Below, piece after piece: positions 1 to 64,000 of a stretch of 64,000 nt of DNA. The notes beneath the pieces were generated by a model that was not told the DNA's origin, did not search any database, and was given only the letters and a program-made list of their open reading frames with translations. A program made the position numbers and the translations under genes. Numbering within the stretch: position 1 is the stretch's first letter; each line of letters begins with the position of its first letter. Location of the stretch: NCBI GenBank assembly GCA_031257295.1, contig JAIROX010000006.1:79392-143391 (forward strand), written 5' to 3'. The DNA is from Candidatus Nomurabacteria bacterium (GTDB lineage Bacteria > Patescibacteriota > Saccharimonadia > Saccharimonadales > Saccharimonadaceae).

Positions 1-99
1 GTGGTTGCTACCGGCAAGGGTAAGAAAAAATACGATAAGCGCGAAACCATCAAACGCCGCGAACAAGCGCGCGAAGCGGCTCGGAGTATGCGATCATGA
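1..99 (+). CDS. smpB: SsrA-binding protein SmpB, C-terminal fragment
   Basis: The first 32 codons and a TGA stop form the end of a gene that begins outside the window. The visible peptide has the basic GKGKKKYDKRETIKRR tail typical of SmpB, which binds tmRNA and delivers it to stalled ribosomes for trans-translation. The tail is the part that enters the vacant mRNA channel. Its stop overlaps the start of xth as ATGA, so the two are translationally coupled. Identification rests only on the tail, but that motif is characteristic. Confidence 0.85.
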   Translation: MVATGKGKKKYDKRETIKRREQAREAARSMRS

Positions 100-884
100 A
101 GCTGTTTTCCTGGAACGTAAACGGCCTGCGTGCCGTCATCCAAAAAGGTGAGTTTGAAAAGTTTGTGAAAAACTACCAGCCCGATGCGCTGTGCCTGCAA
201 GAAACTAAAGCCAAGCAGGGCCAGGCCGAGGTTGATCTGCCAGGCTACGAAGAGATCTGGAACGACGCCGAAAAACCGGGCTACAGCGGCACAGCAATTT
301 TTACTAAGGTAAAGCCGCTCAACGTTTCCAAAACTTTTGCAAGAACGGAGCTTGCAAAGGAGTTAAGTGATGAGTTCGGCGATGCCATCAAAGAGGGCCG
401 GTTACTGACAGCCGAGTTTGAGGACTTTTACCTAGTTAACACCTATTCACCGCATACCAAGCGCGAGCTGGAGCGCTTGCCGCTCAAGCGCAAATGGGAC
501 GCCGCGCTGCTGGAACATATGCAAGAGTTACAAAAAACCAAGCCAGTCATAGCGTGTGGCGATTTTAACATCGCGCACCAAGATATTGACCTGGCAAACC
601 CTAAGCAAAACCAAGAAAACGCCGGCTTCACACCCGAAGAACGAGCCGATTTTGACGCACTAGTGCAAGCCGGTTTTATGGATACTTTTCGCACGCTCCA
701 CCCCGATGAAACTGGCGCCTACACCTGGTGGACCTGGCGTGCCAATGCTCGCGCGCGAAACATCGGGTGGCGTATCGACTACTTCCTTGCAAGCTCCGTT
801 CTTGCAAAGCGTATCACTAGTGCAACAATTCACCCCGAGCAACTAGGCAGTGACCATTGCCCAATCAGCCTGGAGATAAGATGA
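96..884 (+). CDS. xth: Exodeoxyribonuclease III family AP endonuclease
   Basis: 262 residues, full length for the ExoIII (Xth) branch of the endonuclease/exonuclease/phosphatase fold. It cuts DNA 5' to abasic sites in base-excision repair. Visible motifs are the N-terminal SWNVNGL, the metal-binding LQETK with Glu36, GDFNIAH in the middle, and the C-terminal IGWRIDYF and GSDHCP motifs carrying the catalytic Asp-His. The start overlaps the smpB stop (ATGA), and the stop overlaps the next gene in the same way. Two inverted copies of a 21-bp palindromic element lie inside the gene (337-357 and 787-807). The first encodes part of a stretch (FARTELAKEL) that looks longer than the usual loop. Confidence 0.93.
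   Translation: MKLFSWNVNGLRAVIQKGEFEKFVKNYQPDALCLQETKAKQGQAEVDLPGYEEIWNDAEKPGYSGTAIFTKVKPLNVSKTFARTELAKELSDEFGDAIKEGRLLTAEFEDFYLVNTYSPHTKRELERLPLKRKWDAALLEHMQELQKTKPVIACGDFNIAHQDIDLANPKQNQENAGFTPEERADFDALVQAGFMDTFRTLHPDETGAYTWWTWRANARARNIGWRIDYFLASSVLAKRITSATIHPEQLGSDHCPISLEIR
337..357 (-). repeat. 21-bp palindromic intragenic element, copy 1
   Basis: On the minus strand this reads TTGCAAG-CTCCGTT-CTTGCAA: 7-bp inverted arms around a 7-bp centre. The same sequence occurs at 787-807 and 35942-35962 on the plus strand. This copy lies inside xth and is read there as FARTELAK. Confidence 0.85.
787..807 (+). repeat. 21-bp palindromic intragenic element, copy 2
   Basis: Same 21 bp as the copies at 337-357 (inverted) and 35942-35962. 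Identity to the topA copy extends to 24 bp (786-809 versus 35941-35964). In xth it is read as LASSVLAK, a different frame from the copy in topA. Confidence 0.85.
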
Positions 885-1591
885 GCCAAAAGTTTGCAGT
901 TTTTGACGTAGACGGCACGCTAATTCGTTGGCAACTTTACCATGCCGTGGTCAACCGCCTAGCTCGAAAAGGCGAACTAGGTGATAGCGCATACAAGAAG
1001 CTAAAAGCCGCCCGCAACAGGTGGAAAAAGCGCGAGCAAGTAGAATCGTTCAGAGATTACGAGGTGGAGCTAGTGCACCTATGGCTAGATAGCATGGCCC
1101 AAGTTTCATACACAGCCTACCTAGAAGCCGTCGAAGAAACTATCAGCGAGTATGTTGACCAAGCCTACAGTTATACTCGCAGCTTGATCAAACAATTAAA
1201 AGCTGATGGTTATTTCTTATTAACCATATCTGCATCACCGGAAGAGTTGGTCGCCAAAACTGCTGAGCACTACGGTTTCGACGACTACGTAGCAGCCCAG
1301 TTTGAGCGTGACGGTGATAAGTTCACCGGCCAAGTAGTCACGCCATTTTATAACAAAGCCGAACGCCTGCAGGAAATGGTCAAAAAACATGGCCTCAGCT
1401 GGAAGGAAAGCGTAGCGGTTGGCGACACCGCTTCCGATATTCAGCTACTCGAGCTGGTCGAAAAGCCCATCGCCTTCAACCCCAACGGCGCTCTGGCTGC
1501 CAAAGCCATCAAGCGCAACTGGCCAGTCATAGTCGAACGCAAAAACGTGGTTTATGAGCTAAAACCAGGTGAGTGGAACATCGTTAGCTAA
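881..1591 (+). CDS. HAD-superfamily IB phosphatase (SerB-like)
   Basis: A haloacid-dehalogenase hydrolase of 236 residues. It has motif I DVDGTL near the N-terminus, a helical cap (about residues 20-90), motif II in TISASPEE, and motif IV VGDTASDIQLLE. The pattern matches the HAD-IB group that includes phosphoserine phosphatase, but the substrate cannot be read from sequence. I place the start at ATG 881 rather than the in-frame TTG at 857: a GGAGAT ribosome site lies at 872-877 and ATG 881 overlaps the xth stop as ATGA. It completes a smpB-xth-HAD translationally coupled run. Its stop overlaps the stop of the converging NUDIX gene by 4 bp. Confidence 0.85.
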   Translation: MSQKFAVFDVDGTLIRWQLYHAVVNRLARKGELGDSAYKKLKAARNRWKKREQVESFRDYEVELVHLWLDSMAQVSYTAYLEAVEETISEYVDQAYSYTRSLIKQLKADGYFLLTISASPEELVAKTAEHYGFDDYVAAQFERDGDKFTGQVVTPFYNKAERLQEMVKKHGLSWKESVAVGDTASDIQLLELVEKPIAFNPNGALAAKAIKRNWPVIVERKNVVYELKPGEWNIVS

Positions 1592-2295
1592 AACTCCTCG
1601 CTATATTCATCCACCCGCTCGACTAGACCAATGTTCTTGGTTGCGGCCCGGGCTTCAATCTCAAAACTATGAAAATGCTTCGGGTCTTGGCGCACCTCAT
1701 CAAGCGTCATCCAGGCATTGCGGCCGCCCTCAAAGTCGGTCATCAGCTTGCCCGAATACTTGTCGGTGTACATAACATAGAACAACTTGTCTTCCACGAT
1801 TTCGCCTGTAGCAGCATGGCGCACAATCTCGTGATATACACCACGCCATTGCCAGTTTTCGGGCTCGGTTATCAACCCAGTCTCTTCTTCAGTCTCACGC
1901 ACTGCCGTTTCTGGGATAGTTTCACCCCAACGAATCTTACCACTGTAGAAAGTCCAGAAGCCGAAATATGGGTTTTTGAGCCGCTGTTGAATTAAAAACT
2001 TACCGGTGCGCGGGTTTTTGACAATCATAATCGTGGTACTTTTGGGCTGGCGCTCAATCGTATTAGTGTCCGTATCCAGCTTGTTAGCGTATTCTTTACC
2101 CTTGATTGACAGTGAGTAGACCGAGCCGTTTTTCTCAAGATATTCCAGCTCCACCAGCCTCTTTATATGAAACTTGGCGTGGTCGCTCTCCAGCCCAGTG
2201 GACCTTTGCAGAACGGCAAAGTTAGCCTCCGGCAGGAATAATAATTCCCTTAGAATGGTTGTCTGTGCTTCATGAATTTTCGCTTCGTGACTCAT
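1588..2295 (-). CDS. Winged-helix/NUDIX hydrolase fusion
   Basis: 235 residues with two parts. Residues about 10-70 look like a winged helix-turn-helix (LLFLPEANFAVLQRSTGL, then AKFHIKRLVELEYLEKNG). Residues about 85-220 form a NUDIX domain with the box GKIRWGETIPETAVRETEEETG, which binds the metal and cleaves nucleoside-diphosphate-linked substrates. NrtR-type regulators put the NUDIX domain first, so this order is reversed. The protein could be a NUDIX-sensing transcription factor or an enzyme with a DNA-binding anchor. The gene has a clear AAGGAG site 6 nt before ATG 2295. It converges on the HAD gene with a 4-bp stop overlap and no terminator between them. Confidence 0.82.
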   Translation of the reverse strand: MSHEAKIHEAQTTILRELLFLPEANFAVLQRSTGLESDHAKFHIKRLVELEYLEKNGSVYSLSIKGKEYANKLDTDTNTIERQPKSTTIMIVKNPRTGKFLIQQRLKNPYFGFWTFYSGKIRWGETIPETAVRETEEETGLITEPENWQWRGVYHEIVRHAATGEIVEDKLFYVMYTDKYSGKLMTDFEGGRNAWMTLDEVRQDPKHFHSFEIEARAATKNIGLVERVDEYSEEF

Positions 2296-2386
2296 AGTCT
2301 ACTCCTTATTTTACTCCTAGAGTAACGCAGGGCCAAGCCAAATACTAGGGAAGTCGAGTTCCGCAAACAGCTACAGAATAAAGTGG

Positions 2387-2392
2387 TATAAT
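2387..2392 (+). promoter_or_regulatory. Leaderless-type -10 box for NUDIX gene
   Basis: TATAAT ends at 2392, and ATG 2399 lies 7 nt further, where transcription would be expected to start. No Shine-Dalgarno site is possible in that gap. The -35 region is weak. Confidence 0.7.
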
Positions 2393-2398
2393 AGACAT

Positions 2399-2899
2399 AT
2401 GAGCGAGCATGAAGGTACACCATCAACATTAGCTTTTTTGATTCACGATGACGAAGTGTTGCTTGGTATAAAACAGAAAAAAGTCGGTGCTGGGCTATAT
2501 AACGGCTACGGTGGGAAGGTGGAAGAGCAGGACGGTGGTGATATTGAAAAAACCATGGTGCGTGAAACCGAAGAAGAAATTGCGGTCACGCCAACCGAGT
2601 ACCAAAAAATTGCCGAAGTACAGTTTCACAACCCGCTAGACGACGCCAGGCTCGGTAAAATGTACGTGCATGTCTACCTGGTGACCGAGTGGCAAGGCGA
2701 GCCAACCGATAGTGATGAGATGAGGGGCTTGGAATGGTTTAAGCGCAATGAGGTGCCATACGGCAGCATGCTCAAATCCGACGCTTGGTGGCTCGAGAAA
2801 GTTCTGGGCGGCGGCACCTGGAAGGCCTCTGTAAAATACGACAAAGACTGGAATTTCATAGAGAGCGAAAGCACTATCGAGCAGGTGGAAAAACTCTAG
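2399..2899 (+). CDS. NUDIX hydrolase, 8-oxo-dGTP diphosphatase-like (MTH1/MutT type)
   Basis: 166 residues, one NUDIX domain over most of the length. The box starts at GYGGKVE and continues with MVRETEEEIAV. It carries a small insertion (QDGGD) compared with the textbook spacing, as in MTH1-like enzymes. These hydrolyse oxidised purine nucleoside triphosphates to keep the nucleotide pool clean. The exact substrate is inference. It follows a leaderless-type promoter and ends in a terminator hairpin, so it is probably monocistronic. Confidence 0.85.
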   Translation: MSEHEGTPSTLAFLIHDDEVLLGIKQKKVGAGLYNGYGGKVEEQDGGDIEKTMVRETEEEIAVTPTEYQKIAEVQFHNPLDDARLGKMYVHVYLVTEWQGEPTDSDEMRGLEWFKRNEVPYGSMLKSDAWWLEKVLGGGTWKASVKYDKDWNFIESESTIEQVEKL

Positions 2900-2906
2900 A
2901 ACGTCA

Positions 2907-2941
2907 AACCGCCCAGAGCATCTGCCCCGGGCGGTTGTTTG
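2907..2941 (+). terminator. Rho-independent terminator after NUDIX gene
   Basis: AACCGCCC (2907-2914) pairs with GGGCGGTT (2929-2936), followed by a short T-rich stretch. The stem is GC-rich, and it also stands just past the end of the converging DUF5680 gene. Confidence 0.7.
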
Positions 2942-2951
2942 CGTGATAAAT

Positions 2952-3455
2952 CTAAAATGTGTTGACGATGCCACCATGATAACTTGCCTTGTAGAGGCAG
3001 TTGTCATTGAGGTCTGCCACTTTTTCTTGGCCAGAAAACTCATTGATGTCGCCATGCCAGATGTTGGCGTAGCATAGGCCGTGTTCAGATACAAAACCAT
3101 TCAGCCCGCGCCACGGGTGCTCCGGCCTGACACACATTAGGGCCGACTGCAGGCAGTCATAGACCTTTTCCTTATACGCACGCATGCCCATTACCTTGCC
3201 CCAATAAGTCATTGTGAAGCAAGCGATACCTTTGTAGCGTATGACAGTCAAGCCGCTAAAGGGCTCACCTCCGAAATACTTGTCGGAGTACCGCCAATCG
3301 CCACGTTCGTAGACAATTTTAGTGCCGCCATCGTCGCTTTCGGTGTCGTTCACGTTGCCCTCGCTGCCATATCCATGCAGCGCAGCTTCATATAGAAAAG
3401 CCTGCAGCTCGACACCATGTTCCTTAGCAAAATCCAATCCAATACGTCGTTTCAT
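2952..3455 (-). CDS. DUF5680 domain protein
   Basis: 167 residues. The pattern of an N-terminal AFLYEAALHGYG, a middle GDWRYSDKYFGGEPFSGLTVI and then CFTMTYWGKV matches the DUF5680 family of small bacterial proteins with no established function. No signal peptide or membrane segment is seen. It has its own strong promoter (3578-3606), a leader of roughly 115 nt with a terminator-like hairpin, and an AAAGGATG ribosome site before ATG 3455. That points to conditional expression by attenuation. Confidence 0.75.
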   Translation of the reverse strand: MKRRIGLDFAKEHGVELQAFLYEAALHGYGSEGNVNDTESDDGGTKIVYERGDWRYSDKYFGGEPFSGLTVIRYKGIACFTMTYWGKVMGMRAYKEKVYDCLQSALMCVRPEHPWRGLNGFVSEHGLCYANIWHGDINEFSGQEKVADLNDNCLYKASYHGGIVNTF

Positions 3456-3513
3456 TCGTCACATCCTTTCAAAACTACCACTTTAAATTGCTAGTAGCCT
3501 TTTTACTCAAGAG

Positions 3514-3538
3514 AACAAAAAGGCTCCGTATACGGAGC
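3514..3538 (-). promoter_or_regulatory. Terminator-like attenuator in the DUF5680 leader
   Basis: On the minus strand GCTCCG-TATA-CGGAGC (3538-3523) is followed by CTTTTTGTT. It lies between the promoter and the start codon, so it would terminate most transcripts unless an alternative fold or a translating ribosome prevents it. Confidence 0.6.
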
Positions 3539-3577
3539 AAAACTATCCCGAATACGAAGAACCTACCTTATCTTTTC

Positions 3578-3617
3578 ATTATATCACACCAAGTGTAAAA
3601 AGTCAATAGCGTATACT
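3578..3617. promoter_or_regulatory. Divergent promoter pair (DUF5680 / NnrD-like)
   Basis: Minus strand: TTGACT (3606-3601), 17-nt spacer, TATAAT (3583-3578), a near-consensus housekeeping promoter for the DUF5680 gene. Plus strand: TATACT at 3612-3617 stands 7 nt before ATG 3624, the leaderless arrangement. The two promoters lie back to back within 40 bp. Confidence 0.75.
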
Positions 3618-3623
3618 GTTGGT

Positions 3624-4409
3624 ATGGATTACTGGCAAAAACAAGATGATAAGCCGCTATTTGCCGACATTGTCTGGAACAAACCCGAGCAAAAGACGCA
3701 CGCTGGCAAGCTGGCCATAGTGGGCGGCAACAAGCTGAGTTTTGCGGCCGTGGCACGCAGCTTTGCCTTTGCCGAAGGCTTTGGCGCCGGGCAGGTGAAA
3801 GCCTTGGTGCCTGATGCTTTAAAGCCAGTTTTACCACACGGTGCTGGCATAGTGTTTGCACCCAGCAATCATTCGGGCGGGCTGGGGCGCGAAGCTCAGC
3901 ATACCCTGGACGCCGTCAACGACTGGGCCAACGTAACTGTGCTAATCGGCGACCTAGGTAAAAACAGCGAAACCGAGATTTTGATAGAGAATTTTGTAGC
4001 CCGCCAGCCTGGCCGGTTAGTTATCACGCGCGACAGCGTGGACTTGCTGGCACACAACACCAACGCCCTGTTGGAGCGCGACAACACAGTGCTAATCGCC
4101 ACCTTTGCACAACTGCAAAAGCTTTTTAAAAACGCTTATTACAACAAGATTATTACTTTTAGCATGACGCTTAGCACCTTAGTGGAGACCTTGCACAAGT
4201 TCACTATTACTTATCCCGTCACAGTGGCCACGGTGCATCAAGACACCGCCGTAGTGGCACACAGCGGGCAAGTTACCACTACGCCGCTTAGCAAAACTGG
4301 TTACAGCCCACTAACCATCTGGAGCGGCGAGGCCGCCATCAAAGCCGCGCTGTATTTTTTGTGGAATCCGAGCAAGTCACTCGAGGCCGTCACTACCAGC
4401 CTGCTATAG
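3624..4409 (+). CDS. NAD(P)H-hydrate dehydratase-like (NnrD/YjeF-C) ribokinase-fold protein
   Basis: 261 residues. HAGKLAIVGGN near the N-terminus followed by AAVARSFAFAEGFGAGQVKALVP resembles the start of the YjeF C-terminal domain (ADP/ATP-dependent NAD(P)HX dehydratase), and GDLGKNSET resembles its GxGLG region. The family's usual GTPGE and NGDVLAG signatures are not obvious, so this is either a divergent member or one that lost dehydratase chemistry. Likely cytosolic and involved in metabolite repair if active. Transcription appears leaderless. Two AAGCTTAAG repeats follow its stop. Confidence 0.6.
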   Translation: MDYWQKQDDKPLFADIVWNKPEQKTHAGKLAIVGGNKLSFAAVARSFAFAEGFGAGQVKALVPDALKPVLPHGAGIVFAPSNHSGGLGREAQHTLDAVNDWANVTVLIGDLGKNSETEILIENFVARQPGRLVITRDSVDLLAHNTNALLERDNTVLIATFAQLQKLFKNAYYNKIITFSMTLSTLVETLHKFTITYPVTVATVHQDTAVVAHSGQVTTTPLSKTGYSPLTIWSGEAAIKAALYFLWNPSKSLEAVTTSLL

Positions 4410-4412
4410 CAG

Positions 4413-4468
4413 ATAAGCTTAAGAATAACCTTGTTATTTATAACGCAGAACGTTAGAATAAGCTTAAG
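4413..4468 (+). repeat. Two ATAAGCTTAAG repeats upstream of the secreted protein gene
   Basis: ATAAGCTTAAG occurs at 4413-4423 and 4458-4468, with GTTATTTATAAC between. A related palindrome AAAGCTTAAGCTTT lies just upstream of the DUF3048 gene promoter at 20285-20298. The spacing of 45 bp and the position before two exported-protein genes suggest an operator, but this is inference. Confidence 0.45.
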
Positions 4469-4491
4469 TAATACCAAAGAGGATCTTATTA

Positions 4492-5988
4492 ATGAAAACA
4501 ACCAAAAAAGAAAACGTGCAAAAAGTTATTAAACTTTTTGCTGTTATAACAGCAGCTGCAGCGGTAGTATTTGGTATTTCTAGTGTCATTCGAGCTGATT
4601 CACCAACCGGTGCGCCAGTTTACCAGCTAGATACTTCTGTAATTAGTGGTGACGGCACAATAGGTAACCAAATAACCGCCACAACAGGTACGCCATCGGG
4701 CGCCGATATGATTAACCCGGTTCTAGTGTCGCGCCAAAATGGTAATGGCAACACAGCAGTGTATGTTTACAACAACGCCGGGCCAGACGCTACCACTCGG
4801 GTTATCACAGTGTTTGACGAAGACGGCAATTTTGTGAAAAATATCAGTGTGACAATCCCGAGCGGTTTTGTGCCGAAGGGTATGACGGTAGGCGCAGACG
4901 GTAAAACTTGGCTAACACCAGCAAACGCGTCTAATATCAGTGGCTATTTGGCGATATTTTATGACACCGTTAACGATCTTGGTCCAATCTTGCAGCCGAT
5001 TTATGTCGGGCAGGTTTCTGGCTTTTCGTCGACCGGCAACTTGGGCGTGCCAACAATCGACCAGAAAACTGGCAACATCGTGGTAGCAGGGCAGTTCCAA
5101 AATACCGCTGGCTACGGCGCAGCGGTGATCAACACTACAACCGGCACAGTTACACTACGCATTCCAATCTGGGGCGGTGACGCGGTTTTGAATTCTGCCA
5201 CAGTTTATAACGTGGTGGTAGCACCAAACGGTGATTATTTTGCGGTTGGGCGATTCCAATTCACCAGCGGTGCGTCGTCGGATGTTATCAAATTCGACCC
5301 AAATTCTAAGGCTGTCACACCAATCGTCGCCAATAATGTTTCGGGTAACGGCTGGTATGTCAGCAACTGGAATATTAACGGTATCAACATCGACAACTCT
5401 GGCAATGTCTATCTTTCTGGCCAGTCGGGTGTCACACCAGATGGCGGTTCTACATCACAATTCACAATAATAAAAATGGACGGCAACGGCAACTTTATCA
5501 CTACTGTTGCACCATATAACGCCACAGTTAGCGCACCACTCGGCGACGTTGGTAATATTCAGGATCCAGGCCGTGTACATATCAACACCGACAATCAAGC
5601 AGTTTACGTGCTCGACACCGACACTGCCGGCAACAAATGGCTCAAGAAGTACATCATTCAGCTAACCTTGCCGACCCCGCCGACTAACGTGACGGTTAAT
5701 CCAGATACTGGTATGATCAAAGTTGACCCACCGCTAAACACTGGCGGTACAAACGTTGATCTTGGCATGATCACAGTCGATGTTAATGACTCCAGCAACC
5801 CACCATCCACCATTACGGTTCAGCCAGCGCCGCCGCATACACCAACAACCGTGCTACCTGGTAACCTAATTCCTTGCCACAGTTACACCATCTCTGTTAC
5901 CGCTACTAACGTTATGGGTAGCTCTACTCCAATAACAGCCAACTATGTCCACAAGTGCCTAGGCGCACCGAACACTGGGCGCAACTAA
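4492..5988 (+). CDS. Secreted beta-propeller-like protein with C-terminal Fn3-like domain
   Basis: 498 residues. A basic N-terminus and a hydrophobic core (VIKLFAVITAAAAVVFGISSVIRA) form a signal peptide with likely cleavage near residue 35. Residues about 50-390 contain repeated blocks of the form DxxGNFV, GKTWLTPAN and DNSGNVYLSGQ, like NHL or SBBP propeller blades. Residues about 395-490 (PPTNVTVNPDTG to SYTISVTATN) look like a fibronectin type III fold with a Cys pair (CHS, KCLG). The protein ends in APNTGRN: this resembles a PxTG sorting signal but has no hydrophobic tail. It has an AGAGGA site before ATG 4492. Probably extracellular; the ligand is unknown. Confidence 0.7.
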   Translation: MKTTKKENVQKVIKLFAVITAAAAVVFGISSVIRADSPTGAPVYQLDTSVISGDGTIGNQITATTGTPSGADMINPVLVSRQNGNGNTAVYVYNNAGPDATTRVITVFDEDGNFVKNISVTIPSGFVPKGMTVGADGKTWLTPANASNISGYLAIFYDTVNDLGPILQPIYVGQVSGFSSTGNLGVPTIDQKTGNIVVAGQFQNTAGYGAAVINTTTGTVTLRIPIWGGDAVLNSATVYNVVVAPNGDYFAVGRFQFTSGASSDVIKFDPNSKAVTPIVANNVSGNGWYVSNWNINGINIDNSGNVYLSGQSGVTPDGGSTSQFTIIKMDGNGNFITTVAPYNATVSAPLGDVGNIQDPGRVHINTDNQAVYVLDTDTAGNKWLKKYIIQLTLPTPPTNVTVNPDTGMIKVDPPLNTGGTNVDLGMITVDVNDSSNPPSTITVQPAPPHTPTTVLPGNLIPCHSYTISVTATNVMGSSTPITANYVHKCLGAPNTGRN

Positions 5989-7043
5989 AAAACTCTTACT
6001 AATACCACCCAGATAATAGCAATAGCTACGTAAGTTAGCGCGAGGTTCTTGTAACTAAAAATCACAGCAATATATTCGCGGATAAACGCCGCTGGTAGGT
6101 AATACAGCTTGGTGTGACTACCCACGCCTTGAGCGTTTAGCCCCACACTACGAGCCAAGATAACCGTACGCAACACGTGGTAGTTGCTAGTAACTACTAT
6201 TGCACTATAATGCTTGGTGTGTTTTTCAATAATTCGTTTCGAAAACTCCAAGTTTTCGGCTGTAGTGGTAGATTTACCCTCCATGATGATCTTATTTTTT
6301 GGAACGCCATTTTCTACAAGATAGTTTTTCATGGCCAAAGCTTCAGGCACCAGCTCATCGGCGCCCTGCCCACCCGATGTGATAATCACCGCTTCGCCAC
6401 CACCAGCATTGAATAACTTTATGGCGCGGTTGCAGCGCCCAGCTAGTAATGGTGTGACTTTGTCGCCCCTTAGGCCCGCACCGTGCACGATTATATAATT
6501 CGGGTGTTTGGTTTTGGGCAAAGCAGCGTAAACAAACGCATAAAGCAGCACCGCCGCTAGCATAGCCGGCACGTACATCAAGACAACCGAAATGATCTGA
6601 TGGGCTAACAGTAAAGTTATAGCCAAGTTGACATTGACCATCATCAACAAAAACGCCGCCATATAGATAAACGGCCAGGCGACAGCCGCTACGCCGAAGG
6701 CTAATGGCAGCAGGTGCGCCATAGATACACCTTCTTTGTAGCACACATGCACCCCGTTGATAATAAGCGCGATGCCACCAAAAAAGCTAATTAACATGAA
6801 TAATGCCTCGAGAGCAAACAGCATTTCGCTACCTTGGCCAAAGGCAAACTGGCCATCAGCTGTGGTGAGGTCGGGCGCAAGCAAGTACAGCCCGCCGGTT
6901 GTTATAAAGTACAGCGCCAAAATGAGCAAAACACCGTTCGATATACGCCGCGGCTCTTTAGTCGTGCCATGGATAAACCCAACCGCCGAAAGCAGGCCGA
7001 GCACTAAAAACAGTGCGTTAGTTAGAGTGTCGCTAGGGAACAT
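5985..7043 (-). CDS. YdcF/SanA-family (DUF218) membrane protein
   Basis: 352 residues. About five to six membrane helices fill the first 180 residues. They are followed by a DUF218 domain (NYIIVHGAGLRGDKVTPLLAGRCNRA, VIITSGGQGADE, TTTAENLEFSK, VTSNYHVLR) and a last hydrophobic segment at the C-terminus. DUF218 proteins are linked to envelope integrity, and the architecture matches the multi-span YdcF-like proteins common in Gram-positive-type bacteria. The activity is not established. Its stop overlaps the converging secreted-protein stop. A TATAAT (7050-7055, minus) ends 7 nt before ATG 7043, the leaderless arrangement. Confidence 0.82.
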   Translation of the reverse strand: MFPSDTLTNALFLVLGLLSAVGFIHGTTKEPRRISNGVLLILALYFITTGGLYLLAPDLTTADGQFAFGQGSEMLFALEALFMLISFFGGIALIINGVHVCYKEGVSMAHLLPLAFGVAAVAWPFIYMAAFLLMMVNVNLAITLLLAHQIISVVLMYVPAMLAAVLLYAFVYAALPKTKHPNYIIVHGAGLRGDKVTPLLAGRCNRAIKLFNAGGGEAVIITSGGQGADELVPEALAMKNYLVENGVPKNKIIMEGKSTTTAENLEFSKRIIEKHTKHYSAIVVTSNYHVLRTVILARSVGLNAQGVGSHTKLYYLPAAFIREYIAVIFSYKNLALTYVAIAIIWVVLVRVF

Positions 7044-7049
7044 AGGTTG

Positions 7050-7055
7050 ATTATA
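7050..7055 (-). promoter_or_regulatory. Leaderless-type -10 box for YdcF-family gene
   Basis: TATAAT on the minus strand, with 6 nt between it and ATG 7043. There is no room for a ribosome site. Confidence 0.7.
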
Positions 7056-7111
7056 CTATATAGGTAAGGCTATCGCATCACGCTGTATAATAGGGCTGTT
7101 GCAACCTGCGT

Positions 7112-7183
7112 ATGGGCTTCGTCTAGTGGTTAGGACGTTCGTTTGATGGACAAAATACGTGAGTTCAAATCTCGTAGCCCAGA
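7112..7183 (+). tRNA. tRNA-like sequence, probably a degenerate tRNA
   Basis: The D-arm (GTCTAGTGGTTAGGAC), a T-arm with TTCAAAT and an acceptor stem GGGCT/AGCCC are clear, and a TATAAT lies upstream at 7086-7091. The canonical fold has faults: an A-G mismatch at position 1-72, an A-C mismatch inside the anticodon stem, and no 3' CCA (GACA instead). The strict loop is TTGATGG (anticodon GAT with G37, not expected for Ile). A shifted fold would give anticodon TTG with A37 (Gln) but leaves the stem two bases short. It resembles the tRNA-Glu at 23418 in its D-arm. I read it as a decayed tRNA at the left edge of the restriction island. Confidence 0.5.
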
Positions 7184-7208
7184 CATAGGCTACAAACTGC
7201 GACGGTGG

Positions 7209-7214
7209 TATAAT
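7209..7214 (+). promoter_or_regulatory. Leaderless-type -10 box for the type III R-M operon
   Basis: TATAAT ends at 7214 and ATG 7221 lies 7 nt further. No Shine-Dalgarno site precedes mod. Confidence 0.7.
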
Positions 7215-7220
7215 TAACTT

Positions 7221-9074
7221 ATGGATAAAATGGACGGTAAATCTGACGACATCACAAAAATTAACCTTACCGAGCTGGCGCGGATTTTTCCAGAGGCGGT
7301 GAGTGAGGGGAAGATTAATTGGGACGAGTTGAAGGCGACGCTGGGCGAGGAGGTTGCGAATCCAGACGACCGGTATGGGTTGAATTGGAAAGGTAAGTCA
7401 GATGTGTTTGCGGCGATCCAACAACGGATAAGTAAGACGTTGAAGCCTGATGTTGAAAACTCAAAGGATTTTGACACGACGGGCAATATGTTTATCGAAG
7501 GCGACAATCTCGAAGCCCTGAAAATCCTCCACAAATCCTATTACGGCAAAGTCAAAATGATTTACATCGACCCGCCCTATAACACCGGCAACGATTTTGT
7601 TTACAACGACAAGTTTGCCGAAAACCGTCGCGATTATCTGGCGGAAACGGGCGAGATTGACGACGAAGGTTTCGCTACGCGCACCGACGGCCTGCGCAAA
7701 AACTCCCGCGACAACGGCCATTTTCACAGCAACTGGCTGAATATGATGTATCCGCGGCTCTATCTGGCGCGCAATCTCCTCCGCGCCGACGGCGTGATTT
7801 TCGTCAGCATCGACGACAACGAAGTCGCGAACCTGCGGCTGATTATGGACGAGATCTTCGGGGCGGAGAATTTTGTGGCGCAATTTATTTGGCATTCAAG
7901 CACCGGCGGTGGCATTCGAGCAAAGTTCGCAAACGTATCACACCAGTATATTCTTTGTTATGCAAGAGCAGCAGATGAACTAGATCAGTTTTTCGCGCCC
8001 CTATCCGCACAGGCAATCTCAGCTTATAACAAGAAAGACGAAAAAGGCACATATCGCGAAAAGGATTTTGCGTGGAAGAATTCATCGTGGGGTGCAAACC
8101 AAAAATATCTAATCGAAACGCCCGATGGTGAACGAGTAAAACCGAGAGACGGCTATCTATATAGGTTTATCAGGGAAACGTTCGAGGAAGCATTGGCAGA
8201 TGATATGGTTGTATTCAAGAAGACTGATACCGGCCCTCTAGTTACTGAGAGTGGAGAACAAGCACATTGGAATATCTATATAAAGAAATATCTGGGCGAT
8301 GGCACTGGTGCTCCCACGACAGTTATTCCTCGTGACCTAGTTGGTATAAATAACGAGGGGACAACTGACCTGGGTAATATGCTAGGTGGAAATTATTTTC
8401 AGAGTCCAAAGAACGTACGACTTATAAAATATCTTATATCTATTGGTGATGTTAAGAGCGACGATATCGTGTTAGACTTCTTCGCCGGCTCTGGCACAAC
8501 CGCCCAAGCCGTAATGGAATTGAACGCCGAAGACGGTGGCAATCGCAAATGGATTCTGGTTCAACTACCCGAAGAAACCGACGAAAAAAGCGAGGCACGC
8601 AAGGCCGGCTACGCCACCATCGCCGACATCTCAACCGAACGCATCCGTCGCGCCGGCGCGAAAATCGGCAAGGGCGACACCGGCTTCAAACTTTATAAAG
8701 TTTCCGACAGTAATTTCAAAAAGTGGAACGAAAATGTTGCGGACGCAGATGAGTTGCGCCAGCAAACGTTCGATCGCCTTAATCCGTTGGTTGACGGCGC
8801 AAATGACGGCGATTTGTTGGTCGAACTGTTGTTGAAAAACGGCATTTCGCCGCTAGACATAGTGGAAAACCATGGCGAGTGGCACCTCGTCCCGTCCGCG
8901 AATCTCGCAATCTGCCTCTCGCACCGCATCACAACGGAACTCTTTGGCGAAATTTTAGCTGCCAACCCTACAAAAGTGATCATATTAGACCTTGGCTTCA
9001 ACAACGACAGTCAACTTAAGGCCAATGTCTCGCTCCAGGCCGGCGAAAAAGACGTGGAAGTGGAGGTAGCGTAG
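7221..9074 (+). CDS. mod: Type III restriction-modification methyltransferase (Mod)
   Basis: 617 residues. The catalytic motif DPPYNTGNDF lies near residue 116 and the AdoMet motif FFAGSGTTAQ near residue 419. This is the beta-class order of type III and related adenine-N6 methyltransferases. Residues between about 220 and 410 would hold the target-recognition domain. Its DNA (about 7880-8460) is visibly richer in A+T than the flanks, as if exchanged. Mod gives sequence recognition to the Mod-Res complex and protects host DNA. It opens an operon that continues through three accessory genes to res. Confidence 0.92.
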   Translation: MDKMDGKSDDITKINLTELARIFPEAVSEGKINWDELKATLGEEVANPDDRYGLNWKGKSDVFAAIQQRISKTLKPDVENSKDFDTTGNMFIEGDNLEALKILHKSYYGKVKMIYIDPPYNTGNDFVYNDKFAENRRDYLAETGEIDDEGFATRTDGLRKNSRDNGHFHSNWLNMMYPRLYLARNLLRADGVIFVSIDDNEVANLRLIMDEIFGAENFVAQFIWHSSTGGGIRAKFANVSHQYILCYARAADELDQFFAPLSAQAISAYNKKDEKGTYREKDFAWKNSSWGANQKYLIETPDGERVKPRDGYLYRFIRETFEEALADDMVVFKKTDTGPLVTESGEQAHWNIYIKKYLGDGTGAPTTVIPRDLVGINNEGTTDLGNMLGGNYFQSPKNVRLIKYLISIGDVKSDDIVLDFFAGSGTTAQAVMELNAEDGGNRKWILVQLPEETDEKSEARKAGYATIADISTERIRRAGAKIGKGDTGFKLYKVSDSNFKKWNENVADADELRQQTFDRLNPLVDGANDGDLLVELLLKNGISPLDIVENHGEWHLVPSANLAICLSHRITTELFGEILAANPTKVIILDLGFNNDSQLKANVSLQAGEKDVEVEVA

Positions 9075-9076
9075 AA

Positions 9077-9418
9077 ATGGCACAATCGCGGCCCCAGTTT
9101 CAATACCTATTTGATTCGTCTGGTAACTGGATAGCTTTTCGTATAGGTAGCTTTGTCTACGACAGTAACGCAAACTGGATTGGGTGGACGCCGTGGCTAG
9201 ACGACCTAGACTATATTTCGGATACGAACGGTAATTATCTTGGTCACATATATCCCGGGAATCGTCTTTACCGTAAAGCGTATACATCATATAGGGGTTA
9301 CCCAGGATACCCAGGATACCCAGGTTACCCAGGATACCCAGGATACCCAGGATTTGCGGGATTCTCCATGAGACCACCAAATGCTTATGACGTTGATCTT
9401 CGGGGAGATGAATCATGA
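9077..9418 (+). CDS. 4-fold beta-flower-like protein with Gly-Tyr-Pro repeats
   Basis: 113 residues. Repeated DSSGNWIAF, DSNANWIGW and DTNGNYLGHI units resemble the 4-fold beta-flower domain, a small all-beta fold known from sequence families near restriction and toxin genes. The second half carries six Gly-Tyr-Pro triplets (collagen-like GXY register) encoded by 9-bp DNA repeats. No signal peptide. It sits 2 nt after the mod stop, between mod and res, so it is co-expressed with the R-M enzymes. Function unknown. Confidence 0.65.
   Translation: MAQSRPQFQYLFDSSGNWIAFRIGSFVYDSNANWIGWTPWLDDLDYISDTNGNYLGHIYPGNRLYRKAYTSYRGYPGYPGYPGYPGYPGYPGFAGFSMRPPNAYDVDLRGDES
9296..9349 (+). repeat. Six 9-bp tandem repeats encoding (GYP)6
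   Basis: Units are GGTTACCCA or GGATACCCA, arranged as a 27-bp superunit (one GGTTACCCA then two GGATACCCA) present twice. The period is a multiple of three, so gain or loss of a unit changes protein length without shifting frame. Confidence 0.9.
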
Positions 9419-10128
9419 TCGTCAAGATTGCAGTAGAGGAAGTTGACACTATCGAGAATCAATCGACAGCTAACTCAGCGCTCATATTGGAAAACACCGT
9501 TAAATCGGTAAACGATTTTTACGCGTTGTTTCAAGTTAAGAGTACAGCTGAGGGGAGGAAACAAGATCTGCTTAGAGCCATGTTAGTGTTTGCTTGTTCG
9601 GGCCTCGATGCGGTTATTAAACAGTTAATAAAAGATTCATTGGCTGGCGTGATAGATGCGGATCAGGGGGCGCGACAGGAAATGGTAAAATATGTGAGCA
9701 GGTCGGTCTTGCAAAAAGGAATCGGCAATGAACCAGAGCAAAACATACGGCAGATAAATACCGATAGACTGGCTGATTTGTTAATCTCGGACAACCCAAA
9801 AAGAGATATCGTCAGTATGCATGTAAGAAATTTATGCAGTGATAGTCTTCAGTCCAAAGATCAGATACTAAAAATAGCGTCATCGTTCGCTATTACAAGT
9901 GATGCGATTATGGGTGACCCAGACACCATAAGAACTGCTTTTATGGTACGCAACCAAATAATACACGAAATGGACGTCGACTTGTCTGATGACAGAAATA
10001 GGCGCGAGAGGACAGAGGACGTTATTAAAAAGTATTGCGAAGAAATACTGCTTGTGGGCAAAAAATTCATTGCGGTTGTGAGCGGAAAATTAGACAGAGC
10101 AGAGAAAGAAGCGGGCGATGAACGGTGA
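9415..10128 (+). CDS. HEPN-like protein in the R-M operon
   Basis: 237 residues, mostly helical, with no membrane segment. The segment RNQIIHEMD near residue 178 is an RX4H motif, the catalytic signature of HEPN ribonucleases. FACSGLDAVIKQLIKDSL in the first third resembles the RiboL-PSP-HEPN group. HEPN RNases act as toxins or abortive-infection effectors. Its start overlaps the previous stop (ATGA), and it overlaps the next gene by 11 bp. Being sandwiched between mod and res suggests a defence effector guarded by the R-M system. RNase activity is inference. Confidence 0.6.
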   Translation: MIVKIAVEEVDTIENQSTANSALILENTVKSVNDFYALFQVKSTAEGRKQDLLRAMLVFACSGLDAVIKQLIKDSLAGVIDADQGARQEMVKYVSRSVLQKGIGNEPEQNIRQINTDRLADLLISDNPKRDIVSMHVRNLCSDSLQSKDQILKIASSFAITSDAIMGDPDTIRTAFMVRNQIIHEMDVDLSDDRNRRERTEDVIKKYCEEILLVGKKFIAVVSGKLDRAEKEAGDER

Positions 10129-10819
10129 CGTAACTGCAATTGACTTGGCGACGGTGATTAGCGCAGTGGCAACTGCGGTTGCGGCGGTAATGGCAGTTAT
10201 TGCCGCGATACAATCACATAAGGCGGCAAAGGAGTCGCGTGAGACCAATGAGCAGCTTATTCGTCCACATATTTCGGTTTACATCCAACAGAGTCAAACC
10301 GCGCCAATGAGTTTTGTGGATATTGTGGTAAAAAATGACGGCGGAGGCGTCGCAAGAAGCATCAAGTTCGACGTGCTTGACGATGGGCTAGAATTAACTT
10401 TTCAATATAATGGCAAAACAAAGATATCCGATTTAAATTTCATAAGAGATGGCATAGAACTACTGTCGCAAGGAGAAAAAAGGACATACCTGCTGATGCA
10501 GATAAGCAACTCTGAACATTATAACGAGTTGTTTAAGAAAAATGTAGTTATAAATGTGAGTTATACAAATGGTCGAGGTAAAAAGCAATATCACGATAGT
10601 TTTAGATTGGACTTCAATAGTTTGCCTGAAATTGAGCTTGCTGACGAAAATACAAAAGCTCCAAAGAATATAGTTAAAGAATTAAAGAATATTAATAAGC
10701 ATTTCGATCATATGCAAAGAGTTTTGCGGTATTCTACAGCCGGCATTGCCTACCAAGAGGCGATAGATGAGTCTATGGAGCAATTTAAAGAAAATAAAAA
10801 GCAAGAAGCAGCTAAATGA
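10118..10819 (+). CDS. N-terminally membrane-anchored protein in the R-M operon
   Basis: 233 residues. One hydrophobic helix spans about residues 8-32 (VISAVATAVAAVMAVIAAI), followed by RPHISVYIQ and IVVKNDGGGVARSI, a beta-sandwich-like start seen in many uncharacterised bacterial proteins. The end is charged and helical. No catalytic motif is seen. It starts inside the HEPN-like gene and its stop overlaps the res start as ATGA, so the two accessory genes are coupled. It could anchor or restrain the HEPN protein at the membrane; that is speculation from gene order. Confidence 0.55.
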   Translation: MNGDVTAIDLATVISAVATAVAAVMAVIAAIQSHKAAKESRETNEQLIRPHISVYIQQSQTAPMSFVDIVVKNDGGGVARSIKFDVLDDGLELTFQYNGKTKISDLNFIRDGIELLSQGEKRTYLLMQISNSEHYNELFKKNVVINVSYTNGRGKKQYHDSFRLDFNSLPEIELADENTKAPKNIVKELKNINKHFDHMQRVLRYSTAGIAYQEAIDESMEQFKENKKQEAAK

Positions 10820-13599
10820 AACTTCAATTTGAAACCAACTTAGATTATCAACTCGAAGCGATTCGGGCGGCTGTTGATATTTTTGAGGGACAGTCGTATA
10901 TGGACGGTGCGCAAGTGGAATTGAATACAGGTGAGCGGCAGGTGACGATTGAGCAGGCGAGCGCGGTTAAGAATGTTTTGAACGTTGATAATGGGCAGAT
11001 TGCGGAAAATGTGAGAAAAATCCAAGAACGGAATAGCATACTGGATTCGCCGATCAAGTCGGCGAATGACGCGAGGGCTGCTAGCTGGGGCAAGTTCGGC
11101 AGACCCTGGAGCAGTGTCGGGCAAGCCAATATAAAACGATCAAACAAGCCGCTTGATGGAATGAATTTCACCATCGAAATGGAAACTGGCACCGGCAAAA
11201 CATATGTTTACCTGCGTACGATTCGCGAACTACGCAAAAAATACGGCTGGCGCAAATTCATCATTGTGGTGCCGAGCGTGGCGATTAAAGAGGGCGTGCT
11301 AAAAAATCTGGAAGTGACGAAAGAACATTTTGCGAGCCTATACGACCGGCAAGAGATGGATTATTATGTCTGGGACGCGAAAAAGCGCGGGCAGGCGCGG
11401 CAGTTCGCGACTAGCGACGCGCTGCAGATTATGGTGATTACGATTGATTCTTTTGCCAAGGCAGAGAACATTATGAACAAAGCGAGTGATTATGGCACGC
11501 CGCTACACTTCATCCAGGCGACCAACCCGATTGTGATAATCGACGAGCCGCAAAATATGGAAACGGACAAGCGGCGGGCGGCGATTGAGTCGCTAAATCC
11601 GCTTTGCACCTTGCGCTATTCAGCGACGCACAAAAATCTGTACAACTTGATGTATAGCCTAAATCCAGTGGACGCATACGACAAGGGCCTGGTGAAGAAA
11701 ATCGAGGTCGATAGCGTGGTAGCGGAGGAGGCATATAACAACGCCTATGTGAACTTTATAAAGTTTGGCTGGAAAAATAAGTCAACGCCGGTGGCGGAGG
11801 TGGAAATTGACGCGGATGACAAAGTGGGGTTGCAACGACGCGTACTGAAACTGGAATCGGGGAACGATTTGTTCGAATTGTCGGGGCGACGCGCGGTGTA
11901 TGACGGATATGTGCTTGACCGCGTGAATGTTAGCGACGGCTATATTGAATTTAGTAATGGCAAAACTTTTTACATTGGTCAGCGCGACGAAAGTTTGCGT
12001 GATGATATTTTGCGCTACCAAATCGAGCGGACGGTCGAGAATCATTTTGAGAAAGAATTGAAGTTAGCTGGGCAGGGAATAAAAGTTTTGAGTTTGTTTT
12101 TCATTGACCGTGTGGCTAATTATCGGGAATATACTGATGGTGGATTTAAGAAAGGCAAGTTTGCGGTGTGGTTTGAGGAAGCGTTTGCGAAGATGCGCGC
12201 CAAGCCGCGATTTGCGGAAGTTCTGAAAGATTTTAGCGCAGAAGAAGTCCACAATGGCTACTTTGCGGCCGACAAAAAAGGCGTTTGGAAAGATTCGCGC
12301 GACGGCGAGGACGGTGGTAAGACCAAAGACGATGACGGCGCGTACGAACTAATCATGAAGGATAAAGAACGACTATTGGATGTGAAAGAGCCACTGCGGT
12401 TTATATTTTCCCATTCGGCATTGCGCGAGGGCTGGGATAATCCAAACGTGTTTAATATTTGCACGCTGAACGAGACGAGCAGCGAGATGAAAAAACGGCA
12501 GGAGATTGGGCGCGGTTTACGCTTACCCGTCAACGCCGATGGCGAGCGGGTGCGTGACGAAAATGTGAATATCTTAACGGTCGTGGCGAACGAAAGTTAC
12601 GAAGATTTTAGCCGCAAATTACAGACTGAAATCGAGACGGAAACCGGTGTGGAATTTGGTGGGCGGATTAAGAAAAAGGCGGATAGAAAACGCGTGCGCT
12701 TGACTAAAAAGTTGGAGCTGGACGAGAGTTTTCGCGAGCTATGGGACAGGATTAAATACAAAACGCGCTATCACGTGGAGTTTGCGGACGCGGATTTGGT
12801 GAGCGAAACAGTGAAAATGCTAAGCGAAGTGATAATCACAAAGCCGCGAATTACCAGCACTACAACCCGGATTACTGAAATGAGTGGTGGCATGACAAGT
12901 GAAGTGCGGAATCAAGATCGTTATAAAGATGGCCAAGAAATACCTGCCATCATACCGGATCTTCTGAGCAAAATTGCCGAACGAACAAAGGCAACGCGCA
13001 AAGTTATCTTTGAGATTTTGGACAGATCAGAACTGTTCGATAAGATCCTACAAAATCCACAACAAGTGATCGACGAAGTGAGCGAGAAAATAGGGCAAGC
13101 GATGCAGCGGCTGATGATAGACAATATCAAGTATGAGAAAACTGGCGAAGCGTGGGACATGCGGCTGTTTGAGAATAAAGAGTTAGACGCGTATATTTAT
13201 GATGCGGCGGCGAAATCTGGTGCAGTCGAAGTGGGCGAAGGCGCAAAAACAGTCTATGATTTCGTGGATGTGGACTCTGAAGTGGAGCACGATTACTTAC
13301 GGGCACTGGAAGCGAACGAGCGTATAAAGTTCTATGTAAAGTCGCCTGGTTGGTTCAAAATTGACACACCGCTGGGCAAATATAATCCAGATTGGGCGGT
13401 AGTGTTTGACGGTGACGAAAGAGTATATTTTGTAGCAGAAACAAAAGGCACTGAGAATATTGAAGAGCTGCGACCTGACGAGCAGGGCAAAATCAGAGCC
13501 GGCCGCAAGCATTTTTCCGAACTTGACGTGCCATATATCGCGCCCACGATTTCGCTAAATGGTACATTGAAAAAAATAAACGAGAGGAGCCTATCATGA
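10816..13599 (+). CDS. res: Type III restriction enzyme helicase-nuclease subunit (Res)
   Basis: 927 residues. Walker A METGTGKT near residue 121, a DEAD-box variant IIDEPQ near 241, and helicase motif VI QEIGRGLRLPV near 560 define a superfamily 2 translocase. The C-terminus has YNPDWAVV followed by VAETKG (about 855-875), a PD-(D/E)xK nuclease. With Mod it forms a type III enzyme that cuts after ATP-dependent communication between two head-to-head sites. Its start overlaps the upstream gene (ATGA) and its stop overlaps the downstream HTH gene (ATGA). All core motifs are intact, so it should be active. Confidence 0.92.
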   Translation: MKLQFETNLDYQLEAIRAAVDIFEGQSYMDGAQVELNTGERQVTIEQASAVKNVLNVDNGQIAENVRKIQERNSILDSPIKSANDARAASWGKFGRPWSSVGQANIKRSNKPLDGMNFTIEMETGTGKTYVYLRTIRELRKKYGWRKFIIVVPSVAIKEGVLKNLEVTKEHFASLYDRQEMDYYVWDAKKRGQARQFATSDALQIMVITIDSFAKAENIMNKASDYGTPLHFIQATNPIVIIDEPQNMETDKRRAAIESLNPLCTLRYSATHKNLYNLMYSLNPVDAYDKGLVKKIEVDSVVAEEAYNNAYVNFIKFGWKNKSTPVAEVEIDADDKVGLQRRVLKLESGNDLFELSGRRAVYDGYVLDRVNVSDGYIEFSNGKTFYIGQRDESLRDDILRYQIERTVENHFEKELKLAGQGIKVLSLFFIDRVANYREYTDGGFKKGKFAVWFEEAFAKMRAKPRFAEVLKDFSAEEVHNGYFAADKKGVWKDSRDGEDGGKTKDDDGAYELIMKDKERLLDVKEPLRFIFSHSALREGWDNPNVFNICTLNETSSEMKKRQEIGRGLRLPVNADGERVRDENVNILTVVANESYEDFSRKLQTEIETETGVEFGGRIKKKADRKRVRLTKKLELDESFRELWDRIKYKTRYHVEFADADLVSETVKMLSEVIITKPRITSTTTRITEMSGGMTSEVRNQDRYKDGQEIPAIIPDLLSKIAERTKATRKVIFEILDRSELFDKILQNPQQVIDEVSEKIGQAMQRLMIDNIKYEKTGEAWDMRLFENKELDAYIYDAAAKSGAVEVGEGAKTVYDFVDVDSEVEHDYLRALEANERIKFYVKSPGWFKIDTPLGKYNPDWAVVFDGDERVYFVAETKGTENIEELRPDEQGKIRAGRKHFSELDVPYIAPTISLNGTLKKINERSLS

Positions 13600-13880
13600 C
13601 CACCAAACAAAAACTACAACAAATCATGGAGATATCTGGCTGGAGTAAGGAGCGCCTAAGCGACCTGCTCGACGTGAGCTATCCAGCCTTCATAAAATGG
13701 CTTAGCGGTGAAAGCGAACCAGCCGAAGATCACGCCAAGCTGATAGACAAGCTCTACATATTAGTCACCGAGAGCTTCGAGGAAGCCAAGCGCGAGTACT
13801 TCGAAAGTCTAGAAAAGCGCTTGCTACGCCGCCAAGTCCGCCAGCTCGACAAAAACAACCCCAAGAAAAAGTACCTATGA
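13596..13880 (+). CDS. XRE-like helix-turn-helix protein
   Basis: 94 residues. The first half (QQIMEISGWSKERLSDLLDVSYPAFIKWLSG) is a Cro/XRE-type helix-turn-helix. The second half is a charged helix (REYFESLEKRLLRRQ) that could mediate dimerisation. It is joined to res and to the CorA-like gene by ATGA overlaps on both sides, so all three are translated as a chain. It could regulate the R-M operon as a C-protein-like factor, or it could be an older partner of the transporter gene. Confidence 0.7.
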   Translation: MTTKQKLQQIMEISGWSKERLSDLLDVSYPAFIKWLSGESEPAEDHAKLIDKLYILVTESFEEAKREYFESLEKRLLRRQVRQLDKNNPKKKYL

Positions 13881-14791
13881 TATCCTATCTCCGCTCAACC
13901 CTGCAAAAACCAAACATCACCGAACAGGACAAGCTACAGCCGGGCACGTGGGTTAGGGTAGAGAAGCCAACCGACAAAGACATAGGCACAGTTATCGACC
14001 TCGGCTTAGACACCGACATTGTTAATGACACACTTGACCCCTACGAAGTGCCACGCATTGACCACGACGGCGACTGGGCCTGCCTAATAGCCCGTCTGCC
14101 CGACACTGAAGACGAGTTCGGCTTCACCACGCCCATCCTGTTCGCCATCGGCAAGTCATGCATCGTGACAGTAAGCCAAGACCCGCTCGGCAAGCTCTGG
14201 AAGCCATTCATTGAGCAAACCACCGTGCCAACTACTCAGAAAACCAAGCTTTTTATGGCCATGATTGGCGCTATCAACACTCAATACGAGCGACATGTGG
14301 CAACTATCAACCGGCGAGTTCGCGCCATCACGCGTGACGTGCAGAACATGCACGCCAAAGATATCGCGGTTTTTACCGAAAACGAACGCCGGCTCAATGA
14401 CTACCTCGACGCTCTAGTGCCGCTCAATATGGCACTCGAAAAACTGCTGGGTAGCAAGCTAGTTAAATTATTCGAAGACGACAAAGATATGGTTGAAGAC
14501 CTATCGATCGACTTTGAACAGCTGATCGTACGCTGCAAAAGTCAACTGCGCACCATCACCAACCTGCGCGACTCCTACCGCGCCGTCATGGACACTCGAC
14601 TTAACGAAACTTTGCGTATTCTCACCGTTATAACGGTAGTCTTGACCATCCCAACTATGGTGGCCGGCGTGTACGGCATGAATGTTGACCTGCCGGGCGA
14701 CATCAACGCGCCAGGCACTTTTTGGGTAATCTTAGGGCTTAGTGCGCTAGCTTCAGTTGTGCTGGGCATTTACTTTCTACGCAAGCGCTAA
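13877..14791 (+). CDS. corA: CorA-family divalent cation transporter
   Basis: 304 residues. A soluble alpha/beta N-terminal region and long helices are followed by two C-terminal membrane segments, the first ending in the family signature YGMNV (GMN motif) near residue 265. CorA proteins form pentameric Mg2+/Co2+ channels in the inner membrane. The start is the ATGA overlap with the HTH gene; no other start is better. It has no promoter of its own visible, so it appears to depend on the R-M operon transcript, which is unusual for a housekeeping channel. Confidence 0.85.
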   Translation: MISYLRSTLQKPNITEQDKLQPGTWVRVEKPTDKDIGTVIDLGLDTDIVNDTLDPYEVPRIDHDGDWACLIARLPDTEDEFGFTTPILFAIGKSCIVTVSQDPLGKLWKPFIEQTTVPTTQKTKLFMAMIGAINTQYERHVATINRRVRAITRDVQNMHAKDIAVFTENERRLNDYLDALVPLNMALEKLLGSKLVKLFEDDKDMVEDLSIDFEQLIVRCKSQLRTITNLRDSYRAVMDTRLNETLRILTVITVVLTIPTMVAGVYGMNVDLPGDINAPGTFWVILGLSALASVVLGIYFLRKR

Positions 14792-14845
14792 GCCGCGCGC
14801 GGCTATATAACCAAAACATCAAGGTAACAGAGGTAAAAGGCTTCA

Positions 14846-14860
14846 AAAAGTGTACAAAAT
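14846..14860 (+). repeat. 15-mer AAAAGTGTACAAAAT, copy 1
   Basis: An identical 15-mer occurs at 18775-18789. Both copies are intergenic, next to a tRNA-Leu gene here and before gltX there. A near-identical inverted copy lies inside murG around 43610-43625. The purpose is unknown. Confidence 0.5.
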
Positions 14861-14886
14861 ACACCCCAGCGTATTAAAAAACTAAG

Positions 14887-14973
14887 TGGTACCGATGGCC
14901 GGACTTGAACCGGCACGAGCTATTGCTCACCAGATTTTGAGTCTAGCGTGTCTACCAATTCCACCACATCGGC
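14887..14973 (-). tRNA. tRNA-Leu (CAA)
   Basis: 87 nt with acceptor stem GCCGATG/CATCGGT, discriminator A and an encoded CCA. The D-arm has GGAATTGGTAGACACG, the anticodon loop is CTCAAAA (anticodon CAA), a type II long variable arm follows (GGTGAGCAATAGCTC), and the T-loop is TTCAAGT. It stands alone between the corA-like and sortase genes on the opposite strand. Confidence 0.95.
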
Positions 14974-15037
14974 ACTACTTAACTTTTTAAACTAGGCTTG
15001 GTAAAAACCTCCTGAATATTGTATCATGTACATAGGT

Positions 15038-16261
15038 ATGAAACCAGATGATTTCACGTCTTCGGGTGGGACAGCCATGACAGATGAACAACGGCGCGCA
15101 GCAGCGGCAATTGCAAGGCAAAAAGTCTTAGCAGCTTTTCAGCAACGCCCCGAAAATTATGTAGATCTTGAAACGCCAGAGGCCAAACAAGAAGTAACTG
15201 AAGATCTTAAGGTAGAAAAAGCCCATGGCCACCATCACGAACCGCCCAAACAAGTGTTGCACCAAACTTTAGCCGATGACCAGGCCAAGCCAAAGGTTAG
15301 CGAGCACCAGTGGCGGCAGTATCATAGCGCCTGGCAAAAATATTACCAACAGTATTATGAAGATTATTACACCGGCGCCGTGCGCAAAGCTGCGGCGCAC
15401 CATGCTAAGCAGGCACCTTCGCAAAAGGTAGTGGCCCCGAAAGTCGAAGAAGAGGAGAAGCAAAAAGAGCAAACCTTCAACACCCTGCGCGATCGTATCC
15501 GAGCGCGCGCCTCAGACCACGCCCAGAAAATCCGCAAAAGCCGCCATTTTGTACCCATTATTGCCGGCCTAGCCGTAATTTTGGTGTTCATTTTCTTGCA
15601 ATACAATCGCTGGTTTGTAGCCACGGTTAGCGCCTATATCATGCCAACAAAGGTGGATTCTAACATAACCGAAATTGACCCAACTTTTAGCGCCAGCGTC
15701 AGTGCTGAGCCAAAACTGATCATACCGAAGATCAACGTCGAGGTGCCCATTGTGTTTGGTATCGGCAATGACTATGCCGCGCAGCAAGCAGGTATGAGCC
15801 GCGGCGTGACACATTTTGCTATCCCAGGTGCCAGCAGCGTGCCGGGGCAGGTGGGGAACACTGCGCTAAGCGGCCACTCTAGCAACGACGTGTTTGATGG
15901 TGGCAACTTTAAGTTCATTTTCGCTCAGCTCGACCGGCTCGATAACGGCGACACAATTTATGTAAACTACAATGGCACACGCTACACTTATGCTGTTACA
16001 AAAAAAGAAGTAGTTGAGCCAACCGACATCGGCAAACTGGTTTACGAGACCAATAAACCCATGCTAACGCTAATTACCTGCACACCGCTTGGCACTGCTC
16101 GCTATCGCTTACTGGTGACAGCCGAACAGATCAGCCCCAGCCCAGAGCAGGCTAAACCAGCCAACAAAAAGGAAGACAAAAAAGCCGCCGAGATGCCCAG
16201 CAACTCACCAACCTTCATCCAGAGAGTTTTCAACCTGTTCACAGGCAAAGGCTGGAGTTAG
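15038..16261 (+). CDS. Sortase with long cytoplasmic N-terminal region
   Basis: About 407 residues from ATG 15038 (an in-frame ATG at 15026 is also possible; a TATCAT at 15022-15027 favours the later one). The first 170 residues are charged, with Ala, Gln and Lys-rich stretches. One membrane helix follows (FVPIIAGLAVILVFIFLQY). The sortase domain has ALSGHSSND (catalytic His near 278) and TLITCTPLGTARYRL (Cys near 346, Arg near 352). It would attach or cross-link secreted proteins at the cell surface. The tail carries a Pro/Lys-rich linker and a hydrophobic patch. Its stop overlaps that of the converging PEGA gene. Confidence 0.9.
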   Translation: MKPDDFTSSGGTAMTDEQRRAAAAIARQKVLAAFQQRPENYVDLETPEAKQEVTEDLKVEKAHGHHHEPPKQVLHQTLADDQAKPKVSEHQWRQYHSAWQKYYQQYYEDYYTGAVRKAAAHHAKQAPSQKVVAPKVEEEEKQKEQTFNTLRDRIRARASDHAQKIRKSRHFVPIIAGLAVILVFIFLQYNRWFVATVSAYIMPTKVDSNITEIDPTFSASVSAEPKLIIPKINVEVPIVFGIGNDYAAQQAGMSRGVTHFAIPGASSVPGQVGNTALSGHSSNDVFDGGNFKFIFAQLDRLDNGDTIYVNYNGTRYTYAVTKKEVVEPTDIGKLVYETNKPMLTLITCTPLGTARYRLLVTAEQISPSPEQAKPANKKEDKKAAEMPSNSPTFIQRVFNLFTGKGWS

Positions 16262-17715
16262 TCGGCTATCATCTTGAATCGGCGCAGGTCGCGGCCTGAG
16301 GCCGTTTTAGATACGCTATACAGCCACTTACTGTTATCGCTCAACAACACCTTAAAACCCGGCTCAACCTTTTGCACCTGGCGCTTATTGTCACCATCAA
16401 AATCATAGATCACCAGCTGGCCGCCTTTATCTGTCCAGAGCATATAGTCGTCCAACCAGTTAAGCGGCTCTGAAGAATCATACTTGCCATCAAGTGTAAA
16501 ATATTGGCCAACCAAGTTCTCCAGATCATAACTATACACTTTACCCTTATTAATAGCGTGCACAAAGCGCTTATTCGCGCTCAGCTCCAGCCGTTCAATC
16601 GGCCAATCCAGCTTGACATCAACAAGGTATCGCAAAGAATCTGTCACGCGGCCAAAGGTAGGAAAGTCACCCTTGAGTACCTGCAGTTTGTTATTCTCGC
16701 TAATTGCTACGTACTCATCGCCATAGTACTTACCACCCACCACGTTCAGCAAGTCGCCGTCCTTAGCTTCTAGCGCATAAATTTCCGACAGGCCCTGATC
16801 ACCATTTTTATAGAACCCAAAGCTACGCGTTTTATTTTTCTGGTCGTCAGTAATTAATAGTACGTCCTTTTCAGACGCCATATAAACCTTTAAGACTTTG
16901 TCGGCCAGCACTGCTGATATAGTTTTGTTACCAACATCGGCGCGGCGTAGGTTACCGCCTTCTAATAACACCAACTTTTTGCCATCATTAGCAGCAAACT
17001 TGACATCAGTGATACCCAGCCGATATTCGTTTGTAAGGTTTAGGCTGCTACTGATATCTTTCAAGTTCAGCCAGACCCACTCGCTATTTCCGCCAAAATC
17101 ATGCTTTACCAACACTCGGTTTTCGTCGTTGTTCCAGGATATAACGTCGAAGCTATGTTGCACGCCTTCAACGTCAAGCTCAGCAAAAAACTTACTTATC
17201 TGCAAACTTTGGCTTTCAACATCGTCGCCTCGCATATCCAGGTAGTGCAAGGTTAAACTGGGCGGTGAATCTAACATCAGCGCATAGCGCGATTGCGGTG
17301 ATACACTCATCTTGTAAAGACCCTCGTAATACTTCACAAATTTATCAGCTCGCTTATTCGGTAGTAGGCGAGTATAGTTTAGCCACAGCACTCGGCCAGA
17401 TGAGATGTTGGCCTTTTTTTGCCAGCTGTCATAACCATCTCGGCGCACTTCAAATTGATGCTCGCCCGGCGACAACACAGCCTTAGTTGTGGTTTTAGCA
17501 AATTGCGCCTCGCCATCAATCAACACCGTGGCACCAGACGGGTGAGACTCGAATTGCACCAACCCAGTCTGCTCGATTCTACCGTCGCGGCCCAAAGAAT
17601 AACCCATAGTCACCAAAATAAGCACTCCAACTATCAGAATAACCGCCAGAATCATGGTAATATCTGACAGTATAACTTTATTAATCTTAAATCGTCTGTA
17701 GTCGAGTCTGTGCAT
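16258..17715 (-). CDS. Membrane-anchored PEGA-domain protein with propeller-like ectodomain
   Basis: 485 residues. One membrane helix lies at residues about 17-40 (MILAVILIVGVLILVTMGY). A PEGA domain follows (VQFESHPSGATVLIDGE, SPGEHQFEVRRDGYDSW, about 55-110). The rest is a series of beta-rich blocks with WNND, WIND-like and LDWPIERLELSANKRF elements, probably a beta-propeller. PEGA domains are common on surface and S-layer proteins. The ectodomain should face outside. The gene faces the sortase gene with a 4-bp overlap of stops. A TACAAT ends 9 nt before ATG 17715. Confidence 0.8.
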   Translation of the reverse strand: MHRLDYRRFKINKVILSDITMILAVILIVGVLILVTMGYSLGRDGRIEQTGLVQFESHPSGATVLIDGEAQFAKTTTKAVLSPGEHQFEVRRDGYDSWQKKANISSGRVLWLNYTRLLPNKRADKFVKYYEGLYKMSVSPQSRYALMLDSPPSLTLHYLDMRGDDVESQSLQISKFFAELDVEGVQHSFDVISWNNDENRVLVKHDFGGNSEWVWLNLKDISSSLNLTNEYRLGITDVKFAANDGKKLVLLEGGNLRRADVGNKTISAVLADKVLKVYMASEKDVLLITDDQKNKTRSFGFYKNGDQGLSEIYALEAKDGDLLNVVGGKYYGDEYVAISENNKLQVLKGDFPTFGRVTDSLRYLVDVKLDWPIERLELSANKRFVHAINKGKVYSYDLENLVGQYFTLDGKYDSSEPLNWLDDYMLWTDKGGQLVIYDFDGDNKRQVQKVEPGFKVLLSDNSKWLYSVSKTASGRDLRRFKMIAD

Positions 17716-17813
17716 TAAAGGCTATTGTACAATATTTTTCATCCAAAAACTATTGTGTTTACCGCTAAATCCTAGTATCATATTAGACATAAGCACTAGC
17801 GAGGTTGGAATAG

Positions 17814-18776
17814 ATGAGTGATAGAGACCAGGTTGAACAAGAAAATAGTCCAGCGGCCGTTCGTGCACGTGCTGTAGATTCTGGCACGGTACACAAACAA
17901 CCCCAAAAGTCTACCACGCTAAACCGCAAATATGCCGGCAAAAGCAAGGCTCAGCAGCAAGCTACTAAAACCGCCGCCCAGAAAGCGGCTTATGCACAGT
18001 TTAAGCGTCGCCACGAATTGGCCGAGACCCGCAACCAGACGCATCGTGCCCAAGTATCCGGCTCCAAACACGGGGTTAACCTTAGGCCATTGTCGAGTGG
18101 CGAAGTTATTCAGGTTAACAGCCAGGCGACTAAGCTTCTGGCCGAAACTACCGAGCCACACCCGGTAGTAGCTAAAGCCAACCAAAAGCTTCACCCCCAA
18201 GTAACCACCAAGCGCCACATGACCGCCATCGAGATGAAAAAGCGTGACATTCGCGAGGCTTTTGAGAAGATCGCTGCCGATGACCAAGTTGACTCTAAAC
18301 AAGCTAAAAGGTTCAAAACTTACTTCAAGAACAAAAAACTAGCTGGAGTGGTGTCTATGATGGCAGCCATTCTACTACTGGCCGGCTACCTAGTTTACCT
18401 TAATATGCCGGCAATATCAGTCCGTATCGCGGCTGTTCAAAGTGGCGTTGACGTGACTTACCCCAGCTACAAACCGGTTGGTTATGACATACGCGGCCTA
18501 GCGAGCGTGAAGAACAACAGCGTAGCAATGGAGTTCAGCAACGATAACGAGTCATTTACAATTACTCAGCAAAAAAGCTCCTGGGATTCTAGCGCTGTTT
18601 TTAATAATTATGTGCAACAAGAATGGGGCGATAACTACTCAGTTAACAAAGAGCGCGGCCTCACTATCTATACCAGTGGTGGGCGAGCTGCCTGGGTAAA
18701 TGGCGGCGTATTCTACACCATCAACGGCCCCAGCGGTCTGAGCGACCAAGTTGAAAAGATTGCCGTTAGCCTATAA
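17814..18776 (+). CDS. Membrane-anchored protein with DUF4367-like ectodomain
   Basis: 320 residues. The first 175 residues are strongly basic and rich in Gln and Ala, and presumably cytoplasmic. One membrane helix spans about 180-200 (AGVVSMMAAILLLAGYLVYL). The C-terminal domain (VTYPSYKPVGYDIRG, FTITQQKSSWDSSAV, TIYTSGGRAAWVNGGVFYTI) matches the DUF4367 pattern, found on extracellular domains of anti-sigma and lipoprotein-like proteins. No sigma-factor partner is adjacent. A GAGGTTGGA site precedes ATG 17814. Function unknown. Confidence 0.7.
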   Translation: MSDRDQVEQENSPAAVRARAVDSGTVHKQPQKSTTLNRKYAGKSKAQQQATKTAAQKAAYAQFKRRHELAETRNQTHRAQVSGSKHGVNLRPLSSGEVIQVNSQATKLLAETTEPHPVVAKANQKLHPQVTTKRHMTAIEMKKRDIREAFEKIAADDQVDSKQAKRFKTYFKNKKLAGVVSMMAAILLLAGYLVYLNMPAISVRIAAVQSGVDVTYPSYKPVGYDIRGLASVKNNSVAMEFSNDNESFTITQQKSSWDSSAVFNNYVQQEWGDNYSVNKERGLTIYTSGGRAAWVNGGVFYTINGPSGLSDQVEKIAVSL

Positions 18777-18789
18777 AAGTGTACAAAAT
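18775..18789 (+). repeat. 15-mer AAAAGTGTACAAAAT, copy 2
   Basis: Identical to 14846-14860. Here it spans the stop of the DUF4367-like gene and the start of the gap before gltX. Confidence 0.5.
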
Positions 18790-18835
18790 TCCTAGAGTTT
18801 GCATCTGTTATTTTGCGTTTTGGTTATATAACCTA

Positions 18836-18841
18836 TAAAAT
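18836..18841 (+). promoter_or_regulatory. Leaderless-type -10 box for gltX
   Basis: TAAAAT ends at 18841, 7 nt before ATG 18848. There is no ribosome site. Confidence 0.55.
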
Positions 18842-18847
18842 GATTTC

Positions 18848-20293
18848 ATGAATAAAGTCCGAACTCGTTTTGCACCTAGCCCGACCGGCTACGTACACGT
18901 TGGTAATGTGCGCACTGCGCTACACTCGTACCTAGTGGCTCGCCACGGCAAAGGTGATTTTGTGCTACGCATAGAAGACACCGACCAGAAACGCTTTGTG
19001 GATGGTGCCGAGCGGGTAGTGTTAGAGACTTTGCAATGGCTTGGCTTGGACTGGGACGAAGGTCCCGAGCTAGACGGCAGCGAAAAGGGGGCCTACGGCC
19101 CTTACCATCAGACCGCCCGTAAAGAAAACTATCTCAAATGGGCACAGGTTTTAATTGGCAAAGGCCTAGCTTACGCCGACCCTTACACACCAGAACAGGT
19201 TGAGCAGTTTCGAGCTGAGGCTAAAGCAGCCAAAAAGGCGTTTTTATACCGCGACTACCGGCCAGAGAATCCGCCCGAGTGGGACGGTTCGCGGCCGCTA
19301 CGTTTTAAAGTGCCCGAGCTAAAGCGCTATGAGTGGGACGACGCCGTAATGGGGCACCTCAGCGCCGGCCCTGAGGCTCTAGATGATTTTATTCTTATCA
19401 AGTCCGATGGCCTGCCAACCTATAATTTCGCTCATGTTGTCGATGACCATGAAATGAAGATCACTCATGTGATTCGCGGCCAAGAATATATCGCCAGCAT
19501 GCCGAAATACCTATCACTTTACGATGCGCTAGAGTTTGAGCGGCCAGTTTTTGCCTGCGAGGCGCATATCATGGCGCCAGATGGCAATAAAAAGCTTGGT
19601 AAACGCGATGGCGCTAAAAGTGTTACTGAATATCGCGACGCCGGTTATCTGCCAGAGGCCATGCTAAATTTCTTGGCTTCACTGGGCTGGAATGACGGCA
19701 CGGAGCAAGAGATTTTCAGTAAAGAAGAGTTGATCGAAAAGTTTACACTAGAGCGCGTTCAAAAGTCTGGCGCACGCTTTGACGAAAAGCGCTTGGTTTG
19801 GATGAACGGACAGTGGATCAAACAGCTTGAGCTAGATGATCTTTATGAACGAGTGCATGGCTTTTGGGGTCCGGCCGGGCAAAAGGCGAGTGCGGCCGGG
19901 CAAAAAGCCGTGCTGGCTGTGGTGCAAGACCGCCTTAAGACTTTAGCCGATCTGCCAAGCCTAACTGAATACTTTTTTACCGAACCTAAGCCAAATTGGC
20001 AGATGGTAGACAGTAACAAGCAGCTCAGTAAACTGCCTCGTACTGAACACACTAAGCTACTAGAACAGGCTACTCACGCCCTGGAAGCTGCCGACTTCAA
20101 CAGTGAAGAAGCTCTGCAGTCCGCGCTCAACGAATTGCTAGCCGAAACCGGGCAAAAACCACCGGTATTATTTGGCTTAGTTCGTTTCGCACTAACTTGG
20201 GCTCAGTTTAGCCCCGGCCTGCCAGAAACCATGCACTTACTAGGCCGCGAGCGAACACTAGCCAGGCTTCAAGTCGCTATCGATAAAGCTTAA
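18848..20293 (+). CDS. gltX: Glutamyl-tRNA synthetase
   Basis: 481 residues, a class I synthetase. The HIGH-type signature is in PSPTGYVHVGNVRTAL near the N-terminus and the KMSKS-type loop is KKLGKRDGA near residue 245. FVLRIEDTDQKR and LPTYNFAHVVDDHEMKITHVIRG are typical GluRS segments. It charges tRNA-Glu, and one tRNA-Glu gene lies 3 kb downstream. A 21-bp tandem duplication (19872-19905) adds a PAGQKAS/AAGQKAV repeat in the anticodon-binding half. No Gln synthetase or gatCAB lies in this window, so whether it also charges tRNA-Gln cannot be told. Confidence 0.95.
   Translation: MNKVRTRFAPSPTGYVHVGNVRTALHSYLVARHGKGDFVLRIEDTDQKRFVDGAERVVLETLQWLGLDWDEGPELDGSEKGAYGPYHQTARKENYLKWAQVLIGKGLAYADPYTPEQVEQFRAEAKAAKKAFLYRDYRPENPPEWDGSRPLRFKVPELKRYEWDDAVMGHLSAGPEALDDFILIKSDGLPTYNFAHVVDDHEMKITHVIRGQEYIASMPKYLSLYDALEFERPVFACEAHIMAPDGNKKLGKRDGAKSVTEYRDAGYLPEAMLNFLASLGWNDGTEQEIFSKEELIEKFTLERVQKSGARFDEKRLVWMNGQWIKQLELDDLYERVHGFWGPAGQKASAAGQKAVLAVVQDRLKTLADLPSLTEYFFTEPKPNWQMVDSNKQLSKLPRTEHTKLLEQATHALEAADFNSEEALQSALNELLAETGQKPPVLFGLVRFALTWAQFSPGLPETMHLLGRERTLARLQVAIDKA
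19872..19905 (+). repeat. 21-bp tandem duplication inside gltX
   Basis: CGGCCGGGCAAAA occurs at 19872-19884 and 19893-19905, giving two AGQKA units in the protein. It is in frame. Confidence 0.7.
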
Positions 20294-20308
20294 GCTTTAT
20301 GATATAAT
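20285..20308 (+). promoter_or_regulatory. Palindrome and leaderless-type promoter for DUF3048 gene
   Basis: AAAGCTTAAGCTTT (20285-20298) is a perfect palindrome. It directly precedes TATAAT (20303-20308), which ends 7 nt before ATG 20315. The palindrome would block RNA polymerase if bound. It shares AAGCTTAAG with the repeats at 4413-4468. Confidence 0.6.
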
Positions 20309-20314
20309 CACCCT

Positions 20315-21424
20315 ATGCAACTACTGAAACCAGATCCAATTGGCGTTTCAGCGCAACCAAAAGCCCGCAAACATAAAAAGCTCCTAAGCCTTATTCAAAA
20401 ACACAAGAAAGTCGCGGCGATTATTTTACTTGCCGTCGTACTACTCGCGGGCGTCATCATATTCCTAATAACAAGCAACAAAGGCGAGCAACAGTTTGAT
20501 ACCATCAGTAAAAAGAGCAACAACGCCAAAACCGCTTACCACGCCGAGCTAACTGGCAAAAAAGTTGACAGCAAAAGCGCAGTAGACCAAGCTGTCACGG
20601 CTATAATGATAGAAAACAGCCCCGATTCACGGCCGCAATCGGGCCTGAAAGATTCTGGCGTAGTTTTCGAGGCTATCGCCGAGGGCGGCATTACACGCTT
20701 TTTGGTGCTATACCAAACCGAAAAACCTCAGCTGGTTGGCCCAGTACGCAGCCTAAGAATCTACTACGTTGACTGGCTAACGCCCTTTGAGGCCTCGGTG
20801 GCGCACGTGGGCGGTGCCCAAAATGCGCTCGACCTGGTGCGAGGTGGCGGCTACCGTGACATCGACCAGTTCTTTAACGGCGGCTACTATTGGCGCGCCT
20901 CAGATCGCTGGGCGCCGCACAATGTTTATACCAGCTTTGAAAAACTCGACGCTCTAAACCAAGCCAGGGGCTACACTACCTCAAAATTCACCGGCTGGCC
21001 ACGTCAAGCTGGTAAGGCCGCCAAGGAGCCCACCGCCACCACTATAAACATGACCGTTAGCAGCCCCACCTTTAGTCCTAGATACGTTTACGATAAAGAG
21101 TCCAACAAGTACTTACGCTACCACCAGGACGGCGAGGCTCATATTGACCGCGAACAAGGCCAGATTGCACCAGATACCGTGATCGCTATAAAAGTACACG
21201 AGCAACTAGCTAGCGATGGCTACCGCGAAGACATCCAAAGTACAGGTAACGGCAAAGCCTATATTTTCCAGAACGGCACAGTGGTAGAAGGGACTTGGCG
21301 CAAATCTAGCCGCGAGGCCCAGTTAGAATTCTTAGATGCTAGCGGCAAAGCCATAAAGCTAAACCGCGGTCAGACCTGGATTACTGCAGTGCCAGAAGGC
21401 GGTGGTGGTGTAGTATGGCAGTAG
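20315..21424 (+). CDS. DUF3048 family membrane-anchored protein (YerB-like)
   Basis: 369 residues. A basic cytoplasmic stretch is followed by a membrane helix at about 30-52 (KVAAIILLAVVLLAGVIIFLI) and an ectodomain with the family hallmarks AIMIENSPDSRPQSGL, EAIAEGGITRFLVLY, VGPVRSLRIYYVDW and FFNGGYYWR. DUF3048 proteins are surface-exposed and of unknown activity. It has no lipobox Cys, unlike Bacillus YerB. Its end overlaps the start of the following histidine kinase by 10 bp, tying it to that two-component system, so it could serve as an envelope sensor or target. Confidence 0.85.
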   Translation: MQLLKPDPIGVSAQPKARKHKKLLSLIQKHKKVAAIILLAVVLLAGVIIFLITSNKGEQQFDTISKKSNNAKTAYHAELTGKKVDSKSAVDQAVTAIMIENSPDSRPQSGLKDSGVVFEAIAEGGITRFLVLYQTEKPQLVGPVRSLRIYYVDWLTPFEASVAHVGGAQNALDLVRGGGYRDIDQFFNGGYYWRASDRWAPHNVYTSFEKLDALNQARGYTTSKFTGWPRQAGKAAKEPTATTINMTVSSPTFSPRYVYDKESNKYLRYHQDGEAHIDREQGQIAPDTVIAIKVHEQLASDGYREDIQSTGNGKAYIFQNGTVVEGTWRKSSREAQLEFLDASGKAIKLNRGQTWITAVPEGGGGVVWQ

Positions 21425-22977
21425 ACAAAGATAAGGCCGTAGAGACCCAGGTAACCAAAATTCAAGGCTATTGGTCGGCCGTTGTTGGCCGAGCAGCTAA
21501 ACTAGTTATAGCTAGCCAGCTGTTTATAGTTCTGATAGCAATCATTTTCATGGTTCTAGCCATCAACACACCAGAGGACAGTGATATGCTCGGCACAGTT
21601 GGCGTTGGCGTGGTAATAGCCCTTGAAGTTTTGGTTCAAACAGTAGTGATCTACGTACTATTAAGCCCCGAGAAACGGCTGTTCGACTTTATTAGCAAGG
21701 TTGCACTAAACCAAGATGATAACCTGGTGACACTAAACCACAGGTGGGACGAAACCAGTGGGCTAAAGGCTATCGCCACTTTCATACAAGACATTAAGAA
21801 TACCTCAGCAGCAGCAGCAGCAGCAGCAGAGGTCACTTCACGACCATCGGTCGACTACCTGCTAGGTGCTTTCGAAACAACCAGCGTAGGGTTTATCATC
21901 ATGGATTCGGACCTGAACATTACTTACCACAACAGTGCGGCGCCAGTTTTAGACGGCTACAATAACGAGTCTGGCTTAGACCTATTGTTTGACGGTGAAG
22001 ACACAGTTAGCGACTGGGTCAAGTCGCTCAAAGACAAAGCCGTAAAAGCTGATAGGTCCTGGACACGCGTATCAAACATACCAGACGACAACCAAGACAA
22101 AGAACGCAAGTACTACGACGTTATTGCCAGCTTTGCCAGTGGCAATGAGGCCGAAACCGTGCTAGTAACAGTTGACCATAGCGAAGATTACGGACAGGAC
22201 GAAGACGACCTGCAGCTAATTGCCTTTGCGGCACACGAATTACGCGGGCCAGTCACTGTCATCCGTGGCTATGTAGATATATTACTTGATGAAATGGGCG
22301 ACAGCCTTGACCCCGAAGATAAACAGCTGCTCGACCGACTCACCGTATCAGTTAACCGCTTGAGCAGCTATATCAATAACATTTTAAATACGTCACGCTA
22401 CGACCAGCGCCATCTGCAAGTCACGCTCAGCCCACAAAACATTAAGACAGTCACAAACAGCATTGACGACGATGTAGCCTTGCGCGCCAACTCACAGGGG
22501 CGCCTGCTAACTATCAACGTACCCGATGATCTGCCGCTGGTAGCTGCCGATATCTCTGGGCTAGGTGAGGTACTGACCAACTTGGTTGATAACGCCATAA
22601 AATACAGCCGTGAAGGCGGCAGCATAGAGGTCGCAGCCAGCACCAAAGGTGATACAGTTAACATCAGCATAACAGACCACGGCATTGGTATGCCAGCTAG
22701 CGTAGTGAACAACTTATTTAAGAAATTCTATCGCTCATATCGCTCACGCGGTTCGGCAACCGGCACAGGCATCGGCCTTTACATCAGCAAAGCCATCGTT
22801 GAACAACATGGTGGTAGTCTATCTGTTCGCAGTCGAGAAGGCGAAGGCTCAACTTTTACCATCACATTACCAACTTACGACTCCATTAAAGACAAGCTTA
22901 AAACCAGTAGCAATTTTAGCGAGCAGGTCGTTCGAGAGTCGAGCGGGTGGATAAAAAATCACGGGACAAGAGTATAG
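21415..22977 (+). CDS. Membrane histidine kinase with PAS-like sensor
   Basis: 520 residues. Two membrane helices (about 28-50 and 58-80) are followed by a linker, a PAS-like segment (DYLLGAFETTSVGFIIMDSDLNITYHN, about 143-245), the H-box AAHELRGPVTVIRGY near residue 277, the N-box NLVDNAIKYSREGG, and G-boxes DHGIGM and TGTGIGLYIS. A short Ala run from a CAG/GCA triplet repeat lies between the membrane part and the PAS. It forms an operon with the DUF3048 gene upstream and a single-domain response regulator downstream. The signal is unknown. Confidence 0.9.
   Translation: MAVDKDKAVETQVTKIQGYWSAVVGRAAKLVIASQLFIVLIAIIFMVLAINTPEDSDMLGTVGVGVVIALEVLVQTVVIYVLLSPEKRLFDFISKVALNQDDNLVTLNHRWDETSGLKAIATFIQDIKNTSAAAAAAAEVTSRPSVDYLLGAFETTSVGFIIMDSDLNITYHNSAAPVLDGYNNESGLDLLFDGEDTVSDWVKSLKDKAVKADRSWTRVSNIPDDNQDKERKYYDVIASFASGNEAETVLVTVDHSEDYGQDEDDLQLIAFAAHELRGPVTVIRGYVDILLDEMGDSLDPEDKQLLDRLTVSVNRLSSYINNILNTSRYDQRHLQVTLSPQNIKTVTNSIDDDVALRANSQGRLLTINVPDDLPLVAADISGLGEVLTNLVDNAIKYSREGGSIEVAASTKGDTVNISITDHGIGMPASVVNNLFKKFYRSYRSRGSATGTGIGLYISKAIVEQHGGSLSVRSREGEGSTFTITLPTYDSIKDKLKTSSNFSEQVVRESSGWIKNHGTRV
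21806..21829 (+). repeat. CAG triplet repeat encoding poly-Ala in a histidine kinase
   Basis: Eight consecutive CAG units, read as GCA (Ala) codons in frame. The run lies in the linker between the membrane region and the PAS domain, where length changes would alter the linker without shifting frame. Confidence 0.8.
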
Positions 22978-22990
22978 TAAAGGAGGAGCC

Positions 22991-23356
22991 ATGACAAAAG
23001 TTTTATGCATAGAAGACGACAGGTTTATAGGCGAGATGTACGAGCGCAGCTTGAAAAAAGCTGGCTATGAGTTTGACCTACGAGCCGACGGCGATGAGGG
23101 CTTGCAAGCCGCTATGGCCAACTACTACGACTTTATCCTACTTGACCTAATGCTGCCAAACAAAAAAGGCGATGAGATCTTAACCGAGCTCAAAAAGCCT
23201 GGCACCATAGACCCCAAAACTAAGATCATTATGCTCACTAACTTCCAGCAGGACGATGCGGCTCGTATGAGCTTAGAAAACGTAGCTGATGCGTATCTGA
23301 TTAAGGCCGACATCACACCCCGGCGGCTAATATCGATTATCGAGCGTATGTCGTAG
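22991..23356 (+). CDS. Single-domain response regulator
   Basis: 121 residues, a CheY-like receiver with no output domain. The acidic pair is in LCIEDDRF, the phospho-acceptor Asp is in FILLDLMLP near residue 53, Thr in IIMLTNF near 84, and Lys in LIKADI near 106. It lies 13 bp after the histidine kinase with an unusually strong AAAGGAGGAG ribosome site. It must act by protein-protein contact or phosphotransfer rather than by binding DNA. Confidence 0.92.
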   Translation: MTKVLCIEDDRFIGEMYERSLKKAGYEFDLRADGDEGLQAAMANYYDFILLDLMLPNKKGDEILTELKKPGTIDPKTKIIMLTNFQQDDAARMSLENVADAYLIKADITPRRLISIIERMS

Positions 23357-23370
23357 TGTAATAGGCACCG

Positions 23371-23399
23371 TTTACAGATAGGCCATATTTTGTTAAAAT
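23371..23399 (+). promoter_or_regulatory. tRNA-Glu promoter
   Basis: TTTACA (23371-23376), a 17-nt spacer and TAAAAT (23394-23399). Transcription would start some 10 nt before the mature tRNA. Confidence 0.75.
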
Positions 23400-23417
23400 A
23401 AAGCACGCAGCATACGC

Positions 23418-23494
23418 GGCCCCTTCGTCTAGTGGTCCAGGACGTCTGGTTCTCATCCAGAAAATCGCGGGTTCGACTCCCGCAGGGGTCACCA
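23418..23494 (+). tRNA. tRNA-Glu (CTC)
   Basis: 77 nt with acceptor GGCCCCT/AGGGGTC, discriminator A and an encoded CCA. D-arm GTCTAGTGGTCCAGGAC, anticodon stem TCTGG/CCAGA with loop TTCTCAT (anticodon CTC), T-arm GCGGG-TTCGACT-CCCGC. All stems pair well. Confidence 0.95.
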
Positions 23495-23534
23495 AAATAA
23501 TAATACGAGCACAAGGCTCGTATTATTATTTTGG
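23492..23534. terminator. 19-bp inverted-repeat terminator fused to the tRNA-Glu 3' end
   Basis: A perfect 19-bp inverted repeat (arms 23492-23510 and 23516-23534, loop ACAAG) begins with the CCA end of tRNA-Glu. The AT-rich outer half gives T-runs on both strands, so it can stop transcription either way. The arm includes the tRNA 3' bases. Confidence 0.75.
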
Positions 23535-23680
23535 TAGTCTTTCGAGACTGAAACCGCGAAGCGGGTGCGGTGGAGCGAACGTCGCGAAGGAAAGCAGCCG
23601 TAGGCTATTTTTCTGAGCAAGTGAGCGGAAGTTGCGCAGCAACCCTCCCGCAGGGGATAGCCCACCTTGTGTGGGCTGTT
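23535..23680 (+). other. Chain of short hairpins after tRNA-Glu
   Basis: No reading frame. Successive stem-loops are AGTCT-TTCG-AGACT (23536-23549), CCGC-GAA-GCGG (23554-23564), AGCC-GTA-GGCT followed by ATTTTTC (23596-23606), GTTGC-GCA-GCAAC (23631-23643) and AGCCCAC-CTTGT-GTGGGCT (23659-23677). A 12-bp copy of the tRNA-Glu 3' region, CTCCCGCAGGGG, recurs at 23645-23656 (original 23477-23488). It could be a structured RNA, a small repeat element, or the scar of a tRNA-targeted insertion. Confidence 0.55.
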
Positions 23681-23687
23681 TATGTGA

Positions 23688-23795
23688 TATAATATAACTC
23701 TACAAATCGCCGAGCCGCGTATAATTCACTTGAACCAGCGCTCATCCAGAAGGAGGAGCGCTTTTGTAATACACAAGTAAAACAAGGAGAACCAT
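23688..23795 (+). promoter_or_regulatory. Leader of the DUF2798 gene with attenuator-like hairpin
   Basis: Two TATAAT boxes (23688-23693 and 23720-23725) precede a hairpin AGCGCTC/GAGCGCT (23737-23743 with 23756-23762) that runs into TTTTG. An AAGGAG ribosome site follows near 23785. The hairpin lies between promoter and gene and could act as a transcription attenuator. Confidence 0.5.
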
Positions 23796-24296
23796 ATGGA
23801 TCATCACAAATTTCACACCCACTTACCACGTAACAAGAAAGAACAGGCGCTGTTTATACTGGTTATTTCACTCATTTCAGTCAATCTTATTGCGCCACTC
23901 ATCACTTTTGCGGAAATTGGGCTTAGCCCAGAAATTTACCTGAATACCTTGGTGGTTTTGCCGTTCCTTTGGCTCTGCATTGTCCCGATAGTCCTGCTGA
24001 CCGAGAAACCCGCTGCCTATTTAGCTAGCAAGATCACCAGGAAAGGCGACAGTTTTAGCGCCACAATGTTTGTTATCGTGCTGTGCGATGTGCTACTTAT
24101 TGCCGCTCTTATGACCGTGATTGGTTCGTGGATTGGCGGTCATAGTTTTACCCTTGAGCCGATTGAACACTTTTTCTTGAGGTATCCGCGCAATTTTGTG
24201 ATTGCACTGGCGGTGGAGCTGGCGATTTCGCAGCCAGTAGCGCGATTAGTAATGGCGAAGTGGCACAAGAGAAAAGATACTGTATCTGTAAAATGA
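23796..24296 (+). CDS. DUF2798-like four-helix membrane protein
   Basis: 166 residues with four membrane helices in two similar halves: LPRNKKEQALFILVISLISVN opens the first and YPRNFVIALAVELAISQPVAR closes the second. The R-N-F/K element and the two-fold layout match DUF2798, small integral membrane proteins of unknown role. It has a clear ribosome site and an attenuator-like leader, hence probably conditional expression. A minus-strand promoter-like sequence faces its 3' end. Confidence 0.75.
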   Translation: MDHHKFHTHLPRNKKEQALFILVISLISVNLIAPLITFAEIGLSPEIYLNTLVVLPFLWLCIVPIVLLTEKPAAYLASKITRKGDSFSATMFVIVLCDVLLIAALMTVIGSWIGGHSFTLEPIEHFFLRYPRNFVIALAVELAISQPVARLVMAKWHKRKDTVSVK

Positions 24297-24324
24297 CAAA
24301 AACCACACCGTCATAGCTTAGTAT

Positions 24325-24353
24325 ATCATATCACACTCGATACAAAAAGTCAA
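24325..24353 (-). promoter_or_regulatory. Antisense promoter facing the DUF2798 gene
   Basis: On the minus strand TTGACT (24353-24348), a 17-nt spacer and TATGAT (24330-24325). It is close in sequence to the DUF5680 promoter, sharing TTGACTTTTT and GTGTGATAT. No minus-strand gene follows, so a transcript would run antisense into 24296 and below. Confidence 0.55.
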
Positions 24354-24415
24354 TATCCCACTGTTTGGCTGTTTTTGCTACAATAAGGATAACCGTATTA
24401 GGTGGGTATTATTTG

Positions 24416-25777
24416 ATGGCATTATTTGGTAAAAAAACAGCTGGAGACACAGCCGCTTCTACTACAAGCAGCAAAGAGTTATTAGCAACATACGAGCTAG
24501 CCGTTAAGTCTATTAGTGACGGCGTAATGGTGATCGACAGTAGTAAAAACGCCACGCTGGTTAACCCAGCAATGCTACAAATTGCCGGCTGGGGCAATGA
24601 CGACGCCATAGGGCTTAACTACAAGTCGATACTAAACCTGCTCGACGCCAACGACAACCAGCCAACCGATGTCGATAGCCCAATCGAGGTCGCTTTTAGC
24701 ACTAAAAAGCTATTTGAGTGTAAGAGCTGTAAAGTTTTAACCAAGCACAGCGGTGAACGTGTGCCGGTGTTTTTAGCAGTCATCCCTAGTGGTGACAACC
24801 TAGTGGTAACAGTTCGCGATATAACCAAGGAACTTGAGGAAGACCGCGAAAAAACCGAGTTCGTATCAACGGCTAGCCACGAAATGCGCACTCCAGTAGC
24901 CTCAATCGAGGGGTATCTGGGCCTAGCTTTAAACCCCGAAACAGCCACTATAGACGAACGTGCTAAGGCCTATCTTGGTAAGGCACACGAAGCATCGCAA
25001 CACCTTGGCAGGCTATTTCAAGACCTACTTGATGTCACTAAGCTCGACGATCAACATATTAAGATCGATCCACACTTAACTGATGTGGTGGCCCTGGCGC
25101 GAAACGTTTTTGAGGGGCAGGCCGAACGCGTTCATGAAAAAGGGTTGAATTACATATTCTTACCAGACCAAAACGTAAGCGGCGAGCGCACTATAGCGCC
25201 GGTGTTATATGCTAAGGTTGACCAAGACTTTTTGCGCGAATCAGTCGACAACCTGATAGAAAATGCTACCAAATACACACCCCAGGGGGCAATTGAAGTT
25301 AATGTCACAGCCGACGACAATAATATCGTCCTATCTGTCAAAGATAGTGGCATAGGTATAGCGCCAGAAGATCTAAGCCATATTTTTCAAAAGTTCTACC
25401 GAGCCGACAATAGTGATACCCGCGAAATCGGCGGCACTGGGCTAGGACTTTACATTAGCCGCAAGCGGACCGAAGATACCGGCGGGCGAATGTGGGCTGA
25501 AAGCGAATACCAAAAAGGTAGCACGTTTTTCATATCCATACCAAGGCTTAGCAACCGAGAGGCTGACGAGCTGAAGAAACTTGAAGCCACCAGAGCCGCT
25601 ATGATGCAAGGCGAAGATACGCAGCTCAACCCCTTTACTGGCCAAGTATCGGCCAAAGCGATACCAGAAGCGTCCAATTACCGCCCAGTCGCAGCGCCAG
25701 AAACGCCACCAGCTCAGCCAGTTTCTACGCCACAGGCTCAAACGCCTGCCGTAACAGAGGCGCCACAGGTAACATGA
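24416..25777 (+). CDS. Soluble PAS-histidine kinase with Pro-rich tail
   Basis: About 453 residues from ATG 24416, chosen because AGGTGGG lies about 10 nt upstream; the longer in-frame start at 24365 has no ribosome site. A PAS domain (SISDGVMVIDSSKNATLVNPAML, about 30-140) is followed by the H-box TASHEMRTPVASIEGY, N-box NLIENATKYTPQG, and G-boxes KDSGIGI and GGTGLGLYIS. No membrane helix is seen. The last 50 residues are rich in Pro, Ala and Gln. It pairs with the response regulator at 25823, whose tail has the same composition. Confidence 0.9.
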   Translation: MALFGKKTAGDTAASTTSSKELLATYELAVKSISDGVMVIDSSKNATLVNPAMLQIAGWGNDDAIGLNYKSILNLLDANDNQPTDVDSPIEVAFSTKKLFECKSCKVLTKHSGERVPVFLAVIPSGDNLVVTVRDITKELEEDREKTEFVSTASHEMRTPVASIEGYLGLALNPETATIDERAKAYLGKAHEASQHLGRLFQDLLDVTKLDDQHIKIDPHLTDVVALARNVFEGQAERVHEKGLNYIFLPDQNVSGERTIAPVLYAKVDQDFLRESVDNLIENATKYTPQGAIEVNVTADDNNIVLSVKDSGIGIAPEDLSHIFQKFYRADNSDTREIGGTGLGLYISRKRTEDTGGRMWAESEYQKGSTFFISIPRLSNREADELKKLEATRAAMMQGEDTQLNPFTGQVSAKAIPEASNYRPVAAPETPPAQPVSTPQAQTPAVTEAPQVT

Positions 25778-25810
25778 AGTAAGGGTTTGAAAAATTTAAA
25801 GCATTAGGGG

Positions 25811-25816
25811 TATAAT
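25811..25816 (+). promoter_or_regulatory. Leaderless-type promoter of response regulator gene
   Basis: TATAAT ends 7 nt before ATG 25823. A TTGAAA with an 18-nt spacer lies upstream, so this leaderless promoter has a recognisable -35 box. Confidence 0.7.
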
Positions 25817-25822
25817 AGCAAT

Positions 25823-26770
25823 ATGACAAAAATCATGCTCGTCGAGGACGACAAAAGCTTAAAAGAAATCTACAGCATTCGGTTAGTAGCTGAGGGTTAT
25901 GATATTGTATCAGCTAATGATGGCGAAGAAGCCCTAGCCATGATAGTGCGCGAAAAGCCAGACCTTGTGATTACAGATGTAATGATGCCGAAAATCAGCG
26001 GCTTTGATATGCTCGATATCATCCGCTCTACACCAGAAGTAAAGGACATAAAGATCATCATGATGACTGCGCTGGGTAGCGAAGACCAACGCCATCGTGG
26101 CGAACAGCTTGGCGCTGATCGCTACTTAGTTAAATCGCAGGTCGGTATCGAAGACGTAGTAAACGTTGTGCACGAAGTTTTGGGCGATAAAGCCCAGCCA
26201 AGCCAACCAGTTAGCGCCGCTCCACCAGCTGCCACTCAGCCGCAGCCAACCCAGGCCGTTTTAACACAAAATAGCGCAGCTACCGCCGCTCAGACTAGTG
26301 CACCAGCTCAGCCCGCTCCAGCCTCAACCGCACCACCACCGCCACCACAACCGGCCCCGGCCCCTATACCAACACCTCAGCCAACACCACCCCCAGCGCC
26401 TGCGCCCGTAGCTCCTGCACCAGAGCCAGTGCCAGCACCAACGCCGAAAGTAGGTGAAAAGGTCATTCAGCCCATCGCCAATCCACAAGCTGAAGAGGCA
26501 CAAAAAGACCTCGCTAACCGTATCCAGAAAGAGCTCGACGAACACGTTCCTACAGAGCCAACCCCAACACTTGGAGCTCAGCCCGAGCAAGGTCCGATAC
26601 CTACACCAGCGCCTATCCCTGCTCCGACAACGCCAGTGGCAAACCCTATACCATCACCGGAGCCAGTCGCTCCAGCCGCCAACATAACAGCACCTTCAGG
26701 AGCGCAGCCATTTGATGCAGTCGTCGGACAGCCACCAGTTGGGCCAACCCCACCAGCTCCGGCTCAATAA
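25823..26770 (+). CDS. Response regulator with long Pro/Ala/Gln-rich tail
   Basis: 315 residues. Residues 1-120 form a receiver (MLVEDDKSL, phospho-acceptor in LVITDVMMPK near 52, MMTALG, LVKSQ). The remaining 195 residues are low-complexity Pro/Ala/Gln, broken by one charged helix (QAEEAQKDLANRIQKELDEHV). There is no DNA-binding domain. The tail could act as a tether or scaffold, and the kinase upstream has a similar but shorter tail. Its 3' end overlaps the pseudouridine synthase gene by about 59 bp. Confidence 0.88.
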   Translation: MTKIMLVEDDKSLKEIYSIRLVAEGYDIVSANDGEEALAMIVREKPDLVITDVMMPKISGFDMLDIIRSTPEVKDIKIIMMTALGSEDQRHRGEQLGADRYLVKSQVGIEDVVNVVHEVLGDKAQPSQPVSAAPPAATQPQPTQAVLTQNSAATAAQTSAPAQPAPASTAPPPPPQPAPAPIPTPQPTPPPAPAPVAPAPEPVPAPTPKVGEKVIQPIANPQAEEAQKDLANRIQKELDEHVPTEPTPTLGAQPEQGPIPTPAPIPAPTTPVANPIPSPEPVAPAANITAPSGAQPFDAVVGQPPVGPTPPAPAQ

Positions 26771-27428
26771 AACTCTAGCTCTTTATCTGGGCGTTAGTCG
26801 TCGCGAGGCCGACGACATTATTGCGGCCGGGCGAGTTAAGGTTGATACAAAAATCGCCGTACTGGGGCAACGCATCTTGCCACATGATCAGATATTTGTA
26901 GACGGTCAAAAGGTTGAACCAAAAGCCAACTTTACGTACCTAGCGCTCAACAAGCCGACCGGTTACGTATCATCTCGCGCCAAACAGGACAGCGCGCCAA
27001 CTATTTATGAATTATTGCCAGAGAAGTATCACCAGCTAAAAACCGCCGGGCGGCTAGATAAAGATAGCTCCGGGTTGATCATGCTCAGCGACGACGGCGA
27101 CTGGGTACTTAAAATGACCCATCCGCGCTACGCCAAGACCAAAGTCTATGGAGTGAAGCTCGATCGACCACTGGAGCCGCTACACCAGCAGATGATCGCC
27201 GACCTTGGCGTTGACTTGCCAGATGGCAAAAGCAGGCTAGGGCTAATCGCCCTGAGCCCTGAGCGCAAATCGTGGCAAGTCACCATGAGTGAAGGCCGCA
27301 ACCGCCAAATCCGCCGCACCTTTGGTGCCTTGGGCTATACTGTAGCCGAACTACACCGCGTGCAGTTCGGTAGTTACCAACTTGGCAGACTAAAACCAGG
27401 CGAGTGGCAAGTAGTTAACCCAGAATAG
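26712..27428 (+). CDS. RsuA/RluB-family pseudouridine synthase
   Basis: 238 residues. An S4 RNA-binding domain (LALYLGVSRREADDIIAAGRVKV) is followed by the synthase core ALNKPTGYVSS, the catalytic Asp in AGRLDKDSSGL, and the family motif EGRNRQIRRTFGALGY. It converts uridine to pseudouridine in rRNA; whether 16S or 23S cannot be told. I take TTG 26712 as the start because AGGAG lies 9 nt upstream; ATG 26715 is the alternative. The 5' end overlaps the tail of the response regulator gene in another frame. Confidence 0.9.
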   Translation: MMQSSDSHQLGQPHQLRLNKTLALYLGVSRREADDIIAAGRVKVDTKIAVLGQRILPHDQIFVDGQKVEPKANFTYLALNKPTGYVSSRAKQDSAPTIYELLPEKYHQLKTAGRLDKDSSGLIMLSDDGDWVLKMTHPRYAKTKVYGVKLDRPLEPLHQQMIADLGVDLPDGKSRLGLIALSPERKSWQVTMSEGRNRQIRRTFGALGYTVAELHRVQFGSYQLGRLKPGEWQVVNPE

Positions 27429-27430
27429 GC

Positions 27431-27457
27431 AAAAAGGCAGCTTTCGCTACCTTTTTT
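27431..27457. terminator. Bidirectional terminator
   Basis: AAAAAGGCAGC pairs with GCTACCTTTTT around TTTC, with a T6 run. It lies between the converging pseudouridine synthase and HD-domain genes. Confidence 0.75.
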
Positions 27458-27465
27458 AATTTGTA

Positions 27466-28137
27466 CTACTGACTGCCGACAAGGCGTCCCACAAGGCCTC
27501 GCATATTGGCCCGAGCTCGCGACTCGTATTTTTTGGCAAAATACTCCGTAAAATATATGCTCCTGCGCCTCAGCATCCCCTCCAGGAACATAACACGCCC
27601 CGCGCAGTAATCACTGGCGTCAATACCAGCAGCCAGATACTCTTCCCGAAGCTGCATCTCATAGATGTTGAAACGCCTCTCTGACTGACCGAGAATAGTC
27701 AAGTCTAGATCTGCCATTAGCTTCTCGGACACTGTTTTAGGCTTCTCGTTGTGCCGCGTTGCCATGATCAGCTTGACGGCATGCCTTAGCACGGTGTTAC
27801 TCATGTAGCTAAAGTTAGCCTCCATCAGCTCCGCGCTCCGCTCCTCGTTATCACTGGCACCCGGTCCGTAAACCACGTCATGGTAGTAAATTGCTATCAT
27901 CAGTGCGTCATTAGCGTCATTGGCAAGTGGCGCTAAAATTGGATGACGCGAGCGCGAACCCCAAAATCCAGATTTGCGCAACTCATCCTTCATGTGTCCA
28001 ATGTGACGCGTAGTGTGATAGAACCTACCGCCCTGGTTCATTAAAGACATGAACCTATTATGCGCTAGGAATTCGTTAGTCGTATTTCCGTAGTTAAAAA
28101 TCCTACAGAAGCACTCCATTTCTGGATCAATCCTCAT
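27466..28137 (-). CDS. HD-superfamily metal-dependent phosphohydrolase-like protein
   Basis: 223 residues. RFYHTTRHIGHM, MIAIYYHDVVYGPGASDNEERSAEL and HNEKPKTVSEKLMADLDLTILG match the predicted HD phosphohydrolases of the COG4339 type, with His and Asp residues placed to bind metals. The substrate is unknown. The start is ATG 28137, because AGGAGG lies 6 nt upstream; the longer TTG start at 28143 would sit right on that ribosome site. A leader of over 100 nt with a terminator-like hairpin precedes it. Confidence 0.8.
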   Translation of the reverse strand: MRIDPEMECFCRIFNYGNTTNEFLAHNRFMSLMNQGGRFYHTTRHIGHMKDELRKSGFWGSRSRHPILAPLANDANDALMIAIYYHDVVYGPGASDNEERSAELMEANFSYMSNTVLRHAVKLIMATRHNEKPKTVSEKLMADLDLTILGQSERRFNIYEMQLREEYLAAGIDASDYCAGRVMFLEGMLRRRSIYFTEYFAKKYESRARANMRGLVGRLVGSQ

Positions 28138-28266
28138 ATTCAACCTCCTAAAGTCCTGGACAATATCGTTTGCTGCCTTAGTCCCTGCAGCTTACCATGA
28201 TAGTAACATAAATTTACAATTTCGCAACCTATGGCACAGTAGGGTACAACCTCATAAATGATTAAA

Positions 28267-28290
28267 GAGTGTTCCTAAGTAGAAACACTC
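28267..28290 (-). promoter_or_regulatory. Hairpin in the HD-gene leader
   Basis: GAGTGTTTC pairs with GGAACACTC (one G-T pair) across a short loop, and on the minus strand is followed by TTTAAT. It stands about 130 nt before the start codon, like the attenuator-like hairpins of other genes here. Confidence 0.5.
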
Positions 28291-28349
28291 CTTTCAATAT
28301 ATTGCAATATTTTTAGTATATTTACAAACCATGCTATACTGTAACAGAT

Positions 28350-29693
28350 ATGAAAAAGCTCCCAACCGTTGCTATAATTGGCCAAACTAACGCTGGTAAA
28401 TCTAGCTTATTTAACCGCATCAGCCGCTCACGCCGCGCCATTGTGGCCCGCGAAGAAGGCACCACGCGCGATAACGTCATGACGCGTGTCGAGCACGCTG
28501 GTTCGGCATTTTGGCTGGTCGATACAGCGGGGCTAAAAGACCCTGAAGACGATTTTGAAGCCACAATTCAGCAACAAATCGAAGAAGCCAGCCTAGCGGC
28601 CGACCTAATACTAGTGGCGACCGACAGCACCAAATACCCCGACCAAAGCGACCGCGACATCGCCAAAAAGGCCCTGAAGAGCCAAAAGCCGGTGATTTTA
28701 GCGCTAAATAAAGTCGACCTTAAAGATTCTTTGTCGCGCGACGAGTTTTTGCGGCTGGGCATTAAAGATATTGTAGAAGTTAGCGCCGAACATGGCACGG
28801 GCATAAGCAAGCTATTAGACCATATCGCAGCCGAAATCCCAAGAGTTAAAGCTGCAGAAAGCGAAAACGTGCTTAAAATCGCCCTGATTGGCCGGCCGAA
28901 TGTTGGCAAAAGCAGCCTGTTTAACACCTTGGCCAAAAAGCAACAAGCCGTGGTAGCTAATCTGTCGGGCACCACACGCGACCTCAATCGCGTTGAGATC
29001 AGGTATCAAGGCCAAGCTATAGAAATTATTGACACAGCTGGTGTACGCCGGCCCGGCAAGCAAGCTGTTGGGATCGAAAAGTTTTCGGTTTTGCGCACCA
29101 TGCAGGCCATCGAAGAAGCCGACATCTGCCTGCTACTAGTCGACAGCAACGAGACTCACGCTCAGTTCGATCAAAAACTAGCCGGAATTATCAACGAAGT
29201 GGGCAAGGGGCTGGTAGTGGCGCTAACCAAGTGGGACACCATTGACAGCGCCGACATTGCTAAGGTGGACGAAATTCGCGCCGGAATTAACTATGACTTT
29301 AAGTTCGTACCGTTTGCACCACTGGTGTTTACTAGTTCGGTGAGCGGAAAGAACGTCGCCAAATTGCTAGACCTTGCCCTACAAATTGCCGACCAGCGTC
29401 AGAAAGAGGTAAAAACCAGCGACCTCAACCGCGCTTTGCGCGCCGCTGTAGCCGCCCACCCACCAGCTGGGCTCAAAAATACCTTTCCAAAGCTACGCTA
29501 CATTGTGCAAACCGACACCGCGCCGCCGTGGTTTGTGATTTACGGCAGTCACCTAAAGTTCTTACACTGGAGCTACAAGCGCTACCTCGAGCGTACTATG
29601 CGCGAGACTTTCGGCTTTGAAGGTACGCCGATCAAATTTAGTTTTAGAGAAGAAAAGAAAAACGGGCGGGTGAAAGAGCGTGACGACCGGTGA
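28350..29693 (+). CDS. der: Ribosome assembly GTPase Der (EngA)
   Basis: 447 residues with two tandem GTPase domains and a KH-like C-terminal domain, as expected for Der. Domain 1: GQTNAGKSSLFN, DTAG, NKVD. Domain 2: GRPNVGKSSLFN, DTAGVRR, TKWD. The end (FVIYGSHLKFLHWSYKRYLERTMRETFGFEG) is the RNA-binding domain. Der acts in maturation of the 50S subunit. TATACT lies 10 nt before ATG 28350, so the mRNA leader would be only a few nt. Confidence 0.97.
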   Translation: MKKLPTVAIIGQTNAGKSSLFNRISRSRRAIVAREEGTTRDNVMTRVEHAGSAFWLVDTAGLKDPEDDFEATIQQQIEEASLAADLILVATDSTKYPDQSDRDIAKKALKSQKPVILALNKVDLKDSLSRDEFLRLGIKDIVEVSAEHGTGISKLLDHIAAEIPRVKAAESENVLKIALIGRPNVGKSSLFNTLAKKQQAVVANLSGTTRDLNRVEIRYQGQAIEIIDTAGVRRPGKQAVGIEKFSVLRTMQAIEEADICLLLVDSNETHAQFDQKLAGIINEVGKGLVVALTKWDTIDSADIAKVDEIRAGINYDFKFVPFAPLVFTSSVSGKNVAKLLDLALQIADQRQKEVKTSDLNRALRAAVAAHPPAGLKNTFPKLRYIVQTDTAPPWFVIYGSHLKFLHWSYKRYLERTMRETFGFEGTPIKFSFREEKKNGRVKERDDR

Positions 29694-30030
29694 TCCATGC
29701 AATCCACTAACATACATCACTGGGCCGCCCAGCCCGGGCGACCCAGTTATCGCCACCGCAGACGAAGACTATAAACGCGCTGTCGCCAGAGAGTTCGCAC
29801 ATCAATTAGTTATTGAGAGACGTCGCGCCATACTGCACAAGATCTATCTCGTTGAGGTCTTCGTTACGGCCAGCTGCATATTAGTAGGCGTGGTAGTACT
29901 TGGGTCTAATGGCGGCAATATAGCAGTACTACGCACCATATCGCTGGCTGGCATGATGGCTATGGCCGTCACGGCCATCGTGCAGGTAATCATAGCATCA
30001 CATCCTGCGAACCAATACATAAAGTGTTAG
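29680..30030 (+). CDS. Small two-helix membrane protein, hypothetical
   Basis: 116 residues from GTG 29680, overlapping the end of der by 14 bp. A Pro/Gly-rich N-terminus and a charged helix (DYKRAVAREFAHQLVIERRRA) are followed by two membrane helices (about 58-78 and 82-106). I do not recognise the family. The overlap with der and the short gap to pth suggest co-transcription. The GTG start has only a weak GGGTGA site. Confidence 0.55.
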   Translation: MTTGDPCNPLTYITGPPSPGDPVIATADEDYKRAVAREFAHQLVIERRRAILHKIYLVEVFVTASCILVGVVVLGSNGGNIAVLRTISLAGMMAMAVTAIVQVIIASHPANQYIKC

Positions 30031-30033
30031 AAT
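30028..30033 (+). promoter_or_regulatory. Leaderless-type -10 box for pth
   Basis: TAGAAT ends 7 nt before ATG 30040. It lies across the end of the preceding gene. Confidence 0.5.
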
Positions 30034-30039
30034 GTTAGT

Positions 30040-30552
30040 ATGAAACTTGTCATTTTTCAGGGCAATCCAGGTAGGCAATACCAAAAAACCCGTCACAATA
30101 TGGGGTTTATCATGGCTGACTATCTTGCTATCAAGCATAGCCTAAAGTGGCGCAGCAGTGCCAAGTTTGAGGCCGAGGTGGCCGAATGGGATGGCGTACT
30201 ACTGGTTAAGCCGCAGACTTTTTATAACGAAACTGGCCGCGCAGTACGCAAGCTGGTCGACTTCTACAAGGTCGTACCTCGTGATGAGCTGGTGGTGGTT
30301 TGCGACGACCTGAACCTGCCATTTGGCGCCCTGCGTACGCGTGAAAATGGCAGCAATGGTGGCAATAATGGGTTAAAGTCTATTTCCGCCACCGTAGGTG
30401 AAGAGTATAAGCGGCTACGCATTGGCACAGACAACGAGCTGCGCACTACGCTTGGCGACACAGATTTTGTACTAAGCAAGTTTTCGAAAGAAGAATGGGA
30501 ACAGCTACCAGACACATTCACCAAGGCCGAACAAGTTATCCAAGCCAGCTAG
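30040..30552 (+). CDS. pth: Peptidyl-tRNA hydrolase
   Basis: 170 residues, slightly short for the family. It has the catalytic His in KTRHNMGF, the KPQTFYNETGRAV segment, CDDLNLPFGALRTR with the key Asp, and SNGGNNGLKSI. It releases peptides from tRNAs that fall off ribosomes. It ends just before the first C9 promoter. Confidence 0.95.
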   Translation: MKLVIFQGNPGRQYQKTRHNMGFIMADYLAIKHSLKWRSSAKFEAEVAEWDGVLLVKPQTFYNETGRAVRKLVDFYKVVPRDELVVVCDDLNLPFGALRTRENGSNGGNNGLKSISATVGEEYKRLRIGTDNELRTTLGDTDFVLSKFSKEEWEQLPDTFTKAEQVIQAS

Positions 30553-30555
30553 GGC

Positions 30556-30584
30556 TTGCACCCCCCCCCGATCCGTGCTAACAT
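30556..30584 (+). promoter_or_regulatory. Promoter with C9 tract in the spacer (site A)
   Basis: TTGCAC (30556-30561), a spacer of exactly 17 nt, then TAACAT (30579-30584). Nine Cs (30561-30569) run from the end of the -35 box through the first half of the spacer. One base gained or lost would change the spacing. It drives the small charged protein at 30653. Confidence 0.75.
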
Positions 30585-30652
30585 GCATGGAATCGGATGG
30601 GCGTATTCAATCAAGGGTACGCTATTGCATTTTTTCAGGAGGTGAAAAGAAC

Positions 30653-31021
30653 ATGAAGTATCAACCGCATCTGCTACCGGGGTTCAAAGATGACTGCCAA
30701 AGGGTAGAGAAGGCATTACTGACTGGCTATTCTGACGTTCATGAAGAGGAACTGAAGAAGCTCAAAGAGGAGGTTATCCCAAGGTGCGACAAAGACAAAG
30801 CAAGGAATAACTACAAAGGTCAGCACAAACGCGATAAGGCTTATACCCTTGATTGCCTTAAGAGCCTCGTCCATAGGCTTGAGCGTAAAGTGTCAGCTAA
30901 GGATAAGGCTATGGATAAAGCCGTGAAGGCGGAGCGAGATCGTCGTGATATCGAACGTTATTCCACAGGTATACCTGAGGAGGAGCTCAGGGAAATTGAG
31001 GAATCGCTGGTCCAAACGTGA
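30653..31021 (+). CDS. Small charged helical protein, unknown
   Basis: 122 residues from ATG 30653, preceded at 30637 by AGGAGGTGA, a full match to the anti-Shine-Dalgarno. It is rich in Lys, Glu, Arg and Asp, and likely coiled coil (EEELKKLKEEV, KAMDKAVKAERDRRDIERY). No signal peptide, membrane helix or known motif is seen. It sits alone between the C9 promoter and a strong terminator. The leader (about 60 nt) holds a weak hairpin (GCGTATTC with GGGTACGC) and a T6 run. The family is not recognised. Confidence 0.65.
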   Translation: MKYQPHLLPGFKDDCQRVEKALLTGYSDVHEEELKKLKEEVIPRCDKDKARNNYKGQHKRDKAYTLDCLKSLVHRLERKVSAKDKAMDKAVKAERDRRDIERYSTGIPEEELREIEESLVQT

Positions 31022-31052
31022 GTTCATTAACTAACAACTCCTTGTAATTTAT

Positions 31053-31088
31053 ATAGCCTCGAGTCAACAGACTCGAGGCTATTTTTTG
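31053..31088 (+). terminator. Strong terminator after small protein A
   Basis: A perfect 13-bp stem (31053-31065 with 31070-31082), 4-nt loop, followed by T6. Confidence 0.92.
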
Positions 31089-31109
31089 TAAAAACAAAGT
31101 CACTAGGAC

Positions 31110-31138
31110 TTGCGCCCCCCCCCGAAGCATGCTAGCAT
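31110..31138 (+). promoter_or_regulatory. Promoter with C9 tract in the spacer (site B)
   Basis: TTGCGC (31110-31115), exactly 17 nt, then TAGCAT (31133-31138). The run of nine Cs is 31115-31123. Layout and the following GA-N6-GC match site A almost base for base, although the genes downstream are not alike. Confidence 0.75.
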
Positions 31139-31161
31139 TAGCTTGAGGGTTATTACTATAG

Positions 31162-31204
31162 GGAGCACATTACTAAGCGAAAGCGATGTGTTCCTTTTGT
31201 TTTC
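31162..31204 (+). promoter_or_regulatory. Attenuator-like terminator in leader of small protein B
   Basis: GGAGCACAT (31162-31170) pairs with ATGTGTTCC (31186-31194), with an inner GC-GAAA-GC, followed by TTTTGTTTTC. It lies after the promoter and before the ribosome site. Confidence 0.65.
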
Positions 31205-31219
31205 TGAGAGGAGTTTGTT

Positions 31220-31579
31220 TTGAATAAAATGCTTACTAGTCTAAAAGAGCCTGAAGCGCGAAGAGTGCTCAAGGAAACCGTCGGCGTAAAGCTGAAAGTC
31301 ATCGAAGATGACGTCAACCATGGTAACAATGTGAATTACGAGTACATCCGTAAAGATGTTAACTCGACGTTGAAACAGCTTCAACGAGTACACGGCGATC
31401 CGCTCATCAAAAAGCACGAAAGGCTCATGGGCGATATCTCAAAACACATGGAAAAGTGCAGAAAGCTGCTAAAGAAGATTAATAGCCAAACTGATGGTAA
31501 ATATCGAGGTAGTAGCCGCTACTGCAGCTGTAAAAAAAGGAGGAGGGGAGGACGAGCAGCTTTCGCAACAACCAGATAA
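31220..31579 (+). CDS. Small basic protein, unknown
   Basis: 119 residues from TTG 31220, which has AGGAG 6 nt upstream; ATG 31229 is the alternative but 15 nt away. The body is helical and basic (YIRKDVNSTLKQLQRVH, HMEKCRKLLKKI). The end is a basic patch with a Cys pair (SRYCSCKKRRRGGRAA). It may bind nucleic acid, but no family is recognised. Shares promoter style, leader style and terminator with small protein A, but not its sequence. Confidence 0.6.
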   Translation: MNKMLTSLKEPEARRVLKETVGVKLKVIEDDVNHGNNVNYEYIRKDVNSTLKQLQRVHGDPLIKKHERLMGDISKHMEKCRKLLKKINSQTDGKYRGSSRYCSCKKRRRGGRAAFATTR

Positions 31580-31588
31580 ACCCTGAGT

Positions 31589-31618
31589 CGCCCCGGCAAA
31601 TGCTGGGGCGGTTTTTTT
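31589..31618 (+). terminator. Terminator after small protein B
   Basis: A 9-bp stem from CGCCCCGGC to GCTGGGGCG around AAAT, followed by T7. Confidence 0.92.
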
Positions 31619-31626
31619 ACAACCAA

Positions 31627-31880
31627 AAAGCCCCGCTGCACAGGTAAGGGTGGGCATCACCTAGCAACGGGGCTATTTGGCCCTTCAACACACCCATTGG
31701 GCAAACCGGAAGTTCCGGGGCGTGACCCACCTCACACATTGCGGGGTCCGCCGGTTAAAGGGATTACAATGCGCTCGGTTTCTTGATTGGCTGCGAACAG
31801 CAATCAAGCTTGCCAAAAGTGGAGGTAACACCACTAGGGTGTGACTTTTAGCTATTCAAGCGCAAAGTAACATCAAAACT
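31627..31880 (-). ncRNA. Candidate structured RNA divergent from dprA
   Basis: No credible reading frame in this stretch. Read on the minus strand it forms nested stems: AAAAGT..ACTTTT enclosing ACACC..GGTGT; CTTGATT..AATCAAG with an inner GCTG-TTCG-CAGC tetraloop; CGCATTG..CAATGTG; CCGGA-ACT-TCCGG. It ends in AGCCCCG..CGGGGCT followed by TTTTT, a terminator that faces away from dprA. Conserved cores of RNase P RNA, tmRNA, 6S or SRP RNA were looked for and not found. The order and density of stems favour a real RNA of about 250 nt. Confidence 0.45.
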
Positions 31881-31909
31881 TATGTAAACATAAGTTCTTT
31901 TGTTATAAT
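31878..31909 (+). promoter_or_regulatory. Palindromic operator over the dprA-side promoter
   Basis: ACTTATG-TAAA-CATAAGT (31878-31895) is an 18-bp palindrome. It covers the expected -35 position of TATAAT at 31904-31909. ACTTATGT recurs at about 31982. It also lies at the expected 5' end of the minus-strand RNA, so one regulator could control both. Confidence 0.55.
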
Positions 31910-32011
31910 TTGGTTAGGTGCGTTTGGCTCGTTCGTGGGTACGAACTTACCAACTCGTGTACCATTGTAGCACACAATGTTACTTATGTCAACACTTTTT
32001 GCACAAAATCT
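31910..32011 (+). other. Leader region of dprA
   Basis: About 100 nt between the TATAAT and ATG 32012. It contains GTTCGT-GGGT-ACGAAC and CATTGT-AGCAC-ACAATG stem-loops and no clear ribosome site before the ATG. An in-frame extension from TTG 31910 exists but does not look like DprA and covers the hairpins. Confidence 0.45.
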
Positions 32012-32872
32012 ATGAAAATCAATGAAATTCGACCCCAAGACAACGTTTTTACAGAGGTGTTAACCACTATTGCGGTTACGCCTAAAAAGTTGTATTATCG
32101 CGGTAACTTACCGGAAAACCGCCCAAAAAGCGTGGCGATTGTGGGTTCACGCAAGCCAACTGCTTACGGTCAAGCCGTGGGCTATAAGCTGGCCTCTGAG
32201 CTAGCGATGAAAGGCATAGTGGTGATCTCTGGTCTGGCGCTAGGTATTGATTCGGTAGCCCACAAGGGGGCTTTAGATGCTGGCGGGCAGACAATTGCGG
32301 TGCTAGGCAATGGGATTGATAAGATCTACCCACGAACCAACGTTGGGCTAGCCCAGAAAATTGAAGAGGGCAGTGGCGCGATTATCAGCGAATACGCCCC
32401 AGGCACGCCCACTTACCCTTCTAACTTCTTGGCCAGGAACCGCATCGTAAGCGGGCTGTCAGACGCCATAGTTGTGGTCGAAGCCGCCACCAGGAGTGGT
32501 ACGCTGAGCACCGCCGCTCATGCGCTGAGCCAAGGCCGGCCAGTTTTTGCCGTACCGGGAAATATCACCAACCCGATGAGCGCGGGCTGCAACAACCTCA
32601 TCAAACAGGGAGCCATGCCACTCACCGAGCTAGATGACATTCTGGCCGTGATCGCCCCAGATAAGCTCACGCAAGCTAACCTTGGTGAGGTGATGGGTGA
32701 TAACCAGCAAGAAAATGACATTTTAGAGCAGATTAAGGGTGGCGAAAACGACGGCGAGGTGATTATGGCCAAGCTTAAAATTTCCACCAGCGACTTTAAC
32801 CAGACGGTTACCATGCTAGAGATTAAAGGGTTAGTCCGCTCACTCGGTGCTAACAAGTGGGCAATAAGATAA
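32012..32872 (+). CDS. dprA: DNA processing protein DprA
   Basis: 286 residues from ATG 32012. The Rossmann-like core has VAIVGSRKPTAYG, VISGLALGIDSVAHKGAL, TIAVLGNGIDKIYP, FLARNRIVSGLSDAIVVVEA and SGTLSTAAHA, followed by a C-terminal winged-helix-like domain. DprA loads RecA onto incoming single-stranded DNA during natural transformation, so this suggests competence. It is followed 10 bp later by a membrane protein gene with its own strong ribosome site. Confidence 0.95.
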   Translation: MKINEIRPQDNVFTEVLTTIAVTPKKLYYRGNLPENRPKSVAIVGSRKPTAYGQAVGYKLASELAMKGIVVISGLALGIDSVAHKGALDAGGQTIAVLGNGIDKIYPRTNVGLAQKIEEGSGAIISEYAPGTPTYPSNFLARNRIVSGLSDAIVVVEAATRSGTLSTAAHALSQGRPVFAVPGNITNPMSAGCNNLIKQGAMPLTELDDILAVIAPDKLTQANLGEVMGDNQQENDILEQIKGGENDGEVIMAKLKISTSDFNQTVTMLEIKGLVRSLGANKWAIR

Positions 32873-32881
32873 GGAGGAGCC

Positions 32882-33787
32882 ATGGAAAACGAATACGCTA
32901 AGCCACCTACAGAGCCAGCGCAAACTACAACGCCTCAACCAGTAGATATGCTGCAAGATGGCACTATCACACCCCAACCCATAGGCGTAGTGCAACCAAC
33001 AAGCAATAAAGACCCCCACCCCCAGCTAAAAGCAGTCAAGGCGGTTGCCATATTTCTGGCGCTGACCATGCTAGCAATCGCCGTAATGTTGTTTTTTACG
33101 CTTAGCAACATTATCGAAACCAAATCGGAGCTTACTTCTGGTAGCCAAAAACAGAGTGAGAACAGTTATGATCTTAGTGGCAGCGCAAAAGAACACCTGG
33201 CTGTGCAGAAAATGGAGTTTGACTGGCTGATAGGTGATGGTACGAATATGCCAGATAGCCATAAGATCGGAGACATAGATACAACTGATGGCGCAGGTGT
33301 GGCAAAGACAAGTGATGGCTGCACTAATAACTCTTGGGATTGCTTCCCAATGGTCAATTACACCTACAGGGATGGCACCAAAGTCTTTACCGGTGCAGTC
33401 ATCGAGTCATTCGGTGACACCACCAAATGGAACACTCGGTGGCAGTTTGTACCCAGAGGTGAAACTCGTGAAGATATCTTAAAAAACGCTTTGCAGGACA
33501 TGATGGAAAATCAATACGGATTTAGCGCCGAAGACGGCACAGCGAAAATAGGTGCCAACTTCGAGGATCACGGTGGAGTACTTGGCATGCGATTTGAATA
33601 CTCATACACCTCCAAAAAGTACGAATCGGAATCTGGCAAATTAAGTGGAGTTCTGTTTGTACACGATGGCGTCATTTACTACATACGGCCACCAGCCAAC
33701 AGAGATAGTTACGGTGATAGTAAAGAGGGAGCCCTCATGGATGCGATATTTGACAGCTTTATAAAATCTATCAAGTTTTCAAAATAG
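32882..33787 (+). CDS. Membrane-anchored protein, unknown ectodomain
   Basis: 301 residues. A Pro/Gln/Thr-rich cytoplasmic N-terminus, one membrane helix at about 53-77 (VAIFLALTMLAIAVMLFFTLS), then an ectodomain of about 220 residues with a Cys pair (DGCTNNSWDCFP). No family recognised. The ribosome site AAGGAGGAGCC directly before ATG is nearly identical to that of the response regulator at 22991. Likely co-transcribed with dprA. Confidence 0.65.
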   Translation: MENEYAKPPTEPAQTTTPQPVDMLQDGTITPQPIGVVQPTSNKDPHPQLKAVKAVAIFLALTMLAIAVMLFFTLSNIIETKSELTSGSQKQSENSYDLSGSAKEHLAVQKMEFDWLIGDGTNMPDSHKIGDIDTTDGAGVAKTSDGCTNNSWDCFPMVNYTYRDGTKVFTGAVIESFGDTTKWNTRWQFVPRGETREDILKNALQDMMENQYGFSAEDGTAKIGANFEDHGGVLGMRFEYSYTSKKYESESGKLSGVLFVHDGVIYYIRPPANRDSYGDSKEGALMDAIFDSFIKSIKFSK

Positions 33788-33789
33788 AC

Positions 33790-33827
33790 AATAAAATAGC
33801 GCTTTGCTCGGGAGATAGCAAAGCGCT
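33790..33827 (-). terminator. Terminator of dut
   Basis: An 11-bp stem AGCGCTTTGCT/AGCAAAGCGCT (33798-33808 with 33817-33827), followed on the minus strand by ATTTTATT. It may also stop transcripts of the converging gene. Confidence 0.75.
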
Positions 33828-33837
33828 TAGGGTGCAC

Positions 33838-34326
33838 CTACTTGGTGCCCGTTGAGCCAAATCCACCGGCGCCACGAGATGTTTCAGAGAGGCTATCCAC
33901 CTCGACAGCCTCGCATTGAAGATATGGCACGATCACGAGCTGCGCAATGCGCTCGTGATACTCGATATCTCCTACATCGTCAAACTCGTTGTACAGAGCG
34001 ACGATGATCTCACCACGATAGTCCGAGTCGATAACTCCGACCGCATTTGCGGGGCAAATACCACGCTTAGTAGCCAAGCCGCTTCTGGCAAAAATCAGGC
34101 CAACATAGCCAGGCGGTATTTCGGCTGCAACACCAGTGCCTATTTTTCTCGCACCCTGGCCGAAAATATCAATTTTTCCGCCAAGTTCTGAAATGTCCAG
34201 AACAGCGTCGTCGCCACCGGTGTCGCCCATAACTCTCTGAGCATAGAGGTCAAACCCTGCCGCATCGGGTGAACCTTTAGTGGGCAGTACTGCAGTATCG
34301 ACTAACTTCTTAAATTTTAACTCCAT
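33838..34326 (-). CDS. dut: Deoxyuridine 5'-triphosphate nucleotidohydrolase (dUTPase)
   Basis: 162 residues from ATG 34326. The start is chosen because GGAGGTG lies just upstream; the longer in-frame start at 34389 is not supported. All five trimeric dUTPase motifs are present: AAGFDLYA, RSGLATKRG, GVIDSDYRGEI, RIAQLVIVP and RGAGGFGSTG. It hydrolyses dUTP to dUMP and keeps uracil out of DNA. The leader is long, and a G9 tract lies in its likely promoter. Confidence 0.95.
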   Translation of the reverse strand: MELKFKKLVDTAVLPTKGSPDAAGFDLYAQRVMGDTGGDDAVLDISELGGKIDIFGQGARKIGTGVAAEIPPGYVGLIFARSGLATKRGICPANAVGVIDSDYRGEIIVALYNEFDDVGDIEYHERIAQLVIVPYLQCEAVEVDSLSETSRGAGGFGSTGTK

Positions 34327-34396
34327 ATTTCGCACCTCCTTCGCAAAATAACGGTAAATGCTAGTAAACCAGTTCTCCCACTGATCCATGGGCCAA

Positions 34397-34426
34397 GTAA
34401 AACACGTCTACCCCCCCCCGAGTCAA
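34397..34426 (-). promoter_or_regulatory. C9/G9 tract between dut and topA (site C)
   Basis: Nine Cs at 34411-34419. On the minus strand TTGACT (34426-34421) is followed by C, G9 and a weak TTTTAC with an 18-nt spacer, a possible dut promoter. On the plus strand the bases after the run (GA-N6-GC) match sites A and B, but no -10 box lies at the right distance. The orientation is therefore uncertain. Confidence 0.5.
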
Positions 34427-34483
34427 GCAGAAGCGCTATGATGGTTTTGCTTTTTTATTAACTATGTGATTAATTAGAGTGTG

Positions 34484-36772
34484 ATGAAGAATCTGGTGAT
34501 TGTCGAAAGCCCGGCAAAAGCAAAAACTATTGAAAAATACCTTGGGAAAAACTTTAAGGTGCTTTCAAGCGTGGGCCACATTCGGCAAATTCCGCCCAAA
34601 GACAAAGACGCGGTGGATGTGAAGAACGATTTTAAGACCAAGTACGAGGTGGACCCTGCCAAGAAAAAGGTCGTAGCAGAGCTTAAAACGGCCGCTAAGG
34701 GCGCTGATGAAGTCTGGCTGGCAACTGACCCAGACCGCGAAGGAGAAGCGATTGCGTGGCACCTGAGTGAGGTTTTGAAGCTTGACCCAAAAAAAACCAA
34801 GCGCATTGAGTATCACGAAATCACTAAGAGTGCCGTAGAGGAGGCAGTGGCCAACCCCCGCACCATAGATATGGACCTAGTGCAGGCCCAGCAAGCTCGC
34901 CAAGTTTTGGACAGGGTGGTGGGCTATGAGCTTAGCCCGGTGGTGTGGCGCAAAGTGCCAGGTGGTAAAAGTGCCGGCCGTGTGCAAAGTCCAGCATTGC
35001 GCTTGATCGTAGAGCGCGAGCGAGAAATCGACGGCTTTAAGCCCGAAGAAGTTTTCAAGGTTAGCGCGGTATTTAAGCACGGCAAAGATGAGTTTAAAGC
35101 AGACTTAAACAAAGAGTTTAAAACTGAAGCGGAGGCTAAAAAGTTCCTAGAAAGCCTAGTCGATGCCAAGTTCAGTGTTTCCGGCATAGCCACCAGCCCA
35201 GGTACGCGCAACCCATCAGCGCCATTTACTACGTCTACTTTGCAGCAAGAAGCCAACTCTAAGCTTGGCTACTCAGCACGCACCACCATGAGCGCCGCAC
35301 AGAAGCTTTACCAAGACGGTAAAATCACTTATATGCGCACCGATTCAACCAACCTCAGCAACCAAGCCTTGGGCGCAATAGGTAAGTTCATTGAGAGCGA
35401 ATTCGGCAAAAAGTATCTAAAAATACGCCAGTTTAAGACAAAGTCCAAGAGCGCTCAAGAGGCTCACGAGGCAATTCGACCAACTAACGCCAGCTTGGAA
35501 ACGACTGGTGGCGACAACTACAGCAAAAAAGTTTACGAGCTGATCCGCAACCGCACACTAGCTAGCCAGATGGCGCCAGCCGAGCTCGAAAAAACCACCG
35601 TGACGATTACCATCAGCACCGCCAAAGAGATATTTGAAGCCAAAGGCGAGGTGGTAACTTTCGACGGTTTCCTTCGAGTTTATGGCGGCGGCAAAGATTC
35701 GCTACTACCAAAGCTGACCAATGGCGATGAGCTGAAAAACGACGAGGTAGTGGCCAGGCAGAACTTTAGCAAGCCACCAGCCCGCTACACTGAAGGTAGC
35801 TTGGTCAAAAAGCTAGAATCGTTAGGAATCGGCCGACCAAGTACCTATGCGACAATCATGGAGAACATTCAGGCTCGCGGTTACGTCGAAAAGGGCACGA
35901 GCGAAGGCAAAGAACGCGAAGTGGTAGAGCTTCGTCTGCGCTTGCAAGCTCCGTTCTTGCAAAGGGAAGTTGTCCAAGAAAAAACGGGGGCCGATAAGGG
36001 TAAGCTGGTGCCAACTCCGGCCGGCGAGGTTTTGAATGATTTTCTGGTTAAGTTTTTTGGCTCGATAGTGGACTACGATTTTACGGCCGAAATTGAAGAA
36101 GAATTAGATGAAGTGGCTGACGGCAAGCTTGGACACGTTAAGATGTTGAATACATTTTATGGACCATTCCATAAGCTTATCGAGAAGTCTGGTGATATTG
36201 AGCGTTCTGAGGTGGTAAACGCTCGTGAATTAGGTGTTGACCCCAAAACTAAACGCGTCGTTCTGGCTAAATTGGGGCGTTTTGGCCCGATGTTACAGCT
36301 CGGCACAGCTGACGATGATGAAAAACCACGCTTTGCGCCACTACCAGATGGTGCCACGCTCAAAGATGTCAAGCTGGAACAAGCACTTGAGATGTTTAAG
36401 CTGCCACGGTTAGTGGGCAAAACCGAGAGCGGCGACGATATTAAGGCTAACATTGGCCGGTTTGGGCCATATATTCAGGTAGGCAAGCTGTTCGTTAGCA
36501 TCAAGCCGCTTGATCCGTTTACGATTACTCTCGAAGAAGCTCGCAACCTGTACGCCGAGAAGCTAAAGGCCGAAGCTGAGAAAAATATTGCCGATTTTGG
36601 CAAGATTAAGGTGTTGAAGGGTCGATTTGGGCCATATGTGACTGATGGTAAAACCAATGTAAAAGTGCCAAAAGACCAAGATCCTAAGAAAATTACCGAA
36701 AAAGAAGCTACGGATTTACTTAAAAACGCTCCAAAAAAGACCACAACAAAAAGGCGAACACGGAAGTCTTAG
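34484..36772 (+). CDS. topA: DNA topoisomerase I (type IA)
   Basis: About 762 residues from ATG 34484 (GTG 34481 directly before is an alternative). The Toprim domain starts with VIVESPAKAKTIEKYLG and has DPDREGEAIAWHL. The active-site Tyr is in ITYMRTDSTNLS near residue 282, and GRPSTYATIM follows. No Zn-finger Cys motifs are seen. Instead the C-terminus has three GRFGP repeats (GRFGPMLQLG, GRFGPYIQVG, GRFGPYVTDG) and a basic tail. It relaxes negative supercoils. A copy of the 21-bp palindromic element lies inside (35942-35962), read as LQAPFLQ. Confidence 0.95.
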   Translation: MKNLVIVESPAKAKTIEKYLGKNFKVLSSVGHIRQIPPKDKDAVDVKNDFKTKYEVDPAKKKVVAELKTAAKGADEVWLATDPDREGEAIAWHLSEVLKLDPKKTKRIEYHEITKSAVEEAVANPRTIDMDLVQAQQARQVLDRVVGYELSPVVWRKVPGGKSAGRVQSPALRLIVEREREIDGFKPEEVFKVSAVFKHGKDEFKADLNKEFKTEAEAKKFLESLVDAKFSVSGIATSPGTRNPSAPFTTSTLQQEANSKLGYSARTTMSAAQKLYQDGKITYMRTDSTNLSNQALGAIGKFIESEFGKKYLKIRQFKTKSKSAQEAHEAIRPTNASLETTGGDNYSKKVYELIRNRTLASQMAPAELEKTTVTITISTAKEIFEAKGEVVTFDGFLRVYGGGKDSLLPKLTNGDELKNDEVVARQNFSKPPARYTEGSLVKKLESLGIGRPSTYATIMENIQARGYVEKGTSEGKEREVVELRLRLQAPFLQREVVQEKTGADKGKLVPTPAGEVLNDFLVKFFGSIVDYDFTAEIEEELDEVADGKLGHVKMLNTFYGPFHKLIEKSGDIERSEVVNARELGVDPKTKRVVLAKLGRFGPMLQLGTADDDEKPRFAPLPDGATLKDVKLEQALEMFKLPRLVGKTESGDDIKANIGRFGPYIQVGKLFVSIKPLDPFTITLEEARNLYAEKLKAEAEKNIADFGKIKVLKGRFGPYVTDGKTNVKVPKDQDPKKITEKEATDLLKNAPKKTTTKRRTRKS
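35942..35962 (+). repeat. 21-bp palindromic intragenic element, copy 3
   Basis: Same sequence as 787-807 in xth, with identity over 24 bp including flanks. It is read in a different frame here (LQAPFLQR), so protein conservation cannot explain the match. Confidence 0.85.
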
Positions 36773-36875
36773 AGAATAAGATATTTATTTGATAAATTGT
36801 TATGAAATTGTTTACAAAACAGGTCTATTACATGGTATAATATAAGAAGTGATAACTCTAGGCTACACTTTAGGG

Positions 36876-36904
36876 TTGACATTAAAAAACATATATTGTA
36901 GCAT
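36876..36904 (+). promoter_or_regulatory. Promoter of the sigma4/HARE gene
   Basis: TTGACA (36876-36881), a 17-nt AT-rich spacer and TAGCAT (36899-36904). The leader is about 40 nt, with a GAGAGGAAA ribosome site before ATG 36952. Confidence 0.75.
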
Positions 36905-36951
36905 ATAGTTATAACTCAATATAAATCAACTGGTGGCGATGAGAGGAAACC

Positions 36952-38013
36952 ATGACAAGTAACTCAACAGACACAAATTTAAACATCGTGAATAAGGCTA
37001 TTGAAAGCATATTAAATGTCGTTGATCAAGATCGCGAAAGAGAAATTATAGTTCGCCGGTTTGGGTTGAGGGATCGCAAAGAAACCTTAGAGCAAATTGG
37101 TGAAATGCTGAACATAACTAGAGAGCGTGTACGCCAGCTGGAGAAGGCGATTCTAATTCGCTTGAAAATGTCTGCTGAAGACGGCAAAGTAGCCGAGCTA
37201 CCAGCTGCCGAGAAACTAGTTATCCGTAGCCTAACCGAAATGGGGCGAGTCGCTCGAGTAAGCGACCTTGCAGATAAGATCTTTGGTCGTGAATCTAGCA
37301 CCACTGAGCGCGCTGCGGTCGCATTCCTAGGTGAAATTTCCGATAGTTTAACCATAGTCCACGAGAACGACTATTACCACCAGGCTATAGGCATTGCCGA
37401 ATATGGCGACGAAGACACTATCAAGCAGCGCTCTGATGAGGTCGTAAAGCTAATTAAAGAAGCAAAAAAGCCGATCACCGTAGAAGAATTGGACGAGAAA
37501 CTTGACTACGAGCATCCATCACATATTAGCGCCTTGGCTAGTGTTAGCAAAAGCCTGACCAGCCTAAACGGGCTTTGGGGCTTGACCAAGTGGCCAACCG
37601 TTAATCCACGCAATATCCGCGACAAAATTTTTGTTGTGCTAGAAGACGCCAAAGAACCAATGCATTTTTCTAAAATTAGTGCGGCAATTGCCGATAGCAA
37701 CTTTAAGCGCAAGGACGTCACAACTCAGGCCATTCACAACGAGTTAATAAAAGATGATAGGTTTGTGCTAATTGGCCGTGGTATCTATGCTCTAGCTTCT
37801 TGGGGCTATGCGCGGGGCACTGTAACAGATATGATTGAAAAGGTTTTGCGCGAAGCTGGCGAGCCAGTCTACCGCGACGAAGTAGTTAAACGTGTTCTGA
37901 AAAATCGCCAAGTTAAAGCTACAACCGTACTACTAAACCTGCAAAGTAAACCACAATTTAAGCGTGTTGGTAAAGCTGATTATATTCTCGCAGAGGCCGA
38001 AGACAAAAAATAA
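36952..38013 (+). CDS. Sigma-70 region 4 / HARE-HTH fusion regulator
   Basis: 353 residues. Residues about 18-72 (DREREIIVRRFGLRDRKETLEQIGEMLNITRERVRQLEKAIL) are a clear sigma-70 region 4, the -35-binding helix-turn-helix. No region 2 is present, so it cannot melt promoters by itself. Several HARE-HTH-like modules follow (SLTEMGRVARVSDLADKIFG; EAKKPITVEELDEKL; DAKEPMHFSKISAAI; EAGEPVYRDEVVKRVL), related to RNA polymerase delta subunits. It could act as a polymerase accessory factor or global regulator. It has its own consensus promoter. Confidence 0.82.
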   Translation: MTSNSTDTNLNIVNKAIESILNVVDQDREREIIVRRFGLRDRKETLEQIGEMLNITRERVRQLEKAILIRLKMSAEDGKVAELPAAEKLVIRSLTEMGRVARVSDLADKIFGRESSTTERAAVAFLGEISDSLTIVHENDYYHQAIGIAEYGDEDTIKQRSDEVVKLIKEAKKPITVEELDEKLDYEHPSHISALASVSKSLTSLNGLWGLTKWPTVNPRNIRDKIFVVLEDAKEPMHFSKISAAIADSNFKRKDVTTQAIHNELIKDDRFVLIGRGIYALASWGYARGTVTDMIEKVLREAGEPVYRDEVVKRVLKNRQVKATTVLLNLQSKPQFKRVGKADYILAEAEDKK

Positions 38014-38062
38014 CCACTAGTTGCGCTCATGGCGTTAAGGTGAGAAAATAGACATAAGGGTG

Positions 38063-40957
38063 ATGAATTTTGCTTCAATAATCAGCTTCATACTACAACC
38101 ATGGGTTTGGATACCCGTAGTTGCCTTACTTTCATTTTTAACTTACCGCAATTACAAAAAGATCGACCAAATTAAAGCCGCCGATATTGAGAGCGTGCTG
38201 CTGATTTTGGAAATTCCACGCACCAACGACAAGAAAGAGCTGGCCGCCGAGCAGCTATTCGCCAGCCTGCACGGTATTTTGCGCGACGCTAACGAACTAA
38301 AGATTAACAACGGCGTGCAAGAACACCTCAGTTTTGAGATCGCCTCAGTCAATCGCCAAATTCGGTTCTATGTGTGGGTGCCAAAAATTCTGCAAAGTTT
38401 CGTGGAGGGCCAAATTTACTCGCAATACCCAACGGTGCAAATTTACGAGTCAAAAGATGATTACGTAAGCCACTTTAAAGACCACCCGGTGATTTATAAC
38501 TCAGAAATTAGCCTAACAGATGACGAAACTCTGCCCATTAAAACTTTTGAAACTTTCGAAGTTGACCCATTGGCCGGTATTACAGGCACATTAGCCAAAC
38601 TAGAGTCTATTGATGAAGAATTATGGATCCAGGTGTTAATTCGCCCGATTCCGGACAGCTGGCATAAGCAGTCAGAAGCCTGGATACGTCGAACCAAAAC
38701 CGGCGGGATGTTCGGCAAAATGGGCGGTGGTAGTGGCATAAACTTCGCTTGGTTCGCCGAGGCCCTGGGTGCGCTCTGGAAACCACCGGAAGGCGGCACA
38801 GCAACACCTACATCCGTTGAGCTTTCTGAGCGTGATAAGACCCGTATCTCTAAGGCCGAAGAAAAGGCCACCAAGCTAGGTTACCGTGTAAAGGTTCGTC
38901 TAATGTACCTGGGCAACAGTCAAACTAACGCCAAGTTACACATGCAGGCCTTGGCCGGAACATTCAAACAATATAATAGTACCAACTTAAATGGCTTCAA
39001 GCAGGTCGGCGGATCGTTTGATCGTAACTCTATTGAGGCCTACAGACAACGACGTTTTGCCGAAAAAGGCTTCATTTTAAATATCCAAGAGTTGGCCAGT
39101 GTTTACCACCTGCCGCATACCAGCGTGGAAACGCCAAATGTGGTCTGGGCTAGCAGCAAAACCGCAGAGCCACCGGCCAAGCTGCCCATGCTAACTGGTG
39201 ACCCGGCCGTTGACGAAAACATCAGTGCTTTTGGCCTAACCAACTTTCGTGGCATCAACCACCAGTTTGGTATGCTACGCCGCGACCGTTCGCGCCACGT
39301 TTATATCATCGGGCAAACCGGAGCAGGCAAGTCGGGTATGTTGGAGCTATTTACGCTTAGCGACGTTTACCACAACCAAGGTTATGCTATTATCGATCCG
39401 CACGGCGATTTTGCTATCAATAACATGCGTTTTATCCCTAAAGAGCGTGTGCAAGACGTAGTTTATTTTAACCCGGCAGACACCATGTATCCAGTGGCGT
39501 TTAACCCACTAGAGGTGACCGATCCGAACCGCAAGCCAAATATTAGTTCCGAGGTGATTGGCGTACTCAAGCGTATGTTTGGTGATTCGTGGGGCCCACG
39601 CCTTGAGTACGTTTTGCGCTATACGATCCTGGCGCTGCTTGACCGCCCTAACGCCACCATGCTCGATATCACGCGCATGCTAACAGACAAAGATTTTCGC
39701 CGCGACACGCTAGAATACTGCAAAGATGTATCGGTGTTGCAGTTCTGGAAAGCTGAGTTTGGTCAGTGGGGTGAAAAACAAGTCAACGAGGCCATCGCGC
39801 CAGTGCTCAATAAAGTTGGCGCCTTCACTGCTAACCCGATCATTCGCAATATTATCGGCCAGCCGAAGAGTTCGTTCAACATCCGCCAGATTATGGACGA
39901 AGGCAAGATTTTAGTAGTTAACCTGAGCAAGGGCCTGATAGGCGAGGATAACGCTGCAATCCTAGGCGCATTTTTGGTTACTAAAGTACAGCTGGCCGCC
40001 ATGAGCCGCAGCGACATTCCAGACATCGCCGATCGCCGGCCATTCTACCTTTATGTTGACGAGTTCCAAAACTTCGCCACAGATTCGTTCGCAGTAATCT
40101 TAAGTGAGGCTCGCAAATATGGGCTAAACCTCACCGTGGCAAATCAGTACATTTCCCAGATGACAGAGCCAGTGCGCGATGCGGTGTTCGGCAATGTTGG
40201 CACGATGATTTCGTTCCGGGTTTCGGCCGACGATGCCCCAATGCTCGCCAAACAGTTTGAGCCACAATTTGAGGAAAGCGACTTATTACAAATTAACAAC
40301 CGGCATTTCATTATCAACATGATAATCAACGGCGAAAAAGCGCCAGCCTTTTCAGCTACCACGCTCAATATACCAGTGCCACAAACCGACTACTCAAACA
40401 CAATTATTGAGAACTCTAGGCGCAACTATGCACGGGGCAGGGCAGAAGTAGAACGTGAAATTTCTGAAATCATAGCTTCCCCGTCTAAGTTTATGGGCGA
40501 AAACAAGGCCCGTGGCACACAGCCCGAGGCCACCATGACGCAGGTTGTGCCACACAAATCTAGAGTAAATCCTGCTAAGGTTAGCCCTAGCAAGGCCGAA
40601 AATCGTCCACCTAAAACTGGCCTAAAAGATCTGTCGGCGCTTTATCAAGCTGCAGCCAAGGCCAAAACTGAAACTAAGGCGGCAACACTAAACGAAGATT
40701 CTCGGCCCTCGCAAGCAAAAAAAGAACAGCCGCCTAGAGCAGCTGCTGCCCGCAAAAGGCCAACGCACGCGGCTACAAAGTCTAACGCCGAGCCTAAAGC
40801 TGCGCCAAAGGCCGCTATAGTTACTGCCAAGAGCACATCAGAGCTTAAACCTCAGAAGGCCACGCCGAAAGAAGTTCCGGCAGCCGAAGCAACTGTGACC
40901 GACCGCGAAGTCAATATCAAGATTAACCACGCCTCGCAAACTAAACATAGTAGTTAG
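38063..40957 (+). CDS. VirD4/TraG-like type IV secretion or DNA-transfer ATPase
   Basis: About 964 residues. One N-terminal membrane helix, then a 350-residue soluble region of the kind found next to such ATPases, Walker A IGQTGAGKSGML near residue 415, AIIDPHGDF, and Walker B YLYVDEFQNFATDSF near 662 followed by ARKYGLNLTVANQYISQM. The last 150 residues are Lys/Ala/Pro-rich and probably disordered. Such ATPases move DNA or proteins through type IV machines; no other type IV genes are in the window. A weak AAGGG site precedes ATG 38063. Confidence 0.82.
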   Translation: MNFASIISFILQPWVWIPVVALLSFLTYRNYKKIDQIKAADIESVLLILEIPRTNDKKELAAEQLFASLHGILRDANELKINNGVQEHLSFEIASVNRQIRFYVWVPKILQSFVEGQIYSQYPTVQIYESKDDYVSHFKDHPVIYNSEISLTDDETLPIKTFETFEVDPLAGITGTLAKLESIDEELWIQVLIRPIPDSWHKQSEAWIRRTKTGGMFGKMGGGSGINFAWFAEALGALWKPPEGGTATPTSVELSERDKTRISKAEEKATKLGYRVKVRLMYLGNSQTNAKLHMQALAGTFKQYNSTNLNGFKQVGGSFDRNSIEAYRQRRFAEKGFILNIQELASVYHLPHTSVETPNVVWASSKTAEPPAKLPMLTGDPAVDENISAFGLTNFRGINHQFGMLRRDRSRHVYIIGQTGAGKSGMLELFTLSDVYHNQGYAIIDPHGDFAINNMRFIPKERVQDVVYFNPADTMYPVAFNPLEVTDPNRKPNISSEVIGVLKRMFGDSWGPRLEYVLRYTILALLDRPNATMLDITRMLTDKDFRRDTLEYCKDVSVLQFWKAEFGQWGEKQVNEAIAPVLNKVGAFTANPIIRNIIGQPKSSFNIRQIMDEGKILVVNLSKGLIGEDNAAILGAFLVTKVQLAAMSRSDIPDIADRRPFYLYVDEFQNFATDSFAVILSEARKYGLNLTVANQYISQMTEPVRDAVFGNVGTMISFRVSADDAPMLAKQFEPQFEESDLLQINNRHFIINMIINGEKAPAFSATTLNIPVPQTDYSNTIIENSRRNYARGRAEVEREISEIIASPSKFMGENKARGTQPEATMTQVVPHKSRVNPAKVSPSKAENRPPKTGLKDLSALYQAAAKAKTETKAATLNEDSRPSQAKKEQPPRAAAARKRPTHAATKSNAEPKAAPKAAIVTAKSTSELKPQKATPKEVPAAEATVTDREVNIKINHASQTKHSS

Positions 40958-41659
40958 TGCGCCCGCGCGCGCATTCAAGCAGCGTAGAGTAAGAAACTTA
41001 AGACGACTTCTCTACCCCTGTTAAACACCGTAGCTTAGCTACCCCTGGCCCACCTCTGTTAGATATAACATGAGCTACCGATATAGAACAAATACCGAAC
41101 TTAAACCATGAGCAAGCCAATTTGATAAATAAACAGAAGGTCCGACAACATGGGCACAAAGCCGGGCACATGGCAATAAAGCAGAGCACAGAAACCAAAC
41201 ACAGGACGGTTAGTGAAAATCAGGCACATACATAGGTAGAAAAGAGGTATAACTAATCATCTTTCGTGAATAAACTTAATGTCGCACAATATATCTTTTA
41301 AGACATATATACCGTTAAAGCCTTCTAGACACTCTTACACCTTGGAGAAGTACCACACGCTTAGACACGCCAGTAATTCGGCGGTTTACTGCGTCGAGTG
41401 CTAATTATATAACACCTTACGCGGCCGCTATATGCCACCCACATGGCCAGCAAGGTCCTCAACGTAGACACGTTTACAACATGCTTGGCCGCTAGTTTTT
41501 CCACATACTTGCATTTTCTAGATTTTATTGCGCTACCCTGCTTTTCTCCACTTTTCTACCCTGTTTGACTTTTTACACTTTTAGTTTTAATATATGCCCT
41601 ATCAGTGCTACCCACCCTTTCTAGAACAAAAACCGAACAAAAGGGCAGGCGGGGTAAGA
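40958..41659 (+). other. Non-coding gap where opposite gene blocks converge
   Basis: About 700 bp with no credible gene on either strand. The upstream genes run plus, and everything from 41.66 to 62.9 kb runs minus. Visible elements are a GTAGC-TTA-GCTAC hairpin (about 41030), several GGGTAG/CTACCC elements, an AT-rich inverted region ATATAT-N10-ATATAT (about 41290) and one TTTTCCACA near 41489. No tRNA, terminator with a clear T-run or XerCD dif match was found. It may be a strand-switch or terminus-like spacer. Confidence 0.4.
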
Positions 41660-42571
41660 TCACTTATAATAAGCTTTTTGCTCTATTCTGAGGTCAACAT
41701 ATTCCGGGTTCTCGCCCGTACGAGCAAAGTGGCTCAGCACGCGCTGGATGTCCTCGGCCTGCTCAGCTGGCGAGCGGTCAACATTTAATTTAAACCGTAT
41801 ACCGCTCCCCTGCACCACCACATCAATCTCACGTACCATACCCCTCGGTATGACCAATTTCTCTACCACCAGTTTGCGAGCATCAATATCGCTCACCAAG
41901 CGGCCAACTGTTTGCAAAAAACGGTTGCTGGCCAGTGTTGGCTGGCCGAGTTGTGACCCTAGGTTATTTTCATCGTAAATGCTCAGGGCAGGACGCTCAT
42001 AATAGTTATACTCAAATGGATGGCCGCTGCCATCAACATAGAACGCCTTGCCACCCTGGATCCATTCGGCTACTGGGCGGCGTAGCTCAAGGTTAAACGT
42101 CAACCTTGACGGTAACCCGAATGGTTCAAGTGACTTAATATCTTGCACTTCTGGAGCAACACCTTGCAGAAAGTCTAACAACCGCTTAGTGTCTTGAGCA
42201 AACCGCAATCTTTCCACTGGGTTCTTAGCATAGTAATCACCGATAGCCTGGACGTATACTTGCTCACGGGCGCCAAGGTCGACGCTCCTACCATTAATTG
42301 AGGCTTCTACCGCTACGCTACCCGTAAACTGCCAAAGTGTCAGCAGTATCAAGCCACTAAAAACTAGCACAACCATCAAAGCCGCAACAATTCGCCGACG
42401 CAGTTTATTCAGTTCGTGTGTGCGTTTTCTGGCCGAATCTTCATCTACAGGGTCAGTACGGTAGCTGTTTAGAGTTTGGCCGCGCCGAAAAGCTGCACCA
42501 GCCGGCTCGGACGCTGGTCGCTCTAGCCGCCGCTGTGGCAGAGTTTGTTTAGCTTTACGTTTAGGTATCAT
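41660..42571 (-). CDS. ftsQ: Cell division protein FtsQ/DivIB
   Basis: 303 residues. A basic Pro/Arg-rich cytoplasmic tail, a membrane helix at about 60-83 (IVAALMVVLVFSGLILLTLWQF), then an ectodomain that includes a POTRA-like segment and the region LVVEKLVIPRGMVREIDVVVQG. The gene order after murG supports FtsQ. It would link early and late division proteins. It is the last gene of the cluster; ftsA and ftsZ do not follow. Confidence 0.8.
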   Translation of the reverse strand: MIPKRKAKQTLPQRRLERPASEPAGAAFRRGQTLNSYRTDPVDEDSARKRTHELNKLRRRIVAALMVVLVFSGLILLTLWQFTGSVAVEASINGRSVDLGAREQVYVQAIGDYYAKNPVERLRFAQDTKRLLDFLQGVAPEVQDIKSLEPFGLPSRLTFNLELRRPVAEWIQGGKAFYVDGSGHPFEYNYYERPALSIYDENNLGSQLGQPTLASNRFLQTVGRLVSDIDARKLVVEKLVIPRGMVREIDVVVQGSGIRFKLNVDRSPAEQAEDIQRVLSHFARTGENPEYVDLRIEQKAYYK

Positions 42572-42597
42572 ACTATACTATTTTAACAAAACTTAAG

Positions 42598-43752
42598 TTA
42601 TTTAGCGGCCTGGATGATAACTTCAGCCAATTCACGCGCAGCATCAGGCCTAGCAAACCCGTGAAGACCGTGCGCCAACTCAGTTCGACGCTTAGCATCA
42701 TCTAGCAAGCCTTTTACCGCGCCAGCTAGCAACTGCGGTTTAGCCTCAAGCTCATCATCATCTAGCACCAAAACCGCATCAGCTTTAACCAAGGCTTCGG
42801 CGTTCTTAACTTGGTGGCTAGACGGCAACATGGCGTTCGGCACTAAGATAGTTGGCTTAGCCAGTGCTGCTAGCTCCGTGACCGTCGTGGCGCCAGCCCG
42901 GCTTACCACTATATCAGCCGCGCCAACCAAGTCATCAAAGCCTTCGGTTAGAAAATCATACACCTTGAAGCTTGGCATCTGCGCGTGTTCGGGTAACTCT
43001 TCATACTGGTCGTGCCCAGCAACCAGGGCTACTGACGCCAACTTAGACAGTTCTTTTTGCTCAACTAGCACTGCGTCATTAAGCCGCTTTGCGCCCAGCC
43101 CACCGCCAGTCACCACAAGCAGTGGCTTGGCTGGGTCAAAACCAAACTGCGACTTTAGCTCAGCCTGGCGCTTCTCACCTATCGGCCTTAGACCTTTGAT
43201 AACTGGTATACCCGTATAAACCACCCTCGACTCATCGTAATCGTAGTTCTCCGGCGGCATGCCGGTGGCAATCTTTTTGGCAAAACGGCTCAAAACCCGG
43301 TTAGTCAATCCCGGGACCGTATCGGAATCATGAATTACAATAGGCCGCCGCGGCCATAGTAAACCCGCCGCCAGGCCCACTGGTAGCCCTACATAGCCGC
43401 CCTTCACAAACACCACGTCTGGCCGCCAGCTAGCCATGATCCACCAGCTCTGTAACACGCCGAAAGCCACCTTGAATAAGTCTGCCAGGTTAGCTAGCAT
43501 GATTGACGGATGCTTTAGGTAATCTAACGGCCCGAAATGGCTATAACGACGAAACTTACCCGCCGCCAGTTTATAAACCAAAACGTCATTTAACCCTTCA
43601 GAATCAAGAAATTTTTGTACACTTTTATAGAACTTTCCGTCAGTCACAAAGCGTACTTTAACATGCGGATGCAGCGCCCGCAGTTCCTTAATTACGGCTA
43701 CGACTGGCGTAACGTGGCCGCCCGAGCCGCCGCCGGCTACTAAGACTTTCAT
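42598..43752 (-). CDS. murG: Lipid II synthase MurG
   Basis: 384 residues. Glycosyltransferase family 28 with the N-terminal glycine-rich loop AGGGSGGHVTP, VVFVKGGYVGLPVGLAA, IHDSDTVPGLTNR, VVTGGGLGAKRLND and the donor-binding SRAGATTVTELAAL. It adds GlcNAc to lipid I on the inner membrane face to make lipid II. Its start lies 65 nt inside the end of ftsW in another frame. Confidence 0.95.
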   Translation of the reverse strand: MKVLVAGGGSGGHVTPVVAVIKELRALHPHVKVRFVTDGKFYKSVQKFLDSEGLNDVLVYKLAAGKFRRYSHFGPLDYLKHPSIMLANLADLFKVAFGVLQSWWIMASWRPDVVFVKGGYVGLPVGLAAGLLWPRRPIVIHDSDTVPGLTNRVLSRFAKKIATGMPPENYDYDESRVVYTGIPVIKGLRPIGEKRQAELKSQFGFDPAKPLLVVTGGGLGAKRLNDAVLVEQKELSKLASVALVAGHDQYEELPEHAQMPSFKVYDFLTEGFDDLVGAADIVVSRAGATTVTELAALAKPTILVPNAMLPSSHQVKNAEALVKADAVLVLDDDELEAKPQLLAGAVKGLLDDAKRRTELAHGLHGFARPDAARELAEVIIQAAK

Positions 43753-44947
43753 CGTCGCCTCCTTCCTCTGCTGGAGAGTGCGCCGTATAGCGCGATAAGT
43801 TAAATACTAGCCCCAAGGCCGCCGCCAGGAATATCATGCTCGTACCGCCGTAACTTAGGAACGGTAGCGTGATGCCCGTCAGCGGTACCAGGCCAATCAT
43901 GGCCGCGATATTCATGATCATATGCGCTGCGATCCAGCCAAACACACCAGCTACCAGGACCCTTCCAACATCGCTGTGCAGAAAATAGACAGTCTTGAGC
44001 AGCCGGCTGAGCAGTGCCACAAACAATAAAATCACTACAACAATGCCAACGAAGCCAAAAGTTTCTCCCATAATTGCAAAGATTGAATCGTTAATAGACT
44101 CTGGCAGGTATCCGGTTGCCTGCACGCTATTGCCTATGCCTACACCCATCAGCCCACCTGTACCAATAGCAATTTTCGCATTAGTCACATGATATGCCTC
44201 ATCATCATCGACCGTCGAGGTATCACCACTCAAAAATGTGGCTAGGCGCTCACGACGGTGTGGCGTTCCTACCGTAAAAATAACACCAAGTATCACCGCT
44301 CCTCCTAGTAGCAGTAGTAGAATTTTCTTACTCACACCCGCAATCAACAGCATACTAAGAACCATCATACCAAGCACCACACCAGTGCCAAGGTCTTTTT
44401 GTACCACTACCACCAGGATCATAGCAATGCCGCATAACACCGCGAGTGGAATCAGCGTCTCCGACCGGTCAAGCTTTTTTTGTTTAAACCGTGCCGCCAA
44501 AAACAACGACAGATACAGTAGCATACCAAGCTTTAATATCTCGGCCGGCTGCAGGCTCTTGCCACCAATGTTGTACCACCTACAAGCACCATAAGTGCAC
44601 TGCGCAAAGCCCAGCCCCAAGGCGCCGCCTAGGGCCAATACCAGACAGGCCAAAACGCCGATAATCAGCACATACTTTGCGACTTTTTGGATATATTTAA
44701 CTGGCATTTTAGAAGCTGCAAAAAACACACCTAAGGACAGTACGATACTGATCAGTTGATTTATAAAAAAATAGTTCTCCGAGTAGTTCGTACCAAAAAT
44801 ATTGTTCAGCACATTCGCCCGCTGATGGCCAATGGCGTAAATCATCACTAGGCCGATCAACATGATAATACCCATGAATAGCAGGATCATATAGTCCGGG
44901 CGGTGCTTGCGTACTACGTCAATCGGCTTAAGCGCCATTTTAAGCAA
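43688..44947 (-). CDS. ftsW: Division-specific peptidoglycan glycosyltransferase FtsW
   Basis: 419 residues, a SEDS-family protein with about ten membrane helices. LPESINDSIFAIMGETFGFVG and the last TLPFLSYGGTSMIFLAAALGL are family signatures. It polymerises lipid II together with FtsI at the septum. The C-terminal tail is Arg/Ser/Glu-rich and its last 65 nt overlap murG, which is long for this kind of junction. The start overlaps the end of mraY by 8 bp. Confidence 0.94.
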   Translation of the reverse strand: MLKMALKPIDVVRKHRPDYMILLFMGIIMLIGLVMIYAIGHQRANVLNNIFGTNYSENYFFINQLISIVLSLGVFFAASKMPVKYIQKVAKYVLIIGVLACLVLALGGALGLGFAQCTYGACRWYNIGGKSLQPAEILKLGMLLYLSLFLAARFKQKKLDRSETLIPLAVLCGIAMILVVVVQKDLGTGVVLGMMVLSMLLIAGVSKKILLLLLGGAVILGVIFTVGTPHRRERLATFLSGDTSTVDDDEAYHVTNAKIAIGTGGLMGVGIGNSVQATGYLPESINDSIFAIMGETFGFVGIVVVILLFVALLSRLLKTVYFLHSDVGRVLVAGVFGWIAAHMIMNIAAMIGLVPLTGITLPFLSYGGTSMIFLAAALGLVFNLSRYTAHSPAEEGGDDESLSSRRRLGRPRYASRSRN

Positions 44948-45965
44948 TTCCTCCGGCCAGCGCTAGGCCAACACCCAACGAAGCTAGCACTATGGCAATC
45001 ACCCAAAAGCGCATTGTGACCTTTGTTTCCGGCCAGCCCTTAGCCTCAAGATGATGGTGCAGAGGCGCTGAGATGAATATCTTTTTATGGAAGAATTTTT
45101 TAGAAATTATTTGCAACAAGCTCGACCCAGCTTCGAGCACAAACAGAAAACCAATTACTGGCAATAAAACTAACGAGTTGGTTAACATGGCCACGACGCC
45201 CAGTGCCGTGCCGAAGGCAAAACTACCTATGTCTCCCATCATAAAGCGTGCCGGAAAGATATTAAACCAAATGTAGCTTAAAAGTGCACCGATCACCGTA
45301 AAGCAAAACACCGCTATGCCGTAGTTGCCTTGCAGCATAGCAATCATCGCGAACGCGCCAAAACTAGCTATCAGCAGGCCGCCAGACAGGCCGTCTAAGC
45401 CATCTGAAATATTAACCGCATTGCTAGTTGCTACTACTATGAATGCAAATATGGCTACAATTGCCCAGCCAAAGTGGATATTGCCCAGAAACGGGATAAA
45501 GACTACATCATAGCCAAGCTTTGCGAAAAAGAACCAACCGAGCGCTACGCCCACTAATGTTATCATTGTAAACTTAACGCTCGAGCGCAAGCCAGCTACG
45601 TCTTTACTATTACCAAAAACGTTGATAATATCGTCAATCAGTCCAACTATCGCGCCGCCCAGTAGTGCCGCTAATGGCAGCCAAGTTTGACCGCGATCAA
45701 AGTTGAACAAAAAAGTAATGGCCGCAATAGACACCACGCCAATTACACCGGCCATAGTTGGCAGGTGCCTGGCTATCTTGTCTTTATGCAGCTCATTCAT
45801 CACCGTCAAAGCTTCACCAGTTACAGCTATGGTTTTCTGTTTTTTCCAAAGCTTATACTTATAGGCAAAATGCGTGTAGATCGGCGTTAAGCACATTGCC
45901 AGAAAAAATGCCCCTACGCTGAACACAAACATTACTACCACTTCACTCGTTAGCGCTTCTTTCAT
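44940..45965 (-). CDS. mraY: Phospho-N-acetylmuramoyl-pentapeptide transferase MraY
   Basis: 341 residues with ten predicted membrane helices. Key motifs are GLIDDIINVF, NAVNISDGLDGLSGG and the histidine-rich HHHLEAKGWPET. It makes lipid I from UDP-MurNAc-pentapeptide and undecaprenyl phosphate. It lies 3 bp after ftsI and overlaps ftsW, so the cluster is one operon. Confidence 0.95.
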   Translation of the reverse strand: MKEALTSEVVVMFVFSVGAFFLAMCLTPIYTHFAYKYKLWKKQKTIAVTGEALTVMNELHKDKIARHLPTMAGVIGVVSIAAITFLFNFDRGQTWLPLAALLGGAIVGLIDDIINVFGNSKDVAGLRSSVKFTMITLVGVALGWFFFAKLGYDVVFIPFLGNIHFGWAIVAIFAFIVVATSNAVNISDGLDGLSGGLLIASFGAFAMIAMLQGNYGIAVFCFTVIGALLSYIWFNIFPARFMMGDIGSFAFGTALGVVAMLTNSLVLLPVIGFLFVLEAGSSLLQIISKKFFHKKIFISAPLHHHLEAKGWPETKVTMRFWVIAIVLASLGVGLALAGGIA

Positions 45966-45968
45966 CTT

Positions 45969-47702
45969 CTACTCCTTTGGTACATTTAAGTATTTCAATA
46001 GCCAGTTAGATATTTCCGAGAAAATCGGCTCTGCATGTATGCCGCCCTCGAGGTTCATACCGTCACTTTGTACCCGTACCATTATGACATACTTGGGGGT
46101 ACCATTACCACCAAAACCAAGATAACTGGCCACCGTAGAAGACTGCGTATAGGAGCCATTCACCAGAGTTTCTGACGTACCAGTTTTGCCACCAACAATG
46201 TAGCCAGGCTCATTATGGCTGGCGTACAGCGTGTTCCTAGCGGCCACCAACATCCCACGCAAAGTTGCACTAGTTTCTGGCTTAAGCACATTAGCGTTCT
46301 TGGGCTTAATATCGGTCCTAGGCTTAAACTTGCCGTCTTTCATAGCACCATTCACTACGGTCGGCGCATAATAAGCTCCTCCGTTAACGGCCGAGGAAAA
46401 ACCAGACAAAGCTTGAATCATAGTAATGTTCATACCCTGACCAAACGTCATGTTTGAATATGTAATCGCTGCGCCATTTGGCGTATCTGGGGGGACCAGG
46501 TCACGATTTTCTTCCGGCAACTCTATGCCCGTGTACTTACCAAATCCGAACCTATCATGATAATAGCCATACATGGTTTCGCGCGCCTTGAGGTCTATAG
46601 AACCGTCACCTAACTTTTCAGCAATCGTCACCGCACCAGTGTTAAGCGAATAATTCAGCACCGTCTGCATAGTTATATTCCCTAGCAGACCCTTATATGC
46701 GTTATGGATGGTTCTGTCGCCTATCGTTATGCTATCTGTGTTGCGATAAGTTGTTTCTGGCGTTACCACACCAGTATCTAGGCCAGTCGACATGATGAAT
46801 GTCTTAATAACTGACCCCGGCTCATATGGGTCTTGGAGCACTGGGTTTTTGAACAATTCAATATTCGTCACTTTATTATAGTCAGCCGGGTTGTATGTCG
46901 GCCAGTTGGCCATCGCCATAACTTTGCCGTTTTGCGGGTCCATCACTACGACGCTACCAGTAGCCCGACTGCTAATTCTGTCTAGCCCTGCTTTCAAGGC
47001 TCGCTCAGCCTCAAGCTGTACATTGCGATCAATAGTTAGCACTACGTTCTCGCCGTTTTTAGCTGGTTGATTGACGTTTTTAGCACCAATTGTTAGTGGA
47101 ACCTGCCCAATATCCGTAACGGACTCCAGGCGGCCGTCTACGCCCTTCAGCTGCTTATTTAAAGCACCCTCTACGCCGTATTGCCCCTCACCCTCACTGT
47201 TGACAAAACCCAGTATCTGACCCGCCAAAGTATTTTCCGGATACACCCGGCGCGTGGTTTCCTGAAACCCCACACCAGCCAATTTTTCTTTTTTAATAAG
47301 CTCTGCCTGCTTACGAGTTAGCTCGGTTGCTACCACCTTATAACGTGAAGCGTTGTCTTTTAGTGCTTCAGAGATGCTGGCCTTGACATTCCCACCTGCA
47401 ACTTTTTTGATAACTTCCTCAACCTTAGCTGGCTTAGTCACCACCTGTGGGTCCAAAAACAAAGTGAATATAGTTTCGTTTATAACTAGCGGCACAGGGT
47501 CTCCAGAGTCCATAGCATAAATCATGCCCCTCTTAGCCGGGATGGTTAAACGCTTAACATACTCACTTTCGCCCATGGCTACATACTTTCTATGATCGAT
47601 AATTTGAATCTGGAATAGTCTGGCTATAATTAATGCTACACAGACAAACAAAAAGACAGCCAGTACCCGCACCCTGCTGCCTTTTCTAAAATCTAGAAAC
47701 AT
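45969..47702 (-). CDS. ftsI: Division transpeptidase FtsI (class B PBP)
   Basis: 577 residues. One N-terminal membrane helix, a dimerisation domain (VKRLTIPAKRGMIYAMDS) and a transpeptidase domain with active-site SxxK in EPGSVIKTF, SxN in NYSLNTGAV and KTG in GGKTGTSETL. It cross-links septal peptidoglycan with FtsW. A PASTA tail is absent. Confidence 0.94.
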   Translation of the reverse strand: MFLDFRKGSRVRVLAVFLFVCVALIIARLFQIQIIDHRKYVAMGESEYVKRLTIPAKRGMIYAMDSGDPVPLVINETIFTLFLDPQVVTKPAKVEEVIKKVAGGNVKASISEALKDNASRYKVVATELTRKQAELIKKEKLAGVGFQETTRRVYPENTLAGQILGFVNSEGEGQYGVEGALNKQLKGVDGRLESVTDIGQVPLTIGAKNVNQPAKNGENVVLTIDRNVQLEAERALKAGLDRISSRATGSVVVMDPQNGKVMAMANWPTYNPADYNKVTNIELFKNPVLQDPYEPGSVIKTFIMSTGLDTGVVTPETTYRNTDSITIGDRTIHNAYKGLLGNITMQTVLNYSLNTGAVTIAEKLGDGSIDLKARETMYGYYHDRFGFGKYTGIELPEENRDLVPPDTPNGAAITYSNMTFGQGMNITMIQALSGFSSAVNGGAYYAPTVVNGAMKDGKFKPRTDIKPKNANVLKPETSATLRGMLVAARNTLYASHNEPGYIVGGKTGTSETLVNGSYTQSSTVASYLGFGGNGTPKYVIMVRVQSDGMNLEGGIHAEPIFSEISNWLLKYLNVPKE

Positions 47703-47715
47703 CTTAGGCTAGCTC

Positions 47716-48069
47716 CTACTGACCGGTGTATCCAACCGTAGCAGGCTTTACCATATCTTTAGCCACGTCACTGCCAGATACCGTGCTAAGAGCCGTTAAG
47801 CGAGCGTTTTCAACCTCAATATCTTCCTTTTGTTCAGTTAGCCGTGCAATTTCTTTATCAATTTTTTCCGATTCGTAGTCGTAGCCAGTGATTTTGGCTG
47901 CTTGAGTTAGGTAAATCAAACCAAGCACTGTAATCAATAGCGCCACAAAAACTGTGTGCGTTACAGGACCAAGCTTAACTTCCGGTTTAAACCGTACTGT
48001 GTTTGTGTTTCTACTATAGCCGCTACTGCGCCTAGCACAAAAATTAGTTGTATTAGAATATTTCTGCAT
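47716..48069 (-). CDS. ftsL: FtsL-like division protein
   Basis: 117 residues. A basic N-terminus, one membrane helix at about 38-60 (THTVFVALLITVLGLIYLTQA) and a coiled coil (ESEKIDKEIARLTEQKEDIEVENARL). Size, topology and location between rsmH and ftsI match FtsL. Sequence conservation in this family is low, so the name rests largely on context. Confidence 0.75.
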   Translation of the reverse strand: MQKYSNTTNFCARRSSGYSRNTNTVRFKPEVKLGPVTHTVFVALLITVLGLIYLTQAAKITGYDYESEKIDKEIARLTEQKEDIEVENARLTALSTVSGSDVAKDMVKPATVGYTGQ

Positions 48070-48108
48070 TTTTTATTTTTTAAGTTTGTTTTTATTTTTG
48101 CCCCTGCA

Positions 48109-48132
48109 GTCGCCCTGAACGAACAGGGCGAC
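48109..48132. repeat. GC-rich hairpin in the rsmH-ftsL gap
   Basis: GTCGCCCTG pairs with CAGGGCGAC (9 bp, 6-nt loop). It is not followed by a tight T-run, so an RNA-processing or partial attenuation site is more likely than a full terminator. Confidence 0.6.
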
Positions 48133-48159
48133 TTGAAGCTGGTACCCTTTTAAGCGGCG

Positions 48160-48225
48160 TTACTTGATTGTAACTTTTACCTTAGTGGCTACCGATGCGT
48201 TGCGGACGACGATTTGCCGTGGCAT
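48160..48225 (-). CDS. 21-residue basic peptide in the division cluster
   Basis: Short frame MPRQIVVRNASVATKVKVTIK with an AAAAGGAGAG ribosome site at good distance from ATG 48225. It lies between rsmH and ftsL, followed by the GC-rich hairpin. Strong initiation signals and a basic sequence make translation plausible; it may be a small protein or a leader peptide that sets ftsL expression. No homologue is known to me. Confidence 0.4.
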   Translation of the reverse strand: MPRQIVVRNASVATKVKVTIK

Positions 48226-48283
48226 AGCACTCTCCTTTTGTTTTTATTTTTGTCTGCGCGCTCTTAAGCCCGAGGCTAATGGT

Positions 48284-49159
48284 TTATATTCGGCGATAAA
48301 CTCTTAGCTTCGCGCTCCGGGCACGCGGATTTTCATCATGGTCACCACCGCTAATTGGCTTCTTCGTGACTGGCTCGAAGGTTGACTCCAACCCCAAACT
48401 AGCCTGGCTACGAAAATACTGTTTAACCAGTCGATCTTCTAAGCTATGAAAGCTAATGATACCGACCCGTCCGCCAGGGTTTAAAAGCTCTGGCAGCAGC
48501 TCCAACGTTCCTGATAATTCGCCCAACTCGTCATTCACGGCAATCCGAATTGCCTGAAAAATGCGCGTTGCCGGGTGGACCCTCTGTTTCCTGCGTGATA
48601 GGTCGCTAACTAACTTAGCTAATTGCACCGTATCGACTATTGGTCGATTCTGTACAATCGACTTAGCCACTGTGCGCGAAAAAGCCCTAGCCTCTTCGCC
48701 ATACTCCACAAAAATGTCCGTCAGTTCGCTTTCGCCCCAGGTGTTTACCACCGTATCGGCCGACAGGCTTTGTCGCCTATCCATACGCATATCCAGCGGC
48801 CCTGGTTTGCTAAACGAAAATCCTCTTTCCGAATTATCCAGTTGCGGCGAGCTAACTCCAATATCCATCAAGATAATATCAAATCGGCGTTTTTCAGCGA
48901 CTAGCTCGCGAGCTGCCGCTAAGAAGTTCTGGTTGGCTATCTCAGCGCCCAGCTCTTTAAAATCGCCTAGCTGCTGAATAGCAAAAGCGTCCCTGTCCAC
49001 CAAGACCGAGCCGCCATAGTTCTTCGTTATACCCAAAAAAGCCCTGGCGTGACCGCCATAGCCTGCTGTTAAGTCCAGATAACTCTCACAAAACTTTGGT
49101 TTGATAATCTTGATTGCCGTTTCCAGCAATACTGGATTATGAAATTTACTCTCTACTAT
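48284..49159 (-). CDS. rsmH: 16S rRNA (cytosine-1402-N4)-methyltransferase RsmH (MraW)
   Basis: About 292 residues. AdoMet-binding DLTAGYGGHARAFL, MDIGVSSPQLDNSERGFSFSKPGPLDMRMD and ISFHSLEDRLVKQYF are family signatures. It methylates C1402 in the 16S decoding centre. The start is odd. The TTG at 49129 has no ribosome site and drops the conserved HNPVLLE start of the domain. That segment is in frame just upstream, and GGAGG (49173-49169) stands 9 nt before an ATA codon at 49159, which I take as the likely start. First gene of the division cluster. Confidence 0.85.
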   Translation of the reverse strand: MVESKFHNPVLLETAIKIIKPKFCESYLDLTAGYGGHARAFLGITKNYGGSVLVDRDAFAIQQLGDFKELGAEIANQNFLAAARELVAEKRRFDIILMDIGVSSPQLDNSERGFSFSKPGPLDMRMDRRQSLSADTVVNTWGESELTDIFVEYGEEARAFSRTVAKSIVQNRPIVDTVQLAKLVSDLSRRKQRVHPATRIFQAIRIAVNDELGELSGTLELLPELLNPGGRVGIISFHSLEDRLVKQYFRSQASLGLESTFEPVTKKPISGGDHDENPRARSAKLRVYRRI

Positions 49160-49757
49160 TTTGTAACTCCTCCAGGGTAAGGCACGATTTCCACTATTAT
49201 ACCAAATCGTGAATCCTACCCCGCCCTGGAGTAGTTACTTTGATTCGAGATCACCTATCTGGTAGCCAAACATTTTTGTTTTTGTAGTTTTTGTTTTAAA
49301 AAATCCATATAAGTCATATACGCTTCTGCTTTGCCGGAGCAAACCATATTAGCGAAGTTGAGAGACTTATGTGTGAGGTGGAGTTTTTTGGAAGGTGTGT
49401 TTAAAAAAGGTACATCAGCTTTATTAAAGTGGTGCTGCGCATAAGAGCGGTCATCCACTTTGTTTGACTGCCAGATGGCTAACCTCGAATCAGTTTGTTA
49501 ATGTGCTTTCTCTCTAAGGGGTAAGTAAGTTCAGGGTAACGACTTACCGTTATCAACGATTCCGACCTTGACCAGTCTGCAAACAAGCACTCTACCTCTT
49601 GTCTGACATTTTGGACTGGCTTGTGTCATCGTCTCCTTACCTATCCTTGTTTTGTTTTAGTGATTTTTGTTTTGTATTTATCACTACCCCCATATTATGC
49701 GCATTTATAAGCAAAGGCAAGACTATTTTTTGACTTTTTTTATTTTCATACGCTAAT

Positions 49758-49841
49758 TTATACACATTTCTGTGGAAATAAAAGCATATAAACAGATTAA
49801 AACTACTCCACAGCCTGTGGATAAATGTTGTATTTACCACA
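49758..49841. other. Cluster of DnaA-box-like sites
   Basis: TGTGGATAA at 49816-49824 is an exact DnaA box on the minus strand. TTATACACA (49758-49766) differs by one base. TGTGGAAAT (49771-49779) and TTTACCACA (49833-49841) differ by two. Four sites in 84 bp within AT-rich DNA suggest DnaA binding, either as an origin-like element or for regulation. Confidence 0.45.
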
Positions 49842-49903
49842 TTTTTCATCTGTTAGTTACTATTCACCCACCACAATAGTCTGCCCTATCGGTAATGTCC
49901 ATT

Positions 49904-49935
49904 ATATTTTATAGTGTCATATTATTATAAAATAT
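49904..49935. repeat. AT-rich inverted repeat
   Basis: ATATTTTATA (49904-49913) and TATAAAATAT (49926-49935) are perfect 10-bp inverted arms 12 bp apart, all within AT-rich DNA next to the DnaA-box cluster. Confidence 0.7.
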
Positions 49936-50055
49936 AATACTCGGTAACGTAAGTTCCGCCTGTCTACAAAATATTTCTTAATATCTATTTACAGACAAAA
50001 AAAATATTGCATAGTATCACTTGCAATATACGCAGATTATTTTAGAGTAAGTATA

Positions 50056-50487
50056 TTACCTCTGTAGCCTTTCGCCTTTTCTGGCGCGGTTAGCCCATTC
50101 ATCGGCCAGCTCATTTTCAACATTATTATCATGCCCCTTCACCCACACCAACTCGGCTTGCGGCGACTCTTGATAAAGCTCAAACAGCTCCTGCACAAGA
50201 TCTAGGTTCTGAATTTCGCCCTTAGACTTCTTGCGCCAACCGTTAGCCTTCCACCCTGGTGCCCACTTAGTCAACACATTAATCCAAAACTCGCTGTCGG
50301 TTCTTATCTGGCACGGATCGCCGCCAGCTAACTTCAAAGCGGCCGCCAAGGCCAGCGCCTCCATGCGGATATTAGTCGTCTCCCCGGGTTCACTACCCAG
50401 CGCCACAGGCTTGCCATTCTCTATCACCGCATGACCCCCTGGACCAGGGTTCGGGCTAGCACTACCATCTGTATAAAACACTCTCAT
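50056..50487 (-). CDS. rnhA: Ribonuclease HI
   Basis: 143 residues from ATG 50487. Catalytic residues are in FYTDGSASPNPGPGG (Asp), NIRMEALA (Glu), IRTDSEF (Asp) and VKGHDNNVENELAD (His, Asp). It removes RNA from RNA-DNA hybrids. The longer frame to 50505 is not used: TAAAAT (50501-50496) stands 9 nt before ATG 50487, the near-leaderless layout seen elsewhere. Confidence 0.93.
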   Translation of the reverse strand: MRVFYTDGSASPNPGPGGHAVIENGKPVALGSEPGETTNIRMEALALAAALKLAGGDPCQIRTDSEFWINVLTKWAPGWKANGWRKKSKGEIQNLDLVQELFELYQESPQAELVWVKGHDNNVENELADEWANRARKGERLQR

Positions 50488-50517
50488 ACCTGTCCATTTT
50501 AGCATAAGCCAAGCCCC

Positions 50518-51120
50518 TTATATAAATGTGGGCTCTTCAGGAAAATCATACCACCTGCTGGGCACGTTAGGTAAAAACGTTCGTATCAATGTCTCAAGTG
50601 GCCTTTGCAGCAGCTTTATACCTATAAAATCCCCTTTACCGCGCCGCGCCACAAGCACGCTTACCGCAACATCAAGCTTATTTGCCGATAACACATCCTT
50701 AAACATCTGATCGCCCACCATGGCGATCTTTTCACCACTTTTCAACTTGGCTAGCTGAGCTGCCTCCCTTAGCATACTGGGCTTTGGCTTCGAACCCAGG
50801 TTTTTAGACTCAAACCGCTCACCGGTGTATACACCACCTGGCGTGAGCACAGTGGCACCAAAGCAGCCGAACAACTGCTCAAGCTCTTTAGCTCTGCCAA
50901 AGTAAGCATTGCTAACTATGAACAACTTAAGCCCTGCCGTCCGTAAACTCTCAAGATACCTGGTAATTTCCGGTTCAACCTTATGCTCGTGATAATTCAT
51001 CAGTGTGCCATCCACGTCAAAGGCCACAGCTCGAACGCCAACGCTCTTGAACCACTGCGGGCTTAAACGCTCCACCTCTTTAACCACTACGTCTGGCATC
51101 AAGCCACACCTTATCTTCAT
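50518..51120 (-). CDS. HAD phosphatase, YqeG family
   Basis: 200 residues. HAD motif I in FDVDGTLMNYHE, motif II in LFIVSNAY, the Lys in SKPKPSML and motif IV in MVGDQMFKDVL match YqeG-type IIIA phosphatases, related to phosphatidylglycerophosphate phosphatases. The start overlaps the yvcK stop as ATGA. The substrate is not known from sequence. Confidence 0.88.
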   Translation of the reverse strand: MKIRCGLMPDVVVKEVERLSPQWFKSVGVRAVAFDVDGTLMNYHEHKVEPEITRYLESLRTAGLKLFIVSNAYFGRAKELEQLFGCFGATVLTPGGVYTGERFESKNLGSKPKPSMLREAAQLAKLKSGEKIAMVGDQMFKDVLSANKLDVAVSVLVARRGKGDFIGIKLLQRPLETLIRTFLPNVPSRWYDFPEEPTFI

Positions 51121-52115
51121 CGTGTGCGCCCAAGTTCTGCTAGCTGCTTAGCTAGCCTGTTAGAATCGTGCCGAATTAACGTGCGGTCTATCTGGTCGCT
51201 CCGGGAGTCATCGCTCCAAGCCTCACGCGCCAACAGGTCAGCGCCAACCACCTTAAAATGCATCTTTTCAAGACTTTCCTCATCGCCCAACTCAACTGGT
51301 AGCTCACCATCAGCCGCATAGCGTTTTAGCATCTGGCCACTCGGTTGGCGAGTATTATAGACGACCGTATCAATAAACTGTTCATCCGCCAACCTCTCCA
51401 ACTCGTTAACATAGTCCACTACCGTAAAGCCATCCGTCTGACCGGGCTTATTGACTAAGTTACACACATACACTTTTCCAGCTTTAGAATTTTTTAGTGC
51501 CTGCGTTATGCCCGGCACGGTAAGCGCCGCACCAAGACTAGTATATAGGCTGCCCGGTGCCACTACCACAAGATCAGCCTGCCGGATGGCATCTAAGGCT
51601 GCTGGGTTGGCCGCGGGCTTGGGCTCTAGCCACACCTTGGGCCGCTTATTAGCAAAGATCTTTCCCTCCAAGTCACGCTCATGGGCCGTCACAGTCTCGC
51701 CATCATCAACAAATAGCCTCACCTGGTCAAGCGTAATTGGTTCTACGCGCCCAGATGTACGCAATATACTACCGGCTAGTTCCACACCTTTGCTAAAATC
51801 ACCAGTTACCTTCTCTAAAGCCGCCAGAAATAAGTTACCAAATGAGTGACCTTTTAGGTTACCCTCTTCAAAACGATACGCAAATAAGTCGCGTAGTTTG
51901 GGCGAGCAGCTTAGCGCCACTAAACATTGACGCACATCACCCGGTGGCAGCGCCCCTAATTCATCGCGCAGTTGTCCGGTAGAACCACCATCATCAGCCA
52001 TACTGACCAGCGCCGTTATGTGCCGAAAATAGTTTTTAAGCCCGCTAAGCACAACAAAACCACCAGTACCGCCGCTGATTACTACTACCTTAGTATCACT
52101 ATCAATTGCTTTCAT
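51117..52115 (-). CDS. yvcK: YvcK/CofD-like protein
   Basis: 332 residues. ISGGTGGFVVLSGLKNY, SMADDGGSTGQLRDELGALPPGDVRQCL and VVAPGSLYTSLGAAL are hallmarks of YvcK, a UDP-sugar-binding regulator of peptidoglycan synthesis and carbon metabolism. The usual rapZ and whiA neighbours are not here. It is co-translated with the HAD phosphatase. TAAAAT lies 10 nt before ATG 52115. Confidence 0.93.
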   Translation of the reverse strand: MKAIDSDTKVVVISGGTGGFVVLSGLKNYFRHITALVSMADDGGSTGQLRDELGALPPGDVRQCLVALSCSPKLRDLFAYRFEEGNLKGHSFGNLFLAALEKVTGDFSKGVELAGSILRTSGRVEPITLDQVRLFVDDGETVTAHERDLEGKIFANKRPKVWLEPKPAANPAALDAIRQADLVVVAPGSLYTSLGAALTVPGITQALKNSKAGKVYVCNLVNKPGQTDGFTVVDYVNELERLADEQFIDTVVYNTRQPSGQMLKRYAADGELPVELGDEESLEKMHFKVVGADLLAREAWSDDSRSDQIDRTLIRHDSNRLAKQLAELGRTR

Positions 52116-52171
52116 GCTTAACTAATTTTAACACGGTGCACGACCAAAACTTAATACAACAAGACGTTGGC

Positions 52172-53719
52172 CTATTTTACAGGCCTGATAAACCGGCGCG
52201 CGCCCACTGCCCCAGCCACCAGTGTCACACTTATCACCGGTGCAACCACTAGTTTAGGAGCTATAGATGTTGAGTTATCATAAGTTGTTGCACCACCAAA
52301 GCCAGTAATTGGCGACTTTAAGCTACCAGCGCATGTCCCAGCCTGGCTATTAACGATGCCGCCACTCGCGCCCAACTTAATGGTATGCGCACCCAGCGTT
52401 AATTTAACGGTGTGGCTTAAATAGGCCGAGCCACCATTAAAGTTACTCGCCGATAATGTAACCACATAGCTACCTAGATCTTTCCTACCAAGCAAGGTAT
52501 CTACCAGATCTCGTATCGTTAAACTACGCACTACACCGGTGCCCACAACAGTACCGTCACTTAATGTAGTAGTAAACTCCAAATTAACTGGGGTGGCGGT
52601 GTTTGTTAAACCTAGCATAGCAGCCAACAACGCCCTGGCCTCGGCTTCGGTGATACTAAGTAGGCTTTTGAGTTCAGGGATAACTACGTTATTGATATAT
52701 TGCTCTATACTATTGATAGTGTTCTGAATCAAGCCCTTGATGCTATTAATAGCTTGATCAAATACCAACCCAGCCATAGTCGCCTCGGTTTGAGCCACAG
52801 CGCGGGCACGAGCCTGTTCAGTCGCATCGGCTTCACTGGCTTTTTGAGCCGCATAAGCTGCCGGGTCAGTAGGCGGATTCGCTAATAGGTCTTTGTAATC
52901 CTGGTAGTCAGACAAATTACCTAACACCACCTGGATTGAGCTCTTGATACCATTGCAAGTACCGGACAGACCGACCAAAGCAAACAGATTGCAATTTAAG
53001 CTGCCCAAAGTGCCATTCAAGCTCGTCGCATTACTGATAATCCAATCGGCTGAAATACCCCCAGCCGGGATCCCCAACGCACTGGCAATCGCATTTTTTA
53101 CAGTCGTATTACCAATACCATTATATGCATCGTCAGCAGCTGTCGCGGCCTGCCTAATTTGGTCAACCACACCACCTGGCGCTTCATATGCATCCACCTC
53201 TGCCTGCCAGTCAGAGGCGTCTTGTGTTGCCTTAGCATAGGCCGCGGCATAAGCGTTCGTGCTTACGCTTGGATCATATTCACGCACATAGGCGATATTT
53301 TCAACAGTTTGCACCAACGTCGCACGCGTTTCAGCTAGTAATTGATCAATCGCCGCTTCGACATTGCTTGCACCAGCTACGGTCGCTGCTATCATTTGGT
53401 TAACATATTGTTCTATAATATTGCGCGCAATCCCAGACCGTATACTAATCTGGTCAATCAGCCTGTCGGCCCTTCTTTGCAGCTGAGCCAAAGCAGACTT
53501 AGCGCTGCTAGTTAGCCTTAAATCCGGATTGATCATTGCCGTGTAGGTTGCTATGTCGCACGCTGCGGGCAAACCTGAGTTAGCGCCCGTCGTATAGTTC
53601 CAAATTCCGCTATCAGCCAGGCTAATATCCAGTGCGCTTGCATTAGCGACTGGCGCGAAGGCACCTATAACCATAATCCCGGTCGCCACAAATAGGCTCA
53701 TTTTTCTAACTGTCGGCAT
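52172..53719 (-). CDS. Surface protein with signal peptide, helical body and C-terminal anchor
   Basis: 515 residues. A signal peptide (LFVATGIMVIGAFAPVANASA, cleavage near residue 28) leads into a long Ala-rich helical region (about 70-370), a beta-rich domain (about 375-475, VNLEFTTTLSDGTVVGTGVV), and a final hydrophobic segment with basic tail (LVVAPVISVTLVAGAVG, ARRFIRPVK). That is the layout of a sortase-type anchor, but no LPxTG is present. I do not recognise the family. A G9 run lies in its promoter, so it may be switched on and off. It could be an adhesin for host contact, which is inference. Confidence 0.7.
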   Translation of the reverse strand: MPTVRKMSLFVATGIMVIGAFAPVANASALDISLADSGIWNYTTGANSGLPAACDIATYTAMINPDLRLTSSAKSALAQLQRRADRLIDQISIRSGIARNIIEQYVNQMIAATVAGASNVEAAIDQLLAETRATLVQTVENIAYVREYDPSVSTNAYAAAYAKATQDASDWQAEVDAYEAPGGVVDQIRQAATAADDAYNGIGNTTVKNAIASALGIPAGGISADWIISNATSLNGTLGSLNCNLFALVGLSGTCNGIKSSIQVVLGNLSDYQDYKDLLANPPTDPAAYAAQKASEADATEQARARAVAQTEATMAGLVFDQAINSIKGLIQNTINSIEQYINNVVIPELKSLLSITEAEARALLAAMLGLTNTATPVNLEFTTTLSDGTVVGTGVVRSLTIRDLVDTLLGRKDLGSYVVTLSASNFNGGSAYLSHTVKLTLGAHTIKLGASGGIVNSQAGTCAGSLKSPITGFGGATTYDNSTSIAPKLVVAPVISVTLVAGAVGARRFIRPVK

Positions 53720-53774
53720 AGTATGCGCCTCACTTCCCCCACCGCAGTTATCACTTTTAGTATATTTACTAGTT

Positions 53775-53804
53775 AATATACCCCCCCCCTGGGTCGGTTT
53801 GCAA
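53775..53804 (-). promoter_or_regulatory. Promoter with G9 tract in the spacer (site D)
   Basis: On the minus strand TTGCAA (53804-53799), an 18-nt spacer ending in nine Gs (53789-53781), then TATATT (53780-53775). The homopolymer touches the -10 box. It drives the surface protein gene. Loss of one G would bring the spacer to the optimal 17. Confidence 0.7.
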
Positions 53805-53833
53805 ACATAAACACTTTACTTTATCAAAAAAGT

Positions 53834-55180
53834 TTACAGCTTATCAACCGCGGTGCGTCTCTGCTCAGTTGTGTCACGATCACGCACCGTTACAGTGCCG
53901 TCCTCTAACGTATCAAAGTCAACCACCACACAGTATGGCGTGCCGATTTCATCTTGCCTACGGTAACGCTTGCCAATATTACCATTATCATCCCAAGCTA
54001 CATTACCATATTTCTGTTTCAGTACTTCATACACCTTACGAGCCTTTGCCACCAGTTCCGGCTTATTTTTCAATAGCGGTGCTACAGCGTAGCGATACGG
54101 AGCCAGGTTAGTCGGTAGCTTCAATACAACACGTTTGTCACCGTTCACCTCGTCAACGGTATAAGCGTTGGCTAGTACCACCAAAACATGCCTATCCAAC
54201 CCATATGTTGGCTCGATTACGTGCGGCACGAATGGCTTACTACCGTCTTTTGGAGTGTATTTTAGATTTTTACCGCTATGTTTCTCGTGTTGCGTCAGGT
54301 CAAAATCCGTTCGATATGCCAAACCGCCTATTTCTTTAGTACCAAATGGATACTCAAACTCAAAATCAATCGTGCGCTTACTATAATGCGCCCTATCTTC
54401 AGCTGGTACCTCTAGTTGGTGGATTTTAGCAAGTGGCAGACCAAGCGCTTCAAACCACTTGTTACTTAAGTCTACCCATTTATCGAATTCCTTCTCCCAG
54501 CCATCTGGGTCAATAAAGTACTCCAGTTCCATAATTTCAAATTCGCGCGTACGGAAGATAAAGTCACGCGGGCTAATTTCATTACGAAAGCTACGCCCAA
54601 TTTGCGCCACACCAAATGGTAAACTTGGGCTGAAGCTATCTATGATGTTTTTGAAATTCACAAACATACCCTGGGCCGTTTCACCACGCAGGTACACAGC
54701 GCTTTTGTCATCTTCTACCGCACCTACCGACGTCCTAAACAATAAGTTGAACCGAGCCGGATTGCTTAACTTATTACCATCTGGGCTTTTGATATTCTTT
54801 TTATCTACCAACGCGATCATTTCGTCCAAGTTTAAGCTTGCAGCATTCTCTACACCAGCATCTTCAAGTAAGTGGTCTAAACGATAGCGCTTCTTAGTTT
54901 TTATGTCCTCAATCAACGGATCATTAAAAGTGTCCACATGCCCACTGGCCACCCACACACTCGGATTCATCAAAATAGCTGAATCTACTCCATACATATC
55001 TTCACGCGACTCTACGAACATCTGCCACCACAAATTAGTGATCCGACGTTTTAGCGCTACGCCCAGTGGCCCATAATCCCAAGTGCCGGCTAAGCCACCA
55101 TAAATCTCACTACCAGGGTAAATAAACCCTCGCCTTTTGCTAAGACTAACAATATCTTCTAAAGAAACTTCCTTACTCAT
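53834..55180 (-). CDS. glyQS: Glycyl-tRNA synthetase (single-chain class II)
   Basis: 448 residues, the eukaryote-like alpha2 type rather than glyQ plus glyS. GFIYPGSEIYGGLAGTWDYGPLG, LRGETAQGMFVNFKN, the motif-2 region GRSFRNEISPRDFIFRTREFEIMELEYF and motif 3 in PHVIEPTYGLDRHVL are diagnostic. A C-terminal anticodon-binding domain is present. TACAAT (55192-55187) ends 7 nt before ATG 55180, so this gene also looks leaderless. Confidence 0.96.
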   Translation of the reverse strand: MSKEVSLEDIVSLSKRRGFIYPGSEIYGGLAGTWDYGPLGVALKRRITNLWWQMFVESREDMYGVDSAILMNPSVWVASGHVDTFNDPLIEDIKTKKRYRLDHLLEDAGVENAASLNLDEMIALVDKKNIKSPDGNKLSNPARFNLLFRTSVGAVEDDKSAVYLRGETAQGMFVNFKNIIDSFSPSLPFGVAQIGRSFRNEISPRDFIFRTREFEIMELEYFIDPDGWEKEFDKWVDLSNKWFEALGLPLAKIHQLEVPAEDRAHYSKRTIDFEFEYPFGTKEIGGLAYRTDFDLTQHEKHSGKNLKYTPKDGSKPFVPHVIEPTYGLDRHVLVVLANAYTVDEVNGDKRVVLKLPTNLAPYRYAVAPLLKNKPELVAKARKVYEVLKQKYGNVAWDDNGNIGKRYRRQDEIGTPYCVVVDFDTLEDGTVTVRDRDTTEQRRTAVDKL

Positions 55181-55195
55181 ACTATAATTGTATCA

Positions 55196-56017
55196 CTATT
55201 TTTTCTTTTTTGCTTTGGTAGCATAAGCATAGTACATGATAAGCCCGATCGCTGCGCCGCCCACAATATTACCTAATGTAACTGGTATGAGATTGTCTAC
55301 AAAGAATGCACCCCAATTTAGCGCTGCCGTGTTTATGCCAGCATCAGCAATCAAGCCAGTGTAAGCACTGTTTAAATTAGCAAAAATTCCAGCCGGTATG
55401 TAGTACATATTAGCCACACAGTGCTCAAACCCAGCCGTTACAAACGCGATAATCGGCAAGAATGTCGCCAAGATCTTACCTGCCGTATCCTTAGCACTTA
55501 GTGCCATATACACCGCTGCGCAAACCAGGAAGTTACAAAAAATCCCCAGCACAAAAGCCTTACCCCACGGCAGGCTAGCCTTAACTGCTGCCACTTTTGC
55601 CGTATACACTGCCAGCGCGCCACCGCCGATATCCAGCTGGCCAAACCATGCTAATAGTGCAGCGAGTAGCAAAGCGCCAACAAGGTTTCCCACAAACACT
55701 ATCGCCCAGTTACGAAGCAGTCCACACCAAGTTATCTTGCCGGATAATGCCGCATTCACCATCAAAGCATTGCCAGTGAATAGCTCGGCACCAAGCAGTA
55801 TCACCATACACAGCCCAATCGGGAATACTAAGCCCGCCACCAGTCGAGCCAACCCTATATCCGGTATAGAGTGCGCAGCCGTGCTAGAAACTGCCGCCCC
55901 TAGGCCAATAAACAAGCCTGCTGCAATACCCAGAATAAATAAACGCCAAACTGGAGAGCTAGACTTTTTCGTTGCCCCTTCTATGTTTGCGTCTACCAAT
56001 TCACCTGGTGTCAACAT
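55196..56017 (-). CDS. Formate/nitrite transporter family channel
   Basis: 273 residues with six membrane helices and an FNT-type fold: NALMVNAALSGKI, GNLVGALLLAALLAW, NFLVCAAVYMAL and FEHCVANMYYIPAGIF carry the constriction-forming residues and the central His. It could carry formate, nitrite, hydrosulphide or lactate. No formate metabolism genes are near. TATTAT lies 8 nt before ATG 56017. Confidence 0.88.
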   Translation of the reverse strand: MLTPGELVDANIEGATKKSSSPVWRLFILGIAAGLFIGLGAAVSSTAAHSIPDIGLARLVAGLVFPIGLCMVILLGAELFTGNALMVNAALSGKITWCGLLRNWAIVFVGNLVGALLLAALLAWFGQLDIGGGALAVYTAKVAAVKASLPWGKAFVLGIFCNFLVCAAVYMALSAKDTAGKILATFLPIIAFVTAGFEHCVANMYYIPAGIFANLNSAYTGLIADAGINTAALNWGAFFVDNLIPVTLGNIVGGAAIGLIMYYAYATKAKKKK

Positions 56018-56032
56018 CGTTTTTATAATATA

Positions 56033-56704
56033 TCACAACTTAGCTACAATCCGCGCCAAATGTAGACAAACTGACAACAACGGTTCCGTGCCCGATACCT
56101 TGCGCACTGTCTTAATGTCATTATGGGTCATCACTCTCAGCAACTTTATGTGGTCAGCCATAACATCACCACACTCAGACTGTCTAAAAACTTGGTCTTC
56201 AATATCATAGGCGTAGCTGGCGCCAAGTTCAAGTTTATGTCCATCAGCATCCGTAGCTAAGTTAAGCTCATCACCTAAAACCCTAGCGTAACGTATATAG
56301 AACCAAGTTCGTACCAAGTCCAGATCTGCGCCACTCTCTAGCGCTTCCAGTGTACTATTTAGTACCATAAAAAACTCTGGGCTATCAACGTGCTCACTGC
56401 TACGCGCTACTAGTTTGAGCGCTTCATACACAAACTTCAAGCTATCATGATCTTGCAAGATCTTACCGTAAAACTTAACTATTCGTGCCGAAGTTAGTAC
56501 GCCCAGCTCACCGCGCCCTTCGTGTACAGTAATATCGCTGAATGTTAACAGCTCTACACCACTAGCCAGTTTACTTTTCTCCCTGCGGGCGCCTTTTACC
56601 ATTAAGCTTTTTTTACCCTCGGGTGTGATCACCTGCACAATCCGGTCGGCCTCACCGTAATTAGTGCGCTTTAAAACCAGCGACTGAGTGCGTATGCTAT
56701 TCAT
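56033..56704 (-). CDS. recO: DNA repair protein RecO
   Basis: 223 residues. The N-terminal OB-fold start (IRTQSLVLKRTNYGEADRIVQVITPEGKKSLMVKGARREKSKLASG) is typical of RecO, followed by a helical domain. The four-Cys Zn site found in many RecO proteins is absent. It helps load RecA at gaps. It overlaps the response regulator gene upstream by 4 bp, an unusual partner. Confidence 0.88.
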   Translation of the reverse strand: MNSIRTQSLVLKRTNYGEADRIVQVITPEGKKSLMVKGARREKSKLASGVELLTFSDITVHEGRGELGVLTSARIVKFYGKILQDHDSLKFVYEALKLVARSSEHVDSPEFFMVLNSTLEALESGADLDLVRTWFYIRYARVLGDELNLATDADGHKLELGASYAYDIEDQVFRQSECGDVMADHIKLLRVMTHNDIKTVRKVSGTEPLLSVCLHLARIVAKL

Positions 56705-57057
56705 CTTAGTGCCTCTTGCGCTGCAGCGCGTATATCATCTGGCGTCATTGTCACTTTATCCAGCACAGCGCAAACGGAGTTATCCACTAGTTCACCCAGC
56801 TCTTCAGCCATCGAGCTGCAGATGATCACAGGCACGTTGCTAGTGTCTGTATAAGATTGCAGCTCATTTAGCAAAGCAAATCCAGAGGGGCCGTCTAGCA
56901 CAATATCTAGAATTATCAGATCAGGCACCTTTTTATCAACTGCCGCGATAGCATCTAGCCCATTGCTAAAAGTTTTTACTGTATAACTTTTTAGTACACG
57001 CGACAAGTGTTCCACCATCAGATCATCGTCTTCTACCACGTAAATCAGCGCGCTCAT
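56701..57057 (-). CDS. Single-domain response regulator
   Basis: 118 residues. VVEDDDLM, the acceptor Asp in LIILDIVLDGPSG near 53, CSS and LDKVTM complete a receiver. No output domain. ATGA overlaps on both sides join it to the kinase upstream and recO downstream. Confidence 0.9.
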   Translation of the reverse strand: MSALIYVVEDDDLMVEHLSRVLKSYTVKTFSNGLDAIAAVDKKVPDLIILDIVLDGPSGFALLNELQSYTDTSNVPVIICSSMAEELGELVDNSVCAVLDKVTMTPDDIRAAAQEALR

Positions 57058-57767
57058 AGTAAGCTCAGCTGAGTTGATATCGGCAAGTCAATATAAAATG
57101 ATACTCCGTCGCGGTGTTGAGTAACGCCTAATTTTGAGTTCATGGCTCTAGCAAAACTTTGCGCTACATAAAGCCCTAACCCGCTACTATTCGGCCGACC
57201 GCCAATCGGTTGAGGATCTAGCTTACTGGCTTTTTTCACCTTTCGCCAAACTTCAGTAGGCAAACTCGGCCCATAGTCGCGCACGCCGATTCTTACTTTT
57301 TGCCCCACGCCCTTCACGAATAGCTCCGGCTTGTAGGTTTCGCTAGCGTGGTGCAGGGCATTATCACAAAAACCATATAAAAGATTGCCCAGTAGGTCAC
57401 GGTTGGCCACCACCAGCTTAGTTTTGCTCCGATAGCGGTGCTTCATGGTTGTATTTTTAAGCTTTTGTATAGGCCTTAGCGAACGTAGCACCTCATCACA
57501 AACTTGATAAGGGTTAACTGGTGTCAGTTCGAACATTGCATCTTCGAGGCGCGCCGCTTTAGTTAAACCGGTCACAAGCCTGAGCGCTCGCTCGCTGGCC
57601 AGTCCAAGCTGCTCTATGGTCTTTTTTTGTTCAGCGTCACCTTCAGCCTCATTCAGAAACAGCGAAAGCTGGCGAATTAGCGCCAATGGCGACTTCAATT
57701 CATGAGCTACCGCCACTAGCGAAGAATCCACCGCCAGCAACCTCTCTTTTTCACCTTTGCTATTCAT
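57054..57767 (-). CDS. Cytosolic histidine kinase without sensor domain
   Basis: 237 residues, little more than a catalytic core. H-box VAVAHELKSPLALIRQL at about residue 22, N-box-like GFCDNALHHAS, G-boxes RDYGPSLP and SSGLGLYVAQ. There are no membrane helices and no PAS, so the signal must come from a partner. It is coupled to the response regulator and recO. Confidence 0.88.
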   Translation of the reverse strand: MNSKGEKERLLAVDSSLVAVAHELKSPLALIRQLSLFLNEAEGDAEQKKTIEQLGLASERALRLVTGLTKAARLEDAMFELTPVNPYQVCDEVLRSLRPIQKLKNTTMKHRYRSKTKLVVANRDLLGNLLYGFCDNALHHASETYKPELFVKGVGQKVRIGVRDYGPSLPTEVWRKVKKASKLDPQPIGGRPNSSGLGLYVAQSFARAMNSKLGVTQHRDGVSFYIDLPISTQLSLL

Positions 57768-57798
57768 AGCCTTATAAAGCTATTTTAGCACAGAATAT

Positions 57799-58452
57799 CT
57801 ACTGGTTCACGCCTATAGTTTTGATAATCGCTTCAAAGTCTGGCCTAAAGACTTCCGAGTCAGTCTGCAGCATCACAGTTTTGTCTCGTAGTTTCAAAAC
57901 TAATATGACGCCTCTCATGTCTTTAGATATGGCACCGTCAAAGCGTACGCCCGGCAGATCAGTCTTACCGACCGTAGCTAAAGGCGTAGACCTTAAGTCG
58001 CCTTTTTTAACAGCTGAATCATAAGATTTCACTACAGAATCATAACTTTTGTCATAAATCGATACGCGTAAAGCAAATATCTGTGAGTTACTAACTGGCG
58101 GTACATAACCAGGGTTCAGATACGCCTCGTAGTCACCGCCCTTAGCGGCATCTTTAGCATCATACATGCTCCAAGTTTTTGGGTAGTCAAATGTCAGGCG
58201 GCCGTAGTCTTCTGGTCCAACAAATTCGGTCCTTGGGTTCTTTTCACGTTCAGCAAACTTAGCCTCGTCTTCATCAGCTTGTGTCTTCTTTGCAGTAGCC
58301 ACGGCCTCTGAAATCTTACTATCAACATTGTTTTTCTGATCCGAGTAGCTGATATATGCCCATACAGCTAGGCTTGCTGCTGCAGCTAAAAATACGCTCA
58401 GCATAGCCACAACTACCACCAACACATTAACTTCACCTGACCTATATTTCAT
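57799..58452 (-). CDS. Membrane-anchored protein, unknown
   Basis: 217 residues. One N-terminal membrane helix (VLVVVVAMLSVFLAAAASLAVWAYI), a charged coiled-coil stretch and an extracellular domain of about 140 residues (YGRLTFDYPKTWSMYDA, LRVSIYDKSYDSVVKSY). The YGRLTFDYPKTW start recalls PsbP-like or DUF domains in lipoproteins, but I cannot assign a family. A GGAG site precedes ATG 58452. Confidence 0.65.
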   Translation of the reverse strand: MKYRSGEVNVLVVVVAMLSVFLAAAASLAVWAYISYSDQKNNVDSKISEAVATAKKTQADEDEAKFAEREKNPRTEFVGPEDYGRLTFDYPKTWSMYDAKDAAKGGDYEAYLNPGYVPPVSNSQIFALRVSIYDKSYDSVVKSYDSAVKKGDLRSTPLATVGKTDLPGVRFDGAISKDMRGVILVLKLRDKTVMLQTDSEVFRPDFEAIIKTIGVNQ

Positions 58453-58505
58453 CTCGTAACTCCAATGTTTTATGTTTCGATTGTATCACACTTACGCTTA
58501 CAATT

Positions 58506-59002
58506 TCAAAACTTGTACAGAATATATGGCCCGCTTTCGCGCTCTGGTTTTTTGCCTGGTATTTTAAATCCGTAACTCACCACTCTAAGTGTTTTCCCAG
58601 TCTTAGATGCGTGCTCAGTAGCCTTCTTGCTCAACCGTTCAACCATCTTAGCCACGCCAAAGATATAAACAAGCGTCGTATCTTCCGGCCACTTAGCTTT
58701 TATGCCCTCATCAAACCTTACCTCTACAGACCCATACCTAGCACAAAGCAACTTTGATATCAAAACCATGATAGGGTGTTAATCTCGTAGCCAATGGCCC
58801 GCGCTCCGCGCCGAGCAGCTGCGCGTAGCACCAGCCCATCACCACTGCCAATATCCAGCACCGTATCTTGGGCTCCAACCTTATAAAGTTTATCAAAAGC
58901 CGTACTGATGTCTCGGCGCCGGGTTGGCACGTATGGTGCACCAAAAATTATCACCGAACAGAATACCAGCACGATCACCAAGCCAACATAGGCTAAAATC
59001 AC
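58506..59002 (-). pseudogene. Class I SAM methyltransferase broken by a 2-nt insertion
   Basis: Two overlapping frames together make one protein. 59002-58760 encodes a membrane helix and VLDIGSGDGLVLRAAARRGARAIGYEIN, then goes out of frame. 58769-58506 resumes with MVLISKLLCARYGSVEVRF and ends ...GPYILYKF. Removing one AC from the ACAC at about 58776-58779 restores a continuous GYEINPIMVLISKLL, as expected for this family. Either a recent inactivation, a sequencing error or a programmed shift. The intact gene would be coupled to xseB (ATGA at 58999-59002). Confidence 0.8.
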
Positions 59003-59205
59003 TTACTAAAATCCTTACTTAGCACCGTAATCTGATTTTTTAGATCCTTTAGGTCTTTTTCGACCTCTTTGGTCAGCGCCAAAACCTCTTCGTATCTTTT
59101 CGGCGCTTCGTCAACACCAAATTCGTCACTATAGAACCAATCGATTTTAGTTTTTAAGTCATCTATCTTGCTTGATATCGTTGTTTTACTATCTTTTTTT
59201 GGCAC
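58999..59205 (-). CDS. xseB: Exonuclease VII small subunit-like protein
   Basis: 68 residues, helical, with the helical-pair pattern expected of XseB. Position directly after xseA (17-bp overlap) supports the name. Several copies of XseB coat one XseA in the exonuclease VII complex, which degrades single-stranded DNA. Sequence signature is weak. Confidence 0.7.
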   Translation of the reverse strand: MPKKDSKTTISSKIDDLKTKIDWFYSDEFGVDEAPKRYEEVLALTKEVEKDLKDLKNQITVLSKDFSK

Positions 59206-60280
59206 CTAACACCTCCGCCTTAATTTTTTTATCTAATGTTGTTATATCTACAACATTGCCAGTCTTCAACTCTCCTACTACCAAAGCATATCCTTGTCTC
59301 AACACATTTTCTGGATTTAGCTGCGCCGCCATACGCGCTAAGTTCTGCGTCTCAAGCAGTTTAGAATCTATCCTATCAACTATAAACTTCTCCAGCCGGT
59401 TTGTCTCATTTCGCGTCTCAGCAACTAGCGCCTCTATCTCCGACTTGATTCTAGTATCAATCCGCTCAGCTTCACTCTTCAAATACCCCAATAACGCCTG
59501 CTTATCTGGTGTTATCATCTGGGCCGCATTACTCGGTGTGCTCGCCACCGCATCAGCCGCAAGATCAGCTAGTGACTCGTCTGTTTCATGCCCGATACCA
59601 GTCAGCACAGGGATACGACTAGCCACAATTTCACGCACCAACAGCTCATCGTTGAACGCGCTCAGGTCTTGGCTGGAGCCACCACCACGTACAATCACCA
59701 ACACATCGGCCAGGTTTTGTTTTTGGTTAAAATACTTAATCGCCTGAATAATCTGGTCTGGAGCCTCAAGGCCCTGCACTTGCACATGTGCTACCTCCAC
59801 CTCTAGACCGCCCCAACGTTCATTTAAGATCTTTATAAAATCTGCATAGCCTGCCGCATCGGTAGAGCTAATCAGCGCCACTCGTTGGATCTGTTCCGGC
59901 AAAGACCGCTTACGCGCTTTGTCGAACAGCCCCTCGCTCACCATTTTTTTCTTTAACAATTCAAAGCTCTTTTTTATAGTCCCTTCGCCCTTTGGACGCA
60001 TGTTAAGCACCGTCAGGCTAAACTTGCCCCAGTTAGTCAACCGCGGCCTAGCCAGCACCACAACCTTCATACCATCCTCAAGCTGCATACGCAGACCATA
60101 TAGGCTAAGAAAACAACCAACCGAGGCAGTATTATCCTTTAGGTCAAAAAATACATACTTGCCCTGGCTTTCTTTGTAGCTCGCCACCTCACCCTCAACA
60201 ACTACTGTCGGATAAGCACCTTCTAGTGTCTGGTTAGTGAAGCTTACGAGTTCGCTAACACTAAGAGTCAAGGGCTCCAT
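59189..60280 (-). CDS. xseA: Exodeoxyribonuclease VII large subunit
   Basis: 363 residues from ATG 60280. An OB-fold start (TLSVSELVSFTNQTLEGAYPTVVVEGEVASYKES) precedes the catalytic domain with ALISSTDAAGYADF, DVLVIVRGGGSSQDLSAFND, VASRIPVLTGIGHETDESLADL and ASTPSNAAQMI. I use the ATG at 60280 because it begins MEPLTLSVSEL and has GGAGG upstream; the longer frame to 60364 runs into the neighbouring gene. It overlaps that gene by 20 bp. Confidence 0.93.
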   Translation of the reverse strand: MEPLTLSVSELVSFTNQTLEGAYPTVVVEGEVASYKESQGKYVFFDLKDNTASVGCFLSLYGLRMQLEDGMKVVVLARPRLTNWGKFSLTVLNMRPKGEGTIKKSFELLKKKMVSEGLFDKARKRSLPEQIQRVALISSTDAAGYADFIKILNERWGGLEVEVAHVQVQGLEAPDQIIQAIKYFNQKQNLADVLVIVRGGGSSQDLSAFNDELLVREIVASRIPVLTGIGHETDESLADLAADAVASTPSNAAQMITPDKQALLGYLKSEAERIDTRIKSEIEALVAETRNETNRLEKFIVDRIDSKLLETQNLARMAAQLNPENVLRQGYALVVGELKTGNVVDITTLDKKIKAEVLGAKKR

Positions 60281-61319
60281 GCTCCAGTTCCTCCAGGCTT
60301 GGCTTTGTCTTTTTTGACAATAGCGCATGTTGATAAAAACCCCAGCCGCTGACAATCGTACCAAGCAAAACCATGACGCGTGTCACAATTACCGTGATAG
60401 TTGCTATTTCAATACTCACACCCGACATCACCAAGACAAATATCATAGCGCCTTCGTAGCCACCTACACCACCCGGTGTAGCCAAGATCGTACCAACTAT
60501 CGAAGCCAAACCTTGCCCGAGTATCAGCTGCGGTAATATTTCGGGGTGCCCTAGCGCGGTTGCCACTACCCAGTAAGTAGCCACTTCCAAGAAAGAGTAC
60601 AAGACTCCCCATAAATATGGGTTAATCAATGCCTTAGGTTTTTTGCGTATAACCAACCAGCCGCCATGTAGCTCAGTGAAGAAATGATCCACCTTAGACT
60701 CTTTTAGCACCTTTTGCTTCTTGCCAAATGTTACCTTTTTAACAGTTGCGTTAACTGCCTTGGTTGACACCCTCGAAAACCAATCTATGCGTTTTTTCTT
60801 CATAATAATTATAAACACCGCTACAACCACAGCCTCCATGCCCAGACAGGCTGCTGCACCAATACCAAACAGTTGCCACGGCAGTAGGCCCATAGTCGCC
60901 AATATAATCATGGCCACCCACATCTGTACAGTGGTGGCTATAACAGCGATGCCATAACGCAAGATGTGCATGAATACCGCTTGGCCAGCACTAATTCGCC
61001 ACTCTTTAAGCCGCCATACTAAGTAGCCCAACCCGGCTACGCCAGCCGATGGTAAAATATGATTCACAAAGTTCAACTCCAGACTTATTCGTGCCAGTTT
61101 CCAGCCTTGTACTTTTACCTTCTGTTTAGCTTTAATATAGGCAAAATACATCTGACCAGCCGCATAATACATAAATAATTGTTCTGGTATCAAGAATAAC
61201 AAGACCCATATATTGAGGGTCTTAATATAACCTATCGAGCTAGTCAACGAATCACGTGCCACCCACACCACAACCGCCACTAATACCAGCGTAATAACGC
61301 TGAGGATTTTCTTGAACAT
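60261..61319 (-). CDS. Flippase-like membrane protein (UPF0104 / LPG synthase TM family)
   Basis: 352 residues with about eight membrane helices. The motif GVGGYEGAMIFVLVMSGVS near the C-terminus and NHILPSAGVAGLGYLVWRLKEW near the middle are typical of the lysylphosphatidylglycerol synthase transmembrane family (UPF0104). Related proteins flip lipids or sugars; no synthase domain is attached. TATAAT lies 9 nt before ATG 61319. Confidence 0.85.
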   Translation of the reverse strand: MFKKILSVITLVLVAVVVWVARDSLTSSIGYIKTLNIWVLLFLIPEQLFMYYAAGQMYFAYIKAKQKVKVQGWKLARISLELNFVNHILPSAGVAGLGYLVWRLKEWRISAGQAVFMHILRYGIAVIATTVQMWVAMIILATMGLLPWQLFGIGAAACLGMEAVVVAVFIIIMKKKRIDWFSRVSTKAVNATVKKVTFGKKQKVLKESKVDHFFTELHGGWLVIRKKPKALINPYLWGVLYSFLEVATYWVVATALGHPEILPQLILGQGLASIVGTILATPGGVGGYEGAMIFVLVMSGVSIEIATITVIVTRVMVLLGTIVSGWGFYQHALLSKKTKPSLEELEHGALDS

Positions 61320-61349
61320 ACTAAAGCATTATACCACACGTTTTTAACC

Positions 61350-61387
61350 ATAAAAGAATAGCGCCAACGCGTAAAAACGGCTGGCGC
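61350..61387 (-). terminator. Terminator-like hairpin
   Basis: GCGCCA (61361-61366) pairs with TGGCGC (61382-61387), and on the minus strand it is followed by TATTCTTTTA. It lies after the small gene at 61408. Confidence 0.5.
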
Positions 61388-61407
61388 ATACAAAGGCACG
61401 AGTATGC

Positions 61408-61644
61408 CTACAATATCCTACTTATACAGTCATCTATTTCATCAAACATAGATGACCTATCTGCATGGATATTAACGTTGAATCTTGTATTCAACCTCCT
61501 TATAAGGTTCTCGAGCTTCCCCAGAAGCTCACTTGAAATTACTTGGTGAGTTGCGGCCCGATCCACCCAGTCCTCAACGATTTCGCCGAGTTCTAGCAAC
61601 ATCTGGTTGTCCCAGCGCGCAACATCATACAGTCTAACCTGCAT
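61408..61644 (-). CDS. Small acidic helical protein, unknown
   Basis: 78 residues, with helical stretches (MLLELGEIVEDWVDRAATHQV, LLGKLENLIRRLNTRF). No signal peptide or motif. It has a consensus promoter (61687-61715) and AAGGAGGTG before ATG 61644, so strong expression is likely. No family recognised. Confidence 0.6.
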   Translation of the reverse strand: MQVRLYDVARWDNQMLLELGEIVEDWVDRAATHQVISSELLGKLENLIRRLNTRFNVNIHADRSSMFDEIDDCISRIL

Positions 61645-61686
61645 ATGCGCACCTCCTTTCTTTGGTGTCTGCCAAGGGGTTATTTA

Positions 61687-61715
61687 ATAATAACACACCT
61701 ATCATATAAAGTCAA
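61687..61715 (-). promoter_or_regulatory. Promoter of small gene 61408
   Basis: Minus strand TTGACT (61715-61710), 17-nt spacer, TATTAT (61692-61687). Confidence 0.75.
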
Positions 61716-62932
61716 GGGTCTAGTTCAGTTCCTTGAGCAATTTTGCTACCACGCAACCTGAGTAAATCTCGTGCATAATATGCCACCGATCGACGATCCA
61801 CGCTACCCCTGTCAAGCAACACTCCCTTAGCCCCCGTTTCATCAGTGGCATTAATAGGGTCGTAAAAAGTAAATGGCCTCAGGTCATATTCTTTGGCTAG
61901 CCCATTTATCTTGCCAAGACTAGCTATTGTGCTATTATGCAAACTACGCCTACGTCTATCCAGGTTACTTACTTCGCCCTGCCAATCACTCACATCTCTA
62001 TCATGCGTTTCATCTAATATCTTAATCTTCCAACAGGTTGTTATATAATCAGCCGCATTTTCCAAAAACTTATCTATACTAACCTGCTCATTCTCAGTCG
62101 CTCTTTCACGAAGTTTAGCCTCGCGATCATCAAACATGATAACGCTCTGCACAAATAGACCGCGTTCTATGCCACCATTGTTAACATACTCAGTGGGCAC
62201 ATAGCCGCTTAATTCACGCTTACCTAACACGTAAAGACCCCGCTTAATAAGTGCATCATTAGCAGCATACTTGTCTTCAAGCTTCTCGAGGTGTGCCTTA
62301 TAATCAGCCAACGTTAACACCTCGTCTTCAGACAAGCTTCCCTCGGGGCGCCCGGCTAGACGAAATGCTCGTAGACTATCTTCATCCAACCGCCGCATGT
62401 CTTGATCAGTCGAGTGACGCTCACCATAAAACACCACCACGCTATTTCGACTCGCTAACTGATACCGCGTCTTCGGTTCTCGCAAAAAAGGTAGCAAACA
62501 GCCCGGCACATACTTTCGATCAGTCGCAAGACACCACGCTTCGTTATCAAACTCCTCGCACGCCTCTTGCTTTTCCGCATCACTCAAAGGTCCATCTGGT
62601 ACCGTTTCGGGTGATGGTAACCCTGCGTCTTCACCTGGTCTAATGCCCAGCCTCTCGTTGTCGAATTTTTCAAAAACATCCCAAGCAGCCGCCTGAGCCG
62701 CCGCCATCGTTACCTTACCCAGTCCACCAAATTCACCAGCTGGGTGCTCTGGACTAGCCGGGAACGTCTCGGTTATCTCATTCTGCAATTTTGCCCTTAG
62801 CGCATCAGCTTCATCCAAACTAACGTCTACATATCTTCCATCTGCCAAAATCTGACCTGCGCGCCCATAAGCCTGTTCGTAAACATCATCTTGTTTTATG
62901 TCAGGTTGCTCTTTTTCTTTACTCATATTCAT
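61712..62932 (-). CDS. Hypothetical protein, 406 residues
   Basis: Soluble, charged and Glu/Asp-rich, with no membrane helix or signal peptide. Two Cys-containing stretches (NEAWCLATDRKYVPGCLLPF; TTCWKIKILDE) are its only notable features. I do not recognise a family. ATG 62932 and ATG 62926 are both possible starts. A consensus promoter lies just upstream with only a 10-20 nt leader, and the following small gene has its own promoter inside its 3' end. Confidence 0.6.
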   Translation of the reverse strand: MNMSKEKEQPDIKQDDVYEQAYGRAGQILADGRYVDVSLDEADALRAKLQNEITETFPASPEHPAGEFGGLGKVTMAAAQAAAWDVFEKFDNERLGIRPGEDAGLPSPETVPDGPLSDAEKQEACEEFDNEAWCLATDRKYVPGCLLPFLREPKTRYQLASRNSVVVFYGERHSTDQDMRRLDEDSLRAFRLAGRPEGSLSEDEVLTLADYKAHLEKLEDKYAANDALIKRGLYVLGKRELSGYVPTEYVNNGGIERGLFVQSVIMFDDREAKLRERATENEQVSIDKFLENAADYITTCWKIKILDETHDRDVSDWQGEVSNLDRRRRSLHNSTIASLGKINGLAKEYDLRPFTFYDPINATDETGAKGVLLDRGSVDRRSVAYYARDLLRLRGSKIAQGTELDP

Positions 62933-62951
62933 TTTTGGTTAACTTCTGGCT

Positions 62952-62980
62952 ATTTTAGCACAGATAGACTAAAAAGTCAA
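62952..62980 (-). promoter_or_regulatory. Promoter of gene 61712
   Basis: Minus strand TTGACT (62980-62975), 17-nt spacer, TAAAAT (62957-62952). Confidence 0.75.
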
Positions 62981-63013
62981 GCATAAACCGTTCCTTAATC
63001 TGTTCTTTTATGG

Positions 63014-63019
63014 TATTAT
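63014..63019 (+). promoter_or_regulatory. Leaderless-type -10 box for methyltransferase gene
   Basis: TATTAT ends 7 nt before ATG 63026. Confidence 0.6.
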
Positions 63020-63025
63020 TGCTCT

Positions 63026-64000
63026 ATGTTTATCGCTATTTTAGGCCGCCAGCCGGCCTTGGGTACAGCCGAACTTGAGGCGACTTACGGGTCAACCGCT
63101 ATTTTACCCTTGTTACCTGGTATCGTGCTAGTTAAGGCCGATCAGTTCAATATCAGCCACTTTGGCGGTATTAAAAAGGCCGGCAAGGTGTTAAGCGTAG
63201 CAGGCTTTAACGAAAGGTCAAACAAGCTTGTTGAATACCTTTCTAACCTGCCGGACGGCAAGATCACTCTTGGCTTTTCTTATTTTACGAAAGATAGCAT
63301 CAAGGCGGCCCAAAGGAACTCTTTCGCCATTCAAAACATCTTAAAAAAGCAAGGGCGCAGCGTGCGCCTAGTGCCACAAAACGAGGTCATGCTGTCTACT
63401 GCAACATCTCACCATAATAAGTTAGGCTTATCAACAAACAAAGTTGAAGTTTTATTTATCGGTACACCAGATAAGCTATATACCGCCATTTCCACCGGTG
63501 CCCAGAACATCACCGCCTACGCCGCTCGCGACCAAAAACGCCCCAAACGCGACGCCTTTGTTGGTATGCTCCCCCCAAAACTCGCCCAGATCATTGTAAA
63601 TCTAGCGATTAGCAAGGGGACCTTGGACCAGTGCCCGGTTTCTGGGCAGTCGGCTTTTGCCGAAGGCAAAAACGCTCGGCTTGGGGGGCAGAGATCAGGT
63701 GCTGAGCCAAGGCCTTACCCTACTATCCTCGACCCCTTCTGCGGCACGGGCGTAGTTTTGCAAGAAGCTCTGCTAATGGGCTACAACGTCTATGGCACCG
63801 ACCTAAGCGACAAAATGGTGGATTATAGCCGCGAAAATCTTGAGTGGCTAATCTCTCGAAGTGGTGGAGGGCGCTCGGCGAATATAACTCTCGAACCCGG
63901 CGACGCCACAGACCATCGCTGGCAACCACCCATCGACGCCATTGCTAGCGAAGTCTACCTCGGCCAACCCTTTAGCGCCACCCCATCCCCTGCCAAACTC
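63026..64000 (+). CDS. TRM11-like tRNA (guanine-N2) methyltransferase, partial
   Basis: 325 codons from ATG 63026 with no stop before the window edge, so the 3' end is missing. The N-terminal half fits a THUMP/ferredoxin-like RNA-binding part. ARDQKRPKRDAFVGMLPPKLAQ and LDPFCGTGVVLQEALLMGYNVYGTDLS are strong signatures of the UPF0020/TRM11 methyltransferases that modify tRNA guanine. The catalytic tetrapeptide lies at or after IASEVYLG. Between the two signatures is an insertion of about 35 Gly/Gln/Arg-rich residues not expected in the family. Confidence 0.85.
   Translation, partial: MFIAILGRQPALGTAELEATYGSTAILPLLPGIVLVKADQFNISHFGGIKKAGKVLSVAGFNERSNKLVEYLSNLPDGKITLGFSYFTKDSIKAAQRNSFAIQNILKKQGRSVRLVPQNEVMLSTATSHHNKLGLSTNKVEVLFIGTPDKLYTAISTGAQNITAYAARDQKRPKRDAFVGMLPPKLAQIIVNLAISKGTLDQCPVSGQSAFAEGKNARLGGQRSGAEPRPYPTILDPFCGTGVVLQEALLMGYNVYGTDLSDKMVDYSRENLEWLISRSGGGRSANITLEPGDATDHRWQPPIDAIASEVYLGQPFSATPSPAKL

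Follow-up and report, generated by a model that had tools for sequence, protein, structure and literature searches.

In Neisseria meningitidis, the length of a C run in the opc promoter tunes transcription of a surface protein (PMC6389960, citing Sarkari 1994), and shifts from 11 to 12 or 14 C have been seen in recovered clones (PMC6389960). Across the N. meningitidis phasome, homopolymers of at least 8 are predominantly variable and G/C runs are over-represented among the strong candidates; many repeats lie upstream of genes and surface determinants are affected (PMC5084427). Within the CPR, a hypervariable repeat gene has been described in Gracilibacterium, where the variation concerns the 9-mer coding repeat of one gene (PMC6851277). 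No description of phase variation in Saccharibacteria, CPR or Patescibacteria was found in the literature searched (subscription papers and preprints lie outside it). Here, we describe two sites, A and B, in a Saccharibacteria genome that are probably sigma70-type promoters with a slippage-prone C9 run in the spacer, and that would belong to a surface phase-variation set.

Sites A and B and the units behind them

Sites A and B lie on the forward strand of the window, the whole 64,000-nt stretch of DNA analysed, and share a 29-nt motif with a 17-nt spacer, TTGC[A/G]-C9-GA-N5-GC-TA[A/G]CAT. Site A (30556–30584) has the C-type promoter sequence TTGCAC-C8-GATCCGTGC-TAACAT with its C9 run at 30561–30569, and site B (31110–31138) reads TTGCGC-C8-GAAGCATGC-TAGCAT with its run at 31115–31123. 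A previous, sequence-only reading of this DNA had placed both boxes correctly, at the right positions and spacing (TTGCAC-17-TAACAT and TTGCGC-17-TAGCAT), and its observation that the tract begins with the final base of the -35 box was exact for both sites. The bases after the tract, which it gave as GA-N6-GC, are GA-N5-GC in A (GATCCGTGC) and in B (GAAGCATGC). The full motif, with up to three mismatches allowed, matched twice in the window and was absent from 100 shuffles. Both sites carry an extended -10 element (TGC-TAACAT in A, TGC-TAGCAT in B), and the pattern TTG-N17-TGN-TANNNT was found at only eight places in the window, both strands counted. The match of the boxes themselves to consensus is limited to 3/6 at -35 and 4/6 at -10. 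As in loci of the opc/porA type, a homopolymer of at least 8 lies between -35 and -10 (C9, 17-nt spacing). Since C9 gives a 17-nt spacing, both promoters are predicted to be ON as assembled. Exact run lengths in assemblies could be off by one.

A complete predicted unit, comprising promoter, leader, ribosome site, small ORF and intrinsic terminator, follows each site. Gene A (30653–31021, forward strand) starts with ATG just 3' of an AGGAGG ribosome site and encodes 122 aa; its intrinsic terminator (31053–31088, forward strand) consists of a 13-bp hairpin and a T run (-23.1 kcal/mol). Gene B (31220–31579, forward strand) starts with TTG, or with ATG at 31229, and encodes 119 aa, with an intrinsic terminator (-20.6 kcal/mol) at 31585–31618 on the same strand. 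Both products are charged and have no family match. They had been described as two small charged proteins unlike each other, in agreement with a BLASTP comparison of A with B (E = 0.85), and an origin as diverged duplicates was rejected for this lack of similarity. Single-sequence structure models were all-helical for both proteins (pLDDT 80 for A and 68 for B) and no hydrophobic segment was found in either; both are apparently cytosolic. Relatives of gene A were looked for in 60 genomes and IMG/VR and none were found, a fold search with the model of A gave no match below E = 1, and gene B had no credible relatives in the sets searched, IMG/VR included. A phage or defence origin was rejected (nothing above noise in IMG/VR, PHROGs or PADLOC), as was a known RNA at the locus (a single, sub-threshold Rfam match). 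Our guess is that the products serve as cytosolic partners or regulators whose switching the cell can tolerate.

Only 3 bp separate the stop codon of pth from the start of site A. In locus L099 of the nearest named relative (JAIRRY010000010.1; 89% identity in Der to the home genome), the gap between pth and the next conserved stretch is ~66 bp, and A and B were therefore assigned to a ~1-kb insert in the home genome (30553–31600), located between pth and a conserved noncoding element and absent there in L099. The element itself (31624–31780, between pth and dprA) is strongly conserved in L099 and L100, with invariant blocks that include AAGGGTGGGCATC and CCGCCGGTTAAAGG. No Rfam family reached its gathering score over this interval, which is a candidate structured RNA of Saccharibacteria.

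Four C9 runs were found on the forward strand of the window (30561, 31115, 34411 and 53781), whereas C7 and C8 runs were absent and C6 occurred once. The run at 34411–34419 lies between the divergent genes dut (reverse) and topA (forward), with no convincing promoter around it. The tract at 53781–53789 is a G run on the reverse strand and belongs to a second layout, here called G-type: TTGCAA-N9-G9-TATATT with an 18-nt spacer (approximately 53775–53804, reverse strand), followed by the gene for a 515-aa exported protein with a signal-peptide-like N-terminus (52172–53719, reverse strand). The run-length distribution of the window is non-geometric. Over 243 kb of the home genome, there were five C9 runs against 0.2 expected and no C7, and A and T runs had no comparable excess at long lengths.

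Putative tract promoters in the home genome and its relatives

The home genome (G000; 747,608 bp in six contigs), placed in Saccharibacteria by what its nearest relatives are called, contains 30 G/C runs of 8–10 bases (eight of 8, nineteen of 9 and three of 10). Fifteen of these, read on the G strand, fall within sigma70-like spacers, and 13 of the 15 share the G-type layout TTGNNN-N9-G(8-10)-TANNNT, in which runs of 8, 9 and 10 give spacers of 17, 18 and 19 nt. An automatic count gave 16/30 against a shuffle mean of 1.2, but includes a chance match within an ORF (C3:59071), and 15 is the working figure; roughly 10 of the 30 runs lie within ORFs. C-type promoters, with the C run set against the -35 box and nine bases between the run and the -10, are the mirror image of the G-type and number three (A, B and G000:C1:201691) against 0.6 expected. 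Sites A and B are thus a minor form of a larger G/C-tract promoter set. The proposed 'regulon of unknown small proteins' misjudged the scope of this set, the main part of which is ~15 G-tract promoters before surface-protein genes; A and B are two of just three C-type promoters in the genome and their non-surface products are the odd ones out. A replication-strand-polar (KOPS-like) motif, first suggested by a contig-wise strand bias, was rejected because G000:C4:55569 is a G run on the reverse strand amid steadily positive GC skew; orientation instead follows gene sense.

Exported or membrane products were encoded by 13/15 G-type genes, whereas the background share among ORFs, taken over 243 kb of this genome, was 34% (P = 3.5e-5); the calls were made with a hydrophobicity rule, which looks for a signal peptide or membrane segment close to the N terminus, rather than with a trained predictor. 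A surface product is usual, if not strictly required, for opc/porA-type loci, and stands behind these 13 promoters and behind neither A nor B. Domains among the G-type products were TIG, RCC1, ALK_LTK_GRD, Fib_succ_major and DUF2807. This included giant adhesin-like proteins, Gly-rich and with TIG and RCC1 domains, whose lengths run from 1102 to at least 1493 aa, as well as FISUMP proteins, an adhesin-like protein with DUF2807 and a pilin-like protein, the last assigned from its N-terminal sequence without a Pfam match. The Gly-rich family PF12810 occurred in 7/11 tract-rich genomes versus 2/50 others. No such tract precedes two other large PF12810 genes of the home genome, and the tract therefore does not simply come with this gene family. 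The poly-G promoters of giant surface proteins at L047, L060, L066 and L068 in the home genome, and at L097 in a genome of another genus (G031), share a downstream leader, GAGTGTA ... CGAGAGAGAAA, which is possibly a shared post-transcriptional element.

Promoter-like spacers at tracts also exceeded the shuffled expectation (in brackets) in four relatives, among them members of other genera: 13/19 in G035 (0.45), 3/8 in G001, of the same genus (0.2), 4/11 in G262 (0.15) and 4/17 in G198 (0.6). The signature GGGGGGGGTATANT (G8-TATANT) matched 74 times in 34 of 295 family genomes, compared to one match for the reversed control, and 18 times in four of 241 phylum-wide genomes (control, three), from which we conclude that the trait is concentrated in the family but not confined there. 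Within the family it is patchy, with C9 absent from many relatives and present in dozens of copies in others. Run lengths in other genera reach 12–19. At one G198 locus (L230:1213), a G19 run, far longer than elsewhere, lies immediately 5' of the -10-like TAGAAT. The C-type search over the family returned nine matches, and its reversed control six, so the counts alone are no proof of a C-type class; TGC directly preceded the -10 in 7/9 of these matches, across five genera, which is rarely expected by chance. Prepilin genes lie behind the C-type sites of G111 (L310) and G164 (L314); the sites of G003 (L311) and G084 (L312) precede genes for a TIG/RCC1-like protein and a membrane protein, respectively. 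On our best reading, A and B are the only clearly non-surface C-type members of the set.

Run-length differences, mismatch repair and alternative readings

Differences in run length were apparent between copies within a single assembly. Two promoter copies in G262, L232 and L237, carry G10 and G9, respectively, with 30/30 upstream and 59/60 downstream bases identical. The same assembly holds a coding family with a poly-G run six codons into a surface-protein ORF, represented by two G9 and two G10 copies; the G9 copies (L235, L239) open into a signal-peptide protein and the G10 copies (L233, L237:46) stop after 13 codons. Run length thus sets whether this surface ORF is open or closed, a form of contingency that does not apply to A and B. 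The N-terminal domain of MutS (MutS_I) was found above cut-off in 0/61 genomes of the order, compared to 11/14 control genomes. Mismatch repair therefore seems, from gene content, to be absent from the group, and slippage would go uncorrected by the MutS route. In G001, G035 and G262, the number of contig ends less than 200 bp from a run exceeded expectation (contig counts rounded), which may reflect mixed lengths but equally fits repeats or poly-G sequencing bias.

The best and probable explanation of these data is a mechanism in which strand slippage during replication would add or remove bases in the spacer C run of A and B, and the changed C count would alter the -35/-10 distance, such that each gene is switched or tuned independently. 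Its main output would be on/off variety of adhesin-like surface proteins and pilins, to which A and B would contribute a pair of small helical proteins that are apparently cytosolic. For A and B we infer promoter activity, slippage, an effect of length on transcription and the function of the products from sequence. More broadly, we consider it an evenly balanced proposition that promoter phase variation is genome-wide in a family of Saccharibacteria with reduced genomes, with two mirror layouts, independently switches adhesins, pilins and, in this genome, the two small cytosolic proteins, relies on absent mismatch repair for high switching rates and diversifies attachment to host bacteria. 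The Neisseria-like switch originally suggested for A and B fits the wider data better than the rivals considered, given spacer placement far above shuffles in five genomes, the copy-to-copy difference in G262 and the absence of MutS from the order sample, and was amended in scope.

The tract could instead be a fixed structural part of the promoter, either a stiff element that sets promoter strength or one that is read by a regulator or special sigma factor, with a length of ~9 kept by selection and no switching. We regard this as unlikely. The clustering of lengths at 9 in the home genome (19/30) could mean fixation, the single N9-tract-(-10) layout of 13/15 G-type promoters fits this reading, and the common downstream leader of four paralogous promoters (GAGTGTA, CGAGAGAGAAA) is what a co-regulated set would have. 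However, a fixed part sits poorly with the runs of 12–19 in other genera, the one-base difference between near-identical copies, the variability of the fixed stretch itself (2–9 nt), tracts within ORFs where G9 and G10 shift the frame, and a tract placed at the -10 in one class and at the -35 in the other. Exact spacer placement, the 74:1 orientation bias, the bias towards surface genes and the lack of a comparable long-length excess in A/T runs argue, together with the many MutS-less family genomes that lack any C9, against a neutral by-product of absent mismatch repair, in which G/C runs lengthen by slippage and stay where harmless; this reading, which would accord with the missing MutS_I in all genomes sampled and with the ~10/30 home-genome runs in ORFs, is improbable in our judgement. 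Sequencing or assembly artefacts (poly-G calls) are scarcely credible, since the home-genome runs lie deep inside long contigs at consistent promoter positions and recur in unrelated assemblies, even though several runs in relatives are <200 bp from contig ends.

Comparison with described systems

A life on or alongside other bacteria is assumed for Saccharibacteria. Slippage-prone promoters before giant surface proteins and pilins would offer a testable mechanism for cell-to-cell surface diversity, and the tract layout is a simple signature by which such genes can be searched for. Single assemblies would display one expression state only. Slippage phase variation is a known mechanism; as far as the searched literature extends, what is new is that it is proposed for Saccharibacteria, on this scale within a reduced genome and with two mirror layouts.

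The Gracilibacterium case is alike in being repeat-based variation in the CPR, and the text of PMC6851277 contains 0 occurrences of 'homopolymer' or 'promoter'. Compared to the N. meningitidis phasome, the set described here comes from a different phylum and a reduced-genome lineage, and at least half of its members are promoter-spacer sites. With opc, A and B share a C run in the promoter. Switching here is a sequence-based proposal, and the set differs from opc in that A and B encode non-surface proteins, the runs are shorter (8–10) and MutS is apparently missing; many such promoters occur in one 748-kb genome, mostly with a G run set against the -10.
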